A stretch of DNA of 64,000 bases from Kribbella caucasensis (GTDB lineage: Bacteria; Actinomycetota; Actinomycetes; Propionibacteriales; Kribbellaceae). Positions 1 to 64,000 of this stretch are shown piece by piece (the stretch's first letter is position 1; each line of letters starts with the position of its first letter). Location of the stretch: assembly GCF_004361855.1 (NCBI RefSeq), contig NZ_SNWQ01000008.1, forward strand, positions 310,001-374,000, given 5' to 3'. Made by a program: the position numbers and the translations under genes. The notes under the pieces were generated by a model. It was given only the letters and a program-made list of their open reading frames with translations. It did not search any database and was not told where the DNA came from.

Positions 1-128
1 AAGCGCTCACCGAGATCGTCGCGAGCAGTTTCACCGAAGACGGCCGGCGAATGGACCGCGGCGGCGCCTTCGAGCGCTCCAAATCACTGCGCGCCGGAGT
101 GTTCGAAGGCCTGACGAGCTGCCTGTGA
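1..128 (+). CDS. C-terminal end of an unidentified protein (5' end outside window)
   Basis: The frame beginning at base 3 is open and ends with TGA at 126-128, giving the last 41 residues of a protein that starts before the window. Third codon positions are mostly G or C, as expected for coding sequence here. The tail contains SSFTEDGRRMDRG and ends in FEGLTSCL; I do not recognise a family from so little. The downstream 278 bases hold a candidate sigma-B promoter and no gene. Confidence 0.5.
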   Translation, partial: ALTEIVASSFTEDGRRMDRGGAFERSKSLRAGVFEGLTSCL

Positions 129-345
129 GCTCACACTGGGCAGCTCAGTCCACACCGGTTGGGCGCCCCCGGTGCGGTGTCGGGGGCGACCGTCGGGTCT
201 GTGGCCGCGACAGGATCCGGCTCTCCCGCTGCCACCAGGTGGACCAGGCGGTCGTCCCGTCCTGCGCACGCCGTCCCTGCGCTCGTTCGCCGTCACCGCC
301 TCGGTACCCCGCCCCCGCGACATTCAGACGGCAGCAGACACACGT

Positions 346-371
346 GCTTGCAAGGCCTCCCGGGGGGTACC
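346..371 (+). promoter_or_regulatory. SigB-type promoter for the hemerythrin gene
   Basis: GCTT at 346-349 and GGGTACC at 365-371 are separated by 15 bases, matching the Streptomyces sigma-B consensus GNNT-N14-16-GGGTAC(C/T). The -10 element ends 35 bases before the hemerythrin start codon, leaving room for a short leader with the strong AGGAGGAG ribosome-binding site at about 391-398. Confidence 0.55.
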
Positions 372-406
372 TACGCACTTCCACCACTACGTAGGAGGAG
401 AAGCTG

Positions 407-976
407 ATGACTTCCACCGACGGCGACACCAATCGGGACATGATCGACGTCCTCACCGCGGACCACAGAGAGGTCGAGAACCTCACCGATCAGATCACGG
501 CCACCGTCGACCCGGAAGAACGCCGGGACCTGGCCGACCAGCTCATCGCGGAACTGGTGCGGCACTCGGTCGCCGAAGAGATGTACGTCTATCCAGCGAT
601 GCGCGACCACCTGCCGAACGGTGAGCAAGCCGTCGAGCACGACATCCAGGAACACAAGGAACTCGAGACGCTGATGAAACAGCTGGAGGGCGCCGACACG
701 GACAGCGCCGAGTTCGAGGACGTGCTCGGGAACCTACGGCAAGCACTCCTCGACCACGTGCAGGACGAGGAGACCACGCAGTTCCCGCAACTGCGGGCCC
801 ATGTCCCTGCCGCCACGCTGGTCGAGCTGAAGGAAAAGGTCGAGCTGGCGAAGAAGGTCGCACCCACCAGGCCACATCCGGCCGCACCGAACGCCGAGCT
901 TTTCCACAAGCTCGTCGGTCCCGGAGTGGGACTGGTCGACCGGCTCCGGGACAGGCTCACCGGCCGCTCGACCTAG
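407..976 (+). CDS. Hemerythrin (HHE) domain protein
   Basis: A 189-residue protein with a hemerythrin-like four-helix domain in roughly residues 10-140. The usual His/Glu pattern is visible: DHREVE near residue 20, RHSVAEEMYVYP near 55, EHDIQEHKELE near 80 and LLDHVQDEETTQFP near 115. These helices bind a di-iron centre in the family, and actinobacterial members are linked to oxygen, NO or oxidative-stress sensing. The C-terminal 50 residues are basic and proline-rich and fall outside the domain. AGGAGGAG lies 8 bases before ATG 407. A sigma-B-type promoter precedes it, and the alcohol dehydrogenase gene follows on the same strand 76 bases later. The domain call is firm; the role is inferred from the family. 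Confidence 0.9.
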   Translation: MTSTDGDTNRDMIDVLTADHREVENLTDQITATVDPEERRDLADQLIAELVRHSVAEEMYVYPAMRDHLPNGEQAVEHDIQEHKELETLMKQLEGADTDSAEFEDVLGNLRQALLDHVQDEETTQFPQLRAHVPAATLVELKEKVELAKKVAPTRPHPAAPNAELFHKLVGPGVGLVDRLRDRLTGRST

Positions 977-1052
977 CAGACATCCGCCACGGCTGCGGGT
1001 TTGCCGCGCCCGGGCCGGGGCACTGGCTGCCTTTCGCGAAAAGGAGTCGCCC

Positions 1053-2201
1053 ATGCGCGCCATGGTCTACCGAGGTCCGTACCGGATCCGCGTCGAGGAC
1101 AAACCGCGCCCGGCGATCGAACATCCGAACGACGCGATCGTCAGAGTCACCCGGGCCGCCATCTGCGGCTCGGACCTGCATCTGTACCACGGGATGATGC
1201 CGGATACCCGGGTCGGCATGACGTTCGGGCACGAGTTCATCGGAGTCGTGGACGAGGTCGGCCCCTCGGTCCAGACCCGGCAGCCCGGTGACCGGGTGAT
1301 GGTGCCGTTCAACATCTTCTGCGGGACCTGCTTCTTCTGTGCCCGCGGCCTGTACGCCAACTGTCACAACGTCAATCCGAACGCGACGGCGGTCGGCGGT
1401 ATCTACGGCTATTCCCACACCTGCGGCGGGTACGACGGCGGCCAGGCGGAGTACGTCCGGGTGCCGTTCGCCGACGTGGGCCCCAGCCCGATCCCCGACT
1501 GGATGGACGACGAGGACGCCGTACTGCTGACCGACGCGGTCGCCACCGGCTACTTCGGCGCCCAACTCGGCGACATCGGCGAGGGCGACGTCGTCGTCGT
1601 GTTCGGCGCCGGCCCGGTCGGTCTGTCCGCCGCCAAGTCGTCCTGGCTGATGGGAGCCGGGCGGGTCATCGTCATCGATCACCTCGAGTACCGGCTGGCC
1701 AAGGCACGCACCTTCGCCCACGCCGAAACCCACAACTTCACTGAGCACGCCGATGTCGTCGTACTGCTGAAGAAACTTACCGACCGCCTCGGCGCCGACG
1801 TGGCGATCGACGCCGTCGGCGCCGAGGCCGACGGCAACCTACTGCAGCACATCACGTCGGCGAAACTGAAACTGCAGGGCGGCTCCCCCATTGCGCTCAA
1901 CTGGGCCATCGACTCGGTCCGGAAGGGTGGCACCGTGTCCGTGATGGGCGCCTACGGCCCGATGTTCAGCGCGGTCAAGTTCGGCGACGCGATGAACAAG
2001 GGCCTGACGCTGCGGATGAACCAGTGCCCGGTAAAGCGGCAGTGGCCGCGGCTGTTCGAGCACGTCCGCAACGGCTACCTCAAGCCCAGCGAACTCGTCA
2101 CCCACCGCATCCCGCTCGAGCACATCGCCGAGGGCTACCACATCTTCTCCGCCAAACTCGACGGCTGCATCAAGCCGCTCGTCGTACCCGAAGCCGCCTG
2201 A
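1053..2201 (+). CDS. Zinc-dependent alcohol dehydrogenase (formaldehyde dehydrogenase-like)
   Basis: A 382-residue medium-chain dehydrogenase. Catalytic zinc residues appear in ICGSDLH (Cys near 36) and GHEFIG (His near 61). The structural zinc lobe CGTCFFCARGLYANC supplies four cysteines around residues 90-104. The Rossmann motif VFGAGPVGL is near 180. The order and length resemble glutathione-independent formaldehyde dehydrogenase and related dehydrogenases in the MDR superfamily; the substrate cannot be told from sequence. An AAAAGGAG-type ribosome-binding site precedes ATG 1053. It sits between the hemerythrin gene and a small hypothetical gene starting 16 bases after its stop, so the three may be co-transcribed from the sigma-B-type promoter at 346-371. 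Confidence 0.9.
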   Translation: MRAMVYRGPYRIRVEDKPRPAIEHPNDAIVRVTRAAICGSDLHLYHGMMPDTRVGMTFGHEFIGVVDEVGPSVQTRQPGDRVMVPFNIFCGTCFFCARGLYANCHNVNPNATAVGGIYGYSHTCGGYDGGQAEYVRVPFADVGPSPIPDWMDDEDAVLLTDAVATGYFGAQLGDIGEGDVVVVFGAGPVGLSAAKSSWLMGAGRVIVIDHLEYRLAKARTFAHAETHNFTEHADVVVLLKKLTDRLGADVAIDAVGAEADGNLLQHITSAKLKLQGGSPIALNWAIDSVRKGGTVSVMGAYGPMFSAVKFGDAMNKGLTLRMNQCPVKRQWPRLFEHVRNGYLKPSELVTHRIPLEHIAEGYHIFSAKLDGCIKPLVVPEAA

Positions 2202-2217
2202 CGCCGATCGGAGCGAC

Positions 2218-2799
2218 ATGGCTTACACACAGCAGAAACCACCGAACCCGGAAACCAGCGGGCAACTGCGTGCACGCATTCCTGGCTGGGGTGCGGATCT
2301 CGATCCGAAGGACCGTCCAGCCGTACCGAAGGAGCAGTTCGAACCGCATCCGTACGGCGCCGAGTGGGACTTCCCCGACCGCCAACCCGAGGAACGGCCA
2401 CGGGAGCGGTCGATCGAGCACGAGTTCCTCACCCCGGTCTTCGGCACATCCTGCCCACCTCACGGCGTCTCAGGTGTGATCCGCAGGACCGCCTACCAGC
2501 GATACAGCGAAGGGCGAGCGGCCCACTGGCTCCTCCTGATCGCAGCCGACCGGGTCGACGCGCTCGAGAGCACGCTGAGATCCTTCGCTTCCCGGCACCC
2601 CGACAACCCAGTCACCGAGACCGGGATCCTCAGCGAGATCAAGCACCATGGGCTGCGGTCCCGCCGCGGCCAGAAGCGCGCGGACCTGATCCATCAGCCC
2701 TTGGATCCGTTGATCGTCGCCGCCCCATGGATCATCGCGGGCGTCCTGGGCTACCGCGCGGTCCGCCGCATCCGTCGCTCCCAGGGATCGACATCATGA
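2218..2799 (+). CDS. Hypothetical protein with C-terminal membrane segment
   Basis: A 193-residue protein I do not recognise. The first 80 residues are polar and rich in Pro, Glu and Asp. A middle region (GVSGVIRRTAYQRYSEGRAAHWLLLIAADRVDALES) looks folded. Residues about 160-182 (PLIVAAPWIIAGVLGYRAV) form one likely membrane helix followed by a basic tail, suggesting a membrane-anchored protein with a cytoplasmic C-terminus. It starts 16 bases after the dehydrogenase stop with a GGAG-like site at 2210-2213, so it is probably in the same transcript. The start is reasonably supported. Confidence 0.75.
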   Translation: MAYTQQKPPNPETSGQLRARIPGWGADLDPKDRPAVPKEQFEPHPYGAEWDFPDRQPEERPRERSIEHEFLTPVFGTSCPPHGVSGVIRRTAYQRYSEGRAAHWLLLIAADRVDALESTLRSFASRHPDNPVTETGILSEIKHHGLRSRRGQKRADLIHQPLDPLIVAAPWIIAGVLGYRAVRRIRRSQGSTS

Positions 2800-2916
2800 C
2801 GACCCACAGTGGCCCCATCAACCGACGGCACGTGGCGAGCTTCCACCTCCTGATCCGAACCTCACAGCAGCGGATCCCCAGTACCTTCCGCGCTGAGCCA
2901 GTAACCCCAGTACGGG

Positions 2917-3030
2917 TCAGATGAGCATATTCAGGACGACAGTGAGCAGGATGGAGGCGGCGACGGAAACCAGGATCATCAGCAGACAACCGGACCCACC
3001 TCCCACCGGACGAATGCGAACCGCAACCAT
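2917..3030 (-). CDS. Small single-pass membrane protein, 37 residues
   Basis: A minus-strand frame from ATG at 3030-3028 to TGA at 2919-2917. The protein begins MVAVRIRPVGGGSGC and continues with a hydrophobic stretch CLLMILVSVAASILLTVVL, typical of a one-helix membrane peptide with a basic N-terminus. GAGGAG lies about 6 bases before the ATG. A sigma-B-type promoter (GAGT-N15-GGGTACC, 3095-3070) sits about 40 bases upstream, which strongly supports a real gene. It lies between convergent and divergent larger genes without overlapping either. The function is unknown; a stress-induced membrane peptide is the simplest reading. Confidence 0.6.
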   Translation of the reverse strand: MVAVRIRPVGGGSGCLLMILVSVAASILLTVVLNMLI

Positions 3031-3069
3031 TGCCTTCTCCTCGGGGGCTGCCTTCTTCTGGACATCGCC

Positions 3070-3095
3070 GGTACCCGCCAGGACGCGCCACACTC
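3070..3095 (-). promoter_or_regulatory. SigB-type promoter for the 37-residue membrane protein
   Basis: On the minus strand GAGT (3095-3092) and GGGTACC (3076-3070) are separated by 15 bases. The predicted transcript start near 3063 leaves a leader of about 33 bases that carries the GAGGAG ribosome-binding site of the small gene starting at 3030. Confidence 0.55.
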
Positions 3096-3138
3096 ACGCA
3101 GGGCGTGTAGAAGATCTCACGCGGGGAACCTGCAGGCG

Positions 3139-3486
3139 ATGCGACGGTTGCGCATTCTCCTACTGGCCGGGCTCGTCCTGGTGGTGACATCGGCCGGGGT
3201 TCACGCCACCGCGGGATCTGCTGACCGCGGTGGTCGGACCCGAGCGGCGGTCCAGGCTCCAGTCGCGGACACTCCGTCGCCGACCTTGGGATCGACGCCG
3301 CAGCCCGGCGTGAACCCACCAGGCGACACCGATGCGGATCCCAGCGACTTCGACCAGACTCCCTTGGCGGTGATCTCGTTCCTCTTCCTGGGCCTGCTCG
3401 TCGGCGGATCGCTGCTGTTCTACCTGTGGCGCCGCAGCCGTCGAACGCGGGAATTGGCGCGCCAGCGCCGCGACGGTGACGAGTAG
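3139..3486 (+). CDS. Small secreted/membrane-anchored protein (signal peptide plus C-terminal helix)
   Basis: A 115-residue protein. Residues 1-25 (MRRLRILLLAGLVLVVTSAG) are a clear signal sequence, followed by a Pro/Asp/Thr-rich extracellular linker of about 50 residues. A second hydrophobic helix lies around 77-97 (LAVISFLFLGLLVGGSLLFYLW) with a basic tail RRSRRTRELARQRR. The arrangement predicts a type I membrane protein with a very small extracellular part. I recognise no domain. The gene ends 12 bases before the catalase-like gene and probably forms an operon with it. Confidence 0.7.
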   Translation: MRRLRILLLAGLVLVVTSAGVHATAGSADRGGRTRAAVQAPVADTPSPTLGSTPQPGVNPPGDTDADPSDFDQTPLAVISFLFLGLLVGGSLLFYLWRRSRRTRELARQRRDGDE

Positions 3487-3498
3487 GGAGATCGATTC

Positions 3499-4188
3499 AT
3501 GTCGACAGGTCGAAAAGCCATCGGGGTCATCCGGCGCACCGCCGAAACAGTGGTCCGGGAGACCTTTCGCCGGATCGCTGCTGCGCGCGGTGCCGCCGCC
3601 TTTCATCCCCGCGGACTGGCGTTCGAAGCCACACTAGAGCTGGTGGCTCCGCTCCCCGAGGGACGGTACGACGCCATGGCGAGGCTCACCAAGGGCGCTG
3701 GCACTCCCGACGGCCTGGCAGACGTCCTAGGGCTCGCGATCCGGGTTCGACCAGCGGCCGATGATCCCTGGGATTTGTTGATGTCCAGCGCGGGACAAGG
3801 CCGTCTGACCCGATGCTTGCCGCTGCCCGCCCGGGATTGGAGCACTGCGCGTTACAGCACATTGTCTCCGTACGAACTGGACCATCGGCGATTCTGGCTC
3901 ATGGCGACTTCACGAGGACCGAAGGTCGGTCACGCATCGGTGTCGGGGCTCGCACACAACGCACCCGAAGCGTTCGCCCTCGCGATCGCCGGTCTCACGG
4001 GAGGGTGGCTCACCGTCGGCCGGCTGACCCTGCTGGACCCGATGAGCGACACGGGTGATCGGCTCGATCCGATGCTCAACTCCCCGCCGGGCTGGCAAAT
4101 GGCTCCTGCCTGGCTGCGAACGGTGCGGGAACTCGCCTACCAGGGCAGCCGCCACGGGCACGCGCCGCCAATTCGGCCCGGGACGTGA
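3499..4188 (+). CDS. Catalase-like fold protein (short, catalase-related)
   Basis: A 229-residue protein whose N-terminal half has the layout of catalase-superfamily proteins that lack most of the catalase sequence: AFHPRGLAFEATLEL, then YDAMARLTKGAGTPDGLADVLGLAIRV, corresponding to the ARFSxGxGxPD-type segment of catalase. The heme-binding Tyr and distal His motifs of true catalases are not visible. Related actinobacterial proteins are usually called catalase-like or phosphodiesterase without firm evidence. TAGGGAG lies about 10 bases before ATG 3499. It follows a small membrane protein gene by 12 bases and faces the ctaD remnant, whose stop is 6 bases away. The family call is by eye. Confidence 0.6.
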   Translation: MSTGRKAIGVIRRTAETVVRETFRRIAAARGAAAFHPRGLAFEATLELVAPLPEGRYDAMARLTKGAGTPDGLADVLGLAIRVRPAADDPWDLLMSSAGQGRLTRCLPLPARDWSTARYSTLSPYELDHRRFWLMATSRGPKVGHASVSGLAHNAPEAFALAIAGLTGGWLTVGRLTLLDPMSDTGDRLDPMLNSPPGWQMAPAWLRTVRELAYQGSRHGHAPPIRPGT

Positions 4189-4193
4189 CGACG

Positions 4194-4904
4194 TCAGTCG
4201 TCAGTCTGCTGTTCGAGATGTTCGACGCGGCCCTGGTCCTCACCGGCGTCGAGGAGGTTGTCGGCGGGCGCTCCGGTGTCGCCGTACTCGGTGAGTGCGA
4301 CGCGCGGATGGTGTACGTCGAAGGCCGGGCTGTCGGAGCGGATCCGCGGCAGCTGGACGAAGTTGTGCCGCGGCGGTGGCGAACTGGTTGCCCACTCCAA
4401 CGACCGGCCCCAGCCCCACGGGTCGTCCACCTTCACCAACGGCGACCGGCGTGACTTGTAGACGTTGTAGAGGAACGGCAAAGTCGAGAGCCCCAACAGC
4501 ATCGAGCCAACCGTCGACACCTGGTGCAGAACGGTGAATCCCTCATTCGCCCCGTACGACGCGTAGCGGCGCGGCATGCCTTCAACGCCCAGCCAGTGCT
4601 GCACCAGGAACGTCGTGTGGAAACCGATGAACAACATCCAGAACTGCAGCTTGCCGAGCTTCTCGTCGAGCATCCTGCCGGTCATCTTCGGCCACCAGAA
4701 GAAGAACCCGGCGAACATCGCGAACACCACGGTCCCGAACACGACGTAGTGGAAGTGCGCGACCACGAAGTACGAGTCGTTGAGCTGGTAGTCCAGTGCC
4801 GGCGAGGCCAGGATGATTCCGGTCAGGCCGCCGAACAGGAACGTGACCAGGAACCCGATCGACCACAACATGGGCGTCTCGAAGGACAGCGATCCCTGCC
4901 ACAT
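4194..4904 (-). pseudogene. ctaD: Cytochrome c oxidase subunit I remnant (3' part of ctaD)
   Basis: From the Met at 4904 the minus strand encodes 236 residues that match the C-terminal half of Cta[20 protein letters not shown], then [11 protein letters not shown] with the two histidines that bind heme a3 and heme a, then [16 protein letters not shown]. Normal CtaD has about 560 residues. The N-terminal half with the CuB histidines and the cross-linked Tyr is missing, so no oxidase function is possible. Upstream of 4904 the frame runs into unrelated sequence as far as 5027. The reading frame of the remnant is undamaged, which suggests a fairly recent truncation. It ends where the catalase-like gene ends, and the upstream break leads into a remnant of a sigma factor gene. 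Confidence 0.8.
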
Positions 4905-5091
4905 GGATGCCCGCGCAGGTACCCCCCGCATCACAATCCATGCGGTCCACGCCCATCCGACTGGTGTCTTGCCCAGCCTGAGACGCTCATGCGGATTCGT
5001 GCCCGGTCGCCGATGCAGCCGACACACTCAGCCAGGTCAGCGGAGCTTGCCGGTGTTGCGGATCGGGTTCTCGAGCTCATGCCGGGGCCGT

Positions 5092-5160
5092 GCAGGTCTC
5101 ACTACTCCTCGGACGAATCATGCTTCAGCTGCGCCTAGCGCTGTCGGCCCGACAGCGCAT
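5092..5160 (+). pseudogene. Remnant of a second SigB-type sigma factor gene (3' end only)
   Basis: These 69 bases align without gaps to 11404-11472, the very end of the intact sigma factor gene, with 58 identical positions by my count. Translated, VQVSLLLGRIMLQLRLALSA matches the intact MQISRLLGRIMLRLRVALSV, the end of sigma region 4.2. The stop codon has become CGA. No upstream sigma sequence is recognisable. It is most likely the scar of a deleted paralogue. Confidence 0.7.
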
Positions 5161-5207
5161 AACTACGCGCACGGTTTCGGCGCGCGGGTGGTGGGCACCG
5201 TCTGCGC

Positions 5208-5663
5208 ATGACTGAGCCTGCGGACCTGCAGCCCGATCTGGACGTGCAGCCGGCTCCGGCAGGGCACGAACGTCCCTGCGGTGTCGACGATCTCACCGTC
5301 GCGGCGGTCGGGACGTTGACCGATGCGATGGAGACGGCAATCCGGGCGCGCGGTCACCTCTATGCGTTCCATCAACTGACCGGACGCGCAGATCACCGGC
5401 TCGACGATGCCGTAAAACTGCTGCGGCAAGCCGGCCACCACGACCTGGCGGACCGGATCACCACGGAGCTCGTCGGCCGCAACGTGATCCCCGGCCACTG
5501 GACGTTCCGAATCATCGAGGAGTACGACGACCACTACTACGGCCCGTTCGCCGACCTGGAGAAGCAGGCCCGCGACCAGCTCACCGGCGGCAAGCGCCAC
5601 CTGAACGAGGCAGAGATGAAGCAGCGTCGCGTCACCCCGGGACACCCCGGCCACGAGATCTGA
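5208..5663 (+). CDS. Conserved hypothetical protein
   Basis: A 151-residue soluble, acidic protein. Its core (TLTDAMETAIRARGHLYAFHQLTGRADHRLDDAVKLL followed by GHHDLADRITTELVGRNVIPGHWTFRIIEEYDDHYYGPF) is predicted mainly helical, with a His/Tyr-rich motif EEYDDHYYGPF. I believe similar proteins occur in other actinomycetes but cannot name a family. There are no membrane segments. ATG 5208 is a plausible start; a strong ribosome-binding site is not obvious. It is convergent with the DNA-glycosylase-like gene, whose stop is 6 bases beyond. Confidence 0.7.
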   Translation: MTEPADLQPDLDVQPAPAGHERPCGVDDLTVAAVGTLTDAMETAIRARGHLYAFHQLTGRADHRLDDAVKLLRQAGHHDLADRITTELVGRNVIPGHWTFRIIEEYDDHYYGPFADLEKQARDQLTGGKRHLNEAEMKQRRVTPGHPGHEI

Positions 5664-5668
5664 CATTC

Positions 5669-6148
5669 TCAGCCCGGCCCCCGGCATGGCCCCCGATCGG
5701 ATGACGGCCACACGTAGGGCAGGTTCGGCGGGTCGTTGAACAGCCAACCGTAGTACTCCGGATCCTTACGTAGCAGCGCCGAGCGATGGCTGGCATGGAG
5801 GGCGTCGTCGCCCAGCCAAGGCGGCAGATCACCCGCTTCGCCGAGGTCGGATTGAGTGCGCACGTCCCGGACCTCACACACATCGGCGAGGTCACGAAGC
5901 AACGTCACCTGGCAGGTGTCCGCCCGCCCCTGCGCCGTCCAGGCTCGGCAGATCTCCAGGCCGTACCGCACCAGTGCCTCTTCGTACCCCGCCCACATCT
6001 TCACCGCCGGATGATGACGCCAGCCATATCCCTGAACCGTCAACCCGCGAAGAATCTGCAGCGCCTCCACCCGTTGCTTGCCCAGACGACGTGGATCCAG
6101 CACGGCAGCGCTGTCCGCGAAGTCCGGAAACGGCAAGAACGACTGCAT
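5669..6148 (-). CDS. Pyrimidine-dimer DNA glycosylase-like protein (MSMEG_6728 family)
   Basis: A 159-residue protein beginning MQSFLPFPDFADSAAVLDPRRLGKQ, followed by RVEALQILRGLTVQGYGWRHHPAVKMW. This is the conserved start of the MSMEG_6728 family, related to the T4 endonuclease V/pyrimidine dimer DNA glycosylase fold. The conserved RLGKQ and HPAVKMW motifs are intact; the C-terminal part keeps HASHRSALLRKDPEYYGWLF. The start at 6148 is chosen because AAGGGGG lies 6 bases upstream and homologues start at this Met; the open frame extends further only into a remnant of other genes. A DNA-repair role would fit the surrounding stress genes. Confidence 0.8.
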   Translation of the reverse strand: MQSFLPFPDFADSAAVLDPRRLGKQRVEALQILRGLTVQGYGWRHHPAVKMWAGYEEALVRYGLEICRAWTAQGRADTCQVTLLRDLADVCEVRDVRTQSDLGEAGDLPPWLGDDALHASHRSALLRKDPEYYGWLFNDPPNLPYVWPSSDRGPCRGPG

Positions 6149-6274
6149 GACCACCCCCTTCGCTGTCGGCTGCGGTACCCCGGCGCCGCACCAAATCACC
6201 TTCGCCGCGGCGATCTCCCAAACCGGATCGCCAGAGGTTCCGCATTGATGACGCCGCCGAGCCGGCTGTATCGC

Positions 6275-6351
6275 CCTTGCGGCCTTCTTCGCCTCTGCCT
6301 GGAACTCGGCCTTCGCGAGCTCCAGTTGCCGGCGCGTCAGCTGCCCCAGAT
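6275..6351 (-). pseudogene. Fragment of a holin-superfamily (DUF1469-like) gene
   Basis: The minus strand encodes LGQLTRRQLELAKAEFQAEAKK, nearly the same as LGQLTRQELALAKAELQTEAKK in the intact gene at 13623-14048, and the nucleotides are also closely similar. Only about 25 codons are kept. The sequence is out of frame with the SDR fragment that precedes it, and the match ends shortly after the AKK motif. It is a scar of a second copy of that gene. Confidence 0.7.
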
Positions 6352-6438
6352 GCCGACATCGAAGCCGTCCTGCGCCAACACGACCGCCGTCGCCCGGCCG
6401 ATACCACTGTCCGATCCCGTCACGATTGCTTGCGGCAT
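6337..6438 (-). pseudogene. Short-chain dehydrogenase remnant (first 33 codons)
   Basis: The frame from ATG 6438 encodes MPQAIVTGSDSGIGRATAVV and on to GFDVGIW, the start of an SDR oxidoreductase with the TGxxxGIG nucleotide-binding motif. It stops after 33 codons because the gene is joined to a holin-gene fragment; the bases ATCTGGG at the join occur in both kinds of gene. A sigma-B-type promoter lies directly in front of the ATG. The remaining two thirds of the enzyme, including the YxxxK active site, are absent. Confidence 0.75.
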
Positions 6439-6446
6439 GAACCTGC

Positions 6447-6472
6447 GGTACCCGGCCGGATCCCGGAAAGGC
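6447..6472 (-). promoter_or_regulatory. SigB-type promoter in front of the SDR remnant
   Basis: On the minus strand GCCT (6472-6469) and GGGTACC (6453-6447) are 15 bases apart. The predicted transcript start is within a few bases of the ATG at 6438, so the transcript would be leaderless or nearly so. Confidence 0.5.
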
Positions 6473-6555
6473 CTGGCGGCTAGCTGGAGTCGAAGACATT
6501 GCCAGTGGTCGGTGCCGCACCGCCGGCCGCCGAGCGTCACCGGTGGGCCGGGCGC

Positions 6556-6581
6556 GAATGGCCGACTGCGGCCGGGGTACC
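6556..6581 (+). promoter_or_regulatory. SigB-type promoter for the stand-alone ANTAR gene
   Basis: GAAT at 6556-6559 and GGGTACC at 6575-6581 are separated by 15 bases. The ANTAR gene starts at 6657, 76 bases further on. A second GGGTACC at 6618-6624 lacks a properly spaced GNNT. Confidence 0.5.
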
Positions 6582-6656
6582 TAGGGAGTCGCTGGTCCTA
6601 CCGGTTTGGCAGAAGCCGGGTACCGGTCCAGTGCTGACAAGGAACCAGAGCCAAGC

Positions 6657-7043
6657 ATGATCCCGTCACATTCCGTTGAACCGGCTACTCGACCGTGTCT
6701 GAAGCAGGCGACTGCGCTGTTGACCGAGTGGTTCGGTGTGACTGCCTCACAGGCTGACGCCCTGATCGCCACCTGCGCGCGTAACTGCCGCAGATCACCG
6801 AAAGCCGTTGCCGAGGTGCTGGTGCACCAGGTCTGGCGGGGTGACGGGATCTACCTCGACCCCGCCGTGGCCCGCACCCTCGAACACGCCCTGCGCAAGC
6901 TTCCCGAAGTTGTCGCCGCCAGCATGGATTCCGAGGTCGCCATCGGGCCTCGCGGTGACCGGACGGTTAGCTCTGCAGTCTGCGGGTTCCGATTACCTGG
7001 TCGCCGACCCGCATCGGACCCGGGCGTCGAGGTCCGTTGCTAG
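6657..7043 (+). CDS. Stand-alone ANTAR-domain protein
   Basis: A 128-residue protein. Residues about 15-62 (ALLTEWFGVTASQADALIATCARNCRRSPKAVAEVLVHQVW) show the ANTAR pattern: a hydrophobic helix with WFGV, an Ala-rich second helix and the closing VAExLVxxxW. ANTAR domains bind paired hairpins in RNA and work as antiterminators, usually attached to a GAF or receiver domain; here no sensor domain is present. ATG 6657 is chosen over an in-frame upstream start because it follows the sigma-B-type promoter at a sensible distance and the AAGGAA motif at 6639-6644. The last 30 residues are of low complexity and may not be a domain. Confidence 0.65.
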   Translation: MIPSHSVEPATRPCLKQATALLTEWFGVTASQADALIATCARNCRRSPKAVAEVLVHQVWRGDGIYLDPAVARTLEHALRKLPEVVAASMDSEVAIGPRGDRTVSSAVCGFRLPGRRPASDPGVEVRC

Positions 7044-7162
7044 GGCAGGGTGCCGGTGGCGAGTAGCCAGCGGCCCGCCTCCACGATCGGGAATTCCGGC
7101 GCTGTGCCCGTAGTCATGTCCAGGGCGAGGACCAGCTGGTCGGCGGTTTCAGGAAGCTCCAT
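7040..7162 (-). CDS. Possible 40-residue protein overlapping the GAF-ANTAR stop
   Basis: ATG at 7162-7160 lies within the last codons of the GAF-ANTAR gene (stop at 7149) and opens a 40-codon frame ending in TAG at 7042-7040. The peptide begins MELPETADQLVLALDMTTG and ends RWLLATGTLP. Start-stop overlap of this kind is common in co-translated pairs, and third positions are G/C-rich. It also overlaps the last codons of the convergent ANTAR gene. It could instead be a frameshifted C-terminal extension of the GAF-ANTAR protein. I recognise no family. Confidence 0.3.
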   Translation of the reverse strand: MELPETADQLVLALDMTTGTAPEFPIVEAGRWLLATGTLP

Positions 7163-7943
7163 CGGTGGAGTTGTGGCGGCAGTTGCGGCCGGCGGTGGGT
7201 AGCTGGCCGGTGTCGAGCAGGTGCTGTGCGACGTTGCGCAGCTTGTTGTTGGAGTCCTGTGAGTAGCGCTTCAAGATCTCGAAGGCGCGGCCGTCATCAA
7301 TGCTGTACCGCTCGCGCAGGATGCCGATGGCTTGGCCGATTCGCTGGCCGGTTTCCACAGCCTCGAGGAGGGAGTCGTGCTGTCTGGCCGACGCGATCGC
7401 CACTGCGCCGTAGGTGGCAACGCGCGGTGCTCTGGCGTCCTCGGCGTCGAAACTGTGCGGTTGGTCACCGATCAGGGTCAAAGCGCCGAAGGTGGAGCTG
7501 GACGCCGTGAGCGGAATGGCGAAGATCGAACGACCGCGGGCTGCGACCTGACGCACCCACAGCGGCCAGCGGGTTTCGCGGGCGGTGTCGGGAACCAGAA
7601 CGGACAAACCGGTCGAGATCGCTGTCAGACACGGCCCTTCACCGCACTGCAGCTGAGCGAGCAGCGCGGCGTGTGAAGCGTCGTCGGTGGCGGCCGCTGC
7701 TGTGATCCTGGCGCGATGGCGCAGCGCGATAGTCGCGTGGTCACAGGCCAGGAAGTCGACTGCGAAGGCCAGGAACCGGTCCATCGTCTGCTGCACGTCG
7801 GGTGCCTCGTGTAGCTCGACGACCAGGTTCTCCAGCCGGTCTTCTTCGAGGATCGGCGCCGGCCGGGGATCTCGCGGTGCGGTGCTGTTCAGCTGCGTGG
7901 GGCCTGTCGGTTGCGGGCCTTGGTCGGCTGCCGGGAAGGTCAT
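7149..7943 (-). CDS. GAF-ANTAR transcription antiterminator
   Basis: A 264-residue protein with a GAF sensor domain (about residues 45-185) containing HATIALRHRARITAAAATDD and LQCGEGPCLTAI, the GEGPC motif typical of GAF-ANTAR regulators. A short linker helix precedes an ANTAR domain at about 195-250 (VETGQRIGQAIGILRERYSIDDGRAFEILKRYSQ). ANTAR domains bind RNA to prevent termination. The start at 7943 has CGGAG 7 bases upstream; longer frames have no ribosome-binding site. It is divergent from the TetR gene at 8133, so they share a 190-base control region. It may be co-translated with a small overlapping frame at its 3' end. Confidence 0.88.
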   Translation of the reverse strand: MTFPAADQGPQPTGPTQLNSTAPRDPRPAPILEEDRLENLVVELHEAPDVQQTMDRFLAFAVDFLACDHATIALRHRARITAAAATDDASHAALLAQLQCGEGPCLTAISTGLSVLVPDTARETRWPLWVRQVAARGRSIFAIPLTASSSTFGALTLIGDQPHSFDAEDARAPRVATYGAVAIASARQHDSLLEAVETGQRIGQAIGILRERYSIDDGRAFEILKRYSQDSNNKLRNVAQHLLDTGQLPTAGRNCRHNSTDGAS

Positions 7944-8132
7944 TGGTTTCTCCGAGTCGGAACCGGTTGGGTTCCATTGCGCTCGATACCCTGGTCGGCA
8001 CACACCGCTGCTTGATGTGCCCGGGTCAGACGAGGCCGGGAGGCTCCGACTGCCGCCCACTGAATCGCGGGTAGGAAGACACCTCTTTCTACCGTGTGTC
8101 CGGGCTGATGTCGAGGGCGTAGAGTGAGTGGC

Positions 8133-8714
8133 ATGACGGTCGACGGGGCAACGGAGCGGAAGCGGGCGCCCCGGCAACGCATTCTCGACACCGCCTACGA
8201 ACTGATTTCGCGTCGAGGTGTCCGGGATGTAGGCGTCGAAGAGGTGATCGCCAAAGCAGGCATCGCCAAGGCGACCCTGTACCGGCACTTCCCGTCCAAG
8301 ACCGATCTCGTCTTGGCGGTGCTCGAGCAGCGCGAGCAGCTCTGGACGCTGGGTCTGGTGGAGGCCGAGGCGCGCCGGCGTGGCGCCACCGCCGAGGACC
8401 GGCTCCTGGCCGTGTTCGATGTCTTCGACGAATGGTTCCGCAGCGACGAATTCGACGCGTGCACGTTCGTGAACGTGCTGTTGGAGATGGGTCCGAATCA
8501 TGTTTTGAGCGAGGCCAGCATCCGCCACCTAGGAAACATCCGCACTGTGATCGCCGACCTGGCCACTGAAGCCGGCCTGCGGGAGCCCGAGGAGTTCGCC
8601 CGCTCCTGGCACATCCTCATGAAAGGCTCCATCGTCTCCGCCGCAGAAGGCGACACCGAAGCCGCACGGCGCGCACAAGCCATGGCGGCCAACCTGATCG
8701 ACCAGTACCGCTGA
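8133..8714 (+). CDS. TetR-family transcriptional regulator
   Basis: A 193-residue protein with a classic TetR N-terminal helix-turn-helix at residues about 12-58 (RQRILDTAYELISRRGVRDVGVEEVIAKAGIAKATLYRHFPSK). The remainder is an all-helical ligand-binding domain with LLAVFDVFDEWF and a C-terminal segment AQAMAANLIDQYR. A GTG start at 8124 is also possible, adding three residues. The inducer is unknown. It is divergent from a GAF-ANTAR gene, the most likely neighbouring target. No palindromic operator stood out in the shared region. Confidence 0.88.
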   Translation: MTVDGATERKRAPRQRILDTAYELISRRGVRDVGVEEVIAKAGIAKATLYRHFPSKTDLVLAVLEQREQLWTLGLVEAEARRRGATAEDRLLAVFDVFDEWFRSDEFDACTFVNVLLEMGPNHVLSEASIRHLGNIRTVIADLATEAGLREPEEFARSWHILMKGSIVSAAEGDTEAARRAQAMAANLIDQYR

Positions 8715-8852
8715 ACCGCATCGGGCGAGGAACTGGCGGATGCTTCTGCCACTGTCGGGCGGCTGAAGTTCACCCTTTGGGTACTGGACGGCCGCCACAG
8801 CAACCCGATTCCGGGTTGAACGGCGTGGCGACCCAGGCGTCGATCTTGGCCG

Positions 8853-9227
8853 TCAGATGTTCATGACGCAGGCGCAGAAGGTGGACCTGCCGACCGGTGT
8901 CGACGCCGGCCTGTCCCGCGCAGCGTCGAAGACAACCGCCTCCCGATGGCGCTCGCCGTACTCGGCCTGACCCGCTTGACCGCTGAGGCGTCGATCTCCG
9001 GTTTTCAGCCAGTTCGGAGTGCCGCCGGTCGGTTCATGCCCGTCGTGGAGCTGGTCGCGACGACGCTGGAGCAGGTTGAGTACTTGGACCCGTTCCGCAT
9101 CATTGCGCTCGTACTCGATCAACTGCTCCACCCGCTGGACGTCGAGTGAGCGGACGCGGGCCGCGAGGGATCCGACGGGCAAGTGGTCGAACTCTGGCGA
9201 CGGTAGCGAGCCATCACCACCCGTCAT
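8853..9227 (-). CDS. DUF8129-like actinobacterial protein
   Basis: A 124-residue protein. Residues about 8-65 (PEFDHLPVGSLAARVRSLDVQRVEQLIEYERNDAERVQVLNLLQRRRDQL) match the short helical DUF8129-type pattern: LPVGSL, then a helix ending in a YE motif, then VLxxLxxRxxQL, then PTGG. Its function is unknown; such genes often lie near stress or membrane genes. ATG 9227 is chosen because GGGGGG lies 6 bases upstream. The last 50 residues look less conserved and may be an eroded tail. Confidence 0.6.
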   Translation of the reverse strand: MTGGDGSLPSPEFDHLPVGSLAARVRSLDVQRVEQLIEYERNDAERVQVLNLLQRRRDQLHDGHEPTGGTPNWLKTGDRRLSGQAGQAEYGERHREAVVFDAARDRPASTPVGRSTFCACVMNI

Positions 9228-9394
9228 GTCGCCCCCCGTGCCCGACTCTGAGACGTGATCCTCGTGCACTGGTCATCGCTCGCCAGCTCCTCGGTCCGTT
9301 GTCCTTGCGACACGCGGTTTCCAACCGGCGTCCGCGCAAACTCGGCGGATGTAACGTCCCGGATCGACGCGCGTACGGCGCTTTGCGGTGGATA

Positions 9395-9420
9395 GCGTCA
9401 GGTGTTGGAGAAGGGGTACC
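9395..9420 (+). promoter_or_regulatory. SigB-type promoter for the GAF-ANTAR gene at 9429
   Basis: GCGT at 9395-9398 and GGGTACC at 9414-9420 are 15 bases apart. The predicted transcript start, about 7 bases after the -10, falls within a base or two of ATG 9429, so the mRNA would be leaderless. Confidence 0.55.
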
Positions 9421-9428
9421 GGGATGCA

Positions 9429-10109
9429 ATGGATGACCAGCGACTTCTCGAGCTCATGCAGCGGCTGTCGAGGTCCCTGACGCCGGGCGACCTGGACCAC
9501 ACGCTCAGCCGAATCACCGGGGCAGCGGTGGAGGTTCTGCCCAGTGTCGAGTTCGCCAGCATCACCGTCCTGCATCGCGACGGCAGACTCGAAACCGTCG
9601 CTCCCACCGACGACCTGCTCTGGGGCGTCGACGCCGCACAGTACGAACTGCGGGAGGGGCCCTGCTACGACGCAGCCGCCGACGCGGTTCACGTCGTCTC
9701 CCCTGATCTGGCCAACGACCAGCGGTTCCCCCGGTACGCCGCAACCGCAGTGACCGCGGGTATCAACGCTCAAGCGGGCATCCGGCTCTTCGAGGCCCCC
9801 AAGTCCCGCGGTGCGCTCAACCTCTACGCGAGAGAGACCGGCGCCTTCGAGGACCTCGGTATGTTAGGCGCCTTCTTCCAGCATCAATCCGCGATGGCGA
9901 TCGACTACGCCCGCGAGATCCAGAATCTGCGCGAAGCCGTCCGAACCCGCGGCATGATCGGCCAAGCCGTCGGCATCGTCATGGAGCGTTACAAACTCAC
10001 CGACGACCGGGCCTTCGCGTTCCTCACCCGGCTCTCGCAGCACGGCAACATGAAACTGCGCGCGATCGCCGAACAGATCATCGCCACGAGCGAACAACCG
10101 CCCCGCTAA
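9429..10109 (+). CDS. GAF-ANTAR transcription antiterminator
   Basis: A 226-residue protein. The GAF domain covers about residues 20-150 and includes VEFASITVLHRDGRLETVAPTD and the YELREGPCYDAA motif, the same GPC signature as the other GAF-ANTAR protein in this window. The ANTAR domain at about 160-218 reads REAVRTRGMIGQAVGIVMERYKLTDDRAFAFLTRLSQHGNMKLR. ATG 9429 is preferred over GTG 9402 because GGGTACC of a sigma-B-type promoter lies directly upstream, which would place the transcript start at the ATG. It is likely an RNA-binding antiterminator under stress control. Confidence 0.88.
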   Translation: MDDQRLLELMQRLSRSLTPGDLDHTLSRITGAAVEVLPSVEFASITVLHRDGRLETVAPTDDLLWGVDAAQYELREGPCYDAAADAVHVVSPDLANDQRFPRYAATAVTAGINAQAGIRLFEAPKSRGALNLYARETGAFEDLGMLGAFFQHQSAMAIDYAREIQNLREAVRTRGMIGQAVGIVMERYKLTDDRAFAFLTRLSQHGNMKLRAIAEQIIATSEQPPR

Positions 10110-10207
10110 CCCTGCTGGACCGAACAGGTTTCGCCCCAATGAGCGCTGATCGCCGATGAGGTCAGTGCGGGCTCACGGTCACGAGGTCTCCTGCAGTTCG
10201 AGAATCC

Positions 10208-10426
10208 TCATCGTCGTTCCGGCACCACGAGCTGATATGTGACCCGGAACCCCGGGCAGTACAGAACCATCACCTCGTCACCATCCGGTCGGCCCCAGCC
10301 AGTGCGCAAAGGCAGGTTCTCCAGCCTTTCCACGAGCTGGGCTGCCTCGGCGGGCGCGCGGCCACGCAACGCGGCATCCAACTGCGTGAGCGCCAGCGAG
10401 CTCCACACCAAGTCGTTCGGCACCAT
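10208..10426 (-). CDS. Small protein, possibly RelE/ParE-like
   Basis: A 72-residue protein from ATG 10426 (GGAG lies 3 bases upstream). The pattern LVWSSLALTQLDAALRGRA, then AAQLVERLENLPLRTGWGRP, then VLYCPGFRVTYQLVV resembles the helix-helix-sheet layout of RelE/ParE toxins. There is no partner antitoxin gene next to it, and the conserved basic active-site residues cannot be confirmed. It may be an orphan domain protein of the same fold. It is divergent from the sigma factor gene. Confidence 0.45.
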   Translation of the reverse strand: MVPNDLVWSSLALTQLDAALRGRAPAEAAQLVERLENLPLRTGWGRPDGDEVMVLYCPGFRVTYQLVVPERR

Positions 10427-10563
10427 CTCCAGCGCTCGTGGCGGTTCCCCCCGCCGAACGATCGAAACCCACCAGATGCGAACTTTTTGGAGGATGCTGC
10501 AGGTCTGCCGGCCGTCGATGGAGCGGGCTTCAGCGTCGGTCTCCCACCGACGGGCAGCGGTCC

Positions 10564-10589
10564 GATTCAAGCCGGTAGAGGTGGGTACG
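10564..10589 (+). promoter_or_regulatory. SigB-type promoter in front of the sigma factor gene
   Basis: GATT at 10564-10567 and GGGTAC at 10583-10588 are 15 bases apart; the base after the -10 is G instead of C/T. The sigma factor start codons at 10637 and 10658 follow within 50-70 bases, which would allow autoregulation. Confidence 0.45.
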
Positions 10590-10657
10590 TGGGTGTGGTC
10601 TGGCCGTGGTTCAACCCTTGCCACCTCCGCTGGACAATGGAATTTCAGGCGGCTCCC

Positions 10658-11464
10658 ATGTCGTTCAACAGCCAGCAGCCCCGGCCGACCGCAACGGTGG
10701 CAGACTGCACTGATCCGCGCAGCGAGCAGGCGGCAACTGCGGAAAGACTTCTCCGGGAGGCTGCGGCAGCCACCGGGCGACGGCGAGAGGACCTGCTCGA
10801 TCAAGCGATCATTGCATCCGTTTCGCTCGCCCGCACGCTGGCGAGCCGCTACTACCGGCGCGGCGTAGACGCTGAAGACCTGGACCAGATCGCGTACGAG
10901 CACCTAGTGAAGGCAGCCCGCAGCTACCGGCCGGTCGACGGCTCCGATTTCCGGTCGTTCGCCATTCCCACCGTCCGCGGCGGGATCCGGCACCACTTCC
11001 GGGATCACGCCTGGGCCGTCAAAGTGCCTCGTCGCCTGCAGGAAATACAGACGCAGATCAGCGCGACAGAAGCGGCCCTGACAGCTCGCCTCAAACGCTG
11101 GCCCACAAGCCACGAACTGGCCGACGCCCTCGGCCTCGACGTGAAGGAGGTCATCGAGGCGCAACGAGCTCAGGGATGCTTCAGCCCGTCTTCTCTGGAC
11201 GTTCCCCTGCACGACGGCTCGTCGATGACGCGCGGTCAGCAGGTCGCCGATCCCGCTGACACATACCAGCTCGTCGACCAGATCGAGTCGCTGCGCCCGG
11301 TCGTTGACAACCTGTCGGCCCGTGACCGGCTGATCTTCCAACGGCGCTTTCTGGAACATCAGACCCAGTCCGAGATCGGTCACGAAATCGGCGTCAGCCA
11401 GATGCAGATCTCGCGGCTCCTCGGACGGATCATGCTTCGGCTGCGCGTGGCGCTGTCGGTCTGA
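10658..11464 (+). CDS. SigB/SigF/SigG-type RNA polymerase sigma factor
   Basis: A 268-residue group 3 sigma-70 factor. Region 2 contains LASRYYRRGVDAEDLDQIAYEHLVKAARSYRP and FRSFAIPTVRGGIRHHFRDH, typical of the general-stress and sporulation sigma family. Region 3 follows (RLKRWPTSHELADALGLDVKEV), and region 4 has the helix-turn-helix QSEIGHEIGVSQMQISRLLGRIM near the C-terminus. An ATG at 10637 would add seven residues. A matching promoter lies just upstream, and eight further sites of the same pattern lie in the first 15 kb, so this factor probably controls the island. No anti-sigma gene is adjacent. The 3' end was once duplicated (see 5092-5160). Confidence 0.92.
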   Translation: MSFNSQQPRPTATVADCTDPRSEQAATAERLLREAAAATGRRREDLLDQAIIASVSLARTLASRYYRRGVDAEDLDQIAYEHLVKAARSYRPVDGSDFRSFAIPTVRGGIRHHFRDHAWAVKVPRRLQEIQTQISATEAALTARLKRWPTSHELADALGLDVKEVIEAQRAQGCFSPSSLDVPLHDGSSMTRGQQVADPADTYQLVDQIESLRPVVDNLSARDRLIFQRRFLEHQTQSEIGHEIGVSQMQISRLLGRIMLRLRVALSV

Positions 11465-11635
11465 CAGCCCATCGCCTGGACACATGGCGACCGGTTCAGC
11501 ATGAAGTCACGTCATCTCGAGGTGGATGACGATCCTGGCAGCCGTCTGGCCTGGTCCGTGAGGATCAGAACGGCCTTCTCCAGGAGCTCGCCCGCGCTGA
11601 CAAGCATGCGCGCATCGCGATCCGTGACCCCCGAC

Positions 11636-11918
11636 GTGGGCCGAGGTCTGGATCGGGAGTTGCAGGTAGTCGATCGGGGATGCCGGACTCGCGAAGTGAA
11701 GAACGACGTCGGCCGGACCCGGCACGTGCAGGAAATCGGTGATGTCGCAGCGTGTCAGCGTGAAGTCCGGTGCTGCAACAAATGCGCCACGTTGTCGGGC
11801 GCGCCAGTGACGAAGTTCTCCAGGCAGATCACCCGGTGGCCGTCAGCGAGCAGTCGCTCGCTCAGATGACTTCCGAGAATCCCGCACCACCGGTCAAGAC
11901 GATTCGCTGTCCCGACAT
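11636..11918 (-). pseudogene. Frameshifted NAD-dependent epimerase/UXS-like gene remnant
   Basis: From ATG 11918 the minus strand reads MSGQRIVLTGGAGF, the start of an extended SDR of the UDP-glucuronate decarboxylase/epimerase type. A one-base deletion at about 11877 moves the reading to the frame with [20 protein letters not shown] second shift near 11775 moves it to the frame with [20 protein letters not shown] and DYLQLPIQT, the conserved HLASPASP-type motif. The match then stops. Two frameshifts and loss of the last two thirds make it non-functional. A sigma-B-type promoter lies 104 bases upstream. Further minus-strand sequence to about 11520 looks coding-like ([15 protein letters not shown]) but is unidentified. 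Confidence 0.7.
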
Positions 11919-12021
11919 CTTCGCGCACCTCGTTCTTCCCCGCCGACAGCGCAACCAGTACCTACGCAGGCAGCCAAATCACCCACCATCTTCATCGGTC
12001 ACAGAAGATCGAAGTGTGGCT

Positions 12022-12047
12022 GGTACCCCCGGGCGGAAGCAGAATGC
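12022..12047 (-). promoter_or_regulatory. SigB-type promoter upstream of the epimerase remnant
   Basis: On the minus strand GCAT (12047-12044) and GGGTACC (12028-12022) are 15 bases apart. It points at the broken epimerase/UXS-like gene starting at 11918. Confidence 0.45.
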
Positions 12048-12143
12048 ACGACCGAGCCACGAACCACCGGAACTTGCCCCGACATTCGGATCCTGAGGTC
12101 GGGGTACTGCTCCGATGAGGCATGGCCGGCTACGCCGCACCGA

Positions 12144-12614
12144 TCAAGAGTGGGAGGCTGGTGCCGCAGGCCCAGTTGCGCGACGGGTGAGTACTAGGCC
12201 GAGCAGGATCATCACCAGACCCAAACCAAGGTGAAGCCAGTTGTCGGCAGTGTTGACCGGGACGAAGTTGGCTTGGCTGGACTGGTCGATGATCAGGCCG
12301 TAGATCCACAGGACCAGGTAGACCGCTCCCCCGGCGATCAGGTAGACCCTCGCCGCGCGCGCGGTGCGAGACATTGCCAGTCCGACGACGCCGAACAACA
12401 GGTGGACGATGTTGTGCAGGATCGAGACCTGGAACAAGCCGAGCAGCATCGCGTCGGAATGGTGACCGGCGAAGTCGATGGTGTCGAAGTCGGTCGTGAT
12501 CCCCGGAACGAATCCGAGAACGCCGACGGCCAAGAACGCGATCGCCACGCCGACCGCGGCTTTCTGGACAGTGGTGGCCCCCGCGCTGTGGTGGGTGTTC
12601 ACCGAACCGGACAT
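12144..12614 (-). CDS. DUF4383 membrane protein
   Basis: A 156-residue protein with four hydrophobic segments: VQKAAVGVAIAFLAVGVLGFVPG, then HNIVHLLFGVVGLAM, then VYLIAGGAVYLVLWIYGLI, then NWLHLGLGLVMILLGLVL. The HNIVHLLFGVVGL and ADNWLHLGLG motifs are characteristic of the DUF4383 family of actinobacterial membrane proteins, whose function is unknown. The start at 12614 has AAGGGG 8 bases upstream. A sigma-B-type promoter lies 40 bases before it, in keeping with stress expression. Confidence 0.88.
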   Translation of the reverse strand: MSGSVNTHHSAGATTVQKAAVGVAIAFLAVGVLGFVPGITTDFDTIDFAGHHSDAMLLGLFQVSILHNIVHLLFGVVGLAMSRTARAARVYLIAGGAVYLVLWIYGLIIDQSSQANFVPVNTADNWLHLGLGLVMILLGLVLTRRATGPAAPASHS

Positions 12615-12653
12615 ATCGATGCCCCTTCTCTTCGTAAGCCAAGATTGCGGCGC

Positions 12654-12679
12654 GGTACCCCGTTCGCGGCCCTGTACGC
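12654..12679 (-). promoter_or_regulatory. SigB-type promoter for the DUF4383 gene
   Basis: On the minus strand GCGT (12679-12676) and GGGTACC (12660-12654) are 15 bases apart, the same -35 and -10 words and spacing as the promoter at 9395-9420. The gene starts at 12614. Confidence 0.6.
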
Positions 12680-12736
12680 GTACCGGCCGGAATTCGGTGG
12701 CGCCCGCCGCCCGACGCGCGCCACGAATTTCCGAGT

Positions 12737-12850
12737 TCACTCGAAGCGCCGACCGCTGGCGGCCGCCCACAGCGATGGGGAGTCCCGCTCTTCTTTCGCC
12801 TTGTCCTGAAGTGCTCCCGCTACCTTCTCGACGGTGTTGGGCAGGTCCAT
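12737..12850 (-). CDS. Small acidic/basic helical protein, 37 residues
   Basis: ATG at 12850-12848 opens a frame to TGA at 12739-12737. The peptide starts MDLPNTVEKVAGALQDKAKE and ends WAAASGRRFE. The first 25 residues form an amphipathic helix like those in DUF3618- or CsbD-type stress proteins. AGGGG lies 5 bases before the start. It lies in an otherwise empty 410-base gap between stress genes. I found no family; the evidence is the ribosome-binding site, codon use and context. Confidence 0.4.
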   Translation of the reverse strand: MDLPNTVEKVAGALQDKAKEERDSPSLWAAASGRRFE

Positions 12851-13026
12851 GGCCCCTGAAAGCGTGCGTCCGGACGTGTGGGCGCGGGCATCGGAGCCGT
12901 CGTGGTGGGACCGTCGTGGTCACTGAACTCGCCGTCCCGCCTGATCACTTGCCATCAGCCCGCCACCGGGATCTCCGTCGGCTTGTCGCATCCACCCCGG
13001 AACGTCCGGCCGTCGTTCGTCGCTCA

Positions 13027-13647
13027 TCAGCTGGAGGAACCGGCCTGCCGCACGTTGTCTGCCGAGTCCTTCGCATCTCCCGCGACCTGCTGAGCTGCCG
13101 ACCGGCTCTGGTCCGCCACCTCGCTGGCTGCCTGGGACGCGGACTGTTTGACCTGCTTAACGGTTTCCTGCGCCGGCTCCTGCAGATTCTCCTTGACCTC
13201 TTGGGCCATCTGGGCAGCCTGCTCCTTCACTGGGCCGGCTGCGTCCATCGCTTTGTCCTTGGCCTCCTGCGCCATCTCGCGTTCCTTCGTCGACGCGGGG
13301 AGCACGGCGGCCGCGACCCAGCCAGCCGCGAAGGCGATCATGCCGGCGGCCAGCGGCGTACCGCGAGTTCTCGCCCTAGCCATGTCCGGTGCCGAACCGA
13401 CAGCGTCACCGACCTTGCTGCCCGCGTCCTGCACTGATGACACCGCCGAGCCGGCGGTGTCGCCGACCGACTCCGCGGAGCCCATCACTTGCTCCTTGAA
13501 CCGGTGAACTCCGTACCGGGCTCGATCGACCCGCCGGCCGACAACGCGACTAGGACTGACCTTCTCGGTCAAGGTGTCGACGTCGCGGCCCACGTTGCGT
13601 CTGGTCTCCTCGATGTTTCGCTTCAGCTGTTCCGGGTCTTCATCCAT
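13027..13647 (-). CDS. DUF3618 protein with long repetitive helical tail
   Basis: A 206-residue protein. Residues 1-50 (DPEQLKRNIEETRRNVGRDVDTLTEKVSPSRVV) are the DUF3618 motif. A single hydrophobic helix around 98-120 (PLAAGMIAFAAGWVAAAVLP) would anchor it. The rest is Ala/Gln/Lys/Glu-rich coiled-coil-like sequence (AQEVKENLQEPAQETVKQV) resembling LEA or YtxH-type stress proteins. A perfect AAGGAGG lies 8 bases before ATG 13647. It overlaps the 3' end of the holin-like gene by 25 bases and is the last gene of a three-gene operon. Confidence 0.85.
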   Translation of the reverse strand: MDEDPEQLKRNIEETRRNVGRDVDTLTEKVSPSRVVGRRVDRARYGVHRFKEQVMGSAESVGDTAGSAVSSVQDAGSKVGDAVGSAPDMARARTRGTPLAAGMIAFAAGWVAAAVLPASTKEREMAQEAKDKAMDAAGPVKEQAAQMAQEVKENLQEPAQETVKQVKQSASQAASEVADQSRSAAQQVAGDAKDSADNVRQAGSSS

Positions 13648-14048
13648 TTCGCGTCCTCCTTGAGTGATTCGACCGTCTGGTCGGGTTTCGGATTGACCTC
13701 CCGTAGCTCCTTGCGTCCCGTCATCGCCAGAACGGCGGCAACGACCGCCCAGACGGCGGCGACGATGAGCGCTGCCCAGATGCGATCCATGGCTTCGTCC
13801 AGAGCCCACATCACCGTCAGGGAGAGGAACAGAGCGACCATCCAGCCTGCGAAGGCCGCACCGCCGAGCATGCCCGCTCCCTTGCCGGCCTTCTTCGCCT
13901 CTGTCTGGAGCTCGGCCTTCGCCAGCGCCAGCTCCTGGCGGGTCAGCTGTCCCAGATCGGTGGTCAGCTGGGAGACGAGCTCGCCGACCGACTCGTCCAT
14001 CGACAACCGCTTCGGACCGCTGTCGGGTGGTGATCCGCCAACACTCAT
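13623..14048 (-). CDS. Holin-superfamily (DUF1469-like) membrane protein
   Basis: A 141-residue protein. Residues 15-60 include ESVGELVSQLTTDLGQLTRQ and ELALAKAELQTEAKKAG, the helix typical of DUF1469/phage holin family 3-6 proteins. Two membrane segments follow (GGAAFAGWMVALFLSLTVMW and IWAALIVAAVWAVVAAVLAM). Despite the family name, such actinobacterial genes are chromosomal stress/membrane genes beside DUF3618, as here. The start at 14048 lies 1 base past the preceding stop, so translation is probably coupled. A fragment of a second copy lies at 6275-6351. Confidence 0.85.
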   Translation of the reverse strand: MSVGGSPPDSGPKRLSMDESVGELVSQLTTDLGQLTRQELALAKAELQTEAKKAGKGAGMLGGAAFAGWMVALFLSLTVMWALDEAMDRIWAALIVAAVWAVVAAVLAMTGRKELREVNPKPDQTVESLKEDAKWMKTRNS

Positions 14049-14049
14049 G

Positions 14050-14769
14050 TCACTGGTCCGATCCGGGTCCGAACCTGGGCGTCACCGGCGCCCCTGGATC
14101 CGGGTCGGGCACTACCGCGCTGGCGACAGGGGGTGGCGCCGAGGTGGGGGCGACCGGCGGAGCACTCATCGGTGCGGACGGCGGCGGGACGAGATGGTCG
14201 TCGGCGGCAACGACGGAATCCGCCGACCCACTACGTTCGGTCGTGGTGCTGCTCGACGTCTCGGTGCCGCCCGCTGCCAAGGCACGCGTGAGGCGACCGG
14301 CTAGGCCCCCGGCTGCCGCGGACGCCAGCAGGAACATGCCAGGCTTGCGCCGGGCGAATCCGCGCACCTCTTCCAGCAAGTCGCCAGGCTCGTGCTTCTG
14401 CAGGAAGTCCGCAGCCTGATCCGTGAATTCGGCACCGCGCCGAGCCAGCTGAGCGCCCAAGCCGGGCTGACCGTGCTCGGCCATCCCCCGCAGCTCATCA
14501 CCCACTGAACGAAGACTGCGAGCGGCCCGCTCCTTCTGCTGGCTTGCCTGCTCGACCAGTTCGTCCCGCGTCTGACCGACCAGCCGCCGGGTCTGCTGAC
14601 CGAGATCCGACGTCACGTCCGATGCCTTGTCCTTGACGGTCCCCGCAACCTGACGAGCGGCCTCGGCCGATGTCTCTTTCAACTGTCCGGCTTCGTCCCG
14701 GGCTGCCTCGGCCACACCTTCCGCGGGTGGACCGTCAACGTCGATCCGATGGTTCGTCGTGGGCGTCAT
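14050..14769 (-). CDS. Membrane-associated helical stress protein
   Basis: A 239-residue protein. The N-terminal 90 residues are rich in Ala, Lys, Glu and Gln (AARDEAGQLKETSAEAARQVAGTVKDKASDVTSDLG) and would form long amphipathic helices like LEA/YtxH proteins. One weakly hydrophobic segment lies at about 148-170 (GMFLLASAAAGGLAGRLTRAL). The C-terminus is a Pro/Ala/Ser-rich tail. It is the first gene of the operon with the holin-like and DUF3618 genes. GGAAGGAG lies 8 bases before ATG 14769, and a sigma-B-type promoter sits 195 bases upstream. The general type is clear but no precise function can be given. Confidence 0.75.
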   Translation of the reverse strand: MTPTTNHRIDVDGPPAEGVAEAARDEAGQLKETSAEAARQVAGTVKDKASDVTSDLGQQTRRLVGQTRDELVEQASQQKERAARSLRSVGDELRGMAEHGQPGLGAQLARRGAEFTDQAADFLQKHEPGDLLEEVRGFARRKPGMFLLASAAAGGLAGRLTRALAAGGTETSSSTTTERSGSADSVVAADDHLVPPPSAPMSAPPVAPTSAPPPVASAVVPDPDPGAPVTPRFGPGSDQ

Positions 14770-15129
14770 GTGACGACTCCTTCCAGGAGCATGATGGGGC
14801 GTTGCGAAGCTCGTTTTCACGCACGCGTCTGATCCGCCGCTGACGATCGTCGGCGAGAGCTGTTGAGAGAAAGGTCCAACGGGCGAAATAGGCACGGCAT
14901 CCGTACCTCGCAACAAGACGTGGCAAATGGCACTCTGTCGTACCACCCCTGAACTGCCTGGCCAGTACCCATCGTCGAACCCAACAATCCCGCTGAGCCC
15001 AGGCGAGTTGAGCCATCGGGACATGCTCGAGTTGCACGGCCTCTGGCTGATGCGCAACGACCGCGACATTCACGAGATGCTCGCCGGGCTTGAACCCAAT
15101 CAACTCGGCGAAGCCGGTCGCTGGTCGGT
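14770..15129. other. Gene-free stretch with leader of the stress operon
   Basis: This 360-base stretch contains the sigma-B-type promoter at 14964-14989 and the leader of the minus-strand stress operon. On the plus strand a frame with SPGELSHRDMLELHGLWLMR and DRDIHEMLAGLEPNQLGE looks partly coding-like and runs towards the VOC remnant, but I cannot identify it. I see no complete gene or RNA. Confidence 0.4.
14964..14989 (-). promoter_or_regulatory. SigB-type promoter for the three-gene stress operon
   Basis: On the minus strand GATT (14989-14986) and GGGTACT (14970-14964) are 15 bases apart. The operon 14769-13027 follows, with a leader of roughly 190 bases. Confidence 0.5.
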
Positions 15130-15321
15130 GTGGCCGCCCGCAGTCTGCCGCCAGGGCTTGCGGTCGGGCGGTTCTGGCAGTCCTTGCTCGGCGGCGACCT
15201 GCGTCGCGACGAGCATGGTGACACCGAACTGCACGGTGGACCCGTACGACTGGACTTTCCGCGCGTACCAGATGGCAAGCAGGTCAAGAACCGATGCACC
15301 TGGACCTGTACGCGCCTCCTG
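15130..15321 (+). pseudogene. VOC/glyoxalase-family remnant
   Basis: The plus frame encodes VGRFWQSLLGGDLRRDEHGDT and ELHGGPVRLDFPRVPDGKQVKNR, the core of a VOC-family protein (FWxxLLGG, GGPxRLDFxxVPDGKxVKNR). A one-base shift at about 15292 moves the remaining motif HLDLYAPPD into another frame. After this the sequence changes abruptly to an Lrp/AsnC gene. Both ends of the VOC gene are missing. Confidence 0.65.
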
Positions 15322-15604
15322 ACACGCGGCAGCGTCTGGAACAGGCCGGCGTCATCGCCGGCTACCGGGACGTCATCGATCCCGTGGCCCTGGGTCGCGG
15401 GCTGGAGGTCCTGATCGACGTCGAGATCTACGCCAACGACCGCAAGACCGTCGAGGAGTTCGTGGACACCGTGGCGTCCTACGAGAAGGTCACCGAATTC
15501 AGCCGCAGGTACGGCGCCCCGACTACTTCGTCCGCGTCGCGGTCGCCGACCACGGCGCCTACGATGCCTTCCTCAGCGGCGGGCCACCGGTTGTCCACCA
15601 CTGA
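15322..15604 (+). pseudogene. Lrp/AsnC-family regulator remnant
   Basis: RLEQAGVIAGYRDVIDPVALGRGLEVLIDVEI is the end of the DNA-binding domain and the start of the ligand-binding (RAM) domain of an Lrp/AsnC regulator. The RAM domain continues (KTVEEFVDTVASYEKVTEFSRRYGAP), then a one-base shift at about 15520 moves PDYFVRVAVADHGAYDAFLSGG into another frame. The helix-turn-helix itself is missing and the end is joined to an acetyl-CoA synthetase fragment. Confidence 0.7.
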
Positions 15605-15970
15605 ATCGAGTCCGCGCTCGTCTCGCACCCGAAGGTCGCCGAGGCCGCCGTTGTCGGTGCGTCCGACCCGACCACGGGTCAGGTGATCGCGGCGTTCGTG
15701 ATCCGCCGCTCGGGGCCGGGGGACGGCGGTCCGGACGTGGTCCAGGAGCTCCGCAACCACGTCGCCAAGGACATCGGCCCGGTCGCGAAGCCGCGCCAGA
15801 TCATGGTCGTCGCCGAACTCCGCGAGACCCGCTCCGGCAAGCTCAGGCGCCGCCTCCTCCGCGACGTCGCCGAGAACCGCGAGCTAGGCGACGTCACCAC
15901 CCTCGCCGACTCCACCTTCGTAGACCTCATCAAGTCCACCCTCGAATCCGGCAAGACCGACGAGGACTGA
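15605..15970 (+). pseudogene. acsA: Acetyl-CoA synthetase remnant (C-terminal end)
   Basis: From the ATC at 15605 the frame reads IESALVSHPKVAEAAVVGAS, then FVIRRSGPGDGG, then RETRSGKLRRRLLRDVAENR and LADSTFVDLI, ending at TGA 15968-15970. This is the C-terminal domain of an AcsA-type acetyl-CoA synthetase. The acetylation-site loop PKTRSGKIMRR of intact enzymes is altered to RETRSGKLRRR; the lysine of SGK is kept. The N-terminal 500 or so residues are absent, so it cannot be active. It is followed at once by a strong terminator, probably the original one. Confidence 0.75.
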
Positions 15971-15981
15971 CGTCGTACGCC

Positions 15982-16014
15982 GAAGGCCCCCGAGAGATTT
16001 TCCTGGGGGCCTTC
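15982..16014. terminator. Rho-independent terminator shared by acsA remnant and glnII
   Basis: A perfect 10-base-pair hairpin: GAAGGCCCCC (15982-15991) pairs with GGGGGCCTTC (16005-16014) around a 13-base loop. It is followed on the plus strand by TTGTGCTTT. It lies between the stop of the acetyl-CoA synthetase remnant and the stop of the convergent glnII, so it may act in both directions. Confidence 0.8.
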
Positions 16015-16037
16015 TTGTGCTTTGGGGGGTGGGGTGG

Positions 16038-17057
16038 TCAGACCTGGCCGGCTTTTTCCAGGGCGGTGCAGCAGGTGTTTACCAGGAGTCGGGTGACGTT
16101 GTAGGGGTCGATGTTCGCGTTGGGGCGGCGGTCCTCGATGTAGCCCCTTTTGTCTACCTCTACCTGCCAGGGGATGCGGACCGAGGCGCCGCGGTCGGAG
16201 ACGCCGTAGCTGTAGACGTCGTGCGGGGCGGTCTCGTGGTCGCCGGTCAGGCGCTCTTCGATGCCGTCGCCGTAGCCGGCGATGTGCTCCTCGACCTTGC
16301 CTGGGGCGCCGAGGGACTCGCAGGCGGTGATGATCGCGTCGTAGCCCTCGCGCATGGCCCGGGTGGAGAAGTTGGTGTGCGCACCGGCGCCGTTCCAGTC
16401 ACCCTTGGCCGGCTTGGCGTCCAGGGTCGCGGCGACGTCGTACTCCTCGGCGATGCGGTAGAGCAGCCAGCGGGCCACCCACAGGTGGTCGGCGACGTCG
16501 ACCGGACCCGCCGGGCCGATCTGGAACTCCCACTGGCCGGGCATGACCTCAGCGTTGATGCCGGAGATCTTCAGGCCCGCCTCGATGCAGGCGTCCAGAT
16601 GCTTCTCGACGATCTCGCGGCCGAAGACCTCGTCGGCGCCGACGCCGCAGTAGTACGGGCCCTGCGGGGCGGGGAAGCCGACTGCCGGAAAGCCGAGCGG
16701 GCGTCCCTCCTGGAAGAAGGTGTACTCCTGCTCGATGCCGAACCAGGAATCCTGCTCGGCGTACCGTTCGGCGATCGGGAGGAGCTTGGCCCGGTTGTTG
16801 GTCGGGTGCGGGGTGCCGTCGACGAGGTAGACCTCGCACAGCACCAGCTTGTGGTCGCCGCCGCGGATCGGGTCGGGACACGAGAAGACCGGCTTGAGTA
16901 CGCAGTCCGAGTTGTCACCGGGTGCCTGGTTGGTGCTCGAACCGTCGAAGCCCCACTCCGGCAGCTCGGCGCCGTCGGCGAGGATCTTCGTCTTCGAGCG
17001 AAGCCGCGCGCTCGGCTCGGTACCGTCGATCCAGATGTACTCGGCCTTGTAGGTCAA
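16038..17057 (-). CDS. glnII: Type II glutamine synthetase (GSII)
   Basis: A 339-residue enzyme of the eukaryote-like GSII class, which joins ammonia to glutamate using ATP. Visible signatures are the N-terminal YKAEYIWIDG, ELPEWGFDGSSTNQAPGDNSD, the metal-binding WFGIEQEYTFF, the ATP-site region KGDWNGAGAHTNFST and the C-terminal EDRRPNANIDPY. The start is taken as TTG 17057 because homologues begin at (M)TYKAEYIW and AAGGGAC lies 7 bases upstream; a longer frame to 17123 adds residues not seen in the family. GSII is the second, often nitrogen-starvation-induced glutamine synthetase in actinomycetes. The nearest neighbours are pseudogenes, so it stands alone. Confidence 0.95.
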   Translation of the reverse strand: MTYKAEYIWIDGTEPSARLRSKTKILADGAELPEWGFDGSSTNQAPGDNSDCVLKPVFSCPDPIRGGDHKLVLCEVYLVDGTPHPTNNRAKLLPIAERYAEQDSWFGIEQEYTFFQEGRPLGFPAVGFPAPQGPYYCGVGADEVFGREIVEKHLDACIEAGLKISGINAEVMPGQWEFQIGPAGPVDVADHLWVARWLLYRIAEEYDVAATLDAKPAKGDWNGAGAHTNFSTRAMREGYDAIITACESLGAPGKVEEHIAGYGDGIEERLTGDHETAPHDVYSYGVSDRGASVRIPWQVEVDKRGYIEDRRPNANIDPYNVTRLLVNTCCTALEKAGQV

Positions 17058-17195
17058 CCGTCTGTCCCTTCGTCGCGGCCGTCCCTCAGGTGTTCCTGAA
17101 CCGACCGATGCCGACAGTGTCAATCGGCTATTACGGACCTGTTGCCCGATTGTGAACAGCGCGTTAACCGCCCCTCCGACCTAGTGTTTCGTGGT

Positions 17196-17650
17196 GTGAC
17201 GATGGTCGACGCGGTTCTGGCGATCGTCCATGCGGGGCTCGCGGCGGTATGGGGGTCGGCGGTATGGCCTACTCGCTGTTCGTCGTACAACCCAAGCTGA
17301 AGACGGTACTTCGGTGCCGACCACGCCGGTCGCGAGGCGCTCACGACAGTGATTGCCTCAGGCAGCCGTCGGGAGGTGGGTCGGACTGATCGCGGCCATC
17401 GCGGTGTCCGGGCTGCTGTGCCTTGTGATCGACAACCAGCACTGGTGGATCCACACGCTCAAAGGGTTCCTGTTGCTCTGCGCAACCGGCATCTTCTGGT
17501 ACGTCTCCTGGTGGCATTGACCTCAGCGTGTGTTCGCGACGGCCGCCGAGCTCCCTTGCCCTGCAACGCCGCCTGACCGTCCTCGCGAGCACCCTGCCGA
17601 GGCTCGCCGGACTCGCCTTCGCGCTCGGGTGGCCGCCGTACATCTATGCA
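17196..17650 (+). pseudogene. CopD-like membrane protein remnant with several frameshifts
   Basis: Pieces of one multi-helix membrane protein appear in successive frames: MVDAVLAIVHAGLAAVW, then VGGMAYSLFVVQPKLK, then ADHAGREALTTVIASGSRRE, then LIAAIAVSGLLCLVIDNQHW and HTLKGFLLLCATGIFWYVSWW, and finally LALQRRLTVLASTLPRLAGL. The order and the WVGG...KL...LKxxLLL motifs resemble CopD/DUF2269-type membrane proteins. At least four one-base shifts are needed to join the pieces, so the gene is dead. Confidence 0.6.
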
Positions 17651-18016
17651 CGTGCAGTCAATGAGGTGACCCAGGACGCGGTCTCGTCCAAGACCGCCCG
17701 GTCGCCCTGGAAGGCGCCGCGGCGCCTTCCCAGTCGACGACGAATCTGCGGTGGGCTCAGCATGCAGTCCATCCTGACGTCCTCGCGGCCAGCGGTCATC
17801 CGAAGTCAATCCGGTGGCGACTTCGCCAAACGACCCCGGGGCGGTTCGCTCGGGTGGCTCGAGGAGTCGGTGGCTGTTATGGCCGGTGCGGGCGAGCCAC
17901 CCTGAAGGTGGTGCTCGTGCAGGCAGTCGCCGCGGCCAGCGCGGCGTCTGCTGCGATAGCCACTGCCCAGCGGTGCAGCGAACGACATCTCCGGCGCGGA
18001 TGCCCGTGAAAACGGA
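17651..18016. other. Gene-free stretch with a 22-base perfect palindrome
   Basis: No frame here has convincing coding character. GGAAGGCGCCG at 17709-17719 is followed directly by its exact reverse complement (17720-17730), giving a perfect 22-base palindrome with no spacer. It could be a protein-binding site or a remnant element end; it has no poly-T tail typical of a terminator. The rest lies between the CopD-like remnant and the integrase-module remnant. Confidence 0.35.
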
Positions 18017-18418
18017 TCACCCCGGCAGTTTGCCGGTCACTCCGATTGCTCGTAACTCGCCGAGCGCCTGGGCGAGTTGCCGGCGGAGTCGCTGGTCGTC
18101 GTCGGCGAGTTCAGCGTTGCGTGCGTTAGCGACCTGGAGCCGTTGCAGCAGTGACGGGTCGGTAGTGCGTTGTCGCGCGGGCACCGCTTGCGTCGGTGCT
18201 CGGTCGTGAAGGCTCCGGAGTCGTTCGATCTCGGCGCGGATGTCGGGTTGTGTGTAGGGCCACGACCTGGATTCTCCGGCGGACTTGGCGACGATCTCGA
18301 AGGTGACGGCGCCGCCGGACGCGTCGAGCTCGCGCAGCGTCCGGATGGTCCTGCTCCGGGTGAGTTCGTGGCAGCGCCGGGCTGCTGTGGTCAGGTGGAT
18401 CGTGTTGTCAGCTCTCAT
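18017..18418 (-). mobile_element. DUF6262 (TnpC-like) protein of a Tn554-type integrase module
   Basis: A 133-residue protein beginning MRADNTIHLTTAARRCHELT, followed by RTIRTLRELDASGGAVTFEIVAKSAGESRSW and YTQPDIRAEIERLR. This is the conserved DUF6262 pattern: an N-terminal helix-turn-helix, then the SRSWxYxQPDIR motif, then a C-terminal coiled coil. In intact elements DUF6262 is the last gene of a tyrosine-recombinase cluster related to Tn554 TnpA-TnpB-TnpC. Its ATG overlaps the stop of the upstream integrase fragment (ATGAGAGCTGA), as in intact modules. The gene appears complete, but its partner integrases are gone. Confidence 0.75.
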
Positions 18419-18528
18419 CGCTCCTGCCCTGGTCGTTGTGGCTGTCGTCGTCTTCGAGGGCGCCGATGATCCGGTCGAGGTTGCCAAGCACCTGCCGGTT
18501 CATCTCCGACAGGCCGCTGCTGTCCTCG
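18408..18528 (-). mobile_element. C-terminal stub of a tyrosine-recombinase-type integrase
   Basis: The minus frame ending in TGA at 18410-18408 encodes EDSSGLSEMNRQVLGNLDRI and then IGALEDDDSHNDQGRSDES. Its position directly before DUF6262, with overlapping stop and start, fits the C-terminus of the second integrase of a Tn554-like module. About 40 codons remain; the upstream side is fused to the paaK remnant at about 18535. Confidence 0.5.
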
Positions 18529-18540
18529 GGCCTCGGCGGC

Positions 18541-18937
18541 AGAGATGATCGAGAGCATGTACGACGGCGTGACCATGATGACGTCGGGCCGGAAGTCCTG
18601 GATCAGCTGGACTTGACGCTCGGTCATCCCACCCGAGACCGGCACCACCATGCAGCCCAGCCGTTCGGCGCCCGCGTGCGCACCGAGCCCGCCGGTGAAC
18701 AGGCCATAGCCATAGGCGTTGTGTAGCGTGTGGCCGGCACGGCCGCCGGCCGCCCGGATGCTGCGGGCCATAACGGTGGCCCAGTTGTCCAGGTCGTCAC
18801 GGGTGTAGCCGACGACGGTGGGGCGACCCGTGCCGCACCGACCACTTCAGTCGGTCCAGCTGCAGGGCGCGCAGCTCGTCCACCGACGCGGTCTCGATGG
18901 GCTCCAGGTCTCCCGGACGCGGGCTCAGGTCCTGCAT
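18541..18937 (-). pseudogene. paaK: Phenylacetate-CoA ligase remnant
   Basis: From ATG 18937 (GAGGAAG ribosome-binding site) the first 32 codons read MQDLSPRPGDLEPIETASVD followed by ELRALQLDRLKWSVRH, a typical PaaK N-terminus. About 70 codons are then missing and the frame shifts. The sequence resumes with PTVVGYTRDDLDNWATVMARS, then LHNAYGYGLFTGGLG and the VVPVSGGMTERQVQLI motif, and ends at SYMLSII. The C-terminal half is absent and replaced by an integrase-module remnant. It is the third gene of the nitrilase-aldoxime dehydratase operon, 59 bases after the dehydratase stop, so the pathway's CoA-ligation step has been lost here. Confidence 0.8.
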
Positions 18938-18995
18938 GACTCACTTCCTCGAACTCTTGTCGCCTCCCGGCCAGCGTGCTGAACGTCGCGATCGG

Positions 18996-20051
18996 TCAGG
19001 ACACGGCACGCAGCATGCCTGTCCGCGCGTGGCAGCCGACGTACACGAACCGCTGCTCGGTCGCCGCCGGGACGGTGACCTCGTGGTAAAGCCGCAGTCT
19101 GGACTCCGGGCCGAAACTGGACAGGTGTCGCATGGCCACGCCGAAGATCTGCACGTGGGTCGGGTGCGATGCCGCCCAATCCTCCAACGCACTCAGGTCC
19201 CGCCACCAGCTCACACCGAAGGTGCGGAGCGTGGGCTGGTCGTTCTCGTCCAGCACCGTCATGTAACGGTTGTCGTAGCAACCGATGCCGTTGCCCTGGT
19301 CGCGCAGGAAGTCCATCCCCTCGCGCAGCGAAGGCTCGACCTCGGCGAGATACGCCGACCGCTCGGTCTCGCCGGTCTCGGTGAGGTCCTGGCCCGACCG
19401 GATGACGCAGGCGTTCTCATGCAGCACCACCGTGCACACCGGTCCGTCCTCGACGATCCTGGGGGTGCCCTCCGGGTAGAGCGGGGCGCCCTGGCTCAGC
19501 GGCAGGCGGTCCCGCATCGAACCCCAGTAGGCGTGCTCCTCGATCATCCCGCTCATGCCCGTGCCCGCGCCGGCCACGCCCTCGACCTTGTCATTGGCCG
19601 AGAAGATGGTCTCCAATCGGTCCACCGACGGGGTGACCAACTCCAGGAAGTGCCCCACCCCGTCCGCCACCCGCGCTGGGTCCGTCCACGGCGCCCCCTC
19701 GGCGGAGTACCAAGCATCGAAGGCAGCCTTGTCAACCCAGTAGGCAATGCCGATCACAGTGGTGTAGCCGTCGGCGTCGACGTAGCGGGCCCGGTCCCAG
19801 TACGCCGGCCCGTCGGTCGCTGCGAACCGCTGCCGCATGTCGGCGAGCGAAGCGGCGAGCGCCGGGTCGTCCGCGTCGCGGACCTGCACTCCGAAATACG
19901 CCATCACCACGGCCGTCACGTCCTCGCCGAACCGTGCCGAGAACGACGGGTACGGCGGCTGGTACGCGCCGGGCTTGTGCTTCGGGGAGCGCCCCTCACG
20001 CAACAGGTGCGGAGCGATCGAGGACTCGAGTGTCGATGTCTCCGCGCTCAT
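18996..20051 (-). CDS. oxd: Aldoxime dehydratase (heme-dependent)
   Basis: A 351-residue protein matching the phenylacetaldoxime dehydratase family (OxdA/OxdRE, about 350 residues), which removes water from aldoximes to make nitriles using heme b with direct substrate binding to the iron. The N-terminus HKPGAYQPPYPSFSARF and the internal IGIAYWVDKAAFDAWY and EEHAYWGSMRDRLP are family-like. His299 in SHPTHVQIF is at the position of the heme-binding His299 of OxdA, and His323 in RLYHEVTV is the likely equivalent of the catalytic His320 (inferred by spacing). GGAGGACGG precedes ATG 20051. It follows the nitrilase gene by 15 bases, so both are made together. Confidence 0.92.
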   Translation of the reverse strand: MSAETSTLESSIAPHLLREGRSPKHKPGAYQPPYPSFSARFGEDVTAVVMAYFGVQVRDADDPALAASLADMRQRFAATDGPAYWDRARYVDADGYTTVIGIAYWVDKAAFDAWYSAEGAPWTDPARVADGVGHFLELVTPSVDRLETIFSANDKVEGVAGAGTGMSGMIEEHAYWGSMRDRLPLSQGAPLYPEGTPRIVEDGPVCTVVLHENACVIRSGQDLTETGETERSAYLAEVEPSLREGMDFLRDQGNGIGCYDNRYMTVLDENDQPTLRTFGVSWWRDLSALEDWAASHPTHVQIFGVAMRHLSSFGPESRLRLYHEVTVPAATEQRFVYVGCHARTGMLRAVS

Positions 20052-20066
20052 GGCTGCCGTCCTCCC

Positions 20067-21086
20067 TCAGAGCGCGACGGGCTCGGGCACCGCGTCGGAC
20101 TCGTCGATCTCGACCGTGATCACGGGCTTGGTCTCCGATACGTTCGGGAGCCGACCGGCGACCTGCATGTGCAGAGTGAAGACGTCCGGACGGGAGTAGT
20201 GGCCCACCGGGTCCGCAGCGTTCTTGGCGGCCAGGATCATCGCGTAGTCGATGTCGGCGTAGAGAATGCCTTCCTCCGTGGGCGCCAGCGGCGTCGCGAG
20301 CTCACGACCATCGGGCCCGAAGATCCGGGCGTGGCCGCCACCGAGGTTGAGGAGCTGCTTCTTCAGGTCGGTGTCGGCGAAGTGATCGTGGGCAGCCGGT
20401 CCGATCAGGCCGCAGGCCGCGAGCACGAAGCACTGGCCCTCGACGGCGTACTGGCGCGAGGCACCGGTGTTGACCTCGGGGCCGAGCGCGAAGGCGGAGC
20501 CCTCGAAGATCGAGAAGCTCGGCCAGCCGGCGATGTGCAACTGCTCGCCCTGGGAGTACATGGCGTACTTGGTCAGCGGCTGGAGGTGCTCCCAGCAGTT
20601 GAGCGCTCCGACCCGGCCGAGGGAAGAGTCGACGACGGTGATGTCGGAGCCGTCGCCGTCACCGAACTGGGTGCGCTCGACGTGGGTCGGCTTGAGCTTG
20701 CGGCGGGTCAGCACGGGCGCGCCGATCTCGTCGATGACGGCCTGAGCCATGTAGAGCGAGCCGCCTTGACGCTCACTGAAGCCGAAGGCGATCGTGATGC
20801 CGATGTTGCGGGCGGCATCCTCGACGCGCTGCCAGTTCGCGTCGCCGACCTCGATCGAGTTGGCGGCGTACTGGACGACGTACTGGCTTTGCCACGCGAC
20901 CGAGTCCAGCCACACGAACCACGGGTAGCCCGGGATCCAGGTCTCCGGGAAGGCGACGATCTCGGCTCCGTTGTTCTTGGCCTCCTGCGAGTACGCGATG
21001 AGCTTGTCGACGCCGCCGGCGACGTCGCCCCAGACCGACTCGGCCTGGACGGCAGCGGCACGGAACTTCTTGGTGTAGTCAGGCAT
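20067..21086 (-). CDS. Nitrilase (aliphatic/arylacetonitrilase type)
   Basis: A 339-residue nitrilase that hydrolyses a nitrile to the carboxylic acid and ammonia. The catalytic triad is visible: Glu48 in AFPETWIPGYPW, Lys130 in RRKLKPTHVER and Cys164 in LNCWEHLQP. CWEHLQPL is the nitrilase signature. The C-terminal region of about 30 residues is typical of filament-forming nitrilases. GAGGAGG lies about 7 bases before ATG 21086. It is the first gene of an operon with aldoxime dehydratase and a paaK remnant, which fits an aldoxime to nitrile to acid route. A divergent AraC regulator gene starts 185 bases upstream. Confidence 0.95.
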   Translation of the reverse strand: MPDYTKKFRAAAVQAESVWGDVAGGVDKLIAYSQEAKNNGAEIVAFPETWIPGYPWFVWLDSVAWQSQYVVQYAANSIEVGDANWQRVEDAARNIGITIAFGFSERQGGSLYMAQAVIDEIGAPVLTRRKLKPTHVERTQFGDGDGSDITVVDSSLGRVGALNCWEHLQPLTKYAMYSQGEQLHIAGWPSFSIFEGSAFALGPEVNTGASRQYAVEGQCFVLAACGLIGPAAHDHFADTDLKKQLLNLGGGHARIFGPDGRELATPLAPTEEGILYADIDYAMILAAKNAADPVGHYSRPDVFTLHMQVAGRLPNVSETKPVITVEIDESDAVPEPVAL

Positions 21087-21271
21087 GGAGACCTCCTCGG
21101 GTTCGGGGCTCGTCGCGCCCCGGAGTTCTCACACCTTAGGAATGTGAATCGCGCCTCGCCCCGGCCTCGAGCGCACCGTTTCCGACGATTCGCGCACGCC
21201 GACTCGCCGGGCAACGTCGGGGTAACGCCAAGATCTTCACCCGAACCCCGCACCGGCCTATCCTCGACAGC

Positions 21272-22222
21272 GTGTCGCGTGTGGACGTCAGCTCCGTGGC
21301 GGGATGGGCAGAGGCGTGCAGTTCAGCCTTCGTGCCGCTGCGTGTGCGCTCTGCCTCCCTCAGCTTCACCGCAAGCCTGCAGCAGCACGTCCTCAGTCCG
21401 GAGGTCTCGCTCACCCGCGTGGCCAGTACCGCATCGGAGGTCTACCGCAGCGACCAGGTCATCGCGCAGCACCCGAGTGACGACGTTCTGGTCTCGCTGC
21501 ACCGCAGCGGCAGCGGCTCAGTGGTCCAGCACGGGCGTCAGGCGACGCTCCGCGGCGGCAGCGCAGCGCTGTACGACGCCTCGTCGCCGTACACGTTGAC
21601 CTTCCCAGGTCGGATGAGCGAGATCGTGTTGCAGCTCCCCCGTCGCGCGCTTCCCGGTTGCCGCGGCGCCTTGGCCGACCTCACCGCCCGGCCGCTTCCC
21701 GAGGGCGGTCCACTGCACGCCCTGACCGCTCTCGCCGCATCCGTCGAGCCGGATCCAGCCGTGAGCGGCAGGATCGAGGACGCAGCCGTTGCCGACGCGA
21801 TGATCAGCCTGCTCACCGCATTGGTTGCCTCCGAGACCGCGTTCAACGCACCCCCGATCGATTCCCATGTACTGGCCACTGCTCTGCGCCGGTTCATCGA
21901 TGAGCACCTCACCGATCCGCGGCTGAGTCCGGCGTACGTCGCCCAAGCCCACCACGTCTCGCTTCGCCTCGTACAGAAGTTGTTCGCCGCGGACGACGAC
22001 TCACCGGCCGCCTACATCCGTCGCCGTCGGCTGGAGTCCGCACGGCGCCTGTTGCTCAGTGGCGAACCGGTCGCGCGGGCGGCACGCCTCTCTGGATTCA
22101 GTGACCCCGACACCTTCTGCCGTGCCTTCAAGCGCGAGTTCGGGAGATCCCCATCGTCTCTTCGCCACCTAACGACATCTGCTCGGGTGGCTGCCAATCC
22201 GCCTCGCCGAGCCGCTCCATAA
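21272..22222 (+). CDS. AraC-family regulator, probably of the aldoxime/nitrile operon
   Basis: A 316-residue protein. The C-terminal 100 residues form the double helix-turn-helix of AraC regulators: RRFIDEHLTDPRLSPAYVAQAHHVSLRLVQKLF and ARAARLSGFSDPDTFCRAFKREFGRSP. The N-terminal 200 residues resemble the AraC-binding-like domain of the OxdR/NitR type (SLHRSGSGSVVQHGR, LYDASSPYTLTFPGRM). It starts at GTG 21272 and is divergent from the nitrilase gene. In Rhodococcus, AraC-type regulators next to aldoxime or nitrile genes switch them on with substrate, so the same is inferred here. Confidence 0.88.
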   Translation: MSRVDVSSVAGWAEACSSAFVPLRVRSASLSFTASLQQHVLSPEVSLTRVASTASEVYRSDQVIAQHPSDDVLVSLHRSGSGSVVQHGRQATLRGGSAALYDASSPYTLTFPGRMSEIVLQLPRRALPGCRGALADLTARPLPEGGPLHALTALAASVEPDPAVSGRIEDAAVADAMISLLTALVASETAFNAPPIDSHVLATALRRFIDEHLTDPRLSPAYVAQAHHVSLRLVQKLFAADDDSPAAYIRRRRLESARRLLLSGEPVARAARLSGFSDPDTFCRAFKREFGRSPSSLRHLTTSARVAANPPRRAAP

Positions 22223-22425
22223 CAACCGGCCTAGGTCGTCACGAGCGCGTCGTGTGCCAACTGGCCCTGCCCAGCACGTGCTGCAGGCCATCAGGTGAGT
22301 TGTGAGCAGCATGCTCGGCCAGCGTCCAGCTCGAGCTCGAAGTCGCGATAGACACTGGCGTGCGGGAAGCAACCTCGCCACATGAACTTCAGCGCACTGT
22401 CCCCGCCCGCGTCTACGCTTCGAGC

Positions 22426-23210
22426 ATGAACCGCATCGACCGCCTCTACGCCCTGGTGGAGGAGCTGCGGGCGGCGGGGCCCCGCGGGCGGACCGCCCGG
22501 CAACTGGCCGCGCACTTCGAGGTGAGTGTGCGCACCATCGAGCGCGACCTGAGCGCGCTCGGCCAGGCCGGGGTGCCGCTCGCGACGAAGCAGGGACGAG
22601 GGGCGGCTTCACGATCGACCGCTCGATGAGCCTGCCGCCGCTCAACTTCACGCCGCGCGAGGCGGCGGCCGTTGCGGTGGCGCTGAGCCGGAGCGAGCAC
22701 GTGCTCTTCAAGAAGGACGCACGCAGCGCGCTGCAGAAGATCATGGCCGCGATGCCTGAGCGAGCACTCGACGAGGCGCGCACCACTGCCGAGAAGGTGC
22801 GGCTGCTCGTGCCGCCCGTTCCCGACCCCGACACAGAGATCGCCGAGGCCATCTGGCGGGCGGTTCGCGGAAACCACGTGCTCCGTATCCACTACATCGA
22901 CGTCGGCGGCGTCGAGACAGTCAGAGAGGTCGAGCCGCAGCACGTCGTGGTCGGCCCCAACGGCTCCTACCTCACGGCCTGGTGCCACCTGCGGGGAGAC
23001 GACCGGGTGTTCCGCATGGACCGCATCACCGAAGCCGAGCGGTCGCCGCGCCCGACCCGGCCGCGGCCCGCCCCCGAGCCGGTCGTCGACGGCCACGAAA
23101 CGAAGCTGCCGGCGTCGGCCCTGCGTCCCGAGAATCTTCTGCCGAACTCCGAGATAGGGCTGTCGCGAACGACCGAGACGGTGGGTTCAGCCCGCCGCCC
23201 CGGCGGGTGA
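22426..23210 (+). pseudogene. WYL-domain (YafY/DeoR-type) regulator split by a frameshift
   Basis: ATG 22426 opens a helix-turn-helix (MNRIDRLYALVEELRAAGPR, ARQLAAHFEVSVRTIERDLSAL) as in WYL regulators. At about 22600-22604 a G is missing from a G-run: the frame runs into a stop at 22627, while the expected GGFTIDRSMSLPPLNFTPREA continues one frame over to 23210. The second part holds the WYL region with HYIDVGGVETVREVEPQHVV and SYLTAWCHLRGDDRVFRMDRI. A single-base restoration would give a complete protein, so it is a very young pseudogene, a phase-variable gene or a sequencing error. Confidence 0.7.
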
Positions 23211-23231
23211 TCCGAGCACAAGGAGAGACCC

Positions 23232-23621
23232 AAGACCAACCCCGCTCCCGGCACCCTGGCGTGGTTCGAAATCGCCACCAGCGACCCCGATGGCGCCCAG
23301 AAGTTCTACGGCAGCCTGTTCGACTGGGCCTTCGAGGCCGACGGGCCCGCGGCGTCCGGCGGCATGGACTGCCGCAACATCAAGGCCTCCGGCGCCGACG
23401 CCCCGATGGGCGGCATCGCCAACACCGGGGGGCAAGCGCCCGACCACGCGGTGTTCTACATCCTGGTCGCCGACATCGACACCACCTGCGCCGATGCCGA
23501 ACAGCTCGGCGGCTTGGTCGTCAGCAAGCACCTCGACCCTGGCCCCGGCGCCCCGACGTTCGCGTACCTGCGCGACCCCGCGGGCAACCTGTTCGGCGTC
23601 TTCACCCCGCCGGCGGCCTGA
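23232..23621 (+). CDS. VOC-family protein without a usual start codon
   Basis: The frame encodes a full VOC/glyoxalase-like domain: GTLAWFEIATSDPDGAQKFY, FDWAFEADGP, HAVFYILVADIDTTCADAEQ and YLRDPAGNLFGVFTPPAA. GGAGAG lies just upstream, but the codon where homologues have ATG is AAG at 23232; the next in-frame ATG is at 23364, within the domain. Either a CTG start at 23256 is used or the gene has lost its start. Its stop TGA overlaps the ATG of the next gene (TGATG). It follows the frameshifted WYL regulator, so this pair may be decaying. Confidence 0.6.
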   Translation, partial: KTNPAPGTLAWFEIATSDPDGAQKFYGSLFDWAFEADGPAASGGMDCRNIKASGADAPMGGIANTGGQAPDHAVFYILVADIDTTCADAEQLGGLVVSKHLDPGPGAPTFAYLRDPAGNLFGVFTPPAA

Positions 23622-24010
23622 TGCCGGCGAACGACCAGGCGACGTCCCCGTCAGAGGGTTCCGGCGGGGACGCTGCCGGCTACACCCCCCGCGACCTCTA
23701 CGATGAGCTCCTCGACGACCTGCTCTACGACCCCGCCATCGGCCGGGCCACAATGATGGGGTACCCCTGCGTGCGGCTGGCCGGACGCTTCCTCGCGAGC
23801 TACGACCACAAGGCAGCATGTCTGGTCGTGAAGCTGCCGCGCGAGCGGGTCACCGAACTCGTCGAGACCGGCACCGGCGACCCGTTCGCCCCCGCCGGCA
23901 AGGTCTTCCGCGAGTGGGTGGCCATCGCCACGCTCGATCGCGAGCTGTGGAGCACGGTGCTCGCCGAGGCCGTCGCCTTCGCGCGACAGTCGCTCGGCCA
24001 CGAGCAGTGA
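23621..24010 (+). CDS. YjbR/TfoX-like small protein
   Basis: A 129-residue protein starting at ATG 23621, overlapping the VOC stop by one base. The segment IGRATMMGYPCVRLAGRFLASYDHKAACLVVKLPRERVTEL followed by AFAPAGKVFREWVAI-like sequence has the alternating beta pattern of MmcQ/YjbR or TfoX N-terminal domains (GxPxxxxxGKxFA, LxxKL). The function in this family is unclear. It is probably co-translated with the VOC gene. Confidence 0.6.
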   Translation: MPANDQATSPSEGSGGDAAGYTPRDLYDELLDDLLYDPAIGRATMMGYPCVRLAGRFLASYDHKAACLVVKLPRERVTELVETGTGDPFAPAGKVFREWVAIATLDRELWSTVLAEAVAFARQSLGHEQ

Positions 24011-24174
24011 GGAGCATGTACGTCGAGGTGGAGCCGCCGTACCGGGTTACCTGAAGCAGCTCGCGAAGCTCTCGCGAGACCTCATGCAGACCGAGCTGTC
24101 CATACTGGGAGTCCGGCGTTCGTAGTGAGGGTGAGAGCGGGAGTCGTGTCCCGCCGTACGGGAAGGGACCTCAC

Positions 24175-24531
24175 ATGACGTACTACATGTTGCGGCCAGG
24201 ACGTGCTGCCCAGCGTCCGACGATGTCCGAGGACGATTTGAAGCAGCACATGGAGGCGATCCGGCGACTCGAGGCGGAGATGAAATCCTCCGGGGCCTGG
24301 GTGTTCGGCGGGCGGTTGCACGATCCTTCGACGGCGACGGTCGTGAAGGCCGAGGCGGGCGACGTACTGGCGACGGACGGGCCGTTCGCCGAGACGAAAG
24401 ACCACCTTGGGGGCTTCTACCTGATCAGCACGAGCGATCTCGACGGGGCGCTGAGCTGGGCCGGGAAGGTCAGCGCACTCGTTCAGGCCTCCATCGAGGT
24501 CCGCCCCTTCGTCGACGAGATGACCTCCTGA
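24175..24531 (+). CDS. YciI/DGPF-domain protein
   Basis: A 118-residue single-domain protein: MTYYMLRPGRAA at the start and the hallmark ATDGPFAETKDHLGGFYLI in the middle. In actinomycetes, DGPF proteins are encoded directly upstream of ECF42 sigma factors and are probably part of their stress output. GAAGGGAC lies 6 bases before ATG 24175. The sigma factor gene starts 14 bases after its stop. Confidence 0.9.
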   Translation: MTYYMLRPGRAAQRPTMSEDDLKQHMEAIRRLEAEMKSSGAWVFGGRLHDPSTATVVKAEAGDVLATDGPFAETKDHLGGFYLISTSDLDGALSWAGKVSALVQASIEVRPFVDEMTS

Positions 24532-24544
24532 CGCGGGCTTCGCC

Positions 24545-25513
24545 ATGACGGCTGAGGACGAGGCGATCGGGCGGATCTTCCGGGCGGAGTCCGGTCGGTC
24601 GGTCGCAGCCTTGATCGGAATGTTCGGCGATATCGACCTGGCCGAGGACGCGGTCCAGGAGGCGTTCACGATCGCCCTGCGGCGGTGGCCGACTGAAGGG
24701 CTGCCGCCCAACCCCGGCGGCTGGATCACCGTCACGGCACGAAACCGTGCGATCGACCGGCTGCGACGTGATGCCCGCGGCAACGAGTTGCTGCAGCAGG
24801 CCGCCGTACACCTGAGCCCACAGACCACGGGCGATGATCGACTGCGGCTCATCTTCACGTGCTGCCATCCAGCGCTGGCAGCACAGGCACAGGTCGAACT
24901 GACGCTGAGATTGCTGTGCGGACTGTCGACGGCGGACGTGGCCCGGGCATTCCTCACCAGCGAACCGACGATGGCCAAGCGCCTGGTCCGCACCAAGTAC
25001 AAGATCAAGGCGGCCAACATTCCCTACCGGATCCCCGACGACACCGAACTCCCAGATCGCCTGAAGGCGGTCCTGGCGACCATCTACCTGACCTACACCA
25101 CCGGCTACGGCAAGCCCGAACACTCCCCCGATCTGTCCGGTGAAGCCCTCGACCTGGGTAGAACCCTCCGGCTGCTGATGCCCGACGAACCCGAGGTCGC
25201 CGGCCTACTCGCACTCATGCTCCTCACCGAGGCTCGTCGCCGCACCCGCACCGGGTACGACGGCGCCCTGGCGCTACTACGGGATCAGGATCGGCGGCGA
25301 TGGGATCGCGTTCTCATCCGGGAGGGGCACGCTCGCTCAGCGGGTGAGGTCGCGCCGGGTGAACTCGGCGGCCGCCAAGAGCAGGGCGACCGCCGGGACC
25401 GCCGCAAGGACCAGCAGGTCGCCTGCGGGGGCGTTGCCGGCGAGCAGGTCGATGGGCCGGAAGTAGTGGAACGGAGAGGCGAACCGCAGGCCGCTGATGC
25501 CGTCGATGAGTAG
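24545..25513 (+). CDS. ECF42-type sigma factor, C-terminally truncated
   Basis: Region 2 (GMFGDIDLAEDAVQEAFTIAL, PNPGGWITVTARNRAIDRLRR) and region 4 (LTLRLLCGLSTADVARAFLTSEPTMAKRLVRTK) of an ECF42 sigma factor are intact, followed by IYLTYTTGYG and LLALMLLTEARRRTR of the family's long C-terminal domain. Normal members have about 400 residues. Here homology stops near DQDRRRWDRVLIREGHA at about 25336, exactly where the convergent permease gene ends. The last 60 codons are antisense to that gene and are unlike the family. In this family the C-terminal domain is needed for activity, so this protein may be inactive. Confidence 0.75.
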   Translation: MTAEDEAIGRIFRAESGRSVAALIGMFGDIDLAEDAVQEAFTIALRRWPTEGLPPNPGGWITVTARNRAIDRLRRDARGNELLQQAAVHLSPQTTGDDRLRLIFTCCHPALAAQAQVELTLRLLCGLSTADVARAFLTSEPTMAKRLVRTKYKIKAANIPYRIPDDTELPDRLKAVLATIYLTYTTGYGKPEHSPDLSGEALDLGRTLRLLMPDEPEVAGLLALMLLTEARRRTRTGYDGALALLRDQDRRRWDRVLIREGHARSAGEVAPGELGGRQEQGDRRDRRKDQQVACGGVAGEQVDGPEVVERRGEPQAADAVDE

Positions 25514-26140
25514 CGCGATGAAGTTCATGAAGAACCACGCGACCACGATGCCGACGGTGATGCCGATCGACTGTCCGCGCAGGCTCGACCGGGCTGAGAC
25601 GAGCATGCCGACCATGGCGACGCCCACGAACAGCAGCCAGGAGCCGGTGAAAGCGCGTAGGACGGACCCGATCGACAACTCCCGGACCCCGTCGATCGTC
25701 TGTCTGGCGATCAGTACGCCGGCTAGACCTCCCAGCTCGGCAGCGGTAACGGCAATGATCGAGGCGAGCGCCTTGGCGAGCAGGAACGGCACGCGACCAA
25801 CAGGCCGGGCGAGCACGAGGTCGATGGTGCCTCGCTCGACCTCCGTGGCCACTGACCCTGCGGCGACCAGCAGCGCCGACGAGGTCAGCAGCGAGAGGAT
25901 GACGGGGTGGGTCATGCCGGCACTCAGCCATCCGTCGGCGTGGAAGAAGTCGGCTGAGCCGCCGAGGAATGCCGTGATGGCCTTGGGCGGCGACTGGAAG
26001 AAGGGCAGGTTCGGCGCCTCCTTGGTGAACGACGACGAGGCGAGGAGTACCAGGTAGAAGAACGCGCCGACGCCGAGGACGAGAACGCCGAGGGTGCGGC
26101 GCACCTGCCGCAGTGTCTGGCGGAACACGGTGGAGCTCAT
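25337..26140 (-). CDS. ABC-2 type exporter permease
   Basis: A 267-residue membrane protein with about six hydrophobic segments, beginning with LGVLVLGVGAFFYLVLLASS. The SLLTSSALLVAAGSVATEVERGTIDLVLARPVGR motif is typical of ABC-2 permeases of the drug/lipid export type. The start ATG overlaps the stop of the ATPase gene by 4 bases, so the two are translated together. The substrate is unknown. Its stop abuts the truncated ECF42 gene on the other strand. Confidence 0.85.
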   Translation of the reverse strand: MSSTVFRQTLRQVRRTLGVLVLGVGAFFYLVLLASSSFTKEAPNLPFFQSPPKAITAFLGGSADFFHADGWLSAGMTHPVILSLLTSSALLVAAGSVATEVERGTIDLVLARPVGRVPFLLAKALASIIAVTAAELGGLAGVLIARQTIDGVRELSIGSVLRAFTGSWLLFVGVAMVGMLVSARSSLRGQSIGITVGIVVAWFFMNFIALLIDGISGLRFASPFHYFRPIDLLAGNAPAGDLLVLAAVPAVALLLAAAEFTRRDLTR

Positions 26141-27048
26141 CGCGACCGGCCCTGGTCGGAGTCCCCGTAGATCTCGAAGAACGTTTCGGCGAGATGCTCC
26201 GGCTCGGAGAGGAACTCCTGCACGGCGAACGTCCCGAGTCGGCGCATCAGCGGCTCCATGTCGCCCCGGAACTCGAAGCGATGGATCAGCCCGTCGCTCT
26301 CCAGGCCCGAGACGCCCTCGATATCCAGTGCGGCCGCGTCGGCGAGCGGCTGCTTGAGCACGAGCGTGCAGTGCCGCACGCGCTCACCGGTGAGGTCCGC
26401 GGTCGCCCCGGTTCGCACGATCCGGCCGGCCTTGAGCACCGCGACCCGCTCGGTCGTCTCCTCCACCTCGGAGAGGATGTGGGAGGACAGGAAGATTGTC
26501 CCACCTGCCTGACGGTGCCCAGCGAGCAGTTCGACGAACCGCTCCTTCATGACGGGGTCGAGGCCTTCGGTCGGCTCATCGAGCACCAGTGCGCGGGGCT
26601 CATGCTGGAACGCCTGGATGATGCCGATCTTCTGCTTCATACCCCGTGAGTACAGCCTGACCTGGCGCCGCAGGTCGGCCTGGGACAGCTCCAGCCGATC
26701 GCACAGTTCCCGCCGGCGTACGGGTGCGCGCTGCTGCAGTGTGCCGAGGTAGTCGAGGCACTCGGCGCCGGTCAGCTGCGGCCACAGCCCGAATTCACCC
26801 GGTAGGTGCCCGACATCGGCCAGCACTGCGCCAAGGTCGGTGGCCACGTTGTGTCCGAGGATACGGATCACACCCGCCGTCGGCCGGACGAGGCCGAGCA
26901 AGCATCTGATCGTGGTCGTCTTACCGGCGCCGTTAGGGCCGACGTACCCGAAGGCATCGCCGTCGGCGACCGACAACGACACGCCATCCAATGCCGGCTT
27001 GCGGCGGTACCGCTTGACGAGCCCCTCAACCTCGATCGCCATCCCCAT
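26137..27048 (-). CDS. ABC exporter ATP-binding protein
   Basis: A 303-residue ATPase of the CcmA/NodI-like exporter group. Walker A is GPNGAGKTTT (about residues 39-48), the signature is YSRGMKQKIGI, Walker B is ALVLDEPTEGLDP, and the H-loop is SSHILSE. A C-terminal 80-residue extension ends the protein, as in drug-export ATPases. It overlaps the permease gene by 4 bases (ATGA). A second in-frame ATG at 27042 is an alternative start. Confidence 0.9.
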   Translation of the reverse strand: MGMAIEVEGLVKRYRRKPALDGVSLSVADGDAFGYVGPNGAGKTTTIRCLLGLVRPTAGVIRILGHNVATDLGAVLADVGHLPGEFGLWPQLTGAECLDYLGTLQQRAPVRRRELCDRLELSQADLRRQVRLYSRGMKQKIGIIQAFQHEPRALVLDEPTEGLDPVMKERFVELLAGHRQAGGTIFLSSHILSEVEETTERVAVLKAGRIVRTGATADLTGERVRHCTLVLKQPLADAAALDIEGVSGLESDGLIHRFEFRGDMEPLMRRLGTFAVQEFLSEPEHLAETFFEIYGDSDQGRSR

Positions 27049-27098
27049 CGGCCGACCTCCGCTCGGTCCAAACCAACCCGTGGGCCAGGCGATTGCGT

Positions 27099-28124
27099 CT
27101 ACTCGTCGTGGGGGTTCTCGACGAAGTCACCGCGTAGTGGGATGGTGTCCGCGCGGGCCGGATCCTGGGTGAAGACCGTGCCCTCTGCGATCGACTCCAG
27201 CAGCGCACCCATCGACGCGTACGCCGTCCGGACCAGCATCCCGGCACTCTTCTGCCCGATGTCGCCGCGCAGCTCGACCAGGACGCTGCCGGCACCGCGG
27301 ATGCCGTAGGAGTTGCGCGCGATCCCGCGCGGCAGCGTGCCCGGGTACTGGCTGACCTCGGCGAACCCGTAGTGCATCAGCGTGTCGAAGATGACCAAGC
27401 ACATCTGCCGGGACAGCGCGACCGCCGACGCCGGCGCGTCGGGGTGGTTCGGCCAGAAGATCGACGTGGTGATCAGGTCACCGTCGGCGCTGCGGTAGGA
27501 ACCTTGGTGGTGGTAGTCGACGACCATCTTCGGCTGATACCTGATCGCGACGCGTTGCACAGCGGCAGCCTCCGGCACCGGATTCGCCTCCGGCGCGACG
27601 GCCGGATCGTGCCAGCGATTGACGTCGAAGCCGACGCCCGGCGTACAGAAGGCGCCGGAGCAGTCCGGATCGTGGTTCTCCCGCTGGAACCGCTCGGAGC
27701 CGTCCGGGTTCACCTTGGGGATGACCAGCAGGGTGATCTTGCTGAGAATCGCGTCCCAACCTGCGCCGCCGTTGCCCAGCCGCTGCAACAACTGCAGCGC
27801 AGCCTCCGTGCCGAGCGGCTCGTTGCCATGCTGCTGCGTGATGTAGAGGACCCTGGTCGGGCCGGTACCGACCTTCGCCAGATAAAGGTCGCGGCCTTCG
27901 TTCGACCGGCCGACAGTCTCCAGCGAGACCCGTCCGTTGGACTGGCGCTCGATCTGCCGGAGCGCCTTGACCATCTCGTCGTACGAATGCAGACGCTCCA
28001 GGCTGACCTGCTGGGAGTCCTGCACCCAGGGGCCGTTCGGGACAGTCTGTGGGTCGGCCGTCGCGGTGGCCGTGGTGGCCACAGCGAGGCTTACCACCAG
28101 CAACACAGGGATGAGTCGGCGCAT
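27099..28124 (-). CDS. Secreted zinc carboxypeptidase (M14 family)
   Basis: A 341-residue protein with a signal peptide (MRRLIPVLLVVSLAVATTATATA). The M14 zinc ligands are visible: HGNE (His and Glu) in TQQHGNEPLGTE and His in VVDYHHQGSYRS. The catalytic Glu lies in SVLVELRGDIG. VNPDGSERFQREN and DVNRWHDP are family motifs. ATG 28124 is chosen because GGAGG lies 8 bases upstream; a GTG three codons earlier is possible. It would trim C-terminal residues from peptides outside the cell. Its neighbours do not suggest a specific partner; the upstream 200 bases hold no other gene. Confidence 0.9.
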   Translation of the reverse strand: MRRLIPVLLVVSLAVATTATATADPQTVPNGPWVQDSQQVSLERLHSYDEMVKALRQIERQSNGRVSLETVGRSNEGRDLYLAKVGTGPTRVLYITQQHGNEPLGTEAALQLLQRLGNGGAGWDAILSKITLLVIPKVNPDGSERFQRENHDPDCSGAFCTPGVGFDVNRWHDPAVAPEANPVPEAAAVQRVAIRYQPKMVVDYHHQGSYRSADGDLITTSIFWPNHPDAPASAVALSRQMCLVIFDTLMHYGFAEVSQYPGTLPRGIARNSYGIRGAGSVLVELRGDIGQKSAGMLVRTAYASMGALLESIAEGTVFTQDPARADTIPLRGDFVENPHDE

Positions 28125-28332
28125 GGCGGGCACCTCCGGGAAAGGCGTCTCGAGTTGTGCCCCCGACCCTAGTTACGCCAATGGACCCCTGCAACGGCTC
28201 GACGACAGCGGCTTCACCGCCGCAGACACCGGACATCTGCTGGCCTGGTCCGGATCGACCTGGCTCCGCCCGACACTGCCCATTGCGCCATTGTCCGTCA
28301 GCGGGCCTCAGCCGAGCTCAGTGCGCACCGGC

Positions 28333-29283
28333 TCAGCCCTTGACGGCACCGATCAGGAGGCCTTTGGCGAAGTGGCGTTGGAGCAAGGGGTACACCAGCA
28401 GGATCGGGACCAGGGAGATGACGAGGATCGCCATTTGGAGCGACTGTTGCGGTGGCGGGGCTTCGCCGACGAGATTGAGCTGGTCGGCACTGAGGACGGC
28501 GTTGTCGACGACATAGGTGCGCAGGACCAGTTGGAGTGGCCACTTCGCCGTGTCGTTGATGTAGAGAAGTGCGGAGAAGAAGCTGTTCCAGTAGGCGACG
28601 GCATAGAACAGACCCACGACGGCCAGGACAGCCTTCGACAGCGGCAGCACGATGCGAGTGAGCGTCTGGAACTCACCGGCGCCGTCGATCCGGGCGGAGT
28701 CGAGCAGGTCCTGCGGTAGGTCCATGAAGAAGGCCCGCATGACGATGACATTGAACCCGTTCACCAGCACGGGCAGGATCAACGACCAGTAGCTGTCGAG
28801 CAGACCGAGCTGGCGGACGGTGAGATATGACGGGATGATGCCTGGGCTGAACAGCAGCGTCAGCAACACCATCATCAGCAACGGCTTGTGGGCAAAGGTG
28901 CGTGGCCGGGTCAGGGAGTACGCGAGCCCGGCGGTCACGGCCAGCGACAGCAGCGCGCCGACCACCGTGATCCCCAGAGAGACGGTGAGGGCACGGGTGA
29001 CGACGCCGCCGGCGAAGATCGCCCGGTAGGCGTTCAAGGACGGGTTGTCCGGCCAGAGGACGAACCCGCCGGCCGTGGTGATCTGCCGCTGGTCCGCCAA
29101 GCTGGTCGAGACCACGGACACGATCGGCAACACCACGACCGTGCAGCAGGCGAGCAGTACGACGCCTTTCAGCGCCCGCATCGGGATCGACGGTGGCGCG
29201 ACGCCGTTGACGGTGCGCAGGCGAGGTGATCCGGCCGGCGCGTCGCGACGGCCTACGGCGAACGTGAGGGCCTTGGTGGTCAT
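28333..29283 (-). CDS. Sugar ABC permease, inner-membrane subunit 2 (YtcP/LplC-like)
   Basis: A 316-residue permease of the CUT1 family with six membrane segments. The EAA-type loop is visible as DLPQDLLDSARIDGAGEFQTLTRIVLPLSKA. TSLADQRQITTAGGFVLWPDNPSLNAYRAIF is typical of the second permease of YtcP/LplC-type oligosaccharide importers. It is the last gene of the seven-gene polysaccharide operon, 12 bases after the first permease. No ATPase gene is present; actinomycetes often use a shared MsiK-type ATPase. Confidence 0.93.
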   Translation of the reverse strand: MTTKALTFAVGRRDAPAGSPRLRTVNGVAPPSIPMRALKGVVLLACCTVVVLPIVSVVSTSLADQRQITTAGGFVLWPDNPSLNAYRAIFAGGVVTRALTVSLGITVVGALLSLAVTAGLAYSLTRPRTFAHKPLLMMVLLTLLFSPGIIPSYLTVRQLGLLDSYWSLILPVLVNGFNVIVMRAFFMDLPQDLLDSARIDGAGEFQTLTRIVLPLSKAVLAVVGLFYAVAYWNSFFSALLYINDTAKWPLQLVLRTYVVDNAVLSADQLNLVGEAPPPQQSLQMAILVISLVPILLVYPLLQRHFAKGLLIGAVKG

Positions 29284-29295
29284 CGCAGATTCCTC

Positions 29296-30240
29296 TCACC
29301 TGTCATTGGCGTAGATGCCACGTTCACCGAACAGATGCGCGACCCGGTTGGCGGCAAGGATGAGGGCGACACCGACGAGACCCTTCACCAGGCCGACCGC
29401 GGAGGAGACGCCCCAGTTCCCGCCGAGGATGCCGTTGGAGTAGACGTAGGTGTCCAGGACCTCGGAGGCATCCGTGCCGACCGGACCTTGCTGCAGGATG
29501 ATCTGCTCGAACCCGACGGTGAGAACGTCGCCGAGCTTGAGGATGAGCAACAGTACGACGACGCCCCTGATGGCGGGCAGCGTGACATGCCACAGCTGCC
29601 GCCAGCGGGAGGCGCCGTCCACGGCGGCCGCCTCGTAGAGGGCGAGGTCGACGCGGGACAGCGCGGCGAGGAAGAGGATGGTTCCCCAGCCCGCGTCCTT
29701 CCAGATCACCTGCGAGGTGATCAGAACCTTGAAGAGACCGGGGTCGCCGATGATGTGCAGGCCCTCGAGACCCCGGGCGTGCAGCCAGGTGTTGAGGAGG
29801 CCAGCGTTGCCGAGCAGCTGCTGGAAGATCGCCACCACGATCACCCAGGACATGAAGTGCGGAAGGTAGAGCACAGACTGCACCACGCGCTTGATCCGCT
29901 CCGACAGCAATGAGTTCAGCAGCAACGCGATCGCGATGGGGGCCGGGAACACGAGGACCACCTGGATGAACGAGATGATGAGGGTGTTGGTCAAGGCGTT
30001 GAGGAACTCGGGGTCGCCGTTGAAGATCACCCGGAAGTTCTCCAGCCCGACCCACGGCGAGTCGCGGATCCCGATGAAGGGCTGGTAATCCTTGAACGCG
30101 ATCACATTGCCGAGCATCGGCAGGTAGTGGAACAGCAGGATCACCGCCACCCCCGGCAGGCCCAGCAAGAGCACGAACTTGTCCCGTCGCAGCCGGGCCC
30201 AGCGCGAGGTCGTGCCGGCGCCTTCCACGGTTGCGCTCAT
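29296..30240 (-). CDS. Sugar ABC permease, inner-membrane subunit 1 (YtrP/LplB-like)
   Basis: A 314-residue CUT1 permease: LLGLPGVAVILLFHYLPMLGNVIAFKDYQPF at the N-terminus, six membrane segments and the coupling loop ALYEAAAVDGASRWRQLWHVTLPAI. The type is that of the LplB/YtrP group, which imports di- or oligosaccharides. Its ATG overlaps the stop of the GH5 gene (ATGA), indicating coupled translation of glycosidase and transporter. Confidence 0.93.
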   Translation of the reverse strand: MSATVEGAGTTSRWARLRRDKFVLLLGLPGVAVILLFHYLPMLGNVIAFKDYQPFIGIRDSPWVGLENFRVIFNGDPEFLNALTNTLIISFIQVVLVFPAPIAIALLLNSLLSERIKRVVQSVLYLPHFMSWVIVVAIFQQLLGNAGLLNTWLHARGLEGLHIIGDPGLFKVLITSQVIWKDAGWGTILFLAALSRVDLALYEAAAVDGASRWRQLWHVTLPAIRGVVVLLLILKLGDVLTVGFEQIILQQGPVGTDASEVLDTYVYSNGILGGNWGVSSAVGLVKGLVGVALILAANRVAHLFGERGIYANDR

Positions 30241-32153
30241 GCGCCCACCACGATCGACCTAGCTGGCTCCGTGTGCCCGGCCGTGTCGATCGAGCGGTAT
30301 CCGACAATGTGGGTATCACCGGGGCTGAAACGGAGTCCGTCTGCAGGTACCGGCTGCCAGTCCGTGCCTGGCCCGACGATCCGGTACTCCGTGCGCTCGA
30401 CCGCCGCTCCGTCGTACGCCGCGGCTGTGAAGGTCACATGGGCGGCGTCGTGGACCACGGCCTGCGTCGTTGGTGGATGCACCTCGACCAGTGGACCGAG
30501 GTCGACCAGTTCGACGGAGTCAACGATGAACGTCGTGGCGCTGTTCGCCCAGAGTCGAATGCTCGTCCGACCGGCGCCGGCCGACGGTACGAACTCCAGC
30601 TCTCGCACGGTGAACTGGCCGGTCGGCGACGCGTCCGCGACGATACCGCTGCCGACCGGAGTGTTGACCTCGGTCGCGTCCTGGTGCCAGAAGCGCACCG
30701 ACCCCGGGCCATCGACCCGGAACCGTGCCCGCAGGCGGTACCTGTTCTCGTCCGTCACCGCGATCCACTCCTGGTCGATGCCCTTGCCAGGACCGGAGCA
30801 CGTCACCTTCTGCATCGGCGAGCCGTCGACCTGGACGAAGGAGGCCGTGGCCTGGCTCCCCTTGCTCCACCAGTCCGCCAGGCCGTTCCGGTCGAAGTCC
30901 TCGGTGAGATCTCCGTTCGCGAGGAGGTTGGCCGGCGCGGGGAAGCTGCCTGGTGGCAGGAACGCGTTCGCAGCGAAGTAGCCCTTCACAATCAGCTCGC
31001 GATCGGTCGGTTCGGTCGCCCTGGCCACGAGCCGGTTCGCGTCACTGGTCATCTGCTCGGTGAACTCGGTGTCCCAGCCGTGCCACTCGGCGAAGGCGTG
31101 GTAGCTCCAGCTCCACCCGTACTCGTCGTACAGCTCGATCAGGTCGCGGATGTAGTTCGAGGCGCCGGGCGCCCAGCGGATCGCGCTGAACTCCCCCACG
31201 TAGATCGGCACCCGGTACTTCAGCTCGACGTGGCGGACCGGCGCGAGGAGTTCGCGCAGCTTGTCCTTGTCCCAGTACGTGTCGCCGATCATCCCGGGGT
31301 ACGTCGACTTGTCCGGCCAGTCCGACGTGGTCGGAGCCGAGTTGAACGTTCCCAGCCCTTGGTGGCTGTACGGGTAGGGGTCGTAGACGTGCGGGCTGTA
31401 GATGACCCGCGGGTCGTCGATCAGGGGGAAGTCGCCCTGGTACTTGATCGGGTAGCCCGGGCCGGCGTCGATCCACTCGTTCTCGATGAACCCGCGCGGC
31501 AGCGCACCCGGCCCGGGCTCCAGCACGATCGGCGTGGTCGCATCGCGGGTCCTGATGTCGTCCACCATCGCCTGCGCCCACCCCGGCCACTTGCTCGCGC
31601 CGAGCGGGAGTTCGTCCCGGTTGTAGGGCTCGTTGAGGAGGTCGTATCCCCAGATGTAGTCCCGGTACGGCGTGATGCGCTGGACGATGTCCCGCCAGGC
31701 ACCGATGAGGACGTCCAGATTGCCGTCATTGGCCCAGAATTCCGGTCGTTGGAAGGGGATCCGGTCCCCGTTCGGGGGTTGGTGCAGATCGACGATCACC
31801 CACATACCCAGTCGGGCGGCCTCGCGGACGCCGGCCTCGAGCAGCTCGAGCTGGAGGTGCCACGCCTGCGCCACGGACATCCCACCGCTCGCCGCCATCG
31901 ACTGTGGGGTCAGGAAGTACCGGACCGCGTTCGCGCCGAAGTTCTCCCTGGCCCGGACGTAGTCCCTCGGCCGCACTGAGTTGACACTGCGGATCATCGG
32001 TGGCTGGAAGCCCGCCGCCTGTGCCTGCGGGGCAGCCTGTGGGGGTAGCGACGGGGTCGCGTTAGCGCCGGCCGGGGCGATGGCATCACCCAGCACCACG
32101 CCTCCGATCGCCACCCCGCCGAATTGAAGAAACTGTCGCCGGCTGCTGTTCAT
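30237..32153 (-). CDS. Secreted GH5 glycoside hydrolase with C-terminal carbohydrate-binding-like domains
   Basis: A 638-residue protein. It begins with a Tat signal (SSRRQFLQFGGVAIGG) and an Ala/Pro-rich linker. Residues about 50-420 are a GH5-type barrel: NAVRYFL, GMWVIVDLHQPPNG, the acid/base Glu in YDLLNEPYNRDELP and the nucleophile Glu in PIYVGEFSAIRW. Residues about 430-560 form a beta-sandwich like family 4/9 carbohydrate-binding modules (ANLLANGDLTEDFDRNGLADWW), and the last 80 resemble a Big/Ig-like module. GGAGGAGGG lies 6 bases before ATG 32153. Placed between the binding-protein and permease genes, it probably works on the imported polysaccharide. The exact linkage cut is unknown. 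Confidence 0.88.
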   Translation of the reverse strand: MNSSRRQFLQFGGVAIGGVVLGDAIAPAGANATPSLPPQAAPQAQAAGFQPPMIRSVNSVRPRDYVRARENFGANAVRYFLTPQSMAASGGMSVAQAWHLQLELLEAGVREAARLGMWVIVDLHQPPNGDRIPFQRPEFWANDGNLDVLIGAWRDIVQRITPYRDYIWGYDLLNEPYNRDELPLGASKWPGWAQAMVDDIRTRDATTPIVLEPGPGALPRGFIENEWIDAGPGYPIKYQGDFPLIDDPRVIYSPHVYDPYPYSHQGLGTFNSAPTTSDWPDKSTYPGMIGDTYWDKDKLRELLAPVRHVELKYRVPIYVGEFSAIRWAPGASNYIRDLIELYDEYGWSWSYHAFAEWHGWDTEFTEQMTSDANRLVARATEPTDRELIVKGYFAANAFLPPGSFPAPANLLANGDLTEDFDRNGLADWWSKGSQATASFVQVDGSPMQKVTCSGPGKGIDQEWIAVTDENRYRLRARFRVDGPGSVRFWHQDATEVNTPVGSGIVADASPTGQFTVRELEFVPSAGAGRTSIRLWANSATTFIVDSVELVDLGPLVEVHPPTTQAVVHDAAHVTFTAAAYDGAAVERTEYRIVGPGTDWQPVPADGLRFSPGDTHIVGYRSIDTAGHTEPARSIVVGA

Positions 32154-32187
32154 GACCGCCCTCCTCCAACCCGTGTCAGTCCGGGCG

Positions 32188-33828
32188 TCATCCGTTGGCT
32201 TCGTGGTAGGACTGCTCGTACTCGGCTCGCATCTTGTCGCCGCCGTTGCGCCGCCACTGCTGGACCGTCTGATCCCAGTCGGAGAACTGCTTGCGCCCGG
32301 CAAAGATGTCGCGCAGCGTGTCGTCGAGCTGCTTGTCGAGCTGGGCTCCCTTCGCGCTCTGCGTCTCGGAGAACAGGCCGATCGACGGATCGGCAATGGC
32401 CAGCGGCATGATCTGCTCCTGGAAGGCGTGCTCGGCCTTGGTCAGCGCCGGTTTGCCCGACTCGTACAGCACGGCCGGCGAGTCCGACAGGTACTTCACC
32501 GGCACGGACAGCTCGGTCTCCCCGGTCTTGTTCAGCACCGGCTCGCTGCCCTTCAGCTCGTAGTGCACGCCCGGGAGGCCGTACTTGCGGAACTGGTACT
32601 CGGCCGTGCCGAACGGCGCGGCGAGCCAGTTGCAGATCCCCAGCAGCTCGGTGATCTTGGCCTTGTCCGCCGTCGGGAAGCTGACGATGCCGAAGGCGCC
32701 GCCACCTGCCCAGTGGACTCCCTTCCCGCCGTCCCGACCGGGCGGAAGCATCGCACCGACGACGTTGTCGGGATCCTTGGAGTCCGTCGGCGCGATACCG
32801 GACCAGGCACCGGCCCCGTCACGGTTGATCGCCACGGTGCCGGCCTGCAGCCATTGCTTGACCTGGTCGGTCTCGGCGGCGGCTGCGTCAGGGTGGAACA
32901 CACCGTCCTTGAGGAGCGTCAGCATGTCGCCGAGCGCCTGCTTCGCTTCCTCGGTCTCGTAGTGGTGGGTGAACTTCCCGTTCTCCTCGCGCCACGTGTT
33001 CGGCGCACCGGCCATCTGCTCGAGAAACGCCAGGAAGGTCGGCGGATGACCCAGAGCCCAGCGGTTGTTCTTCGCGTCGGTCAGGCCTTTGCAGAGCTCA
33101 CGGAACTCGGCGAAGCTCTTCGGCTGGCGCTGCAGGCCTTTTGCCCGGACCAGGTCGTCGCGGACGAACACGATCGTGCCGACCGTTCCGCGCGGGATGG
33201 GCACGCCGTAGATGCCGCCGCCAAATACCGCGTTGCGCCAACTGGGGGTCGGGATATTGGCGAGGAACGGGTAGTCCTTGACAGCGTCGCCGGACAGGAA
33301 CTCGTTGAGGTTCTGGAACTTCGAGCGCAGCAGCGCCTGGAACTGCGGCGGCTTCAACGCGGCGAAGAACTGCACCATGTCCGGCAGGTCGCCGCCCGCG
33401 ATGACCGTGGCGAGCTTGTCTGCGTAGTTGGCGTTCGGTACGACGTTGATCGCCAACTCGGTGCCGAGTCGCTTGTTGAGCTCCTGCCAGTACCGGTTTC
33501 GGTCGACGGCCGGCGGCACTGCCCCGTAGGTAAGGGTCATGGCGGTCACGGTGCCGCCCGTTCCTGGTGGCTCCTTGATCACCGAGACCGGATCCGCGGG
33601 ATAGACGGAATAGCCGGCCAACACGCCTTGTGCGTTGCCGGGCAGGTCGGGCTTGACGCCGGCATAGGGCAGGTAGGTCGGTAGCTTGACCTTCCCTCCC
33701 GCTTCCGCGCTGGCGCCGGCGGTTGAGCCACTCGAGCAGCCTGCGAGTACAGACCCCGATCCGAGCGACAACAGGGCCGCACCGCCCAGGCCACGCAGGA
33801 CGGATCGACGGGTCACCTGATCAGACAT
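32188..33828 (-). CDS. Sugar ABC transporter substrate-binding lipoprotein (LplA-like)
   Basis: A 546-residue extracellular binding protein with a Tat-type lipoprotein signal: the twin-arginine TRRSVLRGLGG, then the lipobox SVLAGCSSG. The large size and the motifs WQELNKRLGTELAINVVPN and LLGICNWLAAPFGTAEYQF match LplA-type binding proteins for long oligosaccharides. It follows the ADP-ribosylglycohydrolase-like gene and precedes the GH5 gene in the operon. The bound sugar is probably a fragment released by the PL8 lyase or rhamnosidase. Confidence 0.92.
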   Translation of the reverse strand: MSDQVTRRSVLRGLGGAALLSLGSGSVLAGCSSGSTAGASAEAGGKVKLPTYLPYAGVKPDLPGNAQGVLAGYSVYPADPVSVIKEPPGTGGTVTAMTLTYGAVPPAVDRNRYWQELNKRLGTELAINVVPNANYADKLATVIAGGDLPDMVQFFAALKPPQFQALLRSKFQNLNEFLSGDAVKDYPFLANIPTPSWRNAVFGGGIYGVPIPRGTVGTIVFVRDDLVRAKGLQRQPKSFAEFRELCKGLTDAKNNRWALGHPPTFLAFLEQMAGAPNTWREENGKFTHHYETEEAKQALGDMLTLLKDGVFHPDAAAAETDQVKQWLQAGTVAINRDGAGAWSGIAPTDSKDPDNVVGAMLPPGRDGGKGVHWAGGGAFGIVSFPTADKAKITELLGICNWLAAPFGTAEYQFRKYGLPGVHYELKGSEPVLNKTGETELSVPVKYLSDSPAVLYESGKPALTKAEHAFQEQIMPLAIADPSIGLFSETQSAKGAQLDKQLDDTLRDIFAGRKQFSDWDQTVQQWRRNGGDKMRAEYEQSYHEANG

Positions 33829-33873
33829 GACAACACCTCCAAGAGATTCGGGTCGTTCAGTCCCACGGGCGGT

Positions 33874-35826
33874 TCAGTCCCAAGGGAAGTGGGTCCGGCC
33901 GAGCTGCGTCAGTGCAGTGCGGAACCGGTCCGGGCTGGCGAACAACAGGTGGCAGTCGGCCGCCGGGGCATCCATTCGGCGGACCAGCTTGATGAGTAAT
34001 TCGTTCCAGCCGGCCCGAAGGCCGACCTGCCCGGCGGAGTCCGGGCTACCGCGATGGCAGGGCCGCACGCCGCGGTAGCGGTTCGCCGTGGCGACCGGCT
34101 CGTCGTTCACCCAGAACCGGACCGGGCAGTTGGCGTCGACCACCACCCAGGCGTCCTGCGCCATCTCGGCGTACACGAATGTCTGCAGGTACAGCACACC
34201 GGGATCGGCGAACTCCCCGGCGACCGGCAAGCTATTGCCACTAGCAACAACCTCGCGCCAGGAACCGTCTCTGCTGTCGCTGGCGAGAACACTGCCCCGT
34301 ACCCGCTCTGGTGGAAACGGAGTGTCCAGTGGCCACTCGTCCCCATAGCCATTGGCGTCGTAGGGTCCGCTCACTCGGCATGCGGCACCACCCAGCAATA
34401 CCAGCGGGACCGCCGGCAGCTCGGGGCGATCAACGGGAGAGACCCGCAAGAAGAGCCGGTTGCTGTCCTGCAGGAGGGCCCGGACAGGTACGTCGATCCG
34501 CCACGTCAGCGGCGTTTCCGATCCGGGCAGTACCTCGACCTCCTGCACCGGTGGCGCCTTCCATCCATCCGATACGTCGACTGCGCACCGGACCGTGATC
34601 GGGTCGCGGCGATCGTTGCGCACAACCGTCCGCAGCTCCTTGACGCCGTCCGCCGCAACCGTCGGGCCGTCGAGATAGTCGACCGCGACGCGCAGATCGG
34701 CGTGCTGATACTCGACCGTCGTCGGGCTCGCCGACCAGAGGTCGCGCACCGAGGCGTCCGCGTAGAGCTCGTCCTCGGTCGTTCGCAGCACGCCGTCAGC
34801 CCCGACGGCGCCGGCCGCGCCGAGCACCGTGAGCGCGACCGCACGGATCCGCTCGGCCAGCTCCCCCAGCTCGGTCGGCGCCGGCCGAGGCAAGTCGGAC
34901 AGATGGCGTACCCCGCCCCATGACTCGTTGGTCGCGATGGTGTCACCCAGCGGTGCGATCCACCGCTCGGGCAGGCCGGAGCGGCCGGCGAGAATGCCGA
35001 GGTAGCTACCGATGGCCGCGCCCGAGGAGTCGGTGTCGTACCCGCAGTTGACGGTGGTGCAGATCCCGTCTCCGAAGTCCTCGCCGTACAGCAGGCCGAT
35101 CACCTGGAAGCCGAGATTGATCGGCGAGTACTGCGCCACGTGATGCGGCGTGGCCGCCAGCACCCGGCGCCGGGTCTCCCGCCAGTCCAGCCCGCCGGCG
35201 TGACCGTCGACCGCCGTACGGATCGCGACTGCGGTCTTGCTGTTCTGAGGGACGTACGACAAGCCGACGTCGATCAACTGGTGCCGGTCTGAGACCACGA
35301 ATGCCGCGGACTCGACCGCCGCGTTGAACATCTCGCCGTACACCGACTCCCCACCGGCGTGGTCGCAGATCGCGTCCTGATAGGCATACCGCGTCGCGAC
35401 GCGAGGCGCGCCCGGTGCGACACAGGCCCAGATCTCCGAGCGGATCGGGCTGCCCATGCAGTCGACGAACCAGTTGTTGTGAGACCCGCTGAGCGGAGGT
35501 TCCAGGCCCAGCCTGAGGTTGGCCTTCGCCATGCCGTACTCGTCGAAGTTGTAGCCGATGTGGTCCAGCCAGTACCGGGCAAGGTCCCGCGCCAGAATCC
35601 CCGGTCCGACCTCCTCCAACGCAAGCAGCCAGACCAGCTGCATCTCGAGATCGTCGTTGGGAATCCCGCCGGCGCGCAGCTCCGGATACCACCGGACGTC
35701 GAGCGGTTCCGGCGTACCGAACATCTCCTCCAGCGGCGCACCGAGCGTGCCACCGGCGTTCTTGCCGAGCCAGCAGCCGTACACCTTGTCGTAGAAGACC
35801 TCACCGTGCAGGTCGAGTTCAGGCAT
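33874..35826 (-). CDS. ADP-ribosylglycohydrolase-family protein with C-terminal beta domains
   Basis: A 650-residue protein. Residues 10-320 match the ADP-ribosylglycohydrolase fold: YGCWLGKNAGGTLGAPLE, then the metal site PNDDLEMQLVWL, and later VNCGYDTDSSGAAIGSYLGI, with the paired Asp residues that hold two magnesium ions in the family. The C-terminal 300 residues appear to be beta-rich (NDRRDPITVRCAVDVSDGW, WVVDANCPVRFWVNDEPVATAN) and may be a binding domain. Such two-part proteins are frequent in polysaccharide loci of actinomycetes and probably act on glycans or glycosides, not on ADP-ribose. The start overlaps the end of the PL8 gene by 8 bases. Confidence 0.85.
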   Translation of the reverse strand: MPELDLHGEVFYDKVYGCWLGKNAGGTLGAPLEEMFGTPEPLDVRWYPELRAGGIPNDDLEMQLVWLLALEEVGPGILARDLARYWLDHIGYNFDEYGMAKANLRLGLEPPLSGSHNNWFVDCMGSPIRSEIWACVAPGAPRVATRYAYQDAICDHAGGESVYGEMFNAAVESAAFVVSDRHQLIDVGLSYVPQNSKTAVAIRTAVDGHAGGLDWRETRRRVLAATPHHVAQYSPINLGFQVIGLLYGEDFGDGICTTVNCGYDTDSSGAAIGSYLGILAGRSGLPERWIAPLGDTIATNESWGGVRHLSDLPRPAPTELGELAERIRAVALTVLGAAGAVGADGVLRTTEDELYADASVRDLWSASPTTVEYQHADLRVAVDYLDGPTVAADGVKELRTVVRNDRRDPITVRCAVDVSDGWKAPPVQEVEVLPGSETPLTWRIDVPVRALLQDSNRLFLRVSPVDRPELPAVPLVLLGGAACRVSGPYDANGYGDEWPLDTPFPPERVRGSVLASDSRDGSWREVVASGNSLPVAGEFADPGVLYLQTFVYAEMAQDAWVVVDANCPVRFWVNDEPVATANRYRGVRPCHRGSPDSAGQVGLRAGWNELLIKLVRRMDAPAADCHLLFASPDRFRTALTQLGRTHFPWD

Positions 35827-37879
35827 TGCTCGTCTCCATCCGATCGGTCAGGCGGAATCCGCGGGGTGGCGAACAGATAGCCGTCGTGGTCTGCCCTGCG
35901 AATCCCTCGCCGGGCAGCTCGATGCGTACATCGAGACGGCCGCCGGTAGCGAAGCCGAGTCGGACGATCGCTGTGCCGGGCTGGCCGAGCGCGCTCGCAA
36001 CCGCGATCCGAAGGCCGAGCGGCTGCTCGCTCAGCTGAATCAGCACCGGCCGGTCGACCTCGACGTCCGCGATCTCCGGGATACGCAGGACGCCGGGTTG
36101 GTGAAAGACCGCCTGGACAATGCCCAGTTCTCGATGCCAGACGGCCTGCAGGTGGGCGGTGTTGGTCAAGACCGCCAGCCGGGACATGTCAGCCCGTGCG
36201 GCGAGCTCCGCGGGTGTGGTGTCCGGGATGACGACGTAGGCGTAACCACCGTCGGTCGGGCGCTGCCCGTGGTCGACCCAGAGGCTGAACAGGACCTCAT
36301 GGATCGGATCGGTGGATTGGCTCCTACTGATGTCGGCCCAGCTGCCGGTCCGGTCGACCACGGCACAGCCGACCGCGGCGGTGTACGGAAAGAGATACCC
36401 GACGCTGTTGTGATAGACCCACCGCACGTCAGGCAACGACCGCTCGCCGGTGAGGATCTTGTTCCGGCCGGCTGCCGTGGCGTATTCGACCTGCCCGGCG
36501 CACGTCGTCTGCTCGATCGTGGTCTGCACCGGACAACGAGCTCTGGGGGCCTCGATCCCGGCGCCGAGCGCGACGTACTCGTCCTCGAAGAAGAACCAGG
36601 CCTTGCAGGCACTGATGCCGTCCTTGCGTAACTGCATCGCAGCCAGCCCCGAGTTGCCATCGGCAACTCCACCGCAGCAGGATGAACCGCCGGTGATCCA
36701 GTTGCCCTGGCCGTCCAGCCCAAAAGTCCCCATCGGATCAGGACCAGCTTGCGGCTCGGTCGTCGTACCGGGGAGCCGGCGCCAGTCCCAAACCGGGGCC
36801 AACTCATGGGCTTGTCTGTCACTGCGTTGCAGCAGACACAATCCGTCGGCAACGTGCCAGTTCCGCAGGCCCTCCCCGTTGCCGCTCTCTGGCAACACGG
36901 TGCGGGTCGAGGACGTCTTCACCGAGGCCGACCATCGCCTGCGATGCACGGCCAGGTAGTCCGAGCGCCAGAAGTACCGCACACCGACGACCGGTGCGCG
37001 GTCGGCCTCAGCGAGCCGCGCGGCGAACGCCAGCAGTTCAGTACGCCGTGGAGCGTCGGCGCCGGCGAGTGCACGGACCGCGCGGGCCAGCTCATGCGCG
37101 CGCTTCGCCGCGCCCGGTCGTGAGCTCTCCCGCCCCTGGCAAGCCAGGTCGTACCGACCGTCGCGCATCATCCATCGCTGACCGTCGAGGAGACAGTCGG
37201 TGAGCACCCCGAGCGCCCTGTCGGTGAAGGCGAAAGGAGTCCCCGCGGCCAGCGCGACCAGAGCAATTGCGTCGCACGCGAAGGCGTGGCCGTAGCCACC
37301 TGAGTAGAGCTGTGCACCATGTTGGTGGAAGCTCTGGTCGGGCTGGATGCCTTCGCCAGTCGTTGTCACCAAGACATTCGCTGAGCGCGCGAAGGCATCG
37401 GCCAGCAGGTGCGGGTCACTCGTCAGCAGACCACGGCGGATCTTCGCCTGCGCCACCCACAATGCGTTCTGCCCGGTCATCTGCTCCCACCGAGAACGCG
37501 AGAGAACCCAGGCGATTCTCCTGCGCTGGTCACTGGTCAGATAACCGTCCAGCAGCGTCGCCGCGCCGCCGAGCGCAATCGGGGTGCCGATCTGGTTGTG
37601 CCACCAGTTGTCACTGCGCGGATCGCGCACGAGCCATAGCTCGAGGGCGCGGAAGGCCGCATCGCGCGCTGCCGGGTCGCAGCCGGCCCGGCAGGCGAGG
37701 CTGATCAAACCCTGCAGATGCGTCGAGGGTGACCACGTGGCGGCGGAACGGTCCTGGTAGTCGACGTCCGGCCACTCGCCGTCGGCACCGGGAAGCACTG
37801 GGGCGACGTTCCCGTCCCGCGCGACCTGATCCCTGAGAACGGCGCACAAGCGACGGCGTATCAGCGGGATCGCACTCAT
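35819..37879 (-). CDS. Polysaccharide lyase family 8 enzyme
   Basis: A 686-residue protein with PL8 features. WWHNQIGTPIALGGAATLL (about 92-110) is the WWxxxIGxP motif. Asn138 in MTGQNALW, His187 in SFHQHGAQLY and Tyr196 in SGGYGHAF have the same 50- and 9-residue spacing as the Asn-His-Tyr catalytic set of pneumococcal hyaluronate lyase. The C-terminal half is the usual beta-sandwich (YVVIPDTTPAEL). PL8 cuts uronic-acid polymers such as hyaluronan, chondroitin or xanthan by beta-elimination. No signal peptide is seen with this start, so an intracellular role on imported oligosaccharides is possible; homologues are usually secreted. It starts 7 bases after the rhamnosidase stop. Confidence 0.85.
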   Translation of the reverse strand: MSAIPLIRRRLCAVLRDQVARDGNVAPVLPGADGEWPDVDYQDRSAATWSPSTHLQGLISLACRAGCDPAARDAAFRALELWLVRDPRSDNWWHNQIGTPIALGGAATLLDGYLTSDQRRRIAWVLSRSRWEQMTGQNALWVAQAKIRRGLLTSDPHLLADAFARSANVLVTTTGEGIQPDQSFHQHGAQLYSGGYGHAFACDAIALVALAAGTPFAFTDRALGVLTDCLLDGQRWMMRDGRYDLACQGRESSRPGAAKRAHELARAVRALAGADAPRRTELLAFAARLAEADRAPVVGVRYFWRSDYLAVHRRRWSASVKTSSTRTVLPESGNGEGLRNWHVADGLCLLQRSDRQAHELAPVWDWRRLPGTTTEPQAGPDPMGTFGLDGQGNWITGGSSCCGGVADGNSGLAAMQLRKDGISACKAWFFFEDEYVALGAGIEAPRARCPVQTTIEQTTCAGQVEYATAAGRNKILTGERSLPDVRWVYHNSVGYLFPYTAAVGCAVVDRTGSWADISRSQSTDPIHEVLFSLWVDHGQRPTDGGYAYVVIPDTTPAELAARADMSRLAVLTNTAHLQAVWHRELGIVQAVFHQPGVLRIPEIADVEVDRPVLIQLSEQPLGLRIAVASALGQPGTAIVRLGFATGGRLDVRIELPGEGFAGQTTTAICSPPRGFRLTDRMETSNA

Positions 37880-37886
37880 CACGACG

Positions 37887-40520
37887 TTACTCACCACGGA
37901 ATGTCCAGGTGCCGTCGTGGCGGTAGTGGACGTCGTACCCTCCATGCATCGGCACATGGATCTCAGCCGTGACGCCCGGAGGGATGTCCGCGGTGATCTC
38001 GATGCCGTCGGTCATCCGACGCCACTGCGCGGTGATCGGCCCGCGGACAGTCGTCAGAGAGGCCTTGGCCCAGCCCAACGCCGCAGGGGGAACTGGACGG
38101 ATGCGGACTTGTGCGTAGCCGGCGGCGCCCGGGCGGATACCGGCGATGTCCTCATAGAACCACTGGTCCACGGTGCCGTAGAAATGATGATTGCGGGATC
38201 GCGCATCGGCATGCCACGCCTCGAACAGCGCGGTGGCGCCCTGGTCGATCCAGTAGCCGTAGCCGGGGTAGGTCCGCTGCGTCGCCACCACATAGGCGAG
38301 ATCGACCAGCCCGTTGTCGCTGAGCAACGGGAACAGGTACTTCGTGCCGAGCACGCCGGTGTCGAGATGGTTGCCGCGGGCACGGATATCGGCGACCAGC
38401 CCGTCCAGCACGGCCGACCGCTGGTCGTGCGGGACAAGGTCGAAAGCCAGGCCCAGCACATTCGGCGATTGTCGGTACTCGGTCGCGACCTCGCCGTGGC
38501 AAGCAACTGACGCCTGGTCGAAGAAGGTCGCGGTGAATCCGTCGCGGACCAGCCTGCCGATCTCGTCGTACGCGGGTAGATCCTGGTCATGCCCTAGGAC
38601 GGCGGCGATCTGCTTCAGGAGCGTGACGATCCGATAGGTGTACGCGGTCTCGTGGACCGCCGGTCCCTCGGGCGGCCTGCCGTTGGCACCTGGCGCCAGG
38701 AAGTCACCGAGTCCGCCGTACACGACGCCGCCGTCGATCGCGGTTGAGAGGAAGTCCAGGTAACGGCGCTGGCCGTCGTAGTGGCGCGCCAGGATCCTCT
38801 CGTCGCCGTAGTGGCGGTACATCGTCCACGGGATCTCGAAGTAGGCGGCGTCCCAGGCCGGCACGGGTGCCGTGATCGACGCGTCGCTGCCCCGGTAGCC
38901 CCAGCCACTGGTCGGGACGATCGGTGGCAGTTCCCCGCTCGGCAGCTGGGCGTCGGTGAAGTCCTGCAACCACTTGGTGTAGACGCGCGGCATGAAGAAG
39001 TTGTAGGAGGCAACGTTCGCGGTCAGGTGCGCGTCCGCCGTCCAGCCGTTCTTCTCGTATGTCGGGGTGTCGGTCGGCAGGCCGTGCAGATTACTCAGGA
39101 TCGCGCGACGACAGCCCTGGTGGATCCGGTTGACCAGCTCGTCGTCGCAGGCGAAGTCACCGGTCGACGCCACATCGGTGTGCAGCTCCACGGCACGGAC
39201 GTCTTCGGGCCGGAGCTTGCCGGGATGTCCCTCGATCTGCATGTACTGGAAGCCCTTGTAGCTGAACTGCGGCGCGAAGACCTCTTCGTCCTCACCCGCC
39301 AGCACATAGGTGTCGGTCTGGATGTCTCCATCGATGTGGTTCTGGCTGATGTCGACCAACCCGTCCGCGTCGAGGCGCTCGCCGTACCGAATGGACAAGC
39401 AAACCCCGCGCCGGCCGGAGACAGTCAGCCGTGCATGGCCTGCGAGCTGCCGGCCGAAGTCGACGACCTGCACACCGTCTTGGGGCTCGGAAACTCCTAC
39501 CGGCTCGGTCTCAGCGACGGCTCGGATCGGCTCCTGCTGCTGTGACCGCAGCGCTCCTCCGGGCGGCGCACTCGCCACCGCCGGCTGCCAGGCCGTGTCG
39601 TCGTAGTCGGAAAGCTCCCAACCGGTACGACGTAGCCGGGCGTCGTATTGCTCTCCGAGGAACAGCGAGTCGAAGCGGGTCGGCCCATCGGCGGCTCGCC
39701 ACGACGGGTCGGAGACGATGTTCGCGACGGTCCCATCCGCGAACCAGACCCTCAACAGCGCGAGCAGTTTGGGGTTGTCCCACCAGGGCGCCTTGTGCCA
39801 GAACCAGACGTTGGAGGCCGGCTCGCCATATCGCCCGCGACCGAGTTCCACCGCTAGGACATGCGATCCGCCGGCGCCACGACGGAGGGTCTCGGTGGCG
39901 TCGTGCACGGTGTAGAGGACCGTCTCGGCGTAGTTGGTCGGCGCTGGGTCCAACAGGTTCGTGCCGATCCGATGCCCGTCGAGGTGCGCGACGCCGTAGC
40001 CCAAGGCACTGATGTAGAGCCGCGCCCGATCGATCGGACGATCAGGAAGCCGGAAGGTCTTGCGTAGCAGGGGTGCGGGCAAGGCGTCCGCCGAGAGTTC
40101 GTCTGCTGGGAGGTTGCGCGTGATCCACTGGGCGCAGCGCCACTCCCCTGGAGTGAGCAGACCCATCTCGAATGTCGCCGGCGCAGCCCAGGCTGAGACA
40201 TCACCGGCCGGATCCCACGTCCGCACGGACCAGTAGTAGCGGTGGGCCGAGCCCAGTTCTGTTCCAGCGAAGGCGATCTGATCGGTCTGGCTCGACACGA
40301 CCTTGCCCGAGTCCCAGATGTCGGCGCCACCGGAGAGGCAGTCTGTTCGCGTCGAGGCGACCCGCACCTGGTACGCGCGCTGACCTCCCACTCCACCGCC
40401 TCTCGGGTGAGCGGGCAACCAGGAGAACCTTGGCCGGGCGTCTTCAACACCGAGTGGATCTGTGCAGTACTCCGTCCGCAGCTGATCCGGCCGGGCGGCG
40501 TGTTCAGGCTTCATGGTCAT
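37887..40520 (-). CDS. Alpha-L-rhamnosidase (GH78)
   Basis: An 877-residue protein with the full GH78 layout: N-terminal beta domains (PRFSWLPAHPRGGG, YQVRVAS, WDSGKVVSSQT), then the domain with RPIDRARLYISALGYG, then the (alpha/alpha)6 catalytic barrel. The active-site segment DTPTYEKNGWTADAHLT carries the general acid Glu equivalent, and YGGLGDFLAPG and ETAYTYRIV follow. The C-terminal beta domain has AGYAQVRIRPVPPA and TVRGPITAQWRR. No signal peptide is evident, so it probably acts in the cytoplasm on imported rhamnosides. It is the first gene of the operon, with GGTGGAG 5 bases before ATG 40520 and a LacI-type operator 40 bases further upstream. Confidence 0.92.
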   Translation of the reverse strand: MTMKPEHAARPDQLRTEYCTDPLGVEDARPRFSWLPAHPRGGGVGGQRAYQVRVASTRTDCLSGGADIWDSGKVVSSQTDQIAFAGTELGSAHRYYWSVRTWDPAGDVSAWAAPATFEMGLLTPGEWRCAQWITRNLPADELSADALPAPLLRKTFRLPDRPIDRARLYISALGYGVAHLDGHRIGTNLLDPAPTNYAETVLYTVHDATETLRRGAGGSHVLAVELGRGRYGEPASNVWFWHKAPWWDNPKLLALLRVWFADGTVANIVSDPSWRAADGPTRFDSLFLGEQYDARLRRTGWELSDYDDTAWQPAVASAPPGGALRSQQQEPIRAVAETEPVGVSEPQDGVQVVDFGRQLAGHARLTVSGRRGVCLSIRYGERLDADGLVDISQNHIDGDIQTDTYVLAGEDEEVFAPQFSYKGFQYMQIEGHPGKLRPEDVRAVELHTDVASTGDFACDDELVNRIHQGCRRAILSNLHGLPTDTPTYEKNGWTADAHLTANVASYNFFMPRVYTKWLQDFTDAQLPSGELPPIVPTSGWGYRGSDASITAPVPAWDAAYFEIPWTMYRHYGDERILARHYDGQRRYLDFLSTAIDGGVVYGGLGDFLAPGANGRPPEGPAVHETAYTYRIVTLLKQIAAVLGHDQDLPAYDEIGRLVRDGFTATFFDQASVACHGEVATEYRQSPNVLGLAFDLVPHDQRSAVLDGLVADIRARGNHLDTGVLGTKYLFPLLSDNGLVDLAYVVATQRTYPGYGYWIDQGATALFEAWHADARSRNHHFYGTVDQWFYEDIAGIRPGAAGYAQVRIRPVPPAALGWAKASLTTVRGPITAQWRRMTDGIEITADIPPGVTAEIHVPMHGGYDVHYRHDGTWTFRGE

Positions 40521-40560
40521 GGGACTCCACCCACCTAGGGAGCCGAGCAGGGAAGGTTGC

Positions 40561-40572
40561 TGAAACGTTTCA
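40561..40572. promoter_or_regulatory. LacI-type operator palindrome upstream of GH78
   Basis: TGAAACGTTTCA is a perfect 12-base palindrome with the central CG typical of LacI-family operators. It lies 40 bases before the start of the polysaccharide operon. The adjacent regulator has a GntR DNA-binding domain, so another LacI-family protein may bind here. Confidence 0.55.
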
Positions 40573-40623
40573 CGGACGTCACGTAGGCATCACAGTAGAA
40601 ATAGCAGGCTAAGCTGTCAATAG

Positions 40624-40678
40624 ATCGGGCGCACTCCCGATAAGCTTGGATGATATCTAGCCGGATAACCTGTTAATC
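40624..40678. promoter_or_regulatory. Candidate operators of the GntR/LacI regulator
   Basis: Two imperfect or spaced inverted repeats lie in the divergent control region: ATCGGG (40624-40629) with CCCGAT (40636-40641), and GATAAC/GTTAATC within 40664-40678. The second resembles GntR-type sites with AT-rich arms. Both are within 100 bases of the regulator start at 40721. Confidence 0.3.
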
Positions 40679-40720
40679 TCGTTGCATGATCAACAGTGCC
40701 GATGTGTTCCAGGGGGCCGC

Positions 40721-41857
40721 GTGACCACGACACCGGCCGATGGTGGACTGCCGCTCTACCGCCAGATCGTCCGTGAGCTGCACGCGTCGATCGTCAGGAA
40801 CGAGTACATCGCCGGCAAGCCGTTCATCTCGCAGCGCGAGGTCTGTGAACGGTTCGGTGTGAGCACCGCGACCGCGATCCGAGCCCTCAACGAGCTGGTC
40901 AACCAGGGCATCCTGGTTCGCCATCGCGGGCGCGGCACGTTCGTCGCGGAGCAGCCGGTCCGAACGCCCGCCCCGGCCGATCGGAGCGGCGCGACCATCG
41001 CCTGCATACTGTTCGGCCTGAGCAGTGGTCATGTGAGCCAGATGCTGAGTGGTGTCGAGGCCGGCTGCAAGGAGCTGGGATACCGTCTCCTGCTGTCCAA
41101 TTCGGAAGCATCGTCCGAGCAAGAGCTCGCCGCAATGCGCCGCGCGAGGGAGGACAACGTCAGCGGGGTGGTGCTGTTCCCCGTCGAAGGCAGCACGAAC
41201 GCGCTCGCGATCGCGGAGCTACGCCAGTCAGGGATCCCGCTGGTGATGGTGGACCGGTACCTGCCGGAGATCGCCACCGGCGCCGTCACTGCCGACAACT
41301 ACTCGATCGGCTACCGGGTGACCGAGAAGCTCATCGACCGCGGCCACCGCCGCATCGCGGCCCTGTGGGACGAGATCTACTGCACCAGTGTGCGAGACAG
41401 GCTCACCGGGCATCAGCAGGCATTGACCGCCCACGAGTTGCCGATGGATGCCGAGCTGACCGTGCTCCGCTCGTACCAGAAGATGCCCACTCCGGCGCGG
41501 CGCCGGTACCTGTCCGAACTCCTCGCCTCGGCGGAACCCCCGACCGCCCTACTCTGCGCCCACGGGTATGTGCTCGCCACCATCATCCAGGACCTGCTCG
41601 ACCTGGACCCCGAACTCCTGGAACGTCTGGACCTCGCCAGCATGGACAACGTCGCACCGTTCGACATCGTCCCGTTCATCACCGCGGCCGCCGTACTGCC
41701 ATCGAAGGAGATGGGCCATGCCGCTGTCGGCCTCCTCGAGGAAGCAATCAAGGCCCACGAAGGAACCCGCGCCCACCACGTCGTGCTGCCCGCCGACATC
41801 CGCGACGGCGCCCGCGCGTCCCGCGCCCTGGCTCAACTATCCACTCCAGACCGCTGA
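40721..41857 (+). CDS. GntR/LacI hybrid transcriptional regulator of the polysaccharide operon
   Basis: A 378-residue protein. Residues 1-75 are a GntR winged helix-turn-helix (LPLYRQIVRELHASIVRNEY, SQREVCERFGVSTATAIRALNEL, GILVRHRGRGTFVA). The rest is a LacI/periplasmic-binding-like sensor domain (IACILFGLSSGHVSQMLSGVEAGCKELGY, IPLVMVDRYLPEIATGAVTADNY, RGHRRIAALWDE). This is the AraR-type architecture, normally a repressor released by a sugar. GTG 40721 is chosen because AGGGGG lies 6 bases upstream and it begins the GntR domain. It is divergent from the seven-gene polysaccharide operon and is its most likely regulator, sensing a mono- or disaccharide. Confidence 0.9.
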   Translation: MTTTPADGGLPLYRQIVRELHASIVRNEYIAGKPFISQREVCERFGVSTATAIRALNELVNQGILVRHRGRGTFVAEQPVRTPAPADRSGATIACILFGLSSGHVSQMLSGVEAGCKELGYRLLLSNSEASSEQELAAMRRAREDNVSGVVLFPVEGSTNALAIAELRQSGIPLVMVDRYLPEIATGAVTADNYSIGYRVTEKLIDRGHRRIAALWDEIYCTSVRDRLTGHQQALTAHELPMDAELTVLRSYQKMPTPARRRYLSELLASAEPPTALLCAHGYVLATIIQDLLDLDPELLERLDLASMDNVAPFDIVPFITAAAVLPSKEMGHAAVGLLEEAIKAHEGTRAHHVVLPADIRDGARASRALAQLSTPDR

Positions 41858-42311
41858 CGAGCCCTGCCGATCATGGTGTCCCAATACGAGCCGGCACGCC
41901 TCGTCCAGTCAGACGTTCAGGTTGATGCGTGTGGTTAAGGTTCGTGTCCCTCCTCGGACACGTGGGGGTTCAAGTCCCTGGGGACTTGAACCCTTTCTCA
42001 TTTCTGGGCTCGCGGCGACGCTGATCCGCCATTCACGCTCCACTGCGTGTTCACAGCACCACTGTCGCCGTACGCCGGACAGACACGAACCCGGAACGGT
42101 AAGTCCCGGACTCCTGGAATTGTGGTCCGGTGCCGACGGGCTCAGGTCGCCCCGGACTGTGGTGCGACCAGGGCCAGGTCCGCTGCGTATGCGGTCACGG
42201 GATGCGAACGAGAAGCTTGCCGCCCCGAGTGCGACGCGACCGACAAGTTCGTTCACCTTGTCTCCTGCCACCGGGTCGGTTCTTCCGCCGGAATCCGCCA
42301 CCAGGAATTCG
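41858..42311. other. Gene-free stretch between regulator and M20 gene
   Basis: No credible gene is seen on either strand of this 454-base stretch. It contains the two hairpins described at 41943-41993; the remainder (42001-42311) has open frames, but these lack family motifs and ribosome-binding sites. Confidence 0.5.
41943..41993 (+). terminator. Double hairpin, terminator-like, with tRNA T-arm-like palindrome
   Basis: CGTGTCC (41943-41949) pairs with GGACACG (41956-41962). Next, GGGTTCAAGTCCC (41966-41978) pairs perfectly with GGGACTTGAACCC (41981-41993) across a 2-base spacer, followed by TTTCTCATTTCT. The second stem repeats the GGTTCAAGTCC sequence of a tRNA TpsiC arm. It lies about 85-135 bases after the regulator stop and could end its transcript. 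No complete tRNA can be folded. Confidence 0.5.
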
Positions 42312-43565
42312 TCAGTTTGAGCGGATCAGGGCTTCGAGGGTGTCGATGCCGATGGCAATGGCGTCCTCGGCGAGGTCGAAGGTCGCGCTGTGGTGTGGGC
42401 CGGGGCTCGACGCGCCGATCATGATGTAGGCGCCCTGGCTGCCGTGGCCCTGGACGTGCCTGATCAGCAGGTTGGCGTCGTCGCTGCCGGCCAGTGTCTG
42501 GGTCCGGATCACCTCGGCCACGCCCTGCCGCGCGTTGGCGACGGCGACGATGCGGTCGATCAGTTCGTCGTCTGGTGACAGAGTCGCGGACTGGCCCATC
42601 ACCACGACGTCGGCCTCGACTCCTTGCGCCGCCGCCGTACCCGCCACGATGGACCGGATCCGGTCGACCAGCTCGTCGACAACGACGTCGTCGGTCGCGC
42701 GGGCCTCACAGGTCATCACCGCCGAGGACGGGACGATGTTCACGCCGTCACCGGCGACCAGCGTGCCGACGTTGAGCCGGGTGTCGGCAGAGCTGAAGCG
42801 GGGCACGGCCATGATGGCCAAGGCGGACATCGATGCCGCGAGCAACGCGTTGCGACCGGCCTCCGGAGCGCCCGCCGCGTGTGAGGCCCTGCCATCGAAG
42901 TTCACCTTCAGCTTCCGGGTGGCCATGCCGCCGGTGAAGCTGCCGACCACCGTGCCCAGCGGCAAACCACCGGCCAGGTGAATGGCCAGCATCCGGTCGA
43001 TGCCGTCGGCAACACCGGCGTCGATCAGCGTCTGCGCGCCCCGGACGCCTTCCTCCGCGGGCTGGAACAGAACCCGCAGCGAGCCGGCGAAGTCGTGGTC
43101 CGCTAGGCGATGCAACAGGCCGACGCCCATGGTCGCGTTCGCGTCGTGGCCGCATGCGTGCATCGCGCCGTTCGTCGCGGCGAATCCGTTCGCCACCGGG
43201 AAGTGGGCCGGATCGGCGGACTCACGCATGGGCAACGCGTCGATGTCCACCCGCAGTCCCCACTTCGGGCCCGGCCTGGAACCGTCGAGATCAACCACCA
43301 GCGCTGTGCCGTTCTCCCGGAAGTACCGGGCACGTTCAGGCGCCACTCCCGCCGCGACGGCGGCTGCCTCCGACCGCTCCAGGGTCGCCGGAGCCGGGTA
43401 GTCGACGACGGCTGAGAGGTCATGCGCCTCCTTACCCGTCAGGACCGCGACCGGCAATCCCGCGATGGCTTGCTCGATCCGGGCCGCGGTTCCGATCTCG
43501 GCGAACGCGGGCTCGGGGTTGCGGTGCAGTTCCCGGCGAAACGCACGGAGCTGCTCAAACTCCAC
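42312..43565 (-). CDS. M20-family amidohydrolase
   Basis: A 417-residue metallo-amidohydrolase of the M20D/aminoacylase type, which cleaves N-acyl or amide bonds. It starts with FRRELHRNPEPAFAEIGT (the conserved LHxxPE motif). Metal-binding features are RVDIDALPM, the MHACGHDANATMG motif and FQPAEEGVRGAQ with the catalytic Glu. GRASHAAGAPEAGRNAL is the dimerisation-domain signature. SSPGPHHSATFDLAEDAI carries the last metal His. Some segments (YPAPATLERSEAAAVAAGVAPERA) are an insertion relative to common members. It probably releases the acyl or amino part of a compound processed by the neighbouring catabolic genes. Confidence 0.88.
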   Translation of the reverse strand: MEFEQLRAFRRELHRNPEPAFAEIGTAARIEQAIAGLPVAVLTGKEAHDLSAVVDYPAPATLERSEAAAVAAGVAPERARYFRENGTALVVDLDGSRPGPKWGLRVDIDALPMRESADPAHFPVANGFAATNGAMHACGHDANATMGVGLLHRLADHDFAGSLRVLFQPAEEGVRGAQTLIDAGVADGIDRMLAIHLAGGLPLGTVVGSFTGGMATRKLKVNFDGRASHAAGAPEAGRNALLAASMSALAIMAVPRFSSADTRLNVGTLVAGDGVNIVPSSAVMTCEARATDDVVVDELVDRIRSIVAGTAAAQGVEADVVVMGQSATLSPDDELIDRIVAVANARQGVAEVIRTQTLAGSDDANLLIRHVQGHGSQGAYIMIGASSPGPHHSATFDLAEDAIAIGIDTLEALIRSN

Positions 43566-43684
43566 ACCAGACCTCTTTCCTCAGCGAAACGTGCGCTCAG
43601 GGTAGGGACCGGTACGGCGAATCCCGGCCGGATCCGGTGAACTCGGCACGAAACACCACGATCCGGGCCCGGTGCTGCACGAAG

Positions 43685-44707
43685 TCAGTCCTCGAACACC
43701 GGCTGGCTGCTGACCGGGACGTAGCGCAGCCGGCGACTGTCGAGATCGAGGATGTAACCGGTCCGCTTCGCGATCCGCGGCACGATCCACCGGTCCTTGA
43801 TCAGCACCCGCGGAAACACCGCGCCGAGCTTGCTCTCGATCTCGTCCAGTTCCTGCAGGTTGTGCAGCCAGAGGAACACCGCCAGGTTCGCCTCCCCCGT
43901 CACCGACGCGCAGAACCGGACCTGGTTCAGCTGCCGGAACGACGCGACGATGCGCTCCAGGTCTGGATGCTGCACGTTCAGCCACAACACGGCTCCAGCC
44001 GACCAGCCGAGCAACGTGTGCGCGAAATCGACCCGCCAACGCACCCAGCTCGCGGCGAGCAGCGCGTCGATGTCCCGCGACACCACCGACAGCGACCGGC
44101 CCAGCTCGCGTTGCAGTTCCGCGGTGGTACGGCGTACGTCGGTGCCGAGGGCATCGATGATGTCGCGATAGGCGGCCTTGCGCTCCGTCGGCGGGTCGGA
44201 CGGCCGCAGGTGGTGCAGGGCCTTGACCTGGTCGTCGGCGAGCGCCTGCAGCCGCCAGCCCGAGCCCTCGAGGAAGATCGTGCGCAGGTAGTGGGTCCGG
44301 GTGCCGAGGATGCCCGGTGTCACCACGATGTGCTCGTCGATATAGCGGTCCATCGACAGCAGGCTGTGGGTCGTGATCATGATGTAGAGGTCGCGCGGCC
44401 CGGACGTGCAGTGCACGCTGAAGATCGGACCCTGCCGGGCGAGCTCGGCGATCACGTCACCGCGCCGGCCGGGTGCGCAGCGGATCTCGACCAGCGCCGA
44501 GACGGTCGGTTCCTGCGACCGTGCGCCGGCACCCTCGAAGCAGCTCGTCCACACCTGCCGCTCCTTGGTCAGCGTCGACCAGCGGCGCGAGATCGTGGAC
44601 GGGTCCACCCGCAGGATCCGTCCCAGCTGTGCCCAGGAGACCCGGGGATGGATCTGCAGCGCGTTGATGATCTGCAGATCCAGCGTGTCGACCATGTCCA
44701 GCATCAT
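43685..44707 (-). CDS. Double Lrp/AsnC-family transcriptional regulator
   Basis: A 340-residue protein made of two Lrp/AsnC units. The first has a helix-turn-helix (VDTLDLQIINALQIHPRVSWAQLGRILRVDPSTISRRWSTL) and a RAM domain (TSGPRDLYIMITT). The second has AAYRDIIDALGTDVRRTTAELQRELGRSLSVVSRDIDALL and another RAM-like segment (FCASVTGEANLAVFLWLHNL). The start is taken as Met 44707 because the family begins just before LDxxDLxII; a longer frame to 44911 adds 68 unconserved residues. It is divergent from the peptide-importer operon and likely controls it. Confidence 0.82.
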   Translation of the reverse strand: MMLDMVDTLDLQIINALQIHPRVSWAQLGRILRVDPSTISRRWSTLTKERQVWTSCFEGAGARSQEPTVSALVEIRCAPGRRGDVIAELARQGPIFSVHCTSGPRDLYIMITTHSLLSMDRYIDEHIVVTPGILGTRTHYLRTIFLEGSGWRLQALADDQVKALHHLRPSDPPTERKAAYRDIIDALGTDVRRTTAELQRELGRSLSVVSRDIDALLAASWVRWRVDFAHTLLGWSAGAVLWLNVQHPDLERIVASFRQLNQVRFCASVTGEANLAVFLWLHNLQELDEIESKLGAVFPRVLIKDRWIVPRIAKRTGYILDLDSRRLRYVPVSSQPVFED

Positions 44708-44975
44708 GCGCCCGGACCGGCCCCGGCTCCAGTGATCGTGCACAGCGCGGTCCGCTGAGCGGAAAAGCGGGTTCCGGCTTGCCCGGTACGACGCGAATTC
44801 GTGCAGCCACCGTAACGCCCGGGAAACCGGCCCGATCGGGGCGTGCGGGGCGAGATCGTGCAGCCGGGCAGCGGTTTGGCCCAATTCCTTGCACAGTCGG
44901 TCCCGGGACACCTCGAACCGATGCTGCCGGTCCTACGCTCCACGCCATTGTTCTCCTGGCCCTGTTGGAGGAGCC

Positions 44976-46523
44976 GTGTTACGTCAATTTGCTGTTCCCG
45001 TGGCGCTGGTCGCCGCAGTGGGCGTGGTGGTGGCCGGATGTGGTGGACCGGCGAGCTCCGGGTCGCGCGACACGCTCGGTATGTCGCTGAACACCGATCC
45101 GGCGACCTTCGACCCGGCGCTGGCCAAGGGTGGTGACGACTACACCGTGGCCCGGTTGCTGTTCGACACCGTCGTCCGCAAGGACGAGGGCAACACGCTG
45201 GCCGGCGGGATCGCCTCGGAGTGGAAGGCGATCGACGCCTCGAACTACACGTTCACCATCCGCGCCGGGCTGAAGTGCTCCGACGGCAGCGCGATCACAC
45301 CGTCGGTGGTGGCGGCGTCGCTGACCCGGTTCGCCGCGAAGGACACCGGATCGTCGGGCCGCACGCTCGCGACGGGCTCCGCCAAGGCGACGTTCACGCC
45401 CGACGACACAGCCGGCACGGTCAAGGCCGCGCTGTCCAAGCCGTGGTCGGACTTCCTCACCGGACTGACCCTCCCGCAAGCCGGCATCGTGTGCCCGGCC
45501 GGCCTGGCCGACCTCAAGGGTCTGGCGGCCGGCACGGTCAAGGGAGCGTTCTCCGGTCCGTACACGCTGACGTCATCACAGGCCGCGGTGTCGTACCAGC
45601 TGACGTTGCGCGACGACTACTCCGCCTGGCCGACGTTCGCCCAGCCGCTCGAAGGCAAGCCCGCCAAGCAGCTGAACCTGATGCCGATCACCGACATTGC
45701 CACGATCGCTACCCAGATGCTGTCCGGCAGCCTGGACGTGGGCGGCGTGAACGACGAGAACGTGGTCCGCTTCGCCGACAACAGTCAGTTCACCAGTACG
45801 ACGGCCGCCAACACCACGACGTACCTGCTCTTCAACGAGCGTCCCGGCACGGTGTTCGCGGACCGGCCCGACCTGCGCGCCGCGGTCGCGCAGGCGATCG
45901 ACGCACAGGCCTTCAGCGACATCATCAGCGGCAAGCGGGGCACGACGATCGCCACGGTCGGATCGGACAAGGTGGCCTGCGTCAACACGAACAAGCAGTT
46001 GCTGGTCGCTGCCGACGCCGCGGCTGCCAAGGCGACGCTGACCGGGGTCAAGTTCCGCATCGTCGGTACCACGTTGCTGCGCGGCGGGAACGAGTACATC
46101 GGCGAGGCACTCCGCAAGGCCGGCGCGAAGGTCACGGTCAGCTCCCTCGACAACGCGAACTGGGCCACCGTGACGGCAGCGGGCGGCAAGGACTGGGACA
46201 TCAACGTCCAGGGTGACAACAACCAGCTGGGCACCCTGACGTCGTCCCTGCTGCGGGTGATGGGACCGGCCACCGAGAACGGCGGCCGGAACAAGATGGG
46301 ACTGGTCAACGACGAGGGCTACGGCCACGTCCAGAAGGCGATGAGCGAGGTCGACAAGAGCGCGCAGTGTGCCGCCCTGCAAGGCGCGCAGAAGTCGTTC
46401 CTCCAGCGGGTCGACGCGATCCCGCTGGCCACGTTGCCGACCACCGTCATCACCGCGAGCGGGGTGGGCATCCGGAAGTTCGACGACTACATCGACCCGG
46501 CCACCGTCCGGATCACCGACTAG
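44976..46523 (+). CDS. Peptide-type ABC transporter substrate-binding lipoprotein (SBP family 5)
   Basis: A 515-residue lipoprotein: signal LRQFAVPVALVAAVGVVVAG with lipobox VAGCGG. LGMSLNTDPATFDPALAKGGDD and GGIASEWKAIDASNYTFTIRAGLKCSDGSAIT are the usual DppA/OppA-family N-terminal motifs. GTG 44976 has GGAGGAG directly upstream and starts the signal peptide. It is the first gene of an importer operon of four genes and is divergent from the double Lrp regulator. Family 5 proteins bind peptides, but also opines, nickel or aromatic amide compounds; substrate unknown. Confidence 0.92.
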   Translation: MLRQFAVPVALVAAVGVVVAGCGGPASSGSRDTLGMSLNTDPATFDPALAKGGDDYTVARLLFDTVVRKDEGNTLAGGIASEWKAIDASNYTFTIRAGLKCSDGSAITPSVVAASLTRFAAKDTGSSGRTLATGSAKATFTPDDTAGTVKAALSKPWSDFLTGLTLPQAGIVCPAGLADLKGLAAGTVKGAFSGPYTLTSSQAAVSYQLTLRDDYSAWPTFAQPLEGKPAKQLNLMPITDIATIATQMLSGSLDVGGVNDENVVRFADNSQFTSTTAANTTTYLLFNERPGTVFADRPDLRAAVAQAIDAQAFSDIISGKRGTTIATVGSDKVACVNTNKQLLVAADAAAAKATLTGVKFRIVGTTLLRGGNEYIGEALRKAGAKVTVSSLDNANWATVTAAGGKDWDINVQGDNNQLGTLTSSLLRVMGPATENGGRNKMGLVNDEGYGHVQKAMSEVDKSAQCAALQGAQKSFLQRVDAIPLATLPTTVITASGVGIRKFDDYIDPATVRITD

Positions 46524-46541
46524 CCGGAAGGCGAAGACGTC

Positions 46542-47546
46542 ATGGCTCACGCCGCGGTTGCCGAACACCGTTCTACCTCACCTTGGTTGCACTTCGCCGT
46601 ACGACGCCTGATCGGGCTGGCCGCGATCTTCCTCGTCCTGCTGGTCGTGTCGTTCCTGATCGTGCAGCTGATCCCGGGCGATCCGGCGGCGGGGCTGGCC
46701 GGGGCCAACGCCGACCTGGCCGATATCGAGCGCATCCGGCATCAGCTCGGACTCGACCAGCCACTGTGGCAACGGTTCATCGACTACGCCGGCGGGGTCT
46801 TGTCCGGCGACCTGGGTACGTCGTTCATGTACCGGCAGCCGGTGCTGACGATCATCGAGAACCGGCTGCCGTTCACCGCGACCATCGCGCTGGCCGGTAT
46901 CGCGATCGTGCTGCTGGTGGCGATCCCGCTGGGCATGCTGATCGGCGTACTGACCCAGGGCGGCCGGCGCAAGTGGCTGGACACGGGGTTCGGGTTCGTC
47001 ACCGGCTTCCTCGACTCGGTGCCCGGCTACGTGATGGCGACGTTCCTGGTGGTGATGTTCGCGCTCGGGATCGGTGTGCTGCCTCTGTTCCCGCCGGCCT
47101 ACACGCCGCGGTTCGGGTCCGCGTCGTTCGTGCTGCCGATCGCGGCGATCGTGATCGGCCCGATCTGCACGGTGTCGCGGGTGGTCCGGCGGGAGACGGC
47201 TGTTGTCCTCGGCAACGACTACCAGCGGACCGCGCACGGCTGGCGGCTGCCCGCCTGGAAGCGATACATCAAGTGGGCGCTGCCGAACCTCCTCACCAGC
47301 ACGCTCACGGTGAGCGGCCTGGTGCTGACCGGGCTGATCGGCGGTGCGGTCGTGATCGAGTCGGTGTTCGCGCTCCCCGGTCTGGGCAGCGGCATCATCA
47401 AGGCCATTCTCGACCGCGACTACCCGGTGATCCAGGCGATGGTGATCGTCATCGGCATGATCGCGGCGCTGATCAACCTGCTGGTCGACATCCTGCTCGG
47501 CCTGATCGACGAACGAACCCTCGGAGGATCGCATGTCTCGGCGTAG
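46542..47546 (+). CDS. Peptide-type ABC permease (DppB-like)
   Basis: A 334-residue permease. The N-terminus RRLIGLAAIFLVLLVVSFLIVQLIPGDPA is characteristic of DppB, followed by about six membrane segments and the coupling loop AVVLGNDYQRTAHGWRLPAWKRYIKWALPN, then LTGLIGGAVVIESVFALPGLG. It starts 18 bases after the binding-protein stop and overlaps the next gene by 14 bases. Confidence 0.93.
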   Translation: MAHAAVAEHRSTSPWLHFAVRRLIGLAAIFLVLLVVSFLIVQLIPGDPAAGLAGANADLADIERIRHQLGLDQPLWQRFIDYAGGVLSGDLGTSFMYRQPVLTIIENRLPFTATIALAGIAIVLLVAIPLGMLIGVLTQGGRRKWLDTGFGFVTGFLDSVPGYVMATFLVVMFALGIGVLPLFPPAYTPRFGSASFVLPIAAIVIGPICTVSRVVRRETAVVLGNDYQRTAHGWRLPAWKRYIKWALPNLLTSTLTVSGLVLTGLIGGAVVIESVFALPGLGSGIIKAILDRDYPVIQAMVIVIGMIAALINLLVDILLGLIDERTLGGSHVSA

Positions 47547-49182
47547 AAACCTGGGGCTCGTTCTCGGTCTGAGCCTGTTGGGCGTTGTCGTCGTGATCGC
47601 CGTGCTGGCGCCGATCCTCTTCAAAACAGGGGCCGACGAGCTTGGGCAACGGTTCGCTCCCCCGTCGGCCGATCACTGGCTCGGCACCGACGCGGCAGGT
47701 CACGACGTGCTGCTCCGCAGCCTGGTCGCGACGCGACTCACGCTGCTGATGACGGTGGCGGCGACGGCGATCGCGGTGGCACTCGGCGTACTGCTCGGCA
47801 CCAGTGTCTGGCTGATGCCGCGTCGGCTGCGGGAGCTGTGTCTGCGCGCGATCGACGCGATGGTTGCGTTCCCCGGTCTGTTGCTCGCGCTCGTGGTGGC
47901 GGCGGTGCTGGGGGCGGGCGGCTCGTCGGCCGTGATCGCCATCGGGGTGGCAGGCATCCCGTATTTCGCCCGCCTCACCGGGAACCTCGCCGCGAAGGTG
48001 TCCCAGCGGGAGTTCGTCTCGACCGCCCGGCTGCTCGGCGTGAGCCCGGTCCGGATCGCGTTCCGGCATCTGCTGCCGAACATGTCCGAGCCACTACTCG
48101 TGCTGTCTGCTTCGACCTTCGCAGGCACACTGACAGCGATCTCGGCCCTGTCGTTCGTCGGCCTCGGTGTGCAGTCTCCGTCGTACGACTGGGGAAAGCT
48201 CCTCAACGAGGCCTTGCCGTCGTTGCTGGCGGACCGGCCGTTCCAGCTGGTCGGCCCGGCGGTGCTCATCGTCGTCACCGGACTCGCCGCGGTGCTGATC
48301 GGCGATGGGCTTGCAGCGGCGGCGAATCCTCGGGCGGCCCGGACGGCGGCCGGCGGCGCCAGCACCCGGCGGACCAGCCAGGGCACTCCGCGGGACGGAT
48401 ATCTGGTCGATGTGCAGGAACTCTCCATCGAGTACGACGGCAAGCAGTTGGTGAAGGGGATCTCGTTCGGGATCAGGCAGGGCGAGATCCTCGGCATCGT
48501 CGGCGAGAGCGGTTCGGGCAAGACGCTCACCGCGATGGCACTCGCGCAACTGCTGCCCGACGGCCTCATCTCGAACGCCACCAGGATGACACTGGGCGAC
48601 CTGGACCTGCTCGGACCGGTCCCGCCCGGCCTGATGGCGCAGACGGTCGGTCTCGTCTACCAGGACCCGGGCTCGACCTTCAATCCCGCGCTCCGGATGG
48701 GCACCCAGCTCACCGAGGTACTGCGCACACACCGCCGGCTCGGCGCGCAGGCGGCGAGACGCCGCATCATCGACGCACTCGGCACGGTGCGCCTGTCGAA
48801 ACCCGAGCAGCGAATGAAACAGCATCCGCACGAACTGTCCGGCGGGATGCGGCAGCGGGCGATGATCGCGGCCGCGCTGGCGACCGAGCCGCGGCTCATC
48901 ATCGCCGACGAACCGACCACAGCCCTCGACGTGACCGTCCAGGCCGAGATCCTGCGCGAGCTGAAGCGGCTGAACAGCGAGTTCGGTACGTCGATCATGG
49001 TCATCTCGCACGACATCGGCGTGGTCCGCGCGCTCTGTCACCGGGTGATCGTGATGTACCAGGGCAAGGCGGTCGAGGAGATCGAGGCCGCGCACCTCAC
49101 GGTCGCGTCCGCCCAGCACTCCTACACGAAGGCCCTGCTCGAGGCCACCCCCGAACTCACCTTGGAGAACTCCCATGGCTGA
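47533..49182 (+). CDS. Fused ABC permease and ATPase (DppC-DppD fusion)
   Basis: A 549-residue protein with two parts. Residues 1-265 are a DppC-type permease (GTDAAGHDVLLRSLVATRLTLL, coupling loop EFVSTARLLGVSPVRIAFRHLLPN, FVGLGVQSPSYDWGKLLNE). After a 40-residue linker, residues 295-549 are a DppD-type ATPase: Walker A GESGSGKT, signature ELSGGMRQRAMIAAAL, Walker B LIIADEPTTALDV, H-loop ISHDIG. Fusions of these two subunits are known in actinobacteria but less common than separate genes. GGAGG precedes ATG 47533. It overlaps the DppF gene by 8 bases. Confidence 0.92.
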   Translation: MSRRRNLGLVLGLSLLGVVVVIAVLAPILFKTGADELGQRFAPPSADHWLGTDAAGHDVLLRSLVATRLTLLMTVAATAIAVALGVLLGTSVWLMPRRLRELCLRAIDAMVAFPGLLLALVVAAVLGAGGSSAVIAIGVAGIPYFARLTGNLAAKVSQREFVSTARLLGVSPVRIAFRHLLPNMSEPLLVLSASTFAGTLTAISALSFVGLGVQSPSYDWGKLLNEALPSLLADRPFQLVGPAVLIVVTGLAAVLIGDGLAAAANPRAARTAAGGASTRRTSQGTPRDGYLVDVQELSIEYDGKQLVKGISFGIRQGEILGIVGESGSGKTLTAMALAQLLPDGLISNATRMTLGDLDLLGPVPPGLMAQTVGLVYQDPGSTFNPALRMGTQLTEVLRTHRRLGAQAARRRIIDALGTVRLSKPEQRMKQHPHELSGGMRQRAMIAAALATEPRLIIADEPTTALDVTVQAEILRELKRLNSEFGTSIMVISHDIGVVRALCHRVIVMYQGKAVEEIEAAHLTVASAQHSYTKALLEATPELTLENSHG

Positions 49183-49984
49183 CGACGCACCGGTCATCGA
49201 GGTCCGCGACCTCGAGGTGAGCTACGGCTGGGGCCGCAGTACGACGCGAGTCCTGCACGGCATCACCATCGACGTTGCCAAGGGCACCACTGTCGCCGTC
49301 GTCGGTGAGTCCGGGTCGGGCAAATCCACGCTGGCCAAGACGCTGGTCGGCGCGGTCCGCCCGTCGGCCGGCAGCGTGACGATCGGCGGGATCGACGTGA
49401 CCGCAGCACGCGGCGCACGTCGTACGGCGATGCGACGCAAGGTCCAGATGATCCCGCAGGATCCGTACTCCTCGCTCGACCCGCGGCGGACCATCGGCGA
49501 CGCGCTCGCCGAGGCAGTGGATCCACGTCGGGCGAAGGTGACGAGGCACGCGGACGAGATCGTCTCGTGGCTCGAGACGGTCCGGATGCCTGCCGACACC
49601 CTGCATCGGTATCCGCACGAGCTCTCCGGTGGGCAGCGGCAGCGGGTCGCGATCGCGCGCGGACTGATCGTCCGGCCCGAGGTGGTGATCGCCGACGAGA
49701 TCACCTCCGCACTCGACGTCTCGGTCCAGGCCGAGATCCTCAGGCTGATCGCGAGGCTGCGCGTCGAGCTCGGTCTGACGATGGTGTTCATCTCGCACAA
49801 CTTGGCCGTCGTACGGCAGATCAGCGACGAGGTCGTGGTGTTGTACCGCGGCGAGGTCGTGGAGCACGGCCCGGCCGATCAGGTGTACGACGACCCGCAG
49901 CACGAGTACACCCGCACCCTGCTGAACGCGGTCCCCGGAGCGCCGGGCTTCGACATCGAACCCCGACGGCGGGAGGTCGCATGA
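49175..49984 (+). CDS. Peptide-type ABC ATPase (DppF-like)
   Basis: A 269-residue ATPase: Walker A GESGSGKSTLA, signature ELSGGQRQRVAIARGL, Walker B VVIADEITSALDVSVQAE, H-loop ISHNLAVVRQI. The Walker B motif has Ile instead of Pro after the catalytic Glu (DEITS), a variation seen in some DppF proteins. It overlaps both neighbours, the fusion gene by 8 bases and the amidohydrolase by 4. Confidence 0.93.
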   Translation: MADDAPVIEVRDLEVSYGWGRSTTRVLHGITIDVAKGTTVAVVGESGSGKSTLAKTLVGAVRPSAGSVTIGGIDVTAARGARRTAMRRKVQMIPQDPYSSLDPRRTIGDALAEAVDPRRAKVTRHADEIVSWLETVRMPADTLHRYPHELSGGQRQRVAIARGLIVRPEVVIADEITSALDVSVQAEILRLIARLRVELGLTMVFISHNLAVVRQISDEVVVLYRGEVVEHGPADQVYDDPQHEYTRTLLNAVPGAPGFDIEPRRREVA

Positions 49985-51195
49985 GGTTCGTCAACGCCGA
50001 CATCATCGACGGCACCGGAGCAGCTCCGATCCGCACCGGCGTCCTCGACGTGACACCGGACGGCCGGATCGGCTACGTCGGTACGGCGGCCGAGGCGCCG
50101 CCGATCGCGGTCGGTACCGAGGTACGCGACCTGCGCGGCAGAACGCTGATGCCAGGGTTCATCGACTGTCACTTGCACCTCGGGTTCAGCCTGGCGGACG
50201 GGCCGTTCCACGTCGTACAGAACGATCCGGCCCTCGTCGTGCTCGAGTCCGCGGCACGGATCCGGGCGACGCTCGACGCCGGAGTCACGACCGCCCGGGA
50301 TCTCGGCGGCCTGACGCTCGGCTTCCGGGAGGCGATCGACCGCGGGCTGATCCCGGGGCCGAGGCTGCAGTTGGCCGTCCGCCCGATCAGCCATACGGCG
50401 GGCCACGGCGACATGCATCTGCACGGCGGGCACGTCGTCCACACGCTGCCCGGAATGATGGAACTGGCCGACACAGTCGACGAGGTCCGGAAGGCGACCC
50501 GGCGGGTGCTGCGCGACGGCGCCGACCTGGTCAAGATCTGTACGACGGGCGGGATGGGCAGCCGGCACGACCAGCCCGATGACGAGGGGCTGCGCCTCGA
50601 CGAGGTTCGCGCGATCGTCGACGAACTCGACCGGCACGGCGGCAGACCGGTCGCCGCGCACGCCCAGGGACGCAAGGGCATCCTGACCGCGCTCCGGGGC
50701 GGTGTCGCCAGTGTCGAGCACGGGTACGGCATCGACGACGAGGGCCTCGACCTGCTCTGCGAACGCGGGACGTTCCTGGTGCCGACGCTGTCGACTGTGT
50801 TCGCGATCGATCAGGCGACGATGCAGCCGTACCACTACGCCAAGAAGGTGAAATGGTCGGAGATCACCAAGGAGAACATCGGCAACGCGATCGCCCGCGG
50901 CGCGCGCATCGCGCTCGGAACCGACGCCGGCGTCTGCCCACACGGCGAGAACCTGCGCGAACTCGACCACCTCGTGCAGCTCGGCATGTCGCCGATGGCC
51001 GCCATCGTCGCCGGCACCAGGGCCGGTGCCGAACTCCTCGGCATCGCCGACCAGGTCGGCACCCTCCGGCCCGGCCTGATCGCCGACCTCGTCGCGACCG
51101 ACGCCGATCCGCTACGTGAGATCAAGGCCCTCGGCGACCCGACCCGCATCCAGCTCGTCATCACCGGCGGCACTGTGGTGAAAGACCTGACCTAG
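49981..51195 (+). CDS. Amidohydrolase-superfamily enzyme
   Basis: A 404-residue metal-dependent hydrolase. It has the imidazolonepropionase/prolidase-like layout: MRFVNADIIDGTG, the metal-binding FIDCHLHLGFSL, LVKICTTGGMGSR with the lysine that may be carboxylated, HAQGRKGI, VEHGYGIDD, and the catalytic Asp in LGTDAGVCPHGENL. Such enzymes open cyclic amides or cleave dipeptide-like bonds. The ATG overlaps the DppF stop (ATGA), so enzyme and importer are made together and probably share a substrate. Confidence 0.88.
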   Translation: MRFVNADIIDGTGAAPIRTGVLDVTPDGRIGYVGTAAEAPPIAVGTEVRDLRGRTLMPGFIDCHLHLGFSLADGPFHVVQNDPALVVLESAARIRATLDAGVTTARDLGGLTLGFREAIDRGLIPGPRLQLAVRPISHTAGHGDMHLHGGHVVHTLPGMMELADTVDEVRKATRRVLRDGADLVKICTTGGMGSRHDQPDDEGLRLDEVRAIVDELDRHGGRPVAAHAQGRKGILTALRGGVASVEHGYGIDDEGLDLLCERGTFLVPTLSTVFAIDQATMQPYHYAKKVKWSEITKENIGNAIARGARIALGTDAGVCPHGENLRELDHLVQLGMSPMAAIVAGTRAGAELLGIADQVGTLRPGLIADLVATDADPLREIKALGDPTRIQLVITGGTVVKDLT

Positions 51196-51214
51196 TGTCC
51201 GACACGGGACACTA
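51193..51214. promoter_or_regulatory. Inverted repeat in the gap before the ligase gene
   Basis: TAGTGTCC (51193-51200) and GGACACTA (51207-51214) form perfect 8-base arms around 6 bases; GTGTCCGACAC inside is itself palindromic. It begins within the amidohydrolase stop codon and lies 61 bases before the ligase start. It could be an operator for a local regulator (IclR or Lrp) or a weak terminator without a T-run. Confidence 0.35.
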
Positions 51215-51275
51215 ACGGTTCGGTCAGCGGAACATCGGGCTGCCCGATTTCGGGCCTGTCTGTGGAGGATCAGGT

Positions 51276-52796
51276 ATGGATTCCGGTGCGGTGTCGTTCC
51301 ACGGGATCGTCGCGCAGCGGGCCGAGGCGCGGCCGGACGAGGAGGTCGTGCGGCTCGTGGGCGCTCCGGGCTGGACCGCGGCGGCCCTGTGGGAGCGCGC
51401 GCTGGCGATCGCGAGTGGTCTGTCGCGGTTCGCCGAGCCGGGTACGGCCGTCGCGACCTGTCTCGCACCTGGGCCGGAGGCGATCGCGGTGACGACGGCG
51501 ATCTCGGCGCTCGGTGCGATCGAGTTGCCGCTCAGCCGGGACCTGGACGAGCAGTGGGTCCGGACGCTGGCGAAGGCATCGAACTGTACGACCGTGGTCA
51601 CCACCGGCGAGCCGCCGCACCCGAATGGGTTCGGCCGGGTGGTGACGGTTGACGGGCCGGGCGGGGTGCTGCTGGACGACTTGATCGCCGACGGGCGGCG
51701 GGTGTCGCCGTACAAGAGTGCGCCTGGCGACCCGGCGACCGTGATGACGACGTCGGGTACGACCGGGCGCGTCAAGGGTGCCCTGCTGCCGGTGGCCGCG
51801 GGTCCTGGTCAGGCGGCGCGGGTCCAGCGGGCGATGCGGTACGACGAGTCCGATGTGCTGTACAGCTTCTTCTCCTGGCAGCACATCAATGCCCGGCACG
51901 CGGCGTTCCTCCCGGCGGTGCTGTCCGGCGCGCGGCTGGTGATCGGGACGAGGTTCTCCGCGTCCGGGTTCCTCGAGACGGTCCGGGCCGAGGGCGTCAC
52001 CGCGTTCAACTTCATGGGAGCGGTGTGTGCGCTGCTGCTCCGGCAGCCGCCGACCGACGGCGACCGCGATCATCTGATTCGGCGGGCGTACGGCGGACCT
52101 GCACCGGAGCACCTGTTCCACGCGATGCGGGACCGCTTCGGCATCACGCTTCTCCAGGCCTATGCCTGCACCGAGCTGGGCGACGTGGCAACGACGTACG
52201 CGGGTCAGGTCCGTCGAGGCGCTGCTGGTCGGCCGGTGCCCGAATACCAACTGAGGATCGTCGACCATGCGGGTGTCGACGTTCCGGCCGGCGAAGTGGG
52301 CGAACTGCTCGTCCGTCCCGAGCAGCCGGATCTCACGTTCAGCACCTACGTCGGTGATCCTGTGGCGACCGAACGGGCCTGGCGTGGTGGTTGGTTCCAC
52401 ACCGGCGATCAGGTGCGGCTGGACGACGGCTGGTTGTACTTCGAGGGCCGGAGTGCGGACGTCGTACGGCGGCGTGGCATCAACATCTCCCCTGATGCTG
52501 TCGAGGAGGCCATCGCGGGTATGCCGGGTGTCGCCGAGGTCGCCGTTGTCGGTGTGCCGTCCGAGTTCACCGAGGACGAGGTGCTGGCGATCGCCGTACC
52601 GCTGCCCGGCCGGGTGCTCGATCCGGCCGAGGTACGGCGTCATTGCATCGCCCGGCTGCCACGACATGCACTCCCCCGCTTCATCAGCGTCGAGCCGTCG
52701 CTGCCGCGTAACGCCAATCTGAAGGTGTCCAGGGCTGAGCTGCGTTCCCGTGGCGTATCGCCCGGCACCTGGGACGCCGAAACGGAGAAATCATGA
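51276..52796 (+). CDS. Adenylate-forming acyl-CoA ligase
   Basis: A 506-residue AMP-dependent synthetase. The AMP-binding P-loop is MTTSGTTGRVKGALLP (TSGTTGxxKG). Other motifs are the YACTELGDVATTYAG region, GGWFHTGDQVRLDDGWLYFEGR with the conserved Asp and Arg, and NLKVSRAELR at the C-terminus with the catalytic Lys. These enzymes activate a carboxylic acid with ATP and pass it to CoA. It overlaps the CoA-transferase gene by 4 bases and begins a three-gene set, so the acid released by the amidohydrolases could be activated here. Confidence 0.9.
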   Translation: MDSGAVSFHGIVAQRAEARPDEEVVRLVGAPGWTAAALWERALAIASGLSRFAEPGTAVATCLAPGPEAIAVTTAISALGAIELPLSRDLDEQWVRTLAKASNCTTVVTTGEPPHPNGFGRVVTVDGPGGVLLDDLIADGRRVSPYKSAPGDPATVMTTSGTTGRVKGALLPVAAGPGQAARVQRAMRYDESDVLYSFFSWQHINARHAAFLPAVLSGARLVIGTRFSASGFLETVRAEGVTAFNFMGAVCALLLRQPPTDGDRDHLIRRAYGGPAPEHLFHAMRDRFGITLLQAYACTELGDVATTYAGQVRRGAAGRPVPEYQLRIVDHAGVDVPAGEVGELLVRPEQPDLTFSTYVGDPVATERAWRGGWFHTGDQVRLDDGWLYFEGRSADVVRRRGINISPDAVEEAIAGMPGVAEVAVVGVPSEFTEDEVLAIAVPLPGRVLDPAEVRRHCIARLPRHALPRFISVEPSLPRNANLKVSRAELRSRGVSPGTWDAETEKS

Positions 52797-54976
52797 GCCG
52801 CCTGCGTGTGCTCGACCTGACCGACGAGCTGGCACGTTACGCCGGCCGGCTGTTCGTCGGGATGGGCGCCGAAGTCATCCGGATCGAGCGCGACCGGACG
52901 ACCGCCCGTGCGGAGAGGCTGCACTGGCACTCAGGTCAGCGCGTACTGCACCTGCCCGACGACGCCGAGCTGGGCGTGGTGCTGGATCGCCTGCTGCCCG
53001 AGGCGGATGTCGTAGTCGAGTCGGGACCACTGGACCGGCTTCGCACACTGAAACTGCGCGGGCCCGACTGGCAACACGTGGCACATGTTGTCGTTACACC
53101 GTTCGGGACCTGGGGACCGTGCAAGACGTGGCCGGCCGACGATGTCGTGGCCACAGCGGCGGGCGGGATGGCGTGGCTCGGCGGTGCGCCCGGCGAGGCG
53201 CCGGAGCCGCCACCGCGTGCACAGGCAGGGCAGCTGGCCGGCACCCATGCCGCCATCGCCGCGATGCTCGCTCTGCTGGCCCGGCAACGGACCGGCGTCG
53301 GCCAGCTCGCCGAGATCTCGGTGCAGGAGGTGGTGGCCGCGACGCTCGAGACCGGCGCTATCTCGTGGATCCACGCCGGCACGATCCCGGGCCGGACCTC
53401 GGGGGTGTACGGGCATGTCGCGCATCGCGTCTTCGCGACCAAGGATGGCCACGTGGCCGGCGGCTACTCGGGACCGAACCGGATGTGGGACGACCTGCTC
53501 GCCTGGATGGCCGACGAAGGTGAGGCCGCCGACCTGACCGAGGAGCGTTGGCAGGACGCCGCCTACCGCTGGCAGCATCGGCCGTACGTCGACGAGGTCG
53601 TCGGGGCGTTCGTCGCTCGGCGTACCGCCGACGAGATCGCCACCGGCGCCCGGTCCAGGGGGTTGCCCTGGGCAACGGTCGCCGCACCGGACGACGTACT
53701 GAAGAACCCACAGCTGCTCGATCGTCAGTTCTTCCTCGACATCGACACCGCCGAGGGAGCGGTCCGGGACGTCGGCTTCCCGTTCCGGTCTCTCCAGTGT
53801 CCGGTGCGACTTCGCGAGCCGCAGGATGTCGACGCGACGGTCACCTGGCTGGAAGGTGTCCAGAGGCCTCGTCGTCGTACGGCCCATAAGCGTGGAGCGG
53901 CGCTGGACGGCGTCCGGGTGCTCGACCTGACCTGGGTGCTCGCCGGACCGTATGCGACCAAGCTGCTGGCCGAGCACGGCGCGGACATCGTGAAGGTCGA
54001 GTCGATGCACCGGCAAGACCCGACGCGGTTCGCGCCCTCGATGCGGTTGCGGCCGGAGGCGACGTACGACGACAGCGGGTACTTCCTCAACTTCAACCGC
54101 AACAAGCGCAGCCTCGCACTGAACCTCCGCAAGCCCGAGGCCCAGGAGCTCCTACGGCAACTGGTCCCGTTCGTCGATGTCGTGATCGAGAACTTCAGTC
54201 CGGGCGTCCTCGACCGCTGGGGTCTCGGCTACCAGCAGCTGCGGAAGCTCAATCCGAACGTCGTGCTCGTGTCGATGGCCGGCGTCGGGCAGACCGGTCC
54301 CTGGCGCCAGGCGGTGACGTTCGCGGACACCTTGGCCGCGATGTCCGGACTCACCTACGAAACCGGCCATCCGCCGCAGGGCCTGACGTTCGGCCTCGGT
54401 GACATGGTCGCCGCCAACGCCGCAACGCTGGCCACTTTGGATCTGCTCCACCAAGGCGTCGGCGGCCACGTCGACCTGTCCCAACTCGAAGCAATGGCAG
54501 CCCACCTCGGGCCTGCCGTGCTCGAAGCAAAACCGGCCCGGGTCGGCTCGCGCATCCTCCGGACCGCCGGCGACGACCGCTGGATCGCGATCGGCGCCGC
54601 GACCGACGACGCGCTGGCCACGGCACTCGGCACCACAGCGTCCGAGCTCACGGACGTCATCGGTGAGCAGGACGCAGACGCTCTCGCCGACCGCCTACAA
54701 TCACTCGGCTTCCCCGCCTACCCCGTACGCGACGGCCGTGACCTGGTCGACCACGACCCTCAACTCGCCGCCGGCGGCTTCTACCAGCAGCTGGATCATC
54801 CACTCGCGGGCCCGGTGGCACACGAGGGCGTCGTGGCGCACCTCCACGGAACCCCCGGCGGCCTCTGGCAACCCGCTCCGCTCCTCGGCCAGCACACCGA
54901 CGAGCTCCTGACCGAACTGCTCGGCCTCACCCCCGAACGCCTCGGCAACCTCCACGACGAAGGAGTCCTGGAATGA
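52793..54976 (+). CDS. Tandem CaiB/BaiF CoA-transferase
   Basis: A 727-residue protein of two CaiB/BaiF (type III CoA-transferase) units. The N-terminal unit (about 1-360) starts LRVLDLTDELARYAGRLFVGMGAEVIRIE. The C-terminal unit (about 375-727) starts LDGVRVLDLTWVLAGPYATKLLAEHGADIVKVE. In the C-terminal unit GLGDMVAANAA keeps the Asp used by type III CoA-transferases; at the same place the N-terminal unit has AGQLAGTHAA with no Asp, so only one half seems catalytic. It would move CoA between acids. It overlaps genes on both sides by 4 bases. Confidence 0.88.
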   Translation: MSRLRVLDLTDELARYAGRLFVGMGAEVIRIERDRTTARAERLHWHSGQRVLHLPDDAELGVVLDRLLPEADVVVESGPLDRLRTLKLRGPDWQHVAHVVVTPFGTWGPCKTWPADDVVATAAGGMAWLGGAPGEAPEPPPRAQAGQLAGTHAAIAAMLALLARQRTGVGQLAEISVQEVVAATLETGAISWIHAGTIPGRTSGVYGHVAHRVFATKDGHVAGGYSGPNRMWDDLLAWMADEGEAADLTEERWQDAAYRWQHRPYVDEVVGAFVARRTADEIATGARSRGLPWATVAAPDDVLKNPQLLDRQFFLDIDTAEGAVRDVGFPFRSLQCPVRLREPQDVDATVTWLEGVQRPRRRTAHKRGAALDGVRVLDLTWVLAGPYATKLLAEHGADIVKVESMHRQDPTRFAPSMRLRPEATYDDSGYFLNFNRNKRSLALNLRKPEAQELLRQLVPFVDVVIENFSPGVLDRWGLGYQQLRKLNPNVVLVSMAGVGQTGPWRQAVTFADTLAAMSGLTYETGHPPQGLTFGLGDMVAANAATLATLDLLHQGVGGHVDLSQLEAMAAHLGPAVLEAKPARVGSRILRTAGDDRWIAIGAATDDALATALGTTASELTDVIGEQDADALADRLQSLGFPAYPVRDGRDLVDHDPQLAAGGFYQQLDHPLAGPVAHEGVVAHLHGTPGGLWQPAPLLGQHTDELLTELLGLTPERLGNLHDEGVLE

Positions 54977-55740
54977 AGGACGGCTTCCAGATCCGGTACG
55001 ACGGTCCGGTCGCGACACTGGCCATCGACAACGGACCGGTGAATACCGTGGATCCCGGTCTGATCGAGCGGCTGATCGACGGCCTGCCCGCGCTGACCGA
55101 CGATCCCGACGTCCGGTGCATCGTCGTCCGCGGCAAGCACAAGGTCTTCGTCGGTGGCGCCGACATCACGGTGATGCGCCGCCTGGAGCCGGCGACGTAC
55201 AAGGCCATGCGACGCTGGGTCGAGGTCCAACGAGCTCTCGAACTCGCCCCGAAGCCGGTGATCGCGGCGCTCAACGGTCACGCGCTCGGCGGTGGCGCGG
55301 AGCTGGCGCTGGCGTGCGACCTGCGCATCCTGCACGCACGCGCGACGTTCGGCTTCCCCGAGACGCGGCTGGGCATCTTCCCCGGCGCGGGCGGTTCGCA
55401 GCGCCTGCCGAGGCTCATCGGCCCGCACCGGGCCAAGCGGCTCATCATCGACGGCACCCGGCTGACCGCGCAGGAAGCCCTGGCGGAAGGCCTGGTCGAC
55501 ATCGTGGCGGGTGACGACTTCGACGCGGTGGTCGACCGCGAGGCGGCCCGCCTCGCGGCATTGCCGACGGCAACGATCGCTCTGGTCAAGCAGGTGGTCG
55601 ACCGTGGCTGGGGACTGCCGATCGAGGAGGCGATGGCGGTCGAGGAGGAGTTCGTGCTGCGCAACCTCGAGCTCGAGGATGCCGCCGAAGGGCTGCAGGC
55701 GTTCCTCGACAAGCGGCCGCCGTCGTTCAGTGGCCGCTAG
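54973..55740 (+). CDS. Enoyl-CoA hydratase/isomerase
   Basis: A 255-residue crotonase-fold enzyme. The oxyanion segments FVGGADITVM and NGHALGGGAELALACDLRIL and the FGFPETRLGIFPGAGGSQRLPR motif are present. The two catalytic glutamates (in GGGAEL and FPETRL) are both kept, so hydratase activity is likely. Its start overlaps the CoA-transferase stop. It ends the plus-strand operon, 3 bases from the stop of the convergent IclR gene. Confidence 0.92.
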   Translation: MKDGFQIRYDGPVATLAIDNGPVNTVDPGLIERLIDGLPALTDDPDVRCIVVRGKHKVFVGGADITVMRRLEPATYKAMRRWVEVQRALELAPKPVIAALNGHALGGGAELALACDLRILHARATFGFPETRLGIFPGAGGSQRLPRLIGPHRAKRLIIDGTRLTAQEALAEGLVDIVAGDDFDAVVDREAARLAALPTATIALVKQVVDRGWGLPIEEAMAVEEEFVLRNLELEDAAEGLQAFLDKRPPSFSGR

Positions 55741-55743
55741 GCC

Positions 55744-56541
55744 CTAGTTGATCTGCTGGGTGGCCGCGACCTTGCGCATCACCTCGGTGAGCGCGGCGGC
55801 GTACCTGGCGGTGTCGGCGCGGAAGGTCGGCGCGGTGATGGAGAGTGCCCCGAGCAACAGTTCGCTGCTGCCGAAGATCGGCACCGCGACCGAGCAGTAG
55901 CCGATCGCCGTTTCCTCCAACTCGATCGCGTGCCCGACGCTGCGCACCTTACGGATCTGCTCCCGCAGCATCCCCGGCAGCGAGACCGTCGACGGCGTCA
56001 GCCGCTCCAGCGGCCGGGCGAGCACCTCCTCCAGCAACGTCGGCGCGGAGTAGGCCAGCAGAACCTTGCCGGTCGCCGTGCAGTGCAGCGGCATCCGGCC
56101 GGCGATCCGCGACGGTTTGGCCGCCTGCGGGTTGGGGCTGATCTTCTCCAGGTACAGAACCTCGAGGCCGTCACGAACAGCCAGGTGGACGGTCTCTTTG
56201 GTGGCGTGATGCAGGCTCTCCATATACGGCCGCACGGTGTCGCGCAGCACCCGGAACCGCGGTACCCGCGAGCCGAGCTCGAAGGCCCGCATCCCCAACC
56301 GGTATTCGGCACCCGACCGCTCCAGCATGCCCCACTCCAGCAGCTCCTGGGCCAGCCGGTGGACGGACGCCTTCGAGATGCCGGTACGGCGGGACAACTC
56401 CGACAACGACACGTCGGTGTCGTCGAGCTGGAACGCCTCGAGAATCAGCCGGGTCTTGCCCAGCACACTGTTCGCCCCGTCACCGAGACCTTCGCCGTAC
56501 CGCCGCGGACTCACCTCTTCCACAAACAGAACAGTACGCAC
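55744..56541 (-). CDS. IclR-family transcriptional regulator (copy 2)
   Basis: A 265-residue IclR regulator: winged helix-turn-helix with SLSELSRRTGISKASVHRLAQEL, then the effector domain with HCTATGKVLLAY, RPLERLTPSTVSLPGML and GYCSVAVPIFGSSELLLGALSI. The exact start is uncertain: GTG 56541 and GTG 56514 are both possible. It is about 80 % identical by eye to the gene directly upstream, so it arose by a local duplication. It is the last gene of the aromatic operon and converges with the plus-strand operon, which it may also control. Confidence 0.88.
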   Translation of the reverse strand: MRTVLFVEEVSPRRYGEGLGDGANSVLGKTRLILEAFQLDDTDVSLSELSRRTGISKASVHRLAQELLEWGMLERSGAEYRLGMRAFELGSRVPRFRVLRDTVRPYMESLHHATKETVHLAVRDGLEVLYLEKISPNPQAAKPSRIAGRMPLHCTATGKVLLAYSAPTLLEEVLARPLERLTPSTVSLPGMLREQIRKVRSVGHAIELEETAIGYCSVAVPIFGSSELLLGALSITAPTFRADTARYAAALTEVMRKVAATQQIN

Positions 56542-56545
56542 GGGC

Positions 56546-57325
56546 TCAGTTGATCTGGTGCGTCAACGCGACCTTCCGGCTCACGGCGGTCAGCGCGGCG
56601 GCGTACCCGGTGCAGTCCGCGCGGAAGGTCGGCGCGGTGATCGACAGGGCGCCGAGCAGCAGGCCGCTGCTCCCGAACAGCGGCACGGCGACGGAGCAGT
56701 ACCCGATGACCGTCTCCTCCAACTCCACCGCGTGACCGGCCGTGCGGATCTTGCGCACCTGCTCCCGCAACGCCCCCGGCATGATCACAGTGGACGGTGT
56801 AAGGCGTTCGAGCGGCCGGGCGAGTACGTCGTCGAGCAGCGTGGGCGGCGAGTACGCGAGCAGGATCTTGCCGGTCGCGGTGCAGTGCAGCGGCATCCGC
56901 CCGGCGATTCGGGACGGTCGCGCGGCCTGCGGACCGCCGGCGATCTTCTCCAGGTACAGCACCTCCAGGCCGTCCAGCACGCCCAGGTGGACGGCCTCTT
57001 TCACCGCGTGATGCAAGTTCTCCATGTATCGCCGGACCTCGTCGCGCAGCACCCGGAATCGCGGCACCCGCGAACCCAGCTCGAACGCCCGCATCCCGAG
57101 CCGGTACTCCGCACCAGACCGCTCCAGCATGCCCCACTCCAACAGCTCCTGGGCCAGCCGGTGCACGGACGCCTTCGAGATGCCGGTACGACGGGACAAC
57201 TCCGACAGCGACAGGTCGAGTTCGTCGATCTGGAACGCCTCGAGGATCAGCCGGGCCTTTCCCAGCACACTGTTCGCCCCGGCGCCCAGGCCCTCGCCGT
57301 ACGGTCGTGCCCGCGGAACGTCCAT
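56546..57325 (-). CDS. IclR-family transcriptional regulator (copy 1)
   Basis: A 259-residue IclR regulator with the same layout as its duplicate: SLSELSRRTGISKASVHRLAQELLEWG, then HCTATGKILLAYSPPTLLDD and GYCSVAVPLFGSSGLLLGALSI. The start at 57325 is 1 base after the M20 peptidase stop, so it is translated with the catabolic genes. IclR regulators commonly control aromatic catabolic operons by binding a pathway acid. Confidence 0.9.
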   Translation of the reverse strand: MDVPRARPYGEGLGAGANSVLGKARLILEAFQIDELDLSLSELSRRTGISKASVHRLAQELLEWGMLERSGAEYRLGMRAFELGSRVPRFRVLRDEVRRYMENLHHAVKEAVHLGVLDGLEVLYLEKIAGGPQAARPSRIAGRMPLHCTATGKILLAYSPPTLLDDVLARPLERLTPSTVIMPGALREQVRKIRTAGHAVELEETVIGYCSVAVPLFGSSGLLLGALSITAPTFRADCTGYAAALTAVSRKVALTHQIN

Positions 57326-57326
57326 C

Positions 57327-58601
57327 TCACAACCCTTCGACCAGCAGTACGGTCCGGACGAGAATCTCGACCAATCGCCGCATCTCCCGCAGATCGGCCA
57401 GGTTCATCCCCGCGGTGAAGTCCGGCGGCTCCCCGGTCGGCGTCGCCGGCACCTTCGGCATCCCGACTCGCGCGGTCGGAACCCCGCGCATGCGCAGGAT
57501 GTTGGCGTCGGTAGCGCCGCTGTTGGCCAAGATCGGCACGTGCCGCTCCCCCGCGACGGCCTCCCAGGCTGCCACGGCCGCCCGCACGATCGGCTCACCA
57601 GGCGACGTGTGCGAGGCGGGGACGGCGGCGACCTGTTCGACCCGGAGTTCAGCGCCCAGTTTCGCTCCGAGGCGCTCGACCTCGGCCCGTACTTCACGGG
57701 TGACACCGGCCGGTGTCTGCGCCGTCGTGATACGTAGATCGAGCCGCAGCCGGACCAGCGCCGGACTCGACGCGGCGAGACGTTCCGAGCCGCCGTTGAT
57801 CGACGACACGATCCCCTGCGGGCGCATCGTGCCGTGCTCATGGCGTACGGCGTACTCCTCCAGCCAGTCCTCGAGGTGCCCGGCCACCTCGCCCGCGAGT
57901 GCGACCGCGTTGCGGTACGGCAGTCGGTGCCGGCTCCCGGCGTAGGTGTGGATCCCCGGCACCAGTACGTCGAGCCAGACCAGCCCGACCTCCTCGTGCG
58001 ACACGTTCCATCCCGGCTTGGCGATGACCCCGTAGTCGGTGGTGAACCCGCGTTCGAGCAGGAAGCCGGCGCCGACCCCATGGCCGGTGTTCTGTCGTCC
58101 ACCCTCGATGGCGAAGCTCGGCATACCGCCCGCGCCGAACCCACCGATCACGTCTCCGGGGAGCTCGATCCCATCCGCCGCCAGCGCCTCCATCGCCACG
58201 ATGACGCACGCCGCGTGCCCCTTCGGGTTCCCGGCGCCGAGACCCTGCACGAGGTCGCCGTGCAGGGTCGCCCGCGGCAGCATGTCGGGCCGCATCGCGA
58301 GGGTTGCCGACGGTACGTCGTACGCCGGATCGCCGGTGGTGAACGTGTCGAGCGGCGCATAGAGCAAGGTGGACGGACCATCGCCACCGGCCAGTGTGCC
58401 GACCGCATTGGCCTGCCGGTCGTCGAGCGGCTGCAGTCGGGCGGTCACACCGTTGGCGATCAGGTGGTCGACAATCCACTCGGCGACGCGGGCCTCCGCG
58501 CCGGTCGGGCTGGGGATGTCGACGACTCCGCAGATCGCCGTCGCCAGGCGGTCGCGGGTGACGTACTCCATCACTCGCCCAACCGCCTGCTCGGTCGTCA
58601 T
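57327..58601 (-). CDS. M20-family metallopeptidase/deacylase
   Basis: A 424-residue M20 enzyme. Metal-site motifs: LLYAPLDTFTTGD in place of the usual HxDxV, GLGAGNPKGHAACVIVAMEAL, GGFGAGGMPSF in place of the EExG motif, and a C-terminal ILANSGATDANILRMRGVP. The first metal-binding His of HxD appears replaced (YAPLDT) and the EE pair is absent (FGAGG), so it may be a divergent or non-metal-dependent member. SPTGAEARVAEWIVDHL is family-like. It starts 2 bases after the oxidoreductase stop. Loss of metal ligands is by eye and should be treated as a lead. Confidence 0.8.
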   Translation of the reverse strand: MTTEQAVGRVMEYVTRDRLATAICGVVDIPSPTGAEARVAEWIVDHLIANGVTARLQPLDDRQANAVGTLAGGDGPSTLLYAPLDTFTTGDPAYDVPSATLAMRPDMLPRATLHGDLVQGLGAGNPKGHAACVIVAMEALAADGIELPGDVIGGFGAGGMPSFAIEGGRQNTGHGVGAGFLLERGFTTDYGVIAKPGWNVSHEEVGLVWLDVLVPGIHTYAGSRHRLPYRNAVALAGEVAGHLEDWLEEYAVRHEHGTMRPQGIVSSINGGSERLAASSPALVRLRLDLRITTAQTPAGVTREVRAEVERLGAKLGAELRVEQVAAVPASHTSPGEPIVRAAVAAWEAVAGERHVPILANSGATDANILRMRGVPTARVGMPKVPATPTGEPPDFTAGMNLADLREMRRLVEILVRTVLLVEGL

Positions 58602-58603
58602 TG

Positions 58604-59563
58604 TCAGCTCCCCGGCAGGATCACGGCGCGGCCGCGCAGGCCGCCGGTCGCCAGCAGGTGCAATGCCTTCGGAGCGTCGTCCATCGCGAACGACTGGACC
58701 TCCAGCGTCAGCTCCCCCTTTGCGAGCAGTTCGGCGAGCAGCGGTGCGTACTCGCGAGCCGCCGCCTCGCGACGGATCATGTTGACCGGCAGCAGCGCCA
58801 CATCGTCGAGCAACCAGGACGGCACATCGAGACCGAGCTCCTTGCCCGCCACATACCCGACGACGACCGCGCGCCCGCCGGGCCGCACCCAGCGCGCCCG
58901 CTGAGCCACCGCCTGACCTCCGAGTGTGTCGACCAGCAGGGTTGCCGGCCGCTCCTTCAGCAGCTCGGCAGCACGCTCGTCGTCGCCGATCAGAACAGGT
59001 TCCACACCGGCAGGCAGCAGATCGACCTGTGTCGGGTCGACCACGCCGACCACTACGCATCCGGCGCGCACCGCGAGCTGTGCGACCACCGAACCGACGG
59101 CACCCGCGGCTCCCGCTACCACCACGACCTCGTCCTCGACACCGGGCCAGGCCCCAAGACGCCCGATGTCGTGCAGAGCGACGTACGCCGTCGTCGTCGG
59201 GACGAAGTACGTCGCGCCGACCTCGGGCGACAGCTCGGCCGGCAACGGGGACGCGGCCTTGCGGGTCGCGACGAACCCCGCCCACGTGCCGTCGCGGAGC
59301 AGGCCGAGTCCGCCGCCTCGCAGGACCACCCGCGTGCCCGGCTCGTGGACGTCGGACGAGACGACGATGCCGCAGCCCTCGACCCCGCCGACATAGGGGA
59401 GCTGCGGTTTGAAGTCGAACGTCCCGCTCGCCACTGTGAGGTCCAGGTGCGACACGGCGGCCGCCTCGACCCGGACGAGCGTCTCGCCTTCCTTCACGAG
59501 CGGCGCCGGCACCTCCTCGACCACCGGATCGGCGCCCCACTCGTGAAAACGAATCGCACGCAT
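58604..59563 (-). CDS. Zinc-free MDR oxidoreductase (quinone oxidoreductase-like)
   Basis: A 319-residue medium-chain dehydrogenase/reductase of the quinone oxidoreductase type: MRAIRFHEWGADPVVEEVPAP at the start, VVVVAGAAGAVGSVVAQLAVRAG as the nucleotide-binding AxGxxG motif, and FVPTTTAYVALHDIGRL in the domain linker. There are no structural-zinc cysteines and no catalytic Cys-His zinc pair. Its ATG overlaps the stop of the upstream hydrolase (TGATG). It could reduce an unsaturated intermediate of the meta-cleavage route. Confidence 0.88.
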   Translation of the reverse strand: MRAIRFHEWGADPVVEEVPAPLVKEGETLVRVEAAAVSHLDLTVASGTFDFKPQLPYVGGVEGCGIVVSSDVHEPGTRVVLRGGGLGLLRDGTWAGFVATRKAASPLPAELSPEVGATYFVPTTTAYVALHDIGRLGAWPGVEDEVVVVAGAAGAVGSVVAQLAVRAGCVVVGVVDPTQVDLLPAGVEPVLIGDDERAAELLKERPATLLVDTLGGQAVAQRARWVRPGGRAVVVGYVAGKELGLDVPSWLLDDVALLPVNMIRREAAAREYAPLLAELLAKGELTLEVQSFAMDDAPKALHLLATGGLRGRAVILPGS

Positions 59564-60429
59564 CACGGCGCCGGGTGCTTCGCGAGGAACTCGAGGCTGA
59601 GCTCGTTGTACCGGGCGGCCTGCTCGTGCTGCGGCCAGTGCCCGCACTCGTCGAAGAGCACCAGCTCCGAACCGGCGATGGCCTCGTGCATGGCATTCGC
59701 CTCCGGGACCTCGCCGAACGGGTTGTTCCGACCCCACACCACCAGCGTCGGCACGGTGATCTGGGCCAGGTGCTCGGGACGTAGCACGTTGCGCAGCCGG
59801 ACCTCCATGTTCTGCAGGCAGAGCAGGTTGTCGATGTTCTCGACGAAGTCGGGCTGGTGGTAGATCGCGTGCCGTACGGCGACGAGCTCCTCGGTCGCGT
59901 CCACCGGATCCGCCATCAGCAACCGCATCCTGGCCCGGGTCAGCTCAACGTCGTCACGCGAGACGGCCTCGCGGGTGCTGGTCCGGATCCGTTCCATCAC
60001 CTGTGGGTTGGCCACGGTCCCGCCGGCGCACAGCAACTGCAGCGACGCGATCCGGTCCGGTACGTCGATCGCCGTACGGGCACCGACCCAGCCGCCGAGG
60101 GACTCACCGACGATGTGCGCGGATTCGATGCCGACGGCATCCATGTAGGCAAGCAGGTGATCCCGGTAGCGCGGGATCTCGTACGGGTAGTCGGGCTTGC
60201 CGGTGTAGCCGTGGCCGAGCATGTCGATCGCGTGGCAGGCGTACCGGTCGGCGTGCGCGCCGAGGTTGCGAGTGAACGCCTCCAGGTGACCGCTGGTGCC
60301 GTGCAGGAAGATCACCGGTTCACCGGACCCGGCCTGCAGCGACCGGGTCGGGACGCCGCCGGCGTCCACCGTGGTGATACGGAACTCCGTGCCGGTCAGC
60401 TCGGTCCAGATGGTTTCGGCCAGCGTCAT
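59563..60429 (-). CDS. Alpha/beta hydrolase (meta-cleavage product hydrolase-like)
   Basis: A 288-residue alpha/beta hydrolase counted from ATG 60429. The oxyanion motif is FLHGTSGHLEAF, the nucleophile Ser110 lies in VGESLGGWVG, and the catalytic His is in FDECGHWPQHEQ. VVWGRNNPFGEVPEA holds the region of the acid residue. The type fits C-C bond hydrolases acting after ring cleavage, or ester/lactone hydrolases. The start is ambiguous because four ATG codons, each with its own GGAGGAA, lie at 60498, 60476, 60453 and 60429; the last begins the conserved part (MTLAETIWTELTGTE). Starts at 60498 or 60453 would be in frame and add 23 or 8 residues. Confidence 0.88.
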   Translation of the reverse strand: MTLAETIWTELTGTEFRITTVDAGGVPTRSLQAGSGEPVIFLHGTSGHLEAFTRNLGAHADRYACHAIDMLGHGYTGKPDYPYEIPRYRDHLLAYMDAVGIESAHIVGESLGGWVGARTAIDVPDRIASLQLLCAGGTVANPQVMERIRTSTREAVSRDDVELTRARMRLLMADPVDATEELVAVRHAIYHQPDFVENIDNLLCLQNMEVRLRNVLRPEHLAQITVPTLVVWGRNNPFGEVPEANAMHEAIAGSELVLFDECGHWPQHEQAARYNELSLEFLAKHPAP

Positions 60430-60510
60430 ATCGGTTTCCTCCAACAGAGTCATTTCGATTCCTCCGACAGCGTCATTCGGTTCCTCCGGCAGCGTCATTC
60501 GATTCCTCCG
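60427..60510 (-). repeat. Four tandem ribosome-binding-site/start-codon units
   Basis: Four direct repeats of 22-24 bases lie end to end on the minus strand. Each contains GGAGGAA, a 4-6-base spacer, ATG and AC(G/T)CTG. The ATG codons are at 60498, 60476, 60453 and 60429, so successive spacings are 22, 23 and 24 bases. Starts 1, 3 and 4 are in frame with the hydrolase. Start 2 opens an 8-codon frame whose TGA overlaps start 3 (ATGA). Confidence 0.85.
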
Positions 60511-60519
60511 GAATGGGGG

Positions 60520-60642
60520 TCAGCGGTGCTGGTTGATCCGGTGGATCTGTGTGTTGCTCCGGGCAAGCAGTTTGCGCAGTACGACGACGAGCGCCGACAG
60601 TGCTAGTAGGAGCGGGGCGAGGACGACGAGGATCTTCTTCAT
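60520..60642 (-). CDS. Small membrane protein, 40 residues
   Basis: ATG at 60642-60640 with AGGAG 5 bases upstream opens a frame to TGA at 60522-60520. The peptide is MKKILVVLAPLLLALSALVV followed by VLRKLLARSNTQIHRINQHR: a single membrane helix with a short N-terminus and a basic cytoplasmic tail. It sits between the two hydrolase genes of the operon, 12 bases after the upstream stop, so it is almost certainly co-transcribed. No family is recognised; it may help anchor or stabilise a pathway protein or transporter. Confidence 0.7.
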   Translation of the reverse strand: MKKILVVLAPLLLALSALVVVLRKLLARSNTQIHRINQHR

Positions 60643-60654
60643 GGTTCTCCTGGA

Positions 60655-61530
60655 TCACGGATGGCCGACGGAGCGCAGGAAGCCGTCGACCACGGCGTGG
60701 TAGGCGGCCGGTCGTTCCTCCTGCAGGTGGTGTGACACGTGGTCCATCACGTGGAGGTTTCCGCGCTTGACCATCCGCGCCAGCATCAACGGATAGTCGG
60801 GCGTGAGGAACGCGTCCTCACGTCCCCAGACGAAGAGCGCCGGCGCCTTGATCAGGCCGAGCTCGCCGGTCAGGTCCTGCCAGTCGCCGCGGGGCGAGTC
60901 CGACATCGCGGCCAGCTCCCGCTCGCCCGGGTCGAGACTCTGCTGGTAGCGCAGGTCGACGGTCTCCTCGGGCAGGCGGTCGGAGTCGTACCACTCCAGG
61001 CGGGTGATGAGGGCGCGCATCTTGTCCCGGGTCGGTCCTTCGCCGCCGTAGTACACGTCGCGCGCGGCACGGCCGCGGTGACCGCGTTCGGGCAGCGGCG
61101 CGAGTGGCCCGTAGAAGACGGGCATGCTGCCGGTCATGACCAGCGAACGGACGCGTTCCGGGTACTTCGCGGCCAGGCAGAGCGCGATGGTGCCGCCCCA
61201 GGAGTTGCAGATGAAGTCGGCCTGCTCGACACCGAGTGTGTCCATCAACTCGACCGTCTTCGCGGCGTGGAAGTCCCACATCGGTCCGGTGATCAGGCAC
61301 TTGTCCGACTTGCCGTATTGCAGGATGTCGACGATCAGGCAGTGGCGGTCGGTGGCGAAGTACGGCGCCACCGGGCCGAAGTCACTCCAGCCGGTGCAGC
61401 CGGGACCGCCGCCGTGCAAGAAGATCGTGTCGGGGCCTTCGCCCAGTTCGTGGAAGTGGTACTTGACGTCGCCGGCCGCGGCGAAACGGCTCTCCGGTGC
61501 CGGTCCAGCTGCCGGTGATCGGGTGCTCAT
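60655..61530 (-). CDS. Meta-cleavage product (C-C) hydrolase
   Basis: A 291-residue alpha/beta hydrolase of the HsaD/BphD/MhpC group. IFLHGGGPGCTGWSDFGPVAPYF is close to the HGSGPGxxGWxNF oxyanion motif of that group. The nucleophile is Ser110 in FICNSWGGTIAL, and the C-terminal His is in VMDHVSHHLQEERP. ALFVWGREDAFLTPDYP holds the catalytic Asp region. The group cleaves the C-C bond in the product of extradiol ring cleavage. The start at 61530 overlaps the stop of the dioxygenase gene (ATGA), so both are made together. Confidence 0.9.
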   Translation of the reverse strand: MSTRSPAAGPAPESRFAAAGDVKYHFHELGEGPDTIFLHGGGPGCTGWSDFGPVAPYFATDRHCLIVDILQYGKSDKCLITGPMWDFHAAKTVELMDTLGVEQADFICNSWGGTIALCLAAKYPERVRSLVMTGSMPVFYGPLAPLPERGHRGRAARDVYYGGEGPTRDKMRALITRLEWYDSDRLPEETVDLRYQQSLDPGERELAAMSDSPRGDWQDLTGELGLIKAPALFVWGREDAFLTPDYPLMLARMVKRGNLHVMDHVSHHLQEERPAAYHAVVDGFLRSVGHP

Positions 61531-62468
61531 CGACGGACCTCCGAAGAGTCGAGGAAGGCGACACCCATTCCGGTCAGCCATTCGGGCATCGGTGCGTAGG
61601 CGAGGCGCCGTCCGGGCGTGAAGCCGAGGGCGGCCGCCATCACGAGCCAGGTGCGAAGTTCCTGACCGCCGTTCCCGGCGACCGCTTCCAGCTCGACGGC
61701 CGTCATCGAGGCGTAGCGCCGAAGTTCGCCCTTCTGAAGGTCGTCGAGGAAGGCTTCATCGAACTCAGGGAAGATCGTCGGACGGGCGGCCACGATGATC
61801 TCCCGGCGGCGTTTGTCGTATCGCTCCCACTCACCGCGCCCGTTCAGCCAGGCTTCGACCAGGAAGGCTTCGTCCTCGTCGGCCGGATCGGTCCAGTCAC
61901 TCGGCCACGGCAGCTGGTGGGACAGACCGCCGGACGCGATCACAACCACGCGCCGATCACTCCGCTGGATCGCGGCCGCCAGGTTCTCACCGAGCTGGAC
62001 ACACCGCGCCGGCGTCGGCAACGGCTGCGCGAACACATTCACCACCAGGGGCACTACGGGTACGTCGATGCCGTTGAGCAGATACTGGATCGCGTGCGAT
62101 TGTCCGTGGTCGATCTGGAGCCGGGCCGAGATCGCCACCTCGGTCCCCGCCTCCACCAGGTCGGCGGCGAGCGCCTGCGCTAAGGCTGGGTCGGTTTTCT
62201 GCGGGCCCTTCGGCGTACCCGACTCACCGGCCGCGATCACCTCGCCGACGCCCAGCGTGAACGATGGGATCAGGTCGAGCCAGAAGCCGCGGAAGTGGTT
62301 CGAGCCGACGATCACCACAACGTCCGGGTCCACGTCGGCGATGAGGTCGCGAGCCGTACCGAGGGCGTCGCGGAACGCCTCGGCGCGGTCGGTGTGGACG
62401 ACCTGGTCCCAGTGGGTGTTCATCAGCGTCGAGTGGGACGCACCGACGCCGAGCACGATCTCTCCCAT
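61527..62468 (-). CDS. Class III extradiol ring-cleavage dioxygenase
   Basis: A 313-residue protein of the LigB/MhpB type. GVGASHSTLMN contains the first iron-binding His, VVIVGSNHFRGFWLDLIPSFTLG contains the second, and VVIASGGLSHQLPWPSD a conserved His of the active site. The N-terminal region MGEIVLGVGASHS starts directly, which supports ATG 62468. The enzyme opens a catechol-like ring next to the hydroxyls using Fe(II) and oxygen. It is 5 bases from the Rieske oxygenase stop and overlaps the C-C hydrolase gene. Confidence 0.9.
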   Translation of the reverse strand: MGEIVLGVGASHSTLMNTHWDQVVHTDRAEAFRDALGTARDLIADVDPDVVVIVGSNHFRGFWLDLIPSFTLGVGEVIAAGESGTPKGPQKTDPALAQALAADLVEAGTEVAISARLQIDHGQSHAIQYLLNGIDVPVVPLVVNVFAQPLPTPARCVQLGENLAAAIQRSDRRVVVIASGGLSHQLPWPSDWTDPADEDEAFLVEAWLNGRGEWERYDKRRREIIVAARPTIFPEFDEAFLDDLQKGELRRYASMTAVELEAVAGNGGQELRTWLVMAAALGFTPGRRLAYAPMPEWLTGMGVAFLDSSEVRR

Positions 62469-62473
62469 CGGCG

Positions 62474-63685
62474 TCACTCCGCGGTCGCGTCGGCAGGCTC
62501 GTAGCCCTGCTCGCGCAACCGGTCGAGTCGTTCCTCGGTGACGTCCTCGGCGAGCTTGCGCCACTGCAGCAGCGAGTCGTCCGGTCGGTACAGCTTCTCC
62601 GGCGGCGCGTCGGTGACCTCGACCATCCACTTGTCCTGACCGGAGAACTGGCCGTGGAACAGCCAGCGCACCGCGCCGAGGTACTTGGCGTAGAAGGGCA
62701 GGGTCTTCAGGCCCTGCTTGAAGTCCGCGAGCACGCCGACGTACAGATGGTTGTCTTGGTCAACGGGTACGTAGAACTCGTAGTGGATGAAGGTCGGGTA
62801 GGCGATCCGCAGGACGCCGGGCATGCTGACCGAGGCGAACCCGGGGAACTCCTGGGCCGCGATGGTCGGGTTGACCTCGCGATGGGTGGAGGTGTTGCCG
62901 ATGTTCTTGGTCTCCTTCGGCGGCTTCAGCTTGTACCAGGCCGTGCCTGACCAGCGGCCCAGTCCCGGGAAGTCGGCCTCCCAGAACTGCTCCTGCTGCA
63001 CCCGGTAGATCCACCGGCCACGCTTGACGATCCTGGTCGTGTTCCAGACCGGCATCGGCTTGAACAGCCGCCACAGCGCGGTCCGGTGCAGGTACTTCGC
63101 GTGGCCCTCGTCGAACCCGTTCTCGCAGGCGAAGCGCCAGTTCCCCTCCCGCGGCTGGATGCGCGCGCCGATCACGGCCGGGTTCGACACGAGCTCCTCG
63201 GGCAACTGCTCGTCGATCGGGTGCGGTGGTTCGCCGTCGCCGACGTACACCCAGACCATCCCGAGCCGTTCCTCGACGTCGTACGTCGGCTGCGTCACCT
63301 TCCCGCAGATCGGCGACCGCGGCCCGTCGGTGATCGCGGCCTTGAGGTCGCCGGTCTCCAGGTCGAACGTCCAGCCGTGGTAGACGCAGGACACCGTGCC
63401 CGGGAACTGCTTGTTGCCGTAGCTCAGCGGTACGCCGCGATGTGGGCAGCGGTCCTTCATGCCGAAGACCTTGCCCTTGTCGCGGATGACGAACAGCCGC
63501 TCGCCGAGCAGGGTCACCTGGCGCGGTTTCTCCCTCACCTGCGACGAGAAGCAGACCGGGTACCAGTAGCCGCGGAAACCGGCCTTCGCGGCCTGGTAGT
63601 GCGGCCAGCTCGACCAGTCCTGGCGACCGGGCAGCCGGCCGGCCCGGTGCTTGCGTACCTGCCTTCGGTCAACGGTGTCGGTCAC
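62474..63685 (-). CDS. Rieske non-heme iron oxygenase, catalytic subunit
   Basis: A 403-residue ring-hydroxylating oxygenase. The Rieske [2Fe-2S] ligands are Cys80 and His82 (RCPHRG) and Cys100 and His103 (CVYHGW). The mononuclear iron site is visible as Asp192-x2-His195-x4-His200 in NGFDEGHAKYLH. The start is GTG 63685, at the beginning of the TDTVDRRQV segment. No small subunit gene is adjacent, as in one-component-type oxygenases that use separate reductases; the flavoprotein gene that begins at 63893 on the other strand could supply electrons. It is the first gene of the aromatic operon and probably hydroxylates an aromatic acid or amide. Confidence 0.92.
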   Translation of the reverse strand: MTDTVDRRQVRKHRAGRLPGRQDWSSWPHYQAAKAGFRGYWYPVCFSSQVREKPRQVTLLGERLFVIRDKGKVFGMKDRCPHRGVPLSYGNKQFPGTVSCVYHGWTFDLETGDLKAAITDGPRSPICGKVTQPTYDVEERLGMVWVYVGDGEPPHPIDEQLPEELVSNPAVIGARIQPREGNWRFACENGFDEGHAKYLHRTALWRLFKPMPVWNTTRIVKRGRWIYRVQQEQFWEADFPGLGRWSGTAWYKLKPPKETKNIGNTSTHREVNPTIAAQEFPGFASVSMPGVLRIAYPTFIHYEFYVPVDQDNHLYVGVLADFKQGLKTLPFYAKYLGAVRWLFHGQFSGQDKWMVEVTDAPPEKLYRPDDSLLQWRKLAEDVTEERLDRLREQGYEPADATAE

Positions 63686-63892
63686 GTCAGCTCCACTGGT
63701 CGTCGCAATCGGTGCAGCGAGCACATCACCGGGCTTGGAGCGCGACCAACAAGTTCGGTTCGTCTGACGGAACGCCCCTGCCCGCTGGCGCGAATCCGGG
63801 CCGGTGGTCCGGTGAGCGGTCCCGACGACGGGACGTCCGGCGTGGCCCGTACCTACATTCGACGGCGCACCCATCTCCCCAGGAGGCCTCTC

Positions 63893-64000
63893 ATGACCAC
63901 CTCCCAGACCGTCTCGACCGATGTACTGATCGTCGGCGCGGGACCGACCGGCCTGTACGGCGCCTACTACGCCGGCTTCCGCGGCCTCAGTACGACGGTC
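63893..64000 (+). CDS. FAD/NAD(P)-dependent oxidoreductase, N-terminal part (continues beyond window)
   Basis: ATG 63893, with AGGAGG 6 bases upstream, starts a frame that is open to the window end. The first 36 residues include STDVLIVGAGPTGLYGAYYAG, the FAD-binding GxGxxG motif of thioredoxin-reductase-like or ferredoxin-NADP reductase-type flavoproteins. It is divergent from the Rieske oxygenase gene and is a good candidate for its reductase. Confidence 0.8.
   Translation, partial: MTTSQTVSTDVLIVGAGPTGLYGAYYAGFRGLSTTV

Follow-up and report, generated by a model that had tools for sequence, protein, structure and literature searches.

A tandem array of four ribosome-binding site and ATG units before an alpha/beta hydrolase gene, and similar duplications at other gene starts

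Four initiation units in an operon-like run of genes

The window (the whole 64-kb stretch of DNA that was analysed) carries on one strand a run of genes which, in this order, encode a Rieske oxygenase, a LigB-type dioxygenase, an alpha/beta hydrolase, a small 40-aa ORF, a second alpha/beta hydrolase (hereafter the hydrolase), a zinc-type dehydrogenase and an M20-type peptidase (Table 1). The run resembles an operon for degrading an aromatic ring or a steroid. The best NCBIfam match of the hydrolase, HsaD, falls so far below its cut-off that it would not fix the substrate. The 40-aa ORF gave no match in the NCBIfam scan. Frames with a TQVHRIN-like tail were seen at 7 of the 19 loci of hydrolase relatives (L032, L033, L035-L038 and L047), just upstream of the hydrolase at six of them and on the opposite strand in L032.

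Table 1. Positions of the array and of the genes around it in the window
Feature	Position	Strand	Description
Rieske oxygenase, same run	62474..63874	-	Upstream of the dioxygenase
LigB-type extradiol dioxygenase, same run	61527..62477	-	Between oxygenase and upstream hydrolase
Upstream alpha/beta hydrolase, same operon-like run	60655..61581	-	Upstream of the 40-aa ORF
Small upstream ORF, 40 aa	60520..60642	-	Membrane-helix-like by eye; tail RSNTQIHRINQHR; stop 21 nt before start 1
Whole array, four initiation units of 22, 22, 23 and 24 nt	60422..60512	-	Direct reading and tandem-repeat scan
Unit 1	60491..60512	-	GGAGG 60509-60505; ATG 60498-60496; hydrolase frame, 311-aa form
Unit 2	60469..60490	-	GGAGG 60487-60483; ATG 60476-60474; out of frame
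Unit 3	60446..60468	-	GGAGG 60465-60461; ATG 60453-60451; in frame, 296-aa form
Unit 4	60422..60445	-	GGAGG 60442-60438; ATG 60429-60427; 288-aa form; start position in L032, L034 and L035
Mini-ORF of start 2, 8 codons (MTLSEESK-stop)	60450..60476	-	TGA overlaps start 3 as ATGA (60453-60450)
Alpha/beta hydrolase, longest form	59563..60498	-	Abhydrolase_1; best NCBIfam match HsaD, 111.5 bits, cut-off 400
Downstream zinc-type dehydrogenase	58604..59563	-	Start overlaps hydrolase stop (TGATG)

Read from 60512 on the minus strand, the four units at the start of the hydrolase are TCCGGAGGAATCGAATGACGCT, GCCGGAGGAACCGAATGACGCT, GTCGGAGGAATCGAAATGACTCT and GTTGGAGGAAACCGATATGACGCT. All four hold GGAGGAA, with gaps of 6, 6, 7 and 8 nt between GGAGG and ATG. 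The predicted pairing energy with an assumed 16S tail sequence is nearly equal across the units (-9.3 to -9.5 kcal/mol), and all four GGAGG are predicted to be only partly open (0.29-0.52). The steps from ATG to ATG are 22, 23 and 24 nt (1, 2 and 0 mod 3), giving starts 1 to 4 frame offsets of 0, 2, 0 and 0 relative to start 4. Because the second step compensates the first, start 1 is in frame with start 3 (45 nt away) and start 4 (69 nt away). The ATGA between starts 2 and 3 places the TGA of a short ORF inside the next RTG start, which is the arrangement of RTGA-type coupling.

An earlier note on this DNA had described four ATGs (60498, 60476, 60453 and 60429), each with GGAGGAA, a hydrolase frame shared by starts 1, 3 and 4, and an 8-codon mini-frame running from start 2 to a stop on start 3; direct reading bore out all of this. 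The note had also set the extent of the repeat at 60427-60510; the repeat proper is slightly wider, at about 60512-60422. Tandem Repeats Finder places the array at 60421-60510, with a period of 22, 4.0 copies and a score of 118 (136 at a period of 45), the top scores among the tandem repeats of the window. The units have diverged (84% matches, 5% indels); the few differences between them fall outside GGAGGAA and ATG, a conservation that is the very reason why the site was noticed. An assembly error is unlikely, given four diverged units within 91 nt. Folding of the array RNA is unremarkable: 169 of 200 shuffled sequences were at least as stable (z 0.94), and the idea of a regulatory RNA structure was dropped on that ground. 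The four-unit array is real and unusual. We refer to such an arrangement, in which at least two adjacent copies of a ribosome-binding site plus ATG are found and the last of them opens a gene, as a tandem duplication of a translation initiation region, a descriptive group coined in this analysis; the hydrolase array has this form.

A single copy, absent from the relatives examined

The DNA of the array has a single match in the 9.46-Mb genome, which rules out a dispersed repeat. A double-unit pattern with a second gap of 6 nt likewise matched this genome once, at the array, and a pattern with a 7-nt second gap and ATGA in both units (the 7-nt ATGA pattern) matched the array and nothing else in 38 genomes of the genus. 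The 6-nt pattern gave 19 rows in those 38 genomes, one of them the hydrolase array. Four loci from this genus survey were examined and set aside: the second ATG opens no long ORF in L102, L111 and L116, and L110 consists of 24-nt units with short ORFs only. L102, L111 and L116, from three genomes of the window's genus, have in common a GATGACC...GCCGGAGGCG..ATG-like stretch, preceded by GACGAGGGAAGACCG.

The earlier note had proposed that the number of units be compared with relatives, and the array was found in none of the 24 hydrolase relatives examined. At 19 loci with hydrolases of 60-86% identity, no tandem SD-ATG pattern occurs in the interval that begins 300 nt before the match start and ends 60 nt after it, and the array was likewise absent from five whole-genome relatives of 37-62% identity. 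The best hydrolase matches in the 37 other genomes of the genus reach 40-43% identity. Three relatives begin at the position of start 4: L032 (86%) with MTHTIWTDL, L034 (83%) with MTTTIWTEL and L035 (80%) with MTTPTTIWNEL. A fourth, L033 (83%), has no ATG exactly at this position. From the missing array in the 24 relatives and the beginning of L032, L034 and L035 at start 4, it follows that units 1-3 would be a recent local duplication in this lineage; start 4 is most likely the ancestral start. The same absence rules out a conserved feature of the hydrolase family.

Scanning 452,478 bases of the genome revealed further tandem arrays; some outscore the hydrolase array, and the period of several is close to 20 nt. 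Among them are minisatellites (periods of 20-23 nt) at L054:17772-17913, L059:10859-10937 and L062:6898-7111, and those of L054 and L059 share the motif ACAACCCGGGACC. Short tandem arrays are not rare in this genome; one built of a ribosome-binding site and ATG is. These other arrays lend some weight to a neutral origin, in which slippage duplicated 22 nt where the start site happened to lie, start 4 does all of the work and output is unaffected. The finding of the hydrolase array in one genome only is consistent with this as well. Nevertheless, GGAGGAA and ATG are kept in all four copies while the differences lie elsewhere, an argument tempered by the small number of changes and by the site having been noticed for that feature, and the bias of step lengths at other loci (see below) suggests that such copies do matter to the cell in some cases. 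On balance we regard the neutral minisatellite as possible, though rather unlikely.

Initiation-region duplications elsewhere and their reading frames

A class-wide survey of 394 genomes looked for paired SD-ATG units whose second gap is 6 or 7 nt, with ATG and not ATGA required. The 6-nt survey gave 106 rows versus 71 in a backwards control and the 7-nt survey 69 versus 34. Spacers were analysed for 100 of the 106 rows in the 6-nt survey (we left out four of five G266 copies, one G356 row with N and one overlapping G273 reading) and for 69 of 69 in the 7-nt survey. Where the spacers were of equal length, their identity was at least 0.8 in 20 of 38 6-nt hits (2,000 shuffles: mean 3.1, maximum 9) and in 7 of 17 7-nt hits (mean 0.6, maximum 4; also 2,000 shuffles), a test that is inflated because some arrays contribute several rows (G152, G191, G201, G101, G212 and G368). 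The rows of high identity amount to about 13 arrays for 6 nt and 6 arrays for 7 nt. Judged by these spacers, part of the class-wide excess over control consists of true tandem copies.

Many of the class-wide hits have no long ORF downstream, and some lie at gene starts, where we read the gene names by eye from the translations. In L122, three starts stand 23 nt apart, the last of them opening an EcfT-like gene of 250 aa, and the mini-ORFs MTRTGGLR and MTRTGGAR each stop as ATGA on the next start. A P450 gene is preceded in L188 by the mini-ORFs MSNAADDSR, MSAAEDAR and MSAVEDAR, with steps of 26, 23 and 23 nt; the second mini-ORF lacks a GGAGG within 20 nt. Single 23-nt copies precede a response regulator in L189 (mini-ORF MNTVEALA, with the preceding frame stopping in the first ATGA) and a glycosyltransferase in L190 (mini-ORF MRPKEAVV). 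In L090, an in-frame array of 27-nt units, it is uncertain which start is the true one. Several candidates were rejected: the last ATG opens no 100-aa ORF in L072, L084, L089, L096, L120, L121 and L123; L124, with 444 codons open from its second ATG, was not judged a gene; L191 seems to be a repeat within coding sequence; and L192 is not a clear duplication. The exact four-unit layout of 22, 23 and 24 nt was found nowhere else in the surveys done.

Repeated starts were also read in front of pknA. L125 has five of them, spaced 27, 27, 27 and 26 nt, and in L126 the starts before pknA are 26 nt apart. For the pbpA-pknA junction of another genus, 97 genomes had a match; 30 loci (L128-L157) were inspected and 29 were readable. 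By eye, 8 of the 29 show the pbpA-pknA stop-start junction without an insert, and the remaining loci have inserts of varying sequence and length, among them L128, where as many as four repeated units precede pknA. The inserts are SD/ATG or SD/GTG mini-ORF units in some loci (L128, L133) and a different, GAAGCCGAGCGAAGCGAGGCGAGA-like repeat in L129, L131, L139, L145 and L147. The number of units at this junction varies between species.

Such variation would be expected of a tuning switch, in which slippage changes the number of units within populations and so sets the level or the N-terminus of the hydrolase, in the manner of phase variation. In addition to the pknA units, which differ between species of that genus, a published correlation between the length of a repeat upstream of Mtb-fpg1 and mRNA level (described in part of PMC2734929) is in line with this idea. 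The divergence of the hydrolase units, which should lower slippage, speaks against it, and we consider a copy-number switch improbable here.

To what extent such duplications are constrained by frame could be followed in 295 genomes of a Streptomyces-like genus (identity inferred), which was picked because the first surveys had hits there; one such hit, L198, is among the 17 duplications described next. The 7-nt ATGA pattern gave 21 matches in 19 genomes versus 2 in the control. Seventeen of the 21 have 7-nt spacers alike at 5 or more of 7 positions and look like true duplications, a threshold that was chosen after the rows had been seen; it excluded L194 (1/8), L195 (4/7), L207 (2/7) and L213 (3/7) for low spacer identity. 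In 15 of the 17, an ORF of 100 aa or more follows from the last ATG. The first ATGA ends a reading frame of 100 or more open codons in 14 of the 17, which is what duplicated stop-start overlaps of operons would produce, although open frames are common in such G+C-rich DNA. The 17 may not be fully independent, since L203 and L211 precede look-alike proteins.

The steps in these 17 duplications are 2 mod 3 in 11 cases, 0 mod 3 in 6 and 1 mod 3 in none, and all 21 rows unfiltered give 13, 7 and 1 for steps of 2, 0 and 1 mod 3, the sole 1 mod 3 step being that of L207. A step of 2 mod 3 creates a mini-ORF of 7-10 codons that stops as ATGA on the next start, and a step of 0 mod 3 an in-frame extension. 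As the pattern permits steps of 20-31 nt for such pairs, four per class, the chance of no 1 mod 3 step is (2/3)^17 = 0.001. The corresponding 6-nt ATGA pattern showed no excess in the same 295 genomes (9 matches versus 11 in the control, six of them in one genome). Eight distinct loci were read from that survey, of which four qualify at 5 or more of 6 spacer positions, with steps of 24, 29, 30 and 30 nt; two of these four have no 100-aa ORF from the last ATG, and the excluded loci include one 1 mod 3 step (L217, 2/6). Steps of 1 mod 3 exist class-wide, at 22 nt in G304, at 28 nt in G445 and G057, and in the hydrolase array. Taken together, these counts suggest, without proving it, that initiation-site duplications are filtered by frame, in a sample that is modest and partly selected.

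Two of the three steps in the hydrolase array agree with a rule of 0 or 2 mod 3, and the first (22 nt) belongs to the class absent among the 17. The frame layout of the array proves nothing by itself, since 14 of 27 step combinations would leave every start productive.

Proposed effect and comparison with known systems

The explanation towards which we lean, with moderate confidence, is that the initiation region of the hydrolase was recently duplicated in tandem, so that every initiation leads to hydrolase and translation is raised or secured. This explanation builds on the observed units and frames, the single genomic copy, the absence from relatives and the like duplications elsewhere, and adds to them initiation at all of the sites, which we infer. 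Replication slippage would have duplicated the gene's own ribosome-binding site, its ATG and its first codons ATGACGCTG, leaving four sites that can each presumably load ribosomes. Initiation at starts 1, 3 and 4 would yield hydrolase lengthened at the N-terminus by 23, 8 or 0 residues, and start 2 an 8-residue peptide whose stop may hand the ribosome to start 3. Every start would then feed the hydrolase, three of them through the shared frame and start 2 through its coupling to start 3. The array may in this way boost or steady hydrolase synthesis at this mid-operon position; start 4 is probably both the original start and the principal one. Extra ribosome loading or re-initiation is the most plausible idea for its effect. 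Publications back this by analogy, through the ascB duplication, the Mtb-fpg1 repeat and the RTGA-coupled small ORFs.

A ribosome footprint covers about 28-30 nt. Adjacent starts in the array are closer together than this, and neighbouring sites should therefore compete; simultaneous occupancy would be feasible for sites 1 and 3, or 2 and 4, and not for neighbours. Competition between sites only 22-24 nt apart, along with a start 2 that is out of frame, would also fit an array acting as a brake, in which ribosomes are tied up or misdirected at the upstream starts and the mini-ORF, and output is lowered or made dependent on re-initiation. However, starts 1 and 3 are in frame, and the stop of start 2 overlaps start 3 in an arrangement that couples well according to part of PMC4633059. 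We regard a brake as highly improbable.

Beyond this locus, we tentatively propose that duplication of initiation regions may be a recurrent, frame-filtered actinobacterial route to ATGA-coupled mini-ORFs or extra in-frame starts, which would adjust the output of the gene downstream; the hydrolase array would be among its most elaborate cases. Out-of-frame variants would probably be purged by selection, and the others may persist as neutral or mildly useful for expression. If the duplications change output, they represent a simple evolutionary step that tunes one gene of an operon without touching the promoter, and offer a natural set of one-unit to four-unit leaders, in-frame or coupled, in which ribosome sharing between neighbouring starts could be studied. 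The frame bias, if upheld in larger surveys, would be a selection signal measurable from genomes alone. Gene starts in such arrays are ambiguous, which is a warning for annotation.

The earlier note knew of no described system with this exact layout. This holds for the four-unit 22, 23 and 24 nt layout within our surveys, and is too strong in view of published systems, as far as the available parts of these sources describe them: MIRU, RTGA-coupled small ORFs and adaptive duplication of a ribosome-binding site. Nor is the array without parallel among natural sequences, given the other tandem initiation-site duplications at L122, L125, L126, L188, L189 and L190 and the 17 Streptomyces-like cases. 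Among the matches listed from the open-licence literature, there was no report of natural tandem SD-ATG arrays.

MIRUs (Supply et al. 1997) are described in excerpts of PMC12548453 as repeats with short ORFs at gene starts, coupled at -4 nt and apparently mobile, and in those of PMC2734929 as elements of 40-100 bp that are scattered over many sites and can vary in copy number between isolates. Judged against these excerpts, the hydrolase array resembles MIRUs in coupling a short ORF by a 4-nt overlap, which is true of one of its three junctions (start 2 to start 3). By the same descriptions it differs from them in that its units are 22-24 nt and not 40-100 bp, and in that it occurs once in 9.46 Mb, is not dispersed and carries the gene's own start codons. 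Because neither unit length nor dispersal is shared, the array is not a MIRU.

RTGA-coupled small ORFs are over-represented in mycobacteria and have been proposed to deliver ribosomes (PMC4633059, in part). As at starts 2 and 3, the TGA of the short ORF overlaps the next start; in contrast to the array, the small ORFs are single, many of them are on leaderless transcripts, and the excerpted text of that paper does not mention tandem copies of a start region. In E. coli ascB, a 10-nt duplication of the ribosome-binding site went with 5-6 fold higher expression, the excerpted report leaving open whether transcription or translation had changed (PMC4488073). Here too, the start region of a gene within an operon carries a tandem duplication, although, by that account, it comprises 10 nt upstream of the start codon and one extra copy, and arose in laboratory evolution. 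In the bicistronic design, as outlined in part of PMC12548453, ribosomes pass to the gene from a short ORF placed before it; that design is engineered, whereas in the hydrolase array only start 2 would act so. As read from its sequence, the hydrolase array is akin to these published kinds: an initiation region is duplicated in tandem, and the resulting starts are either coupled or in frame.
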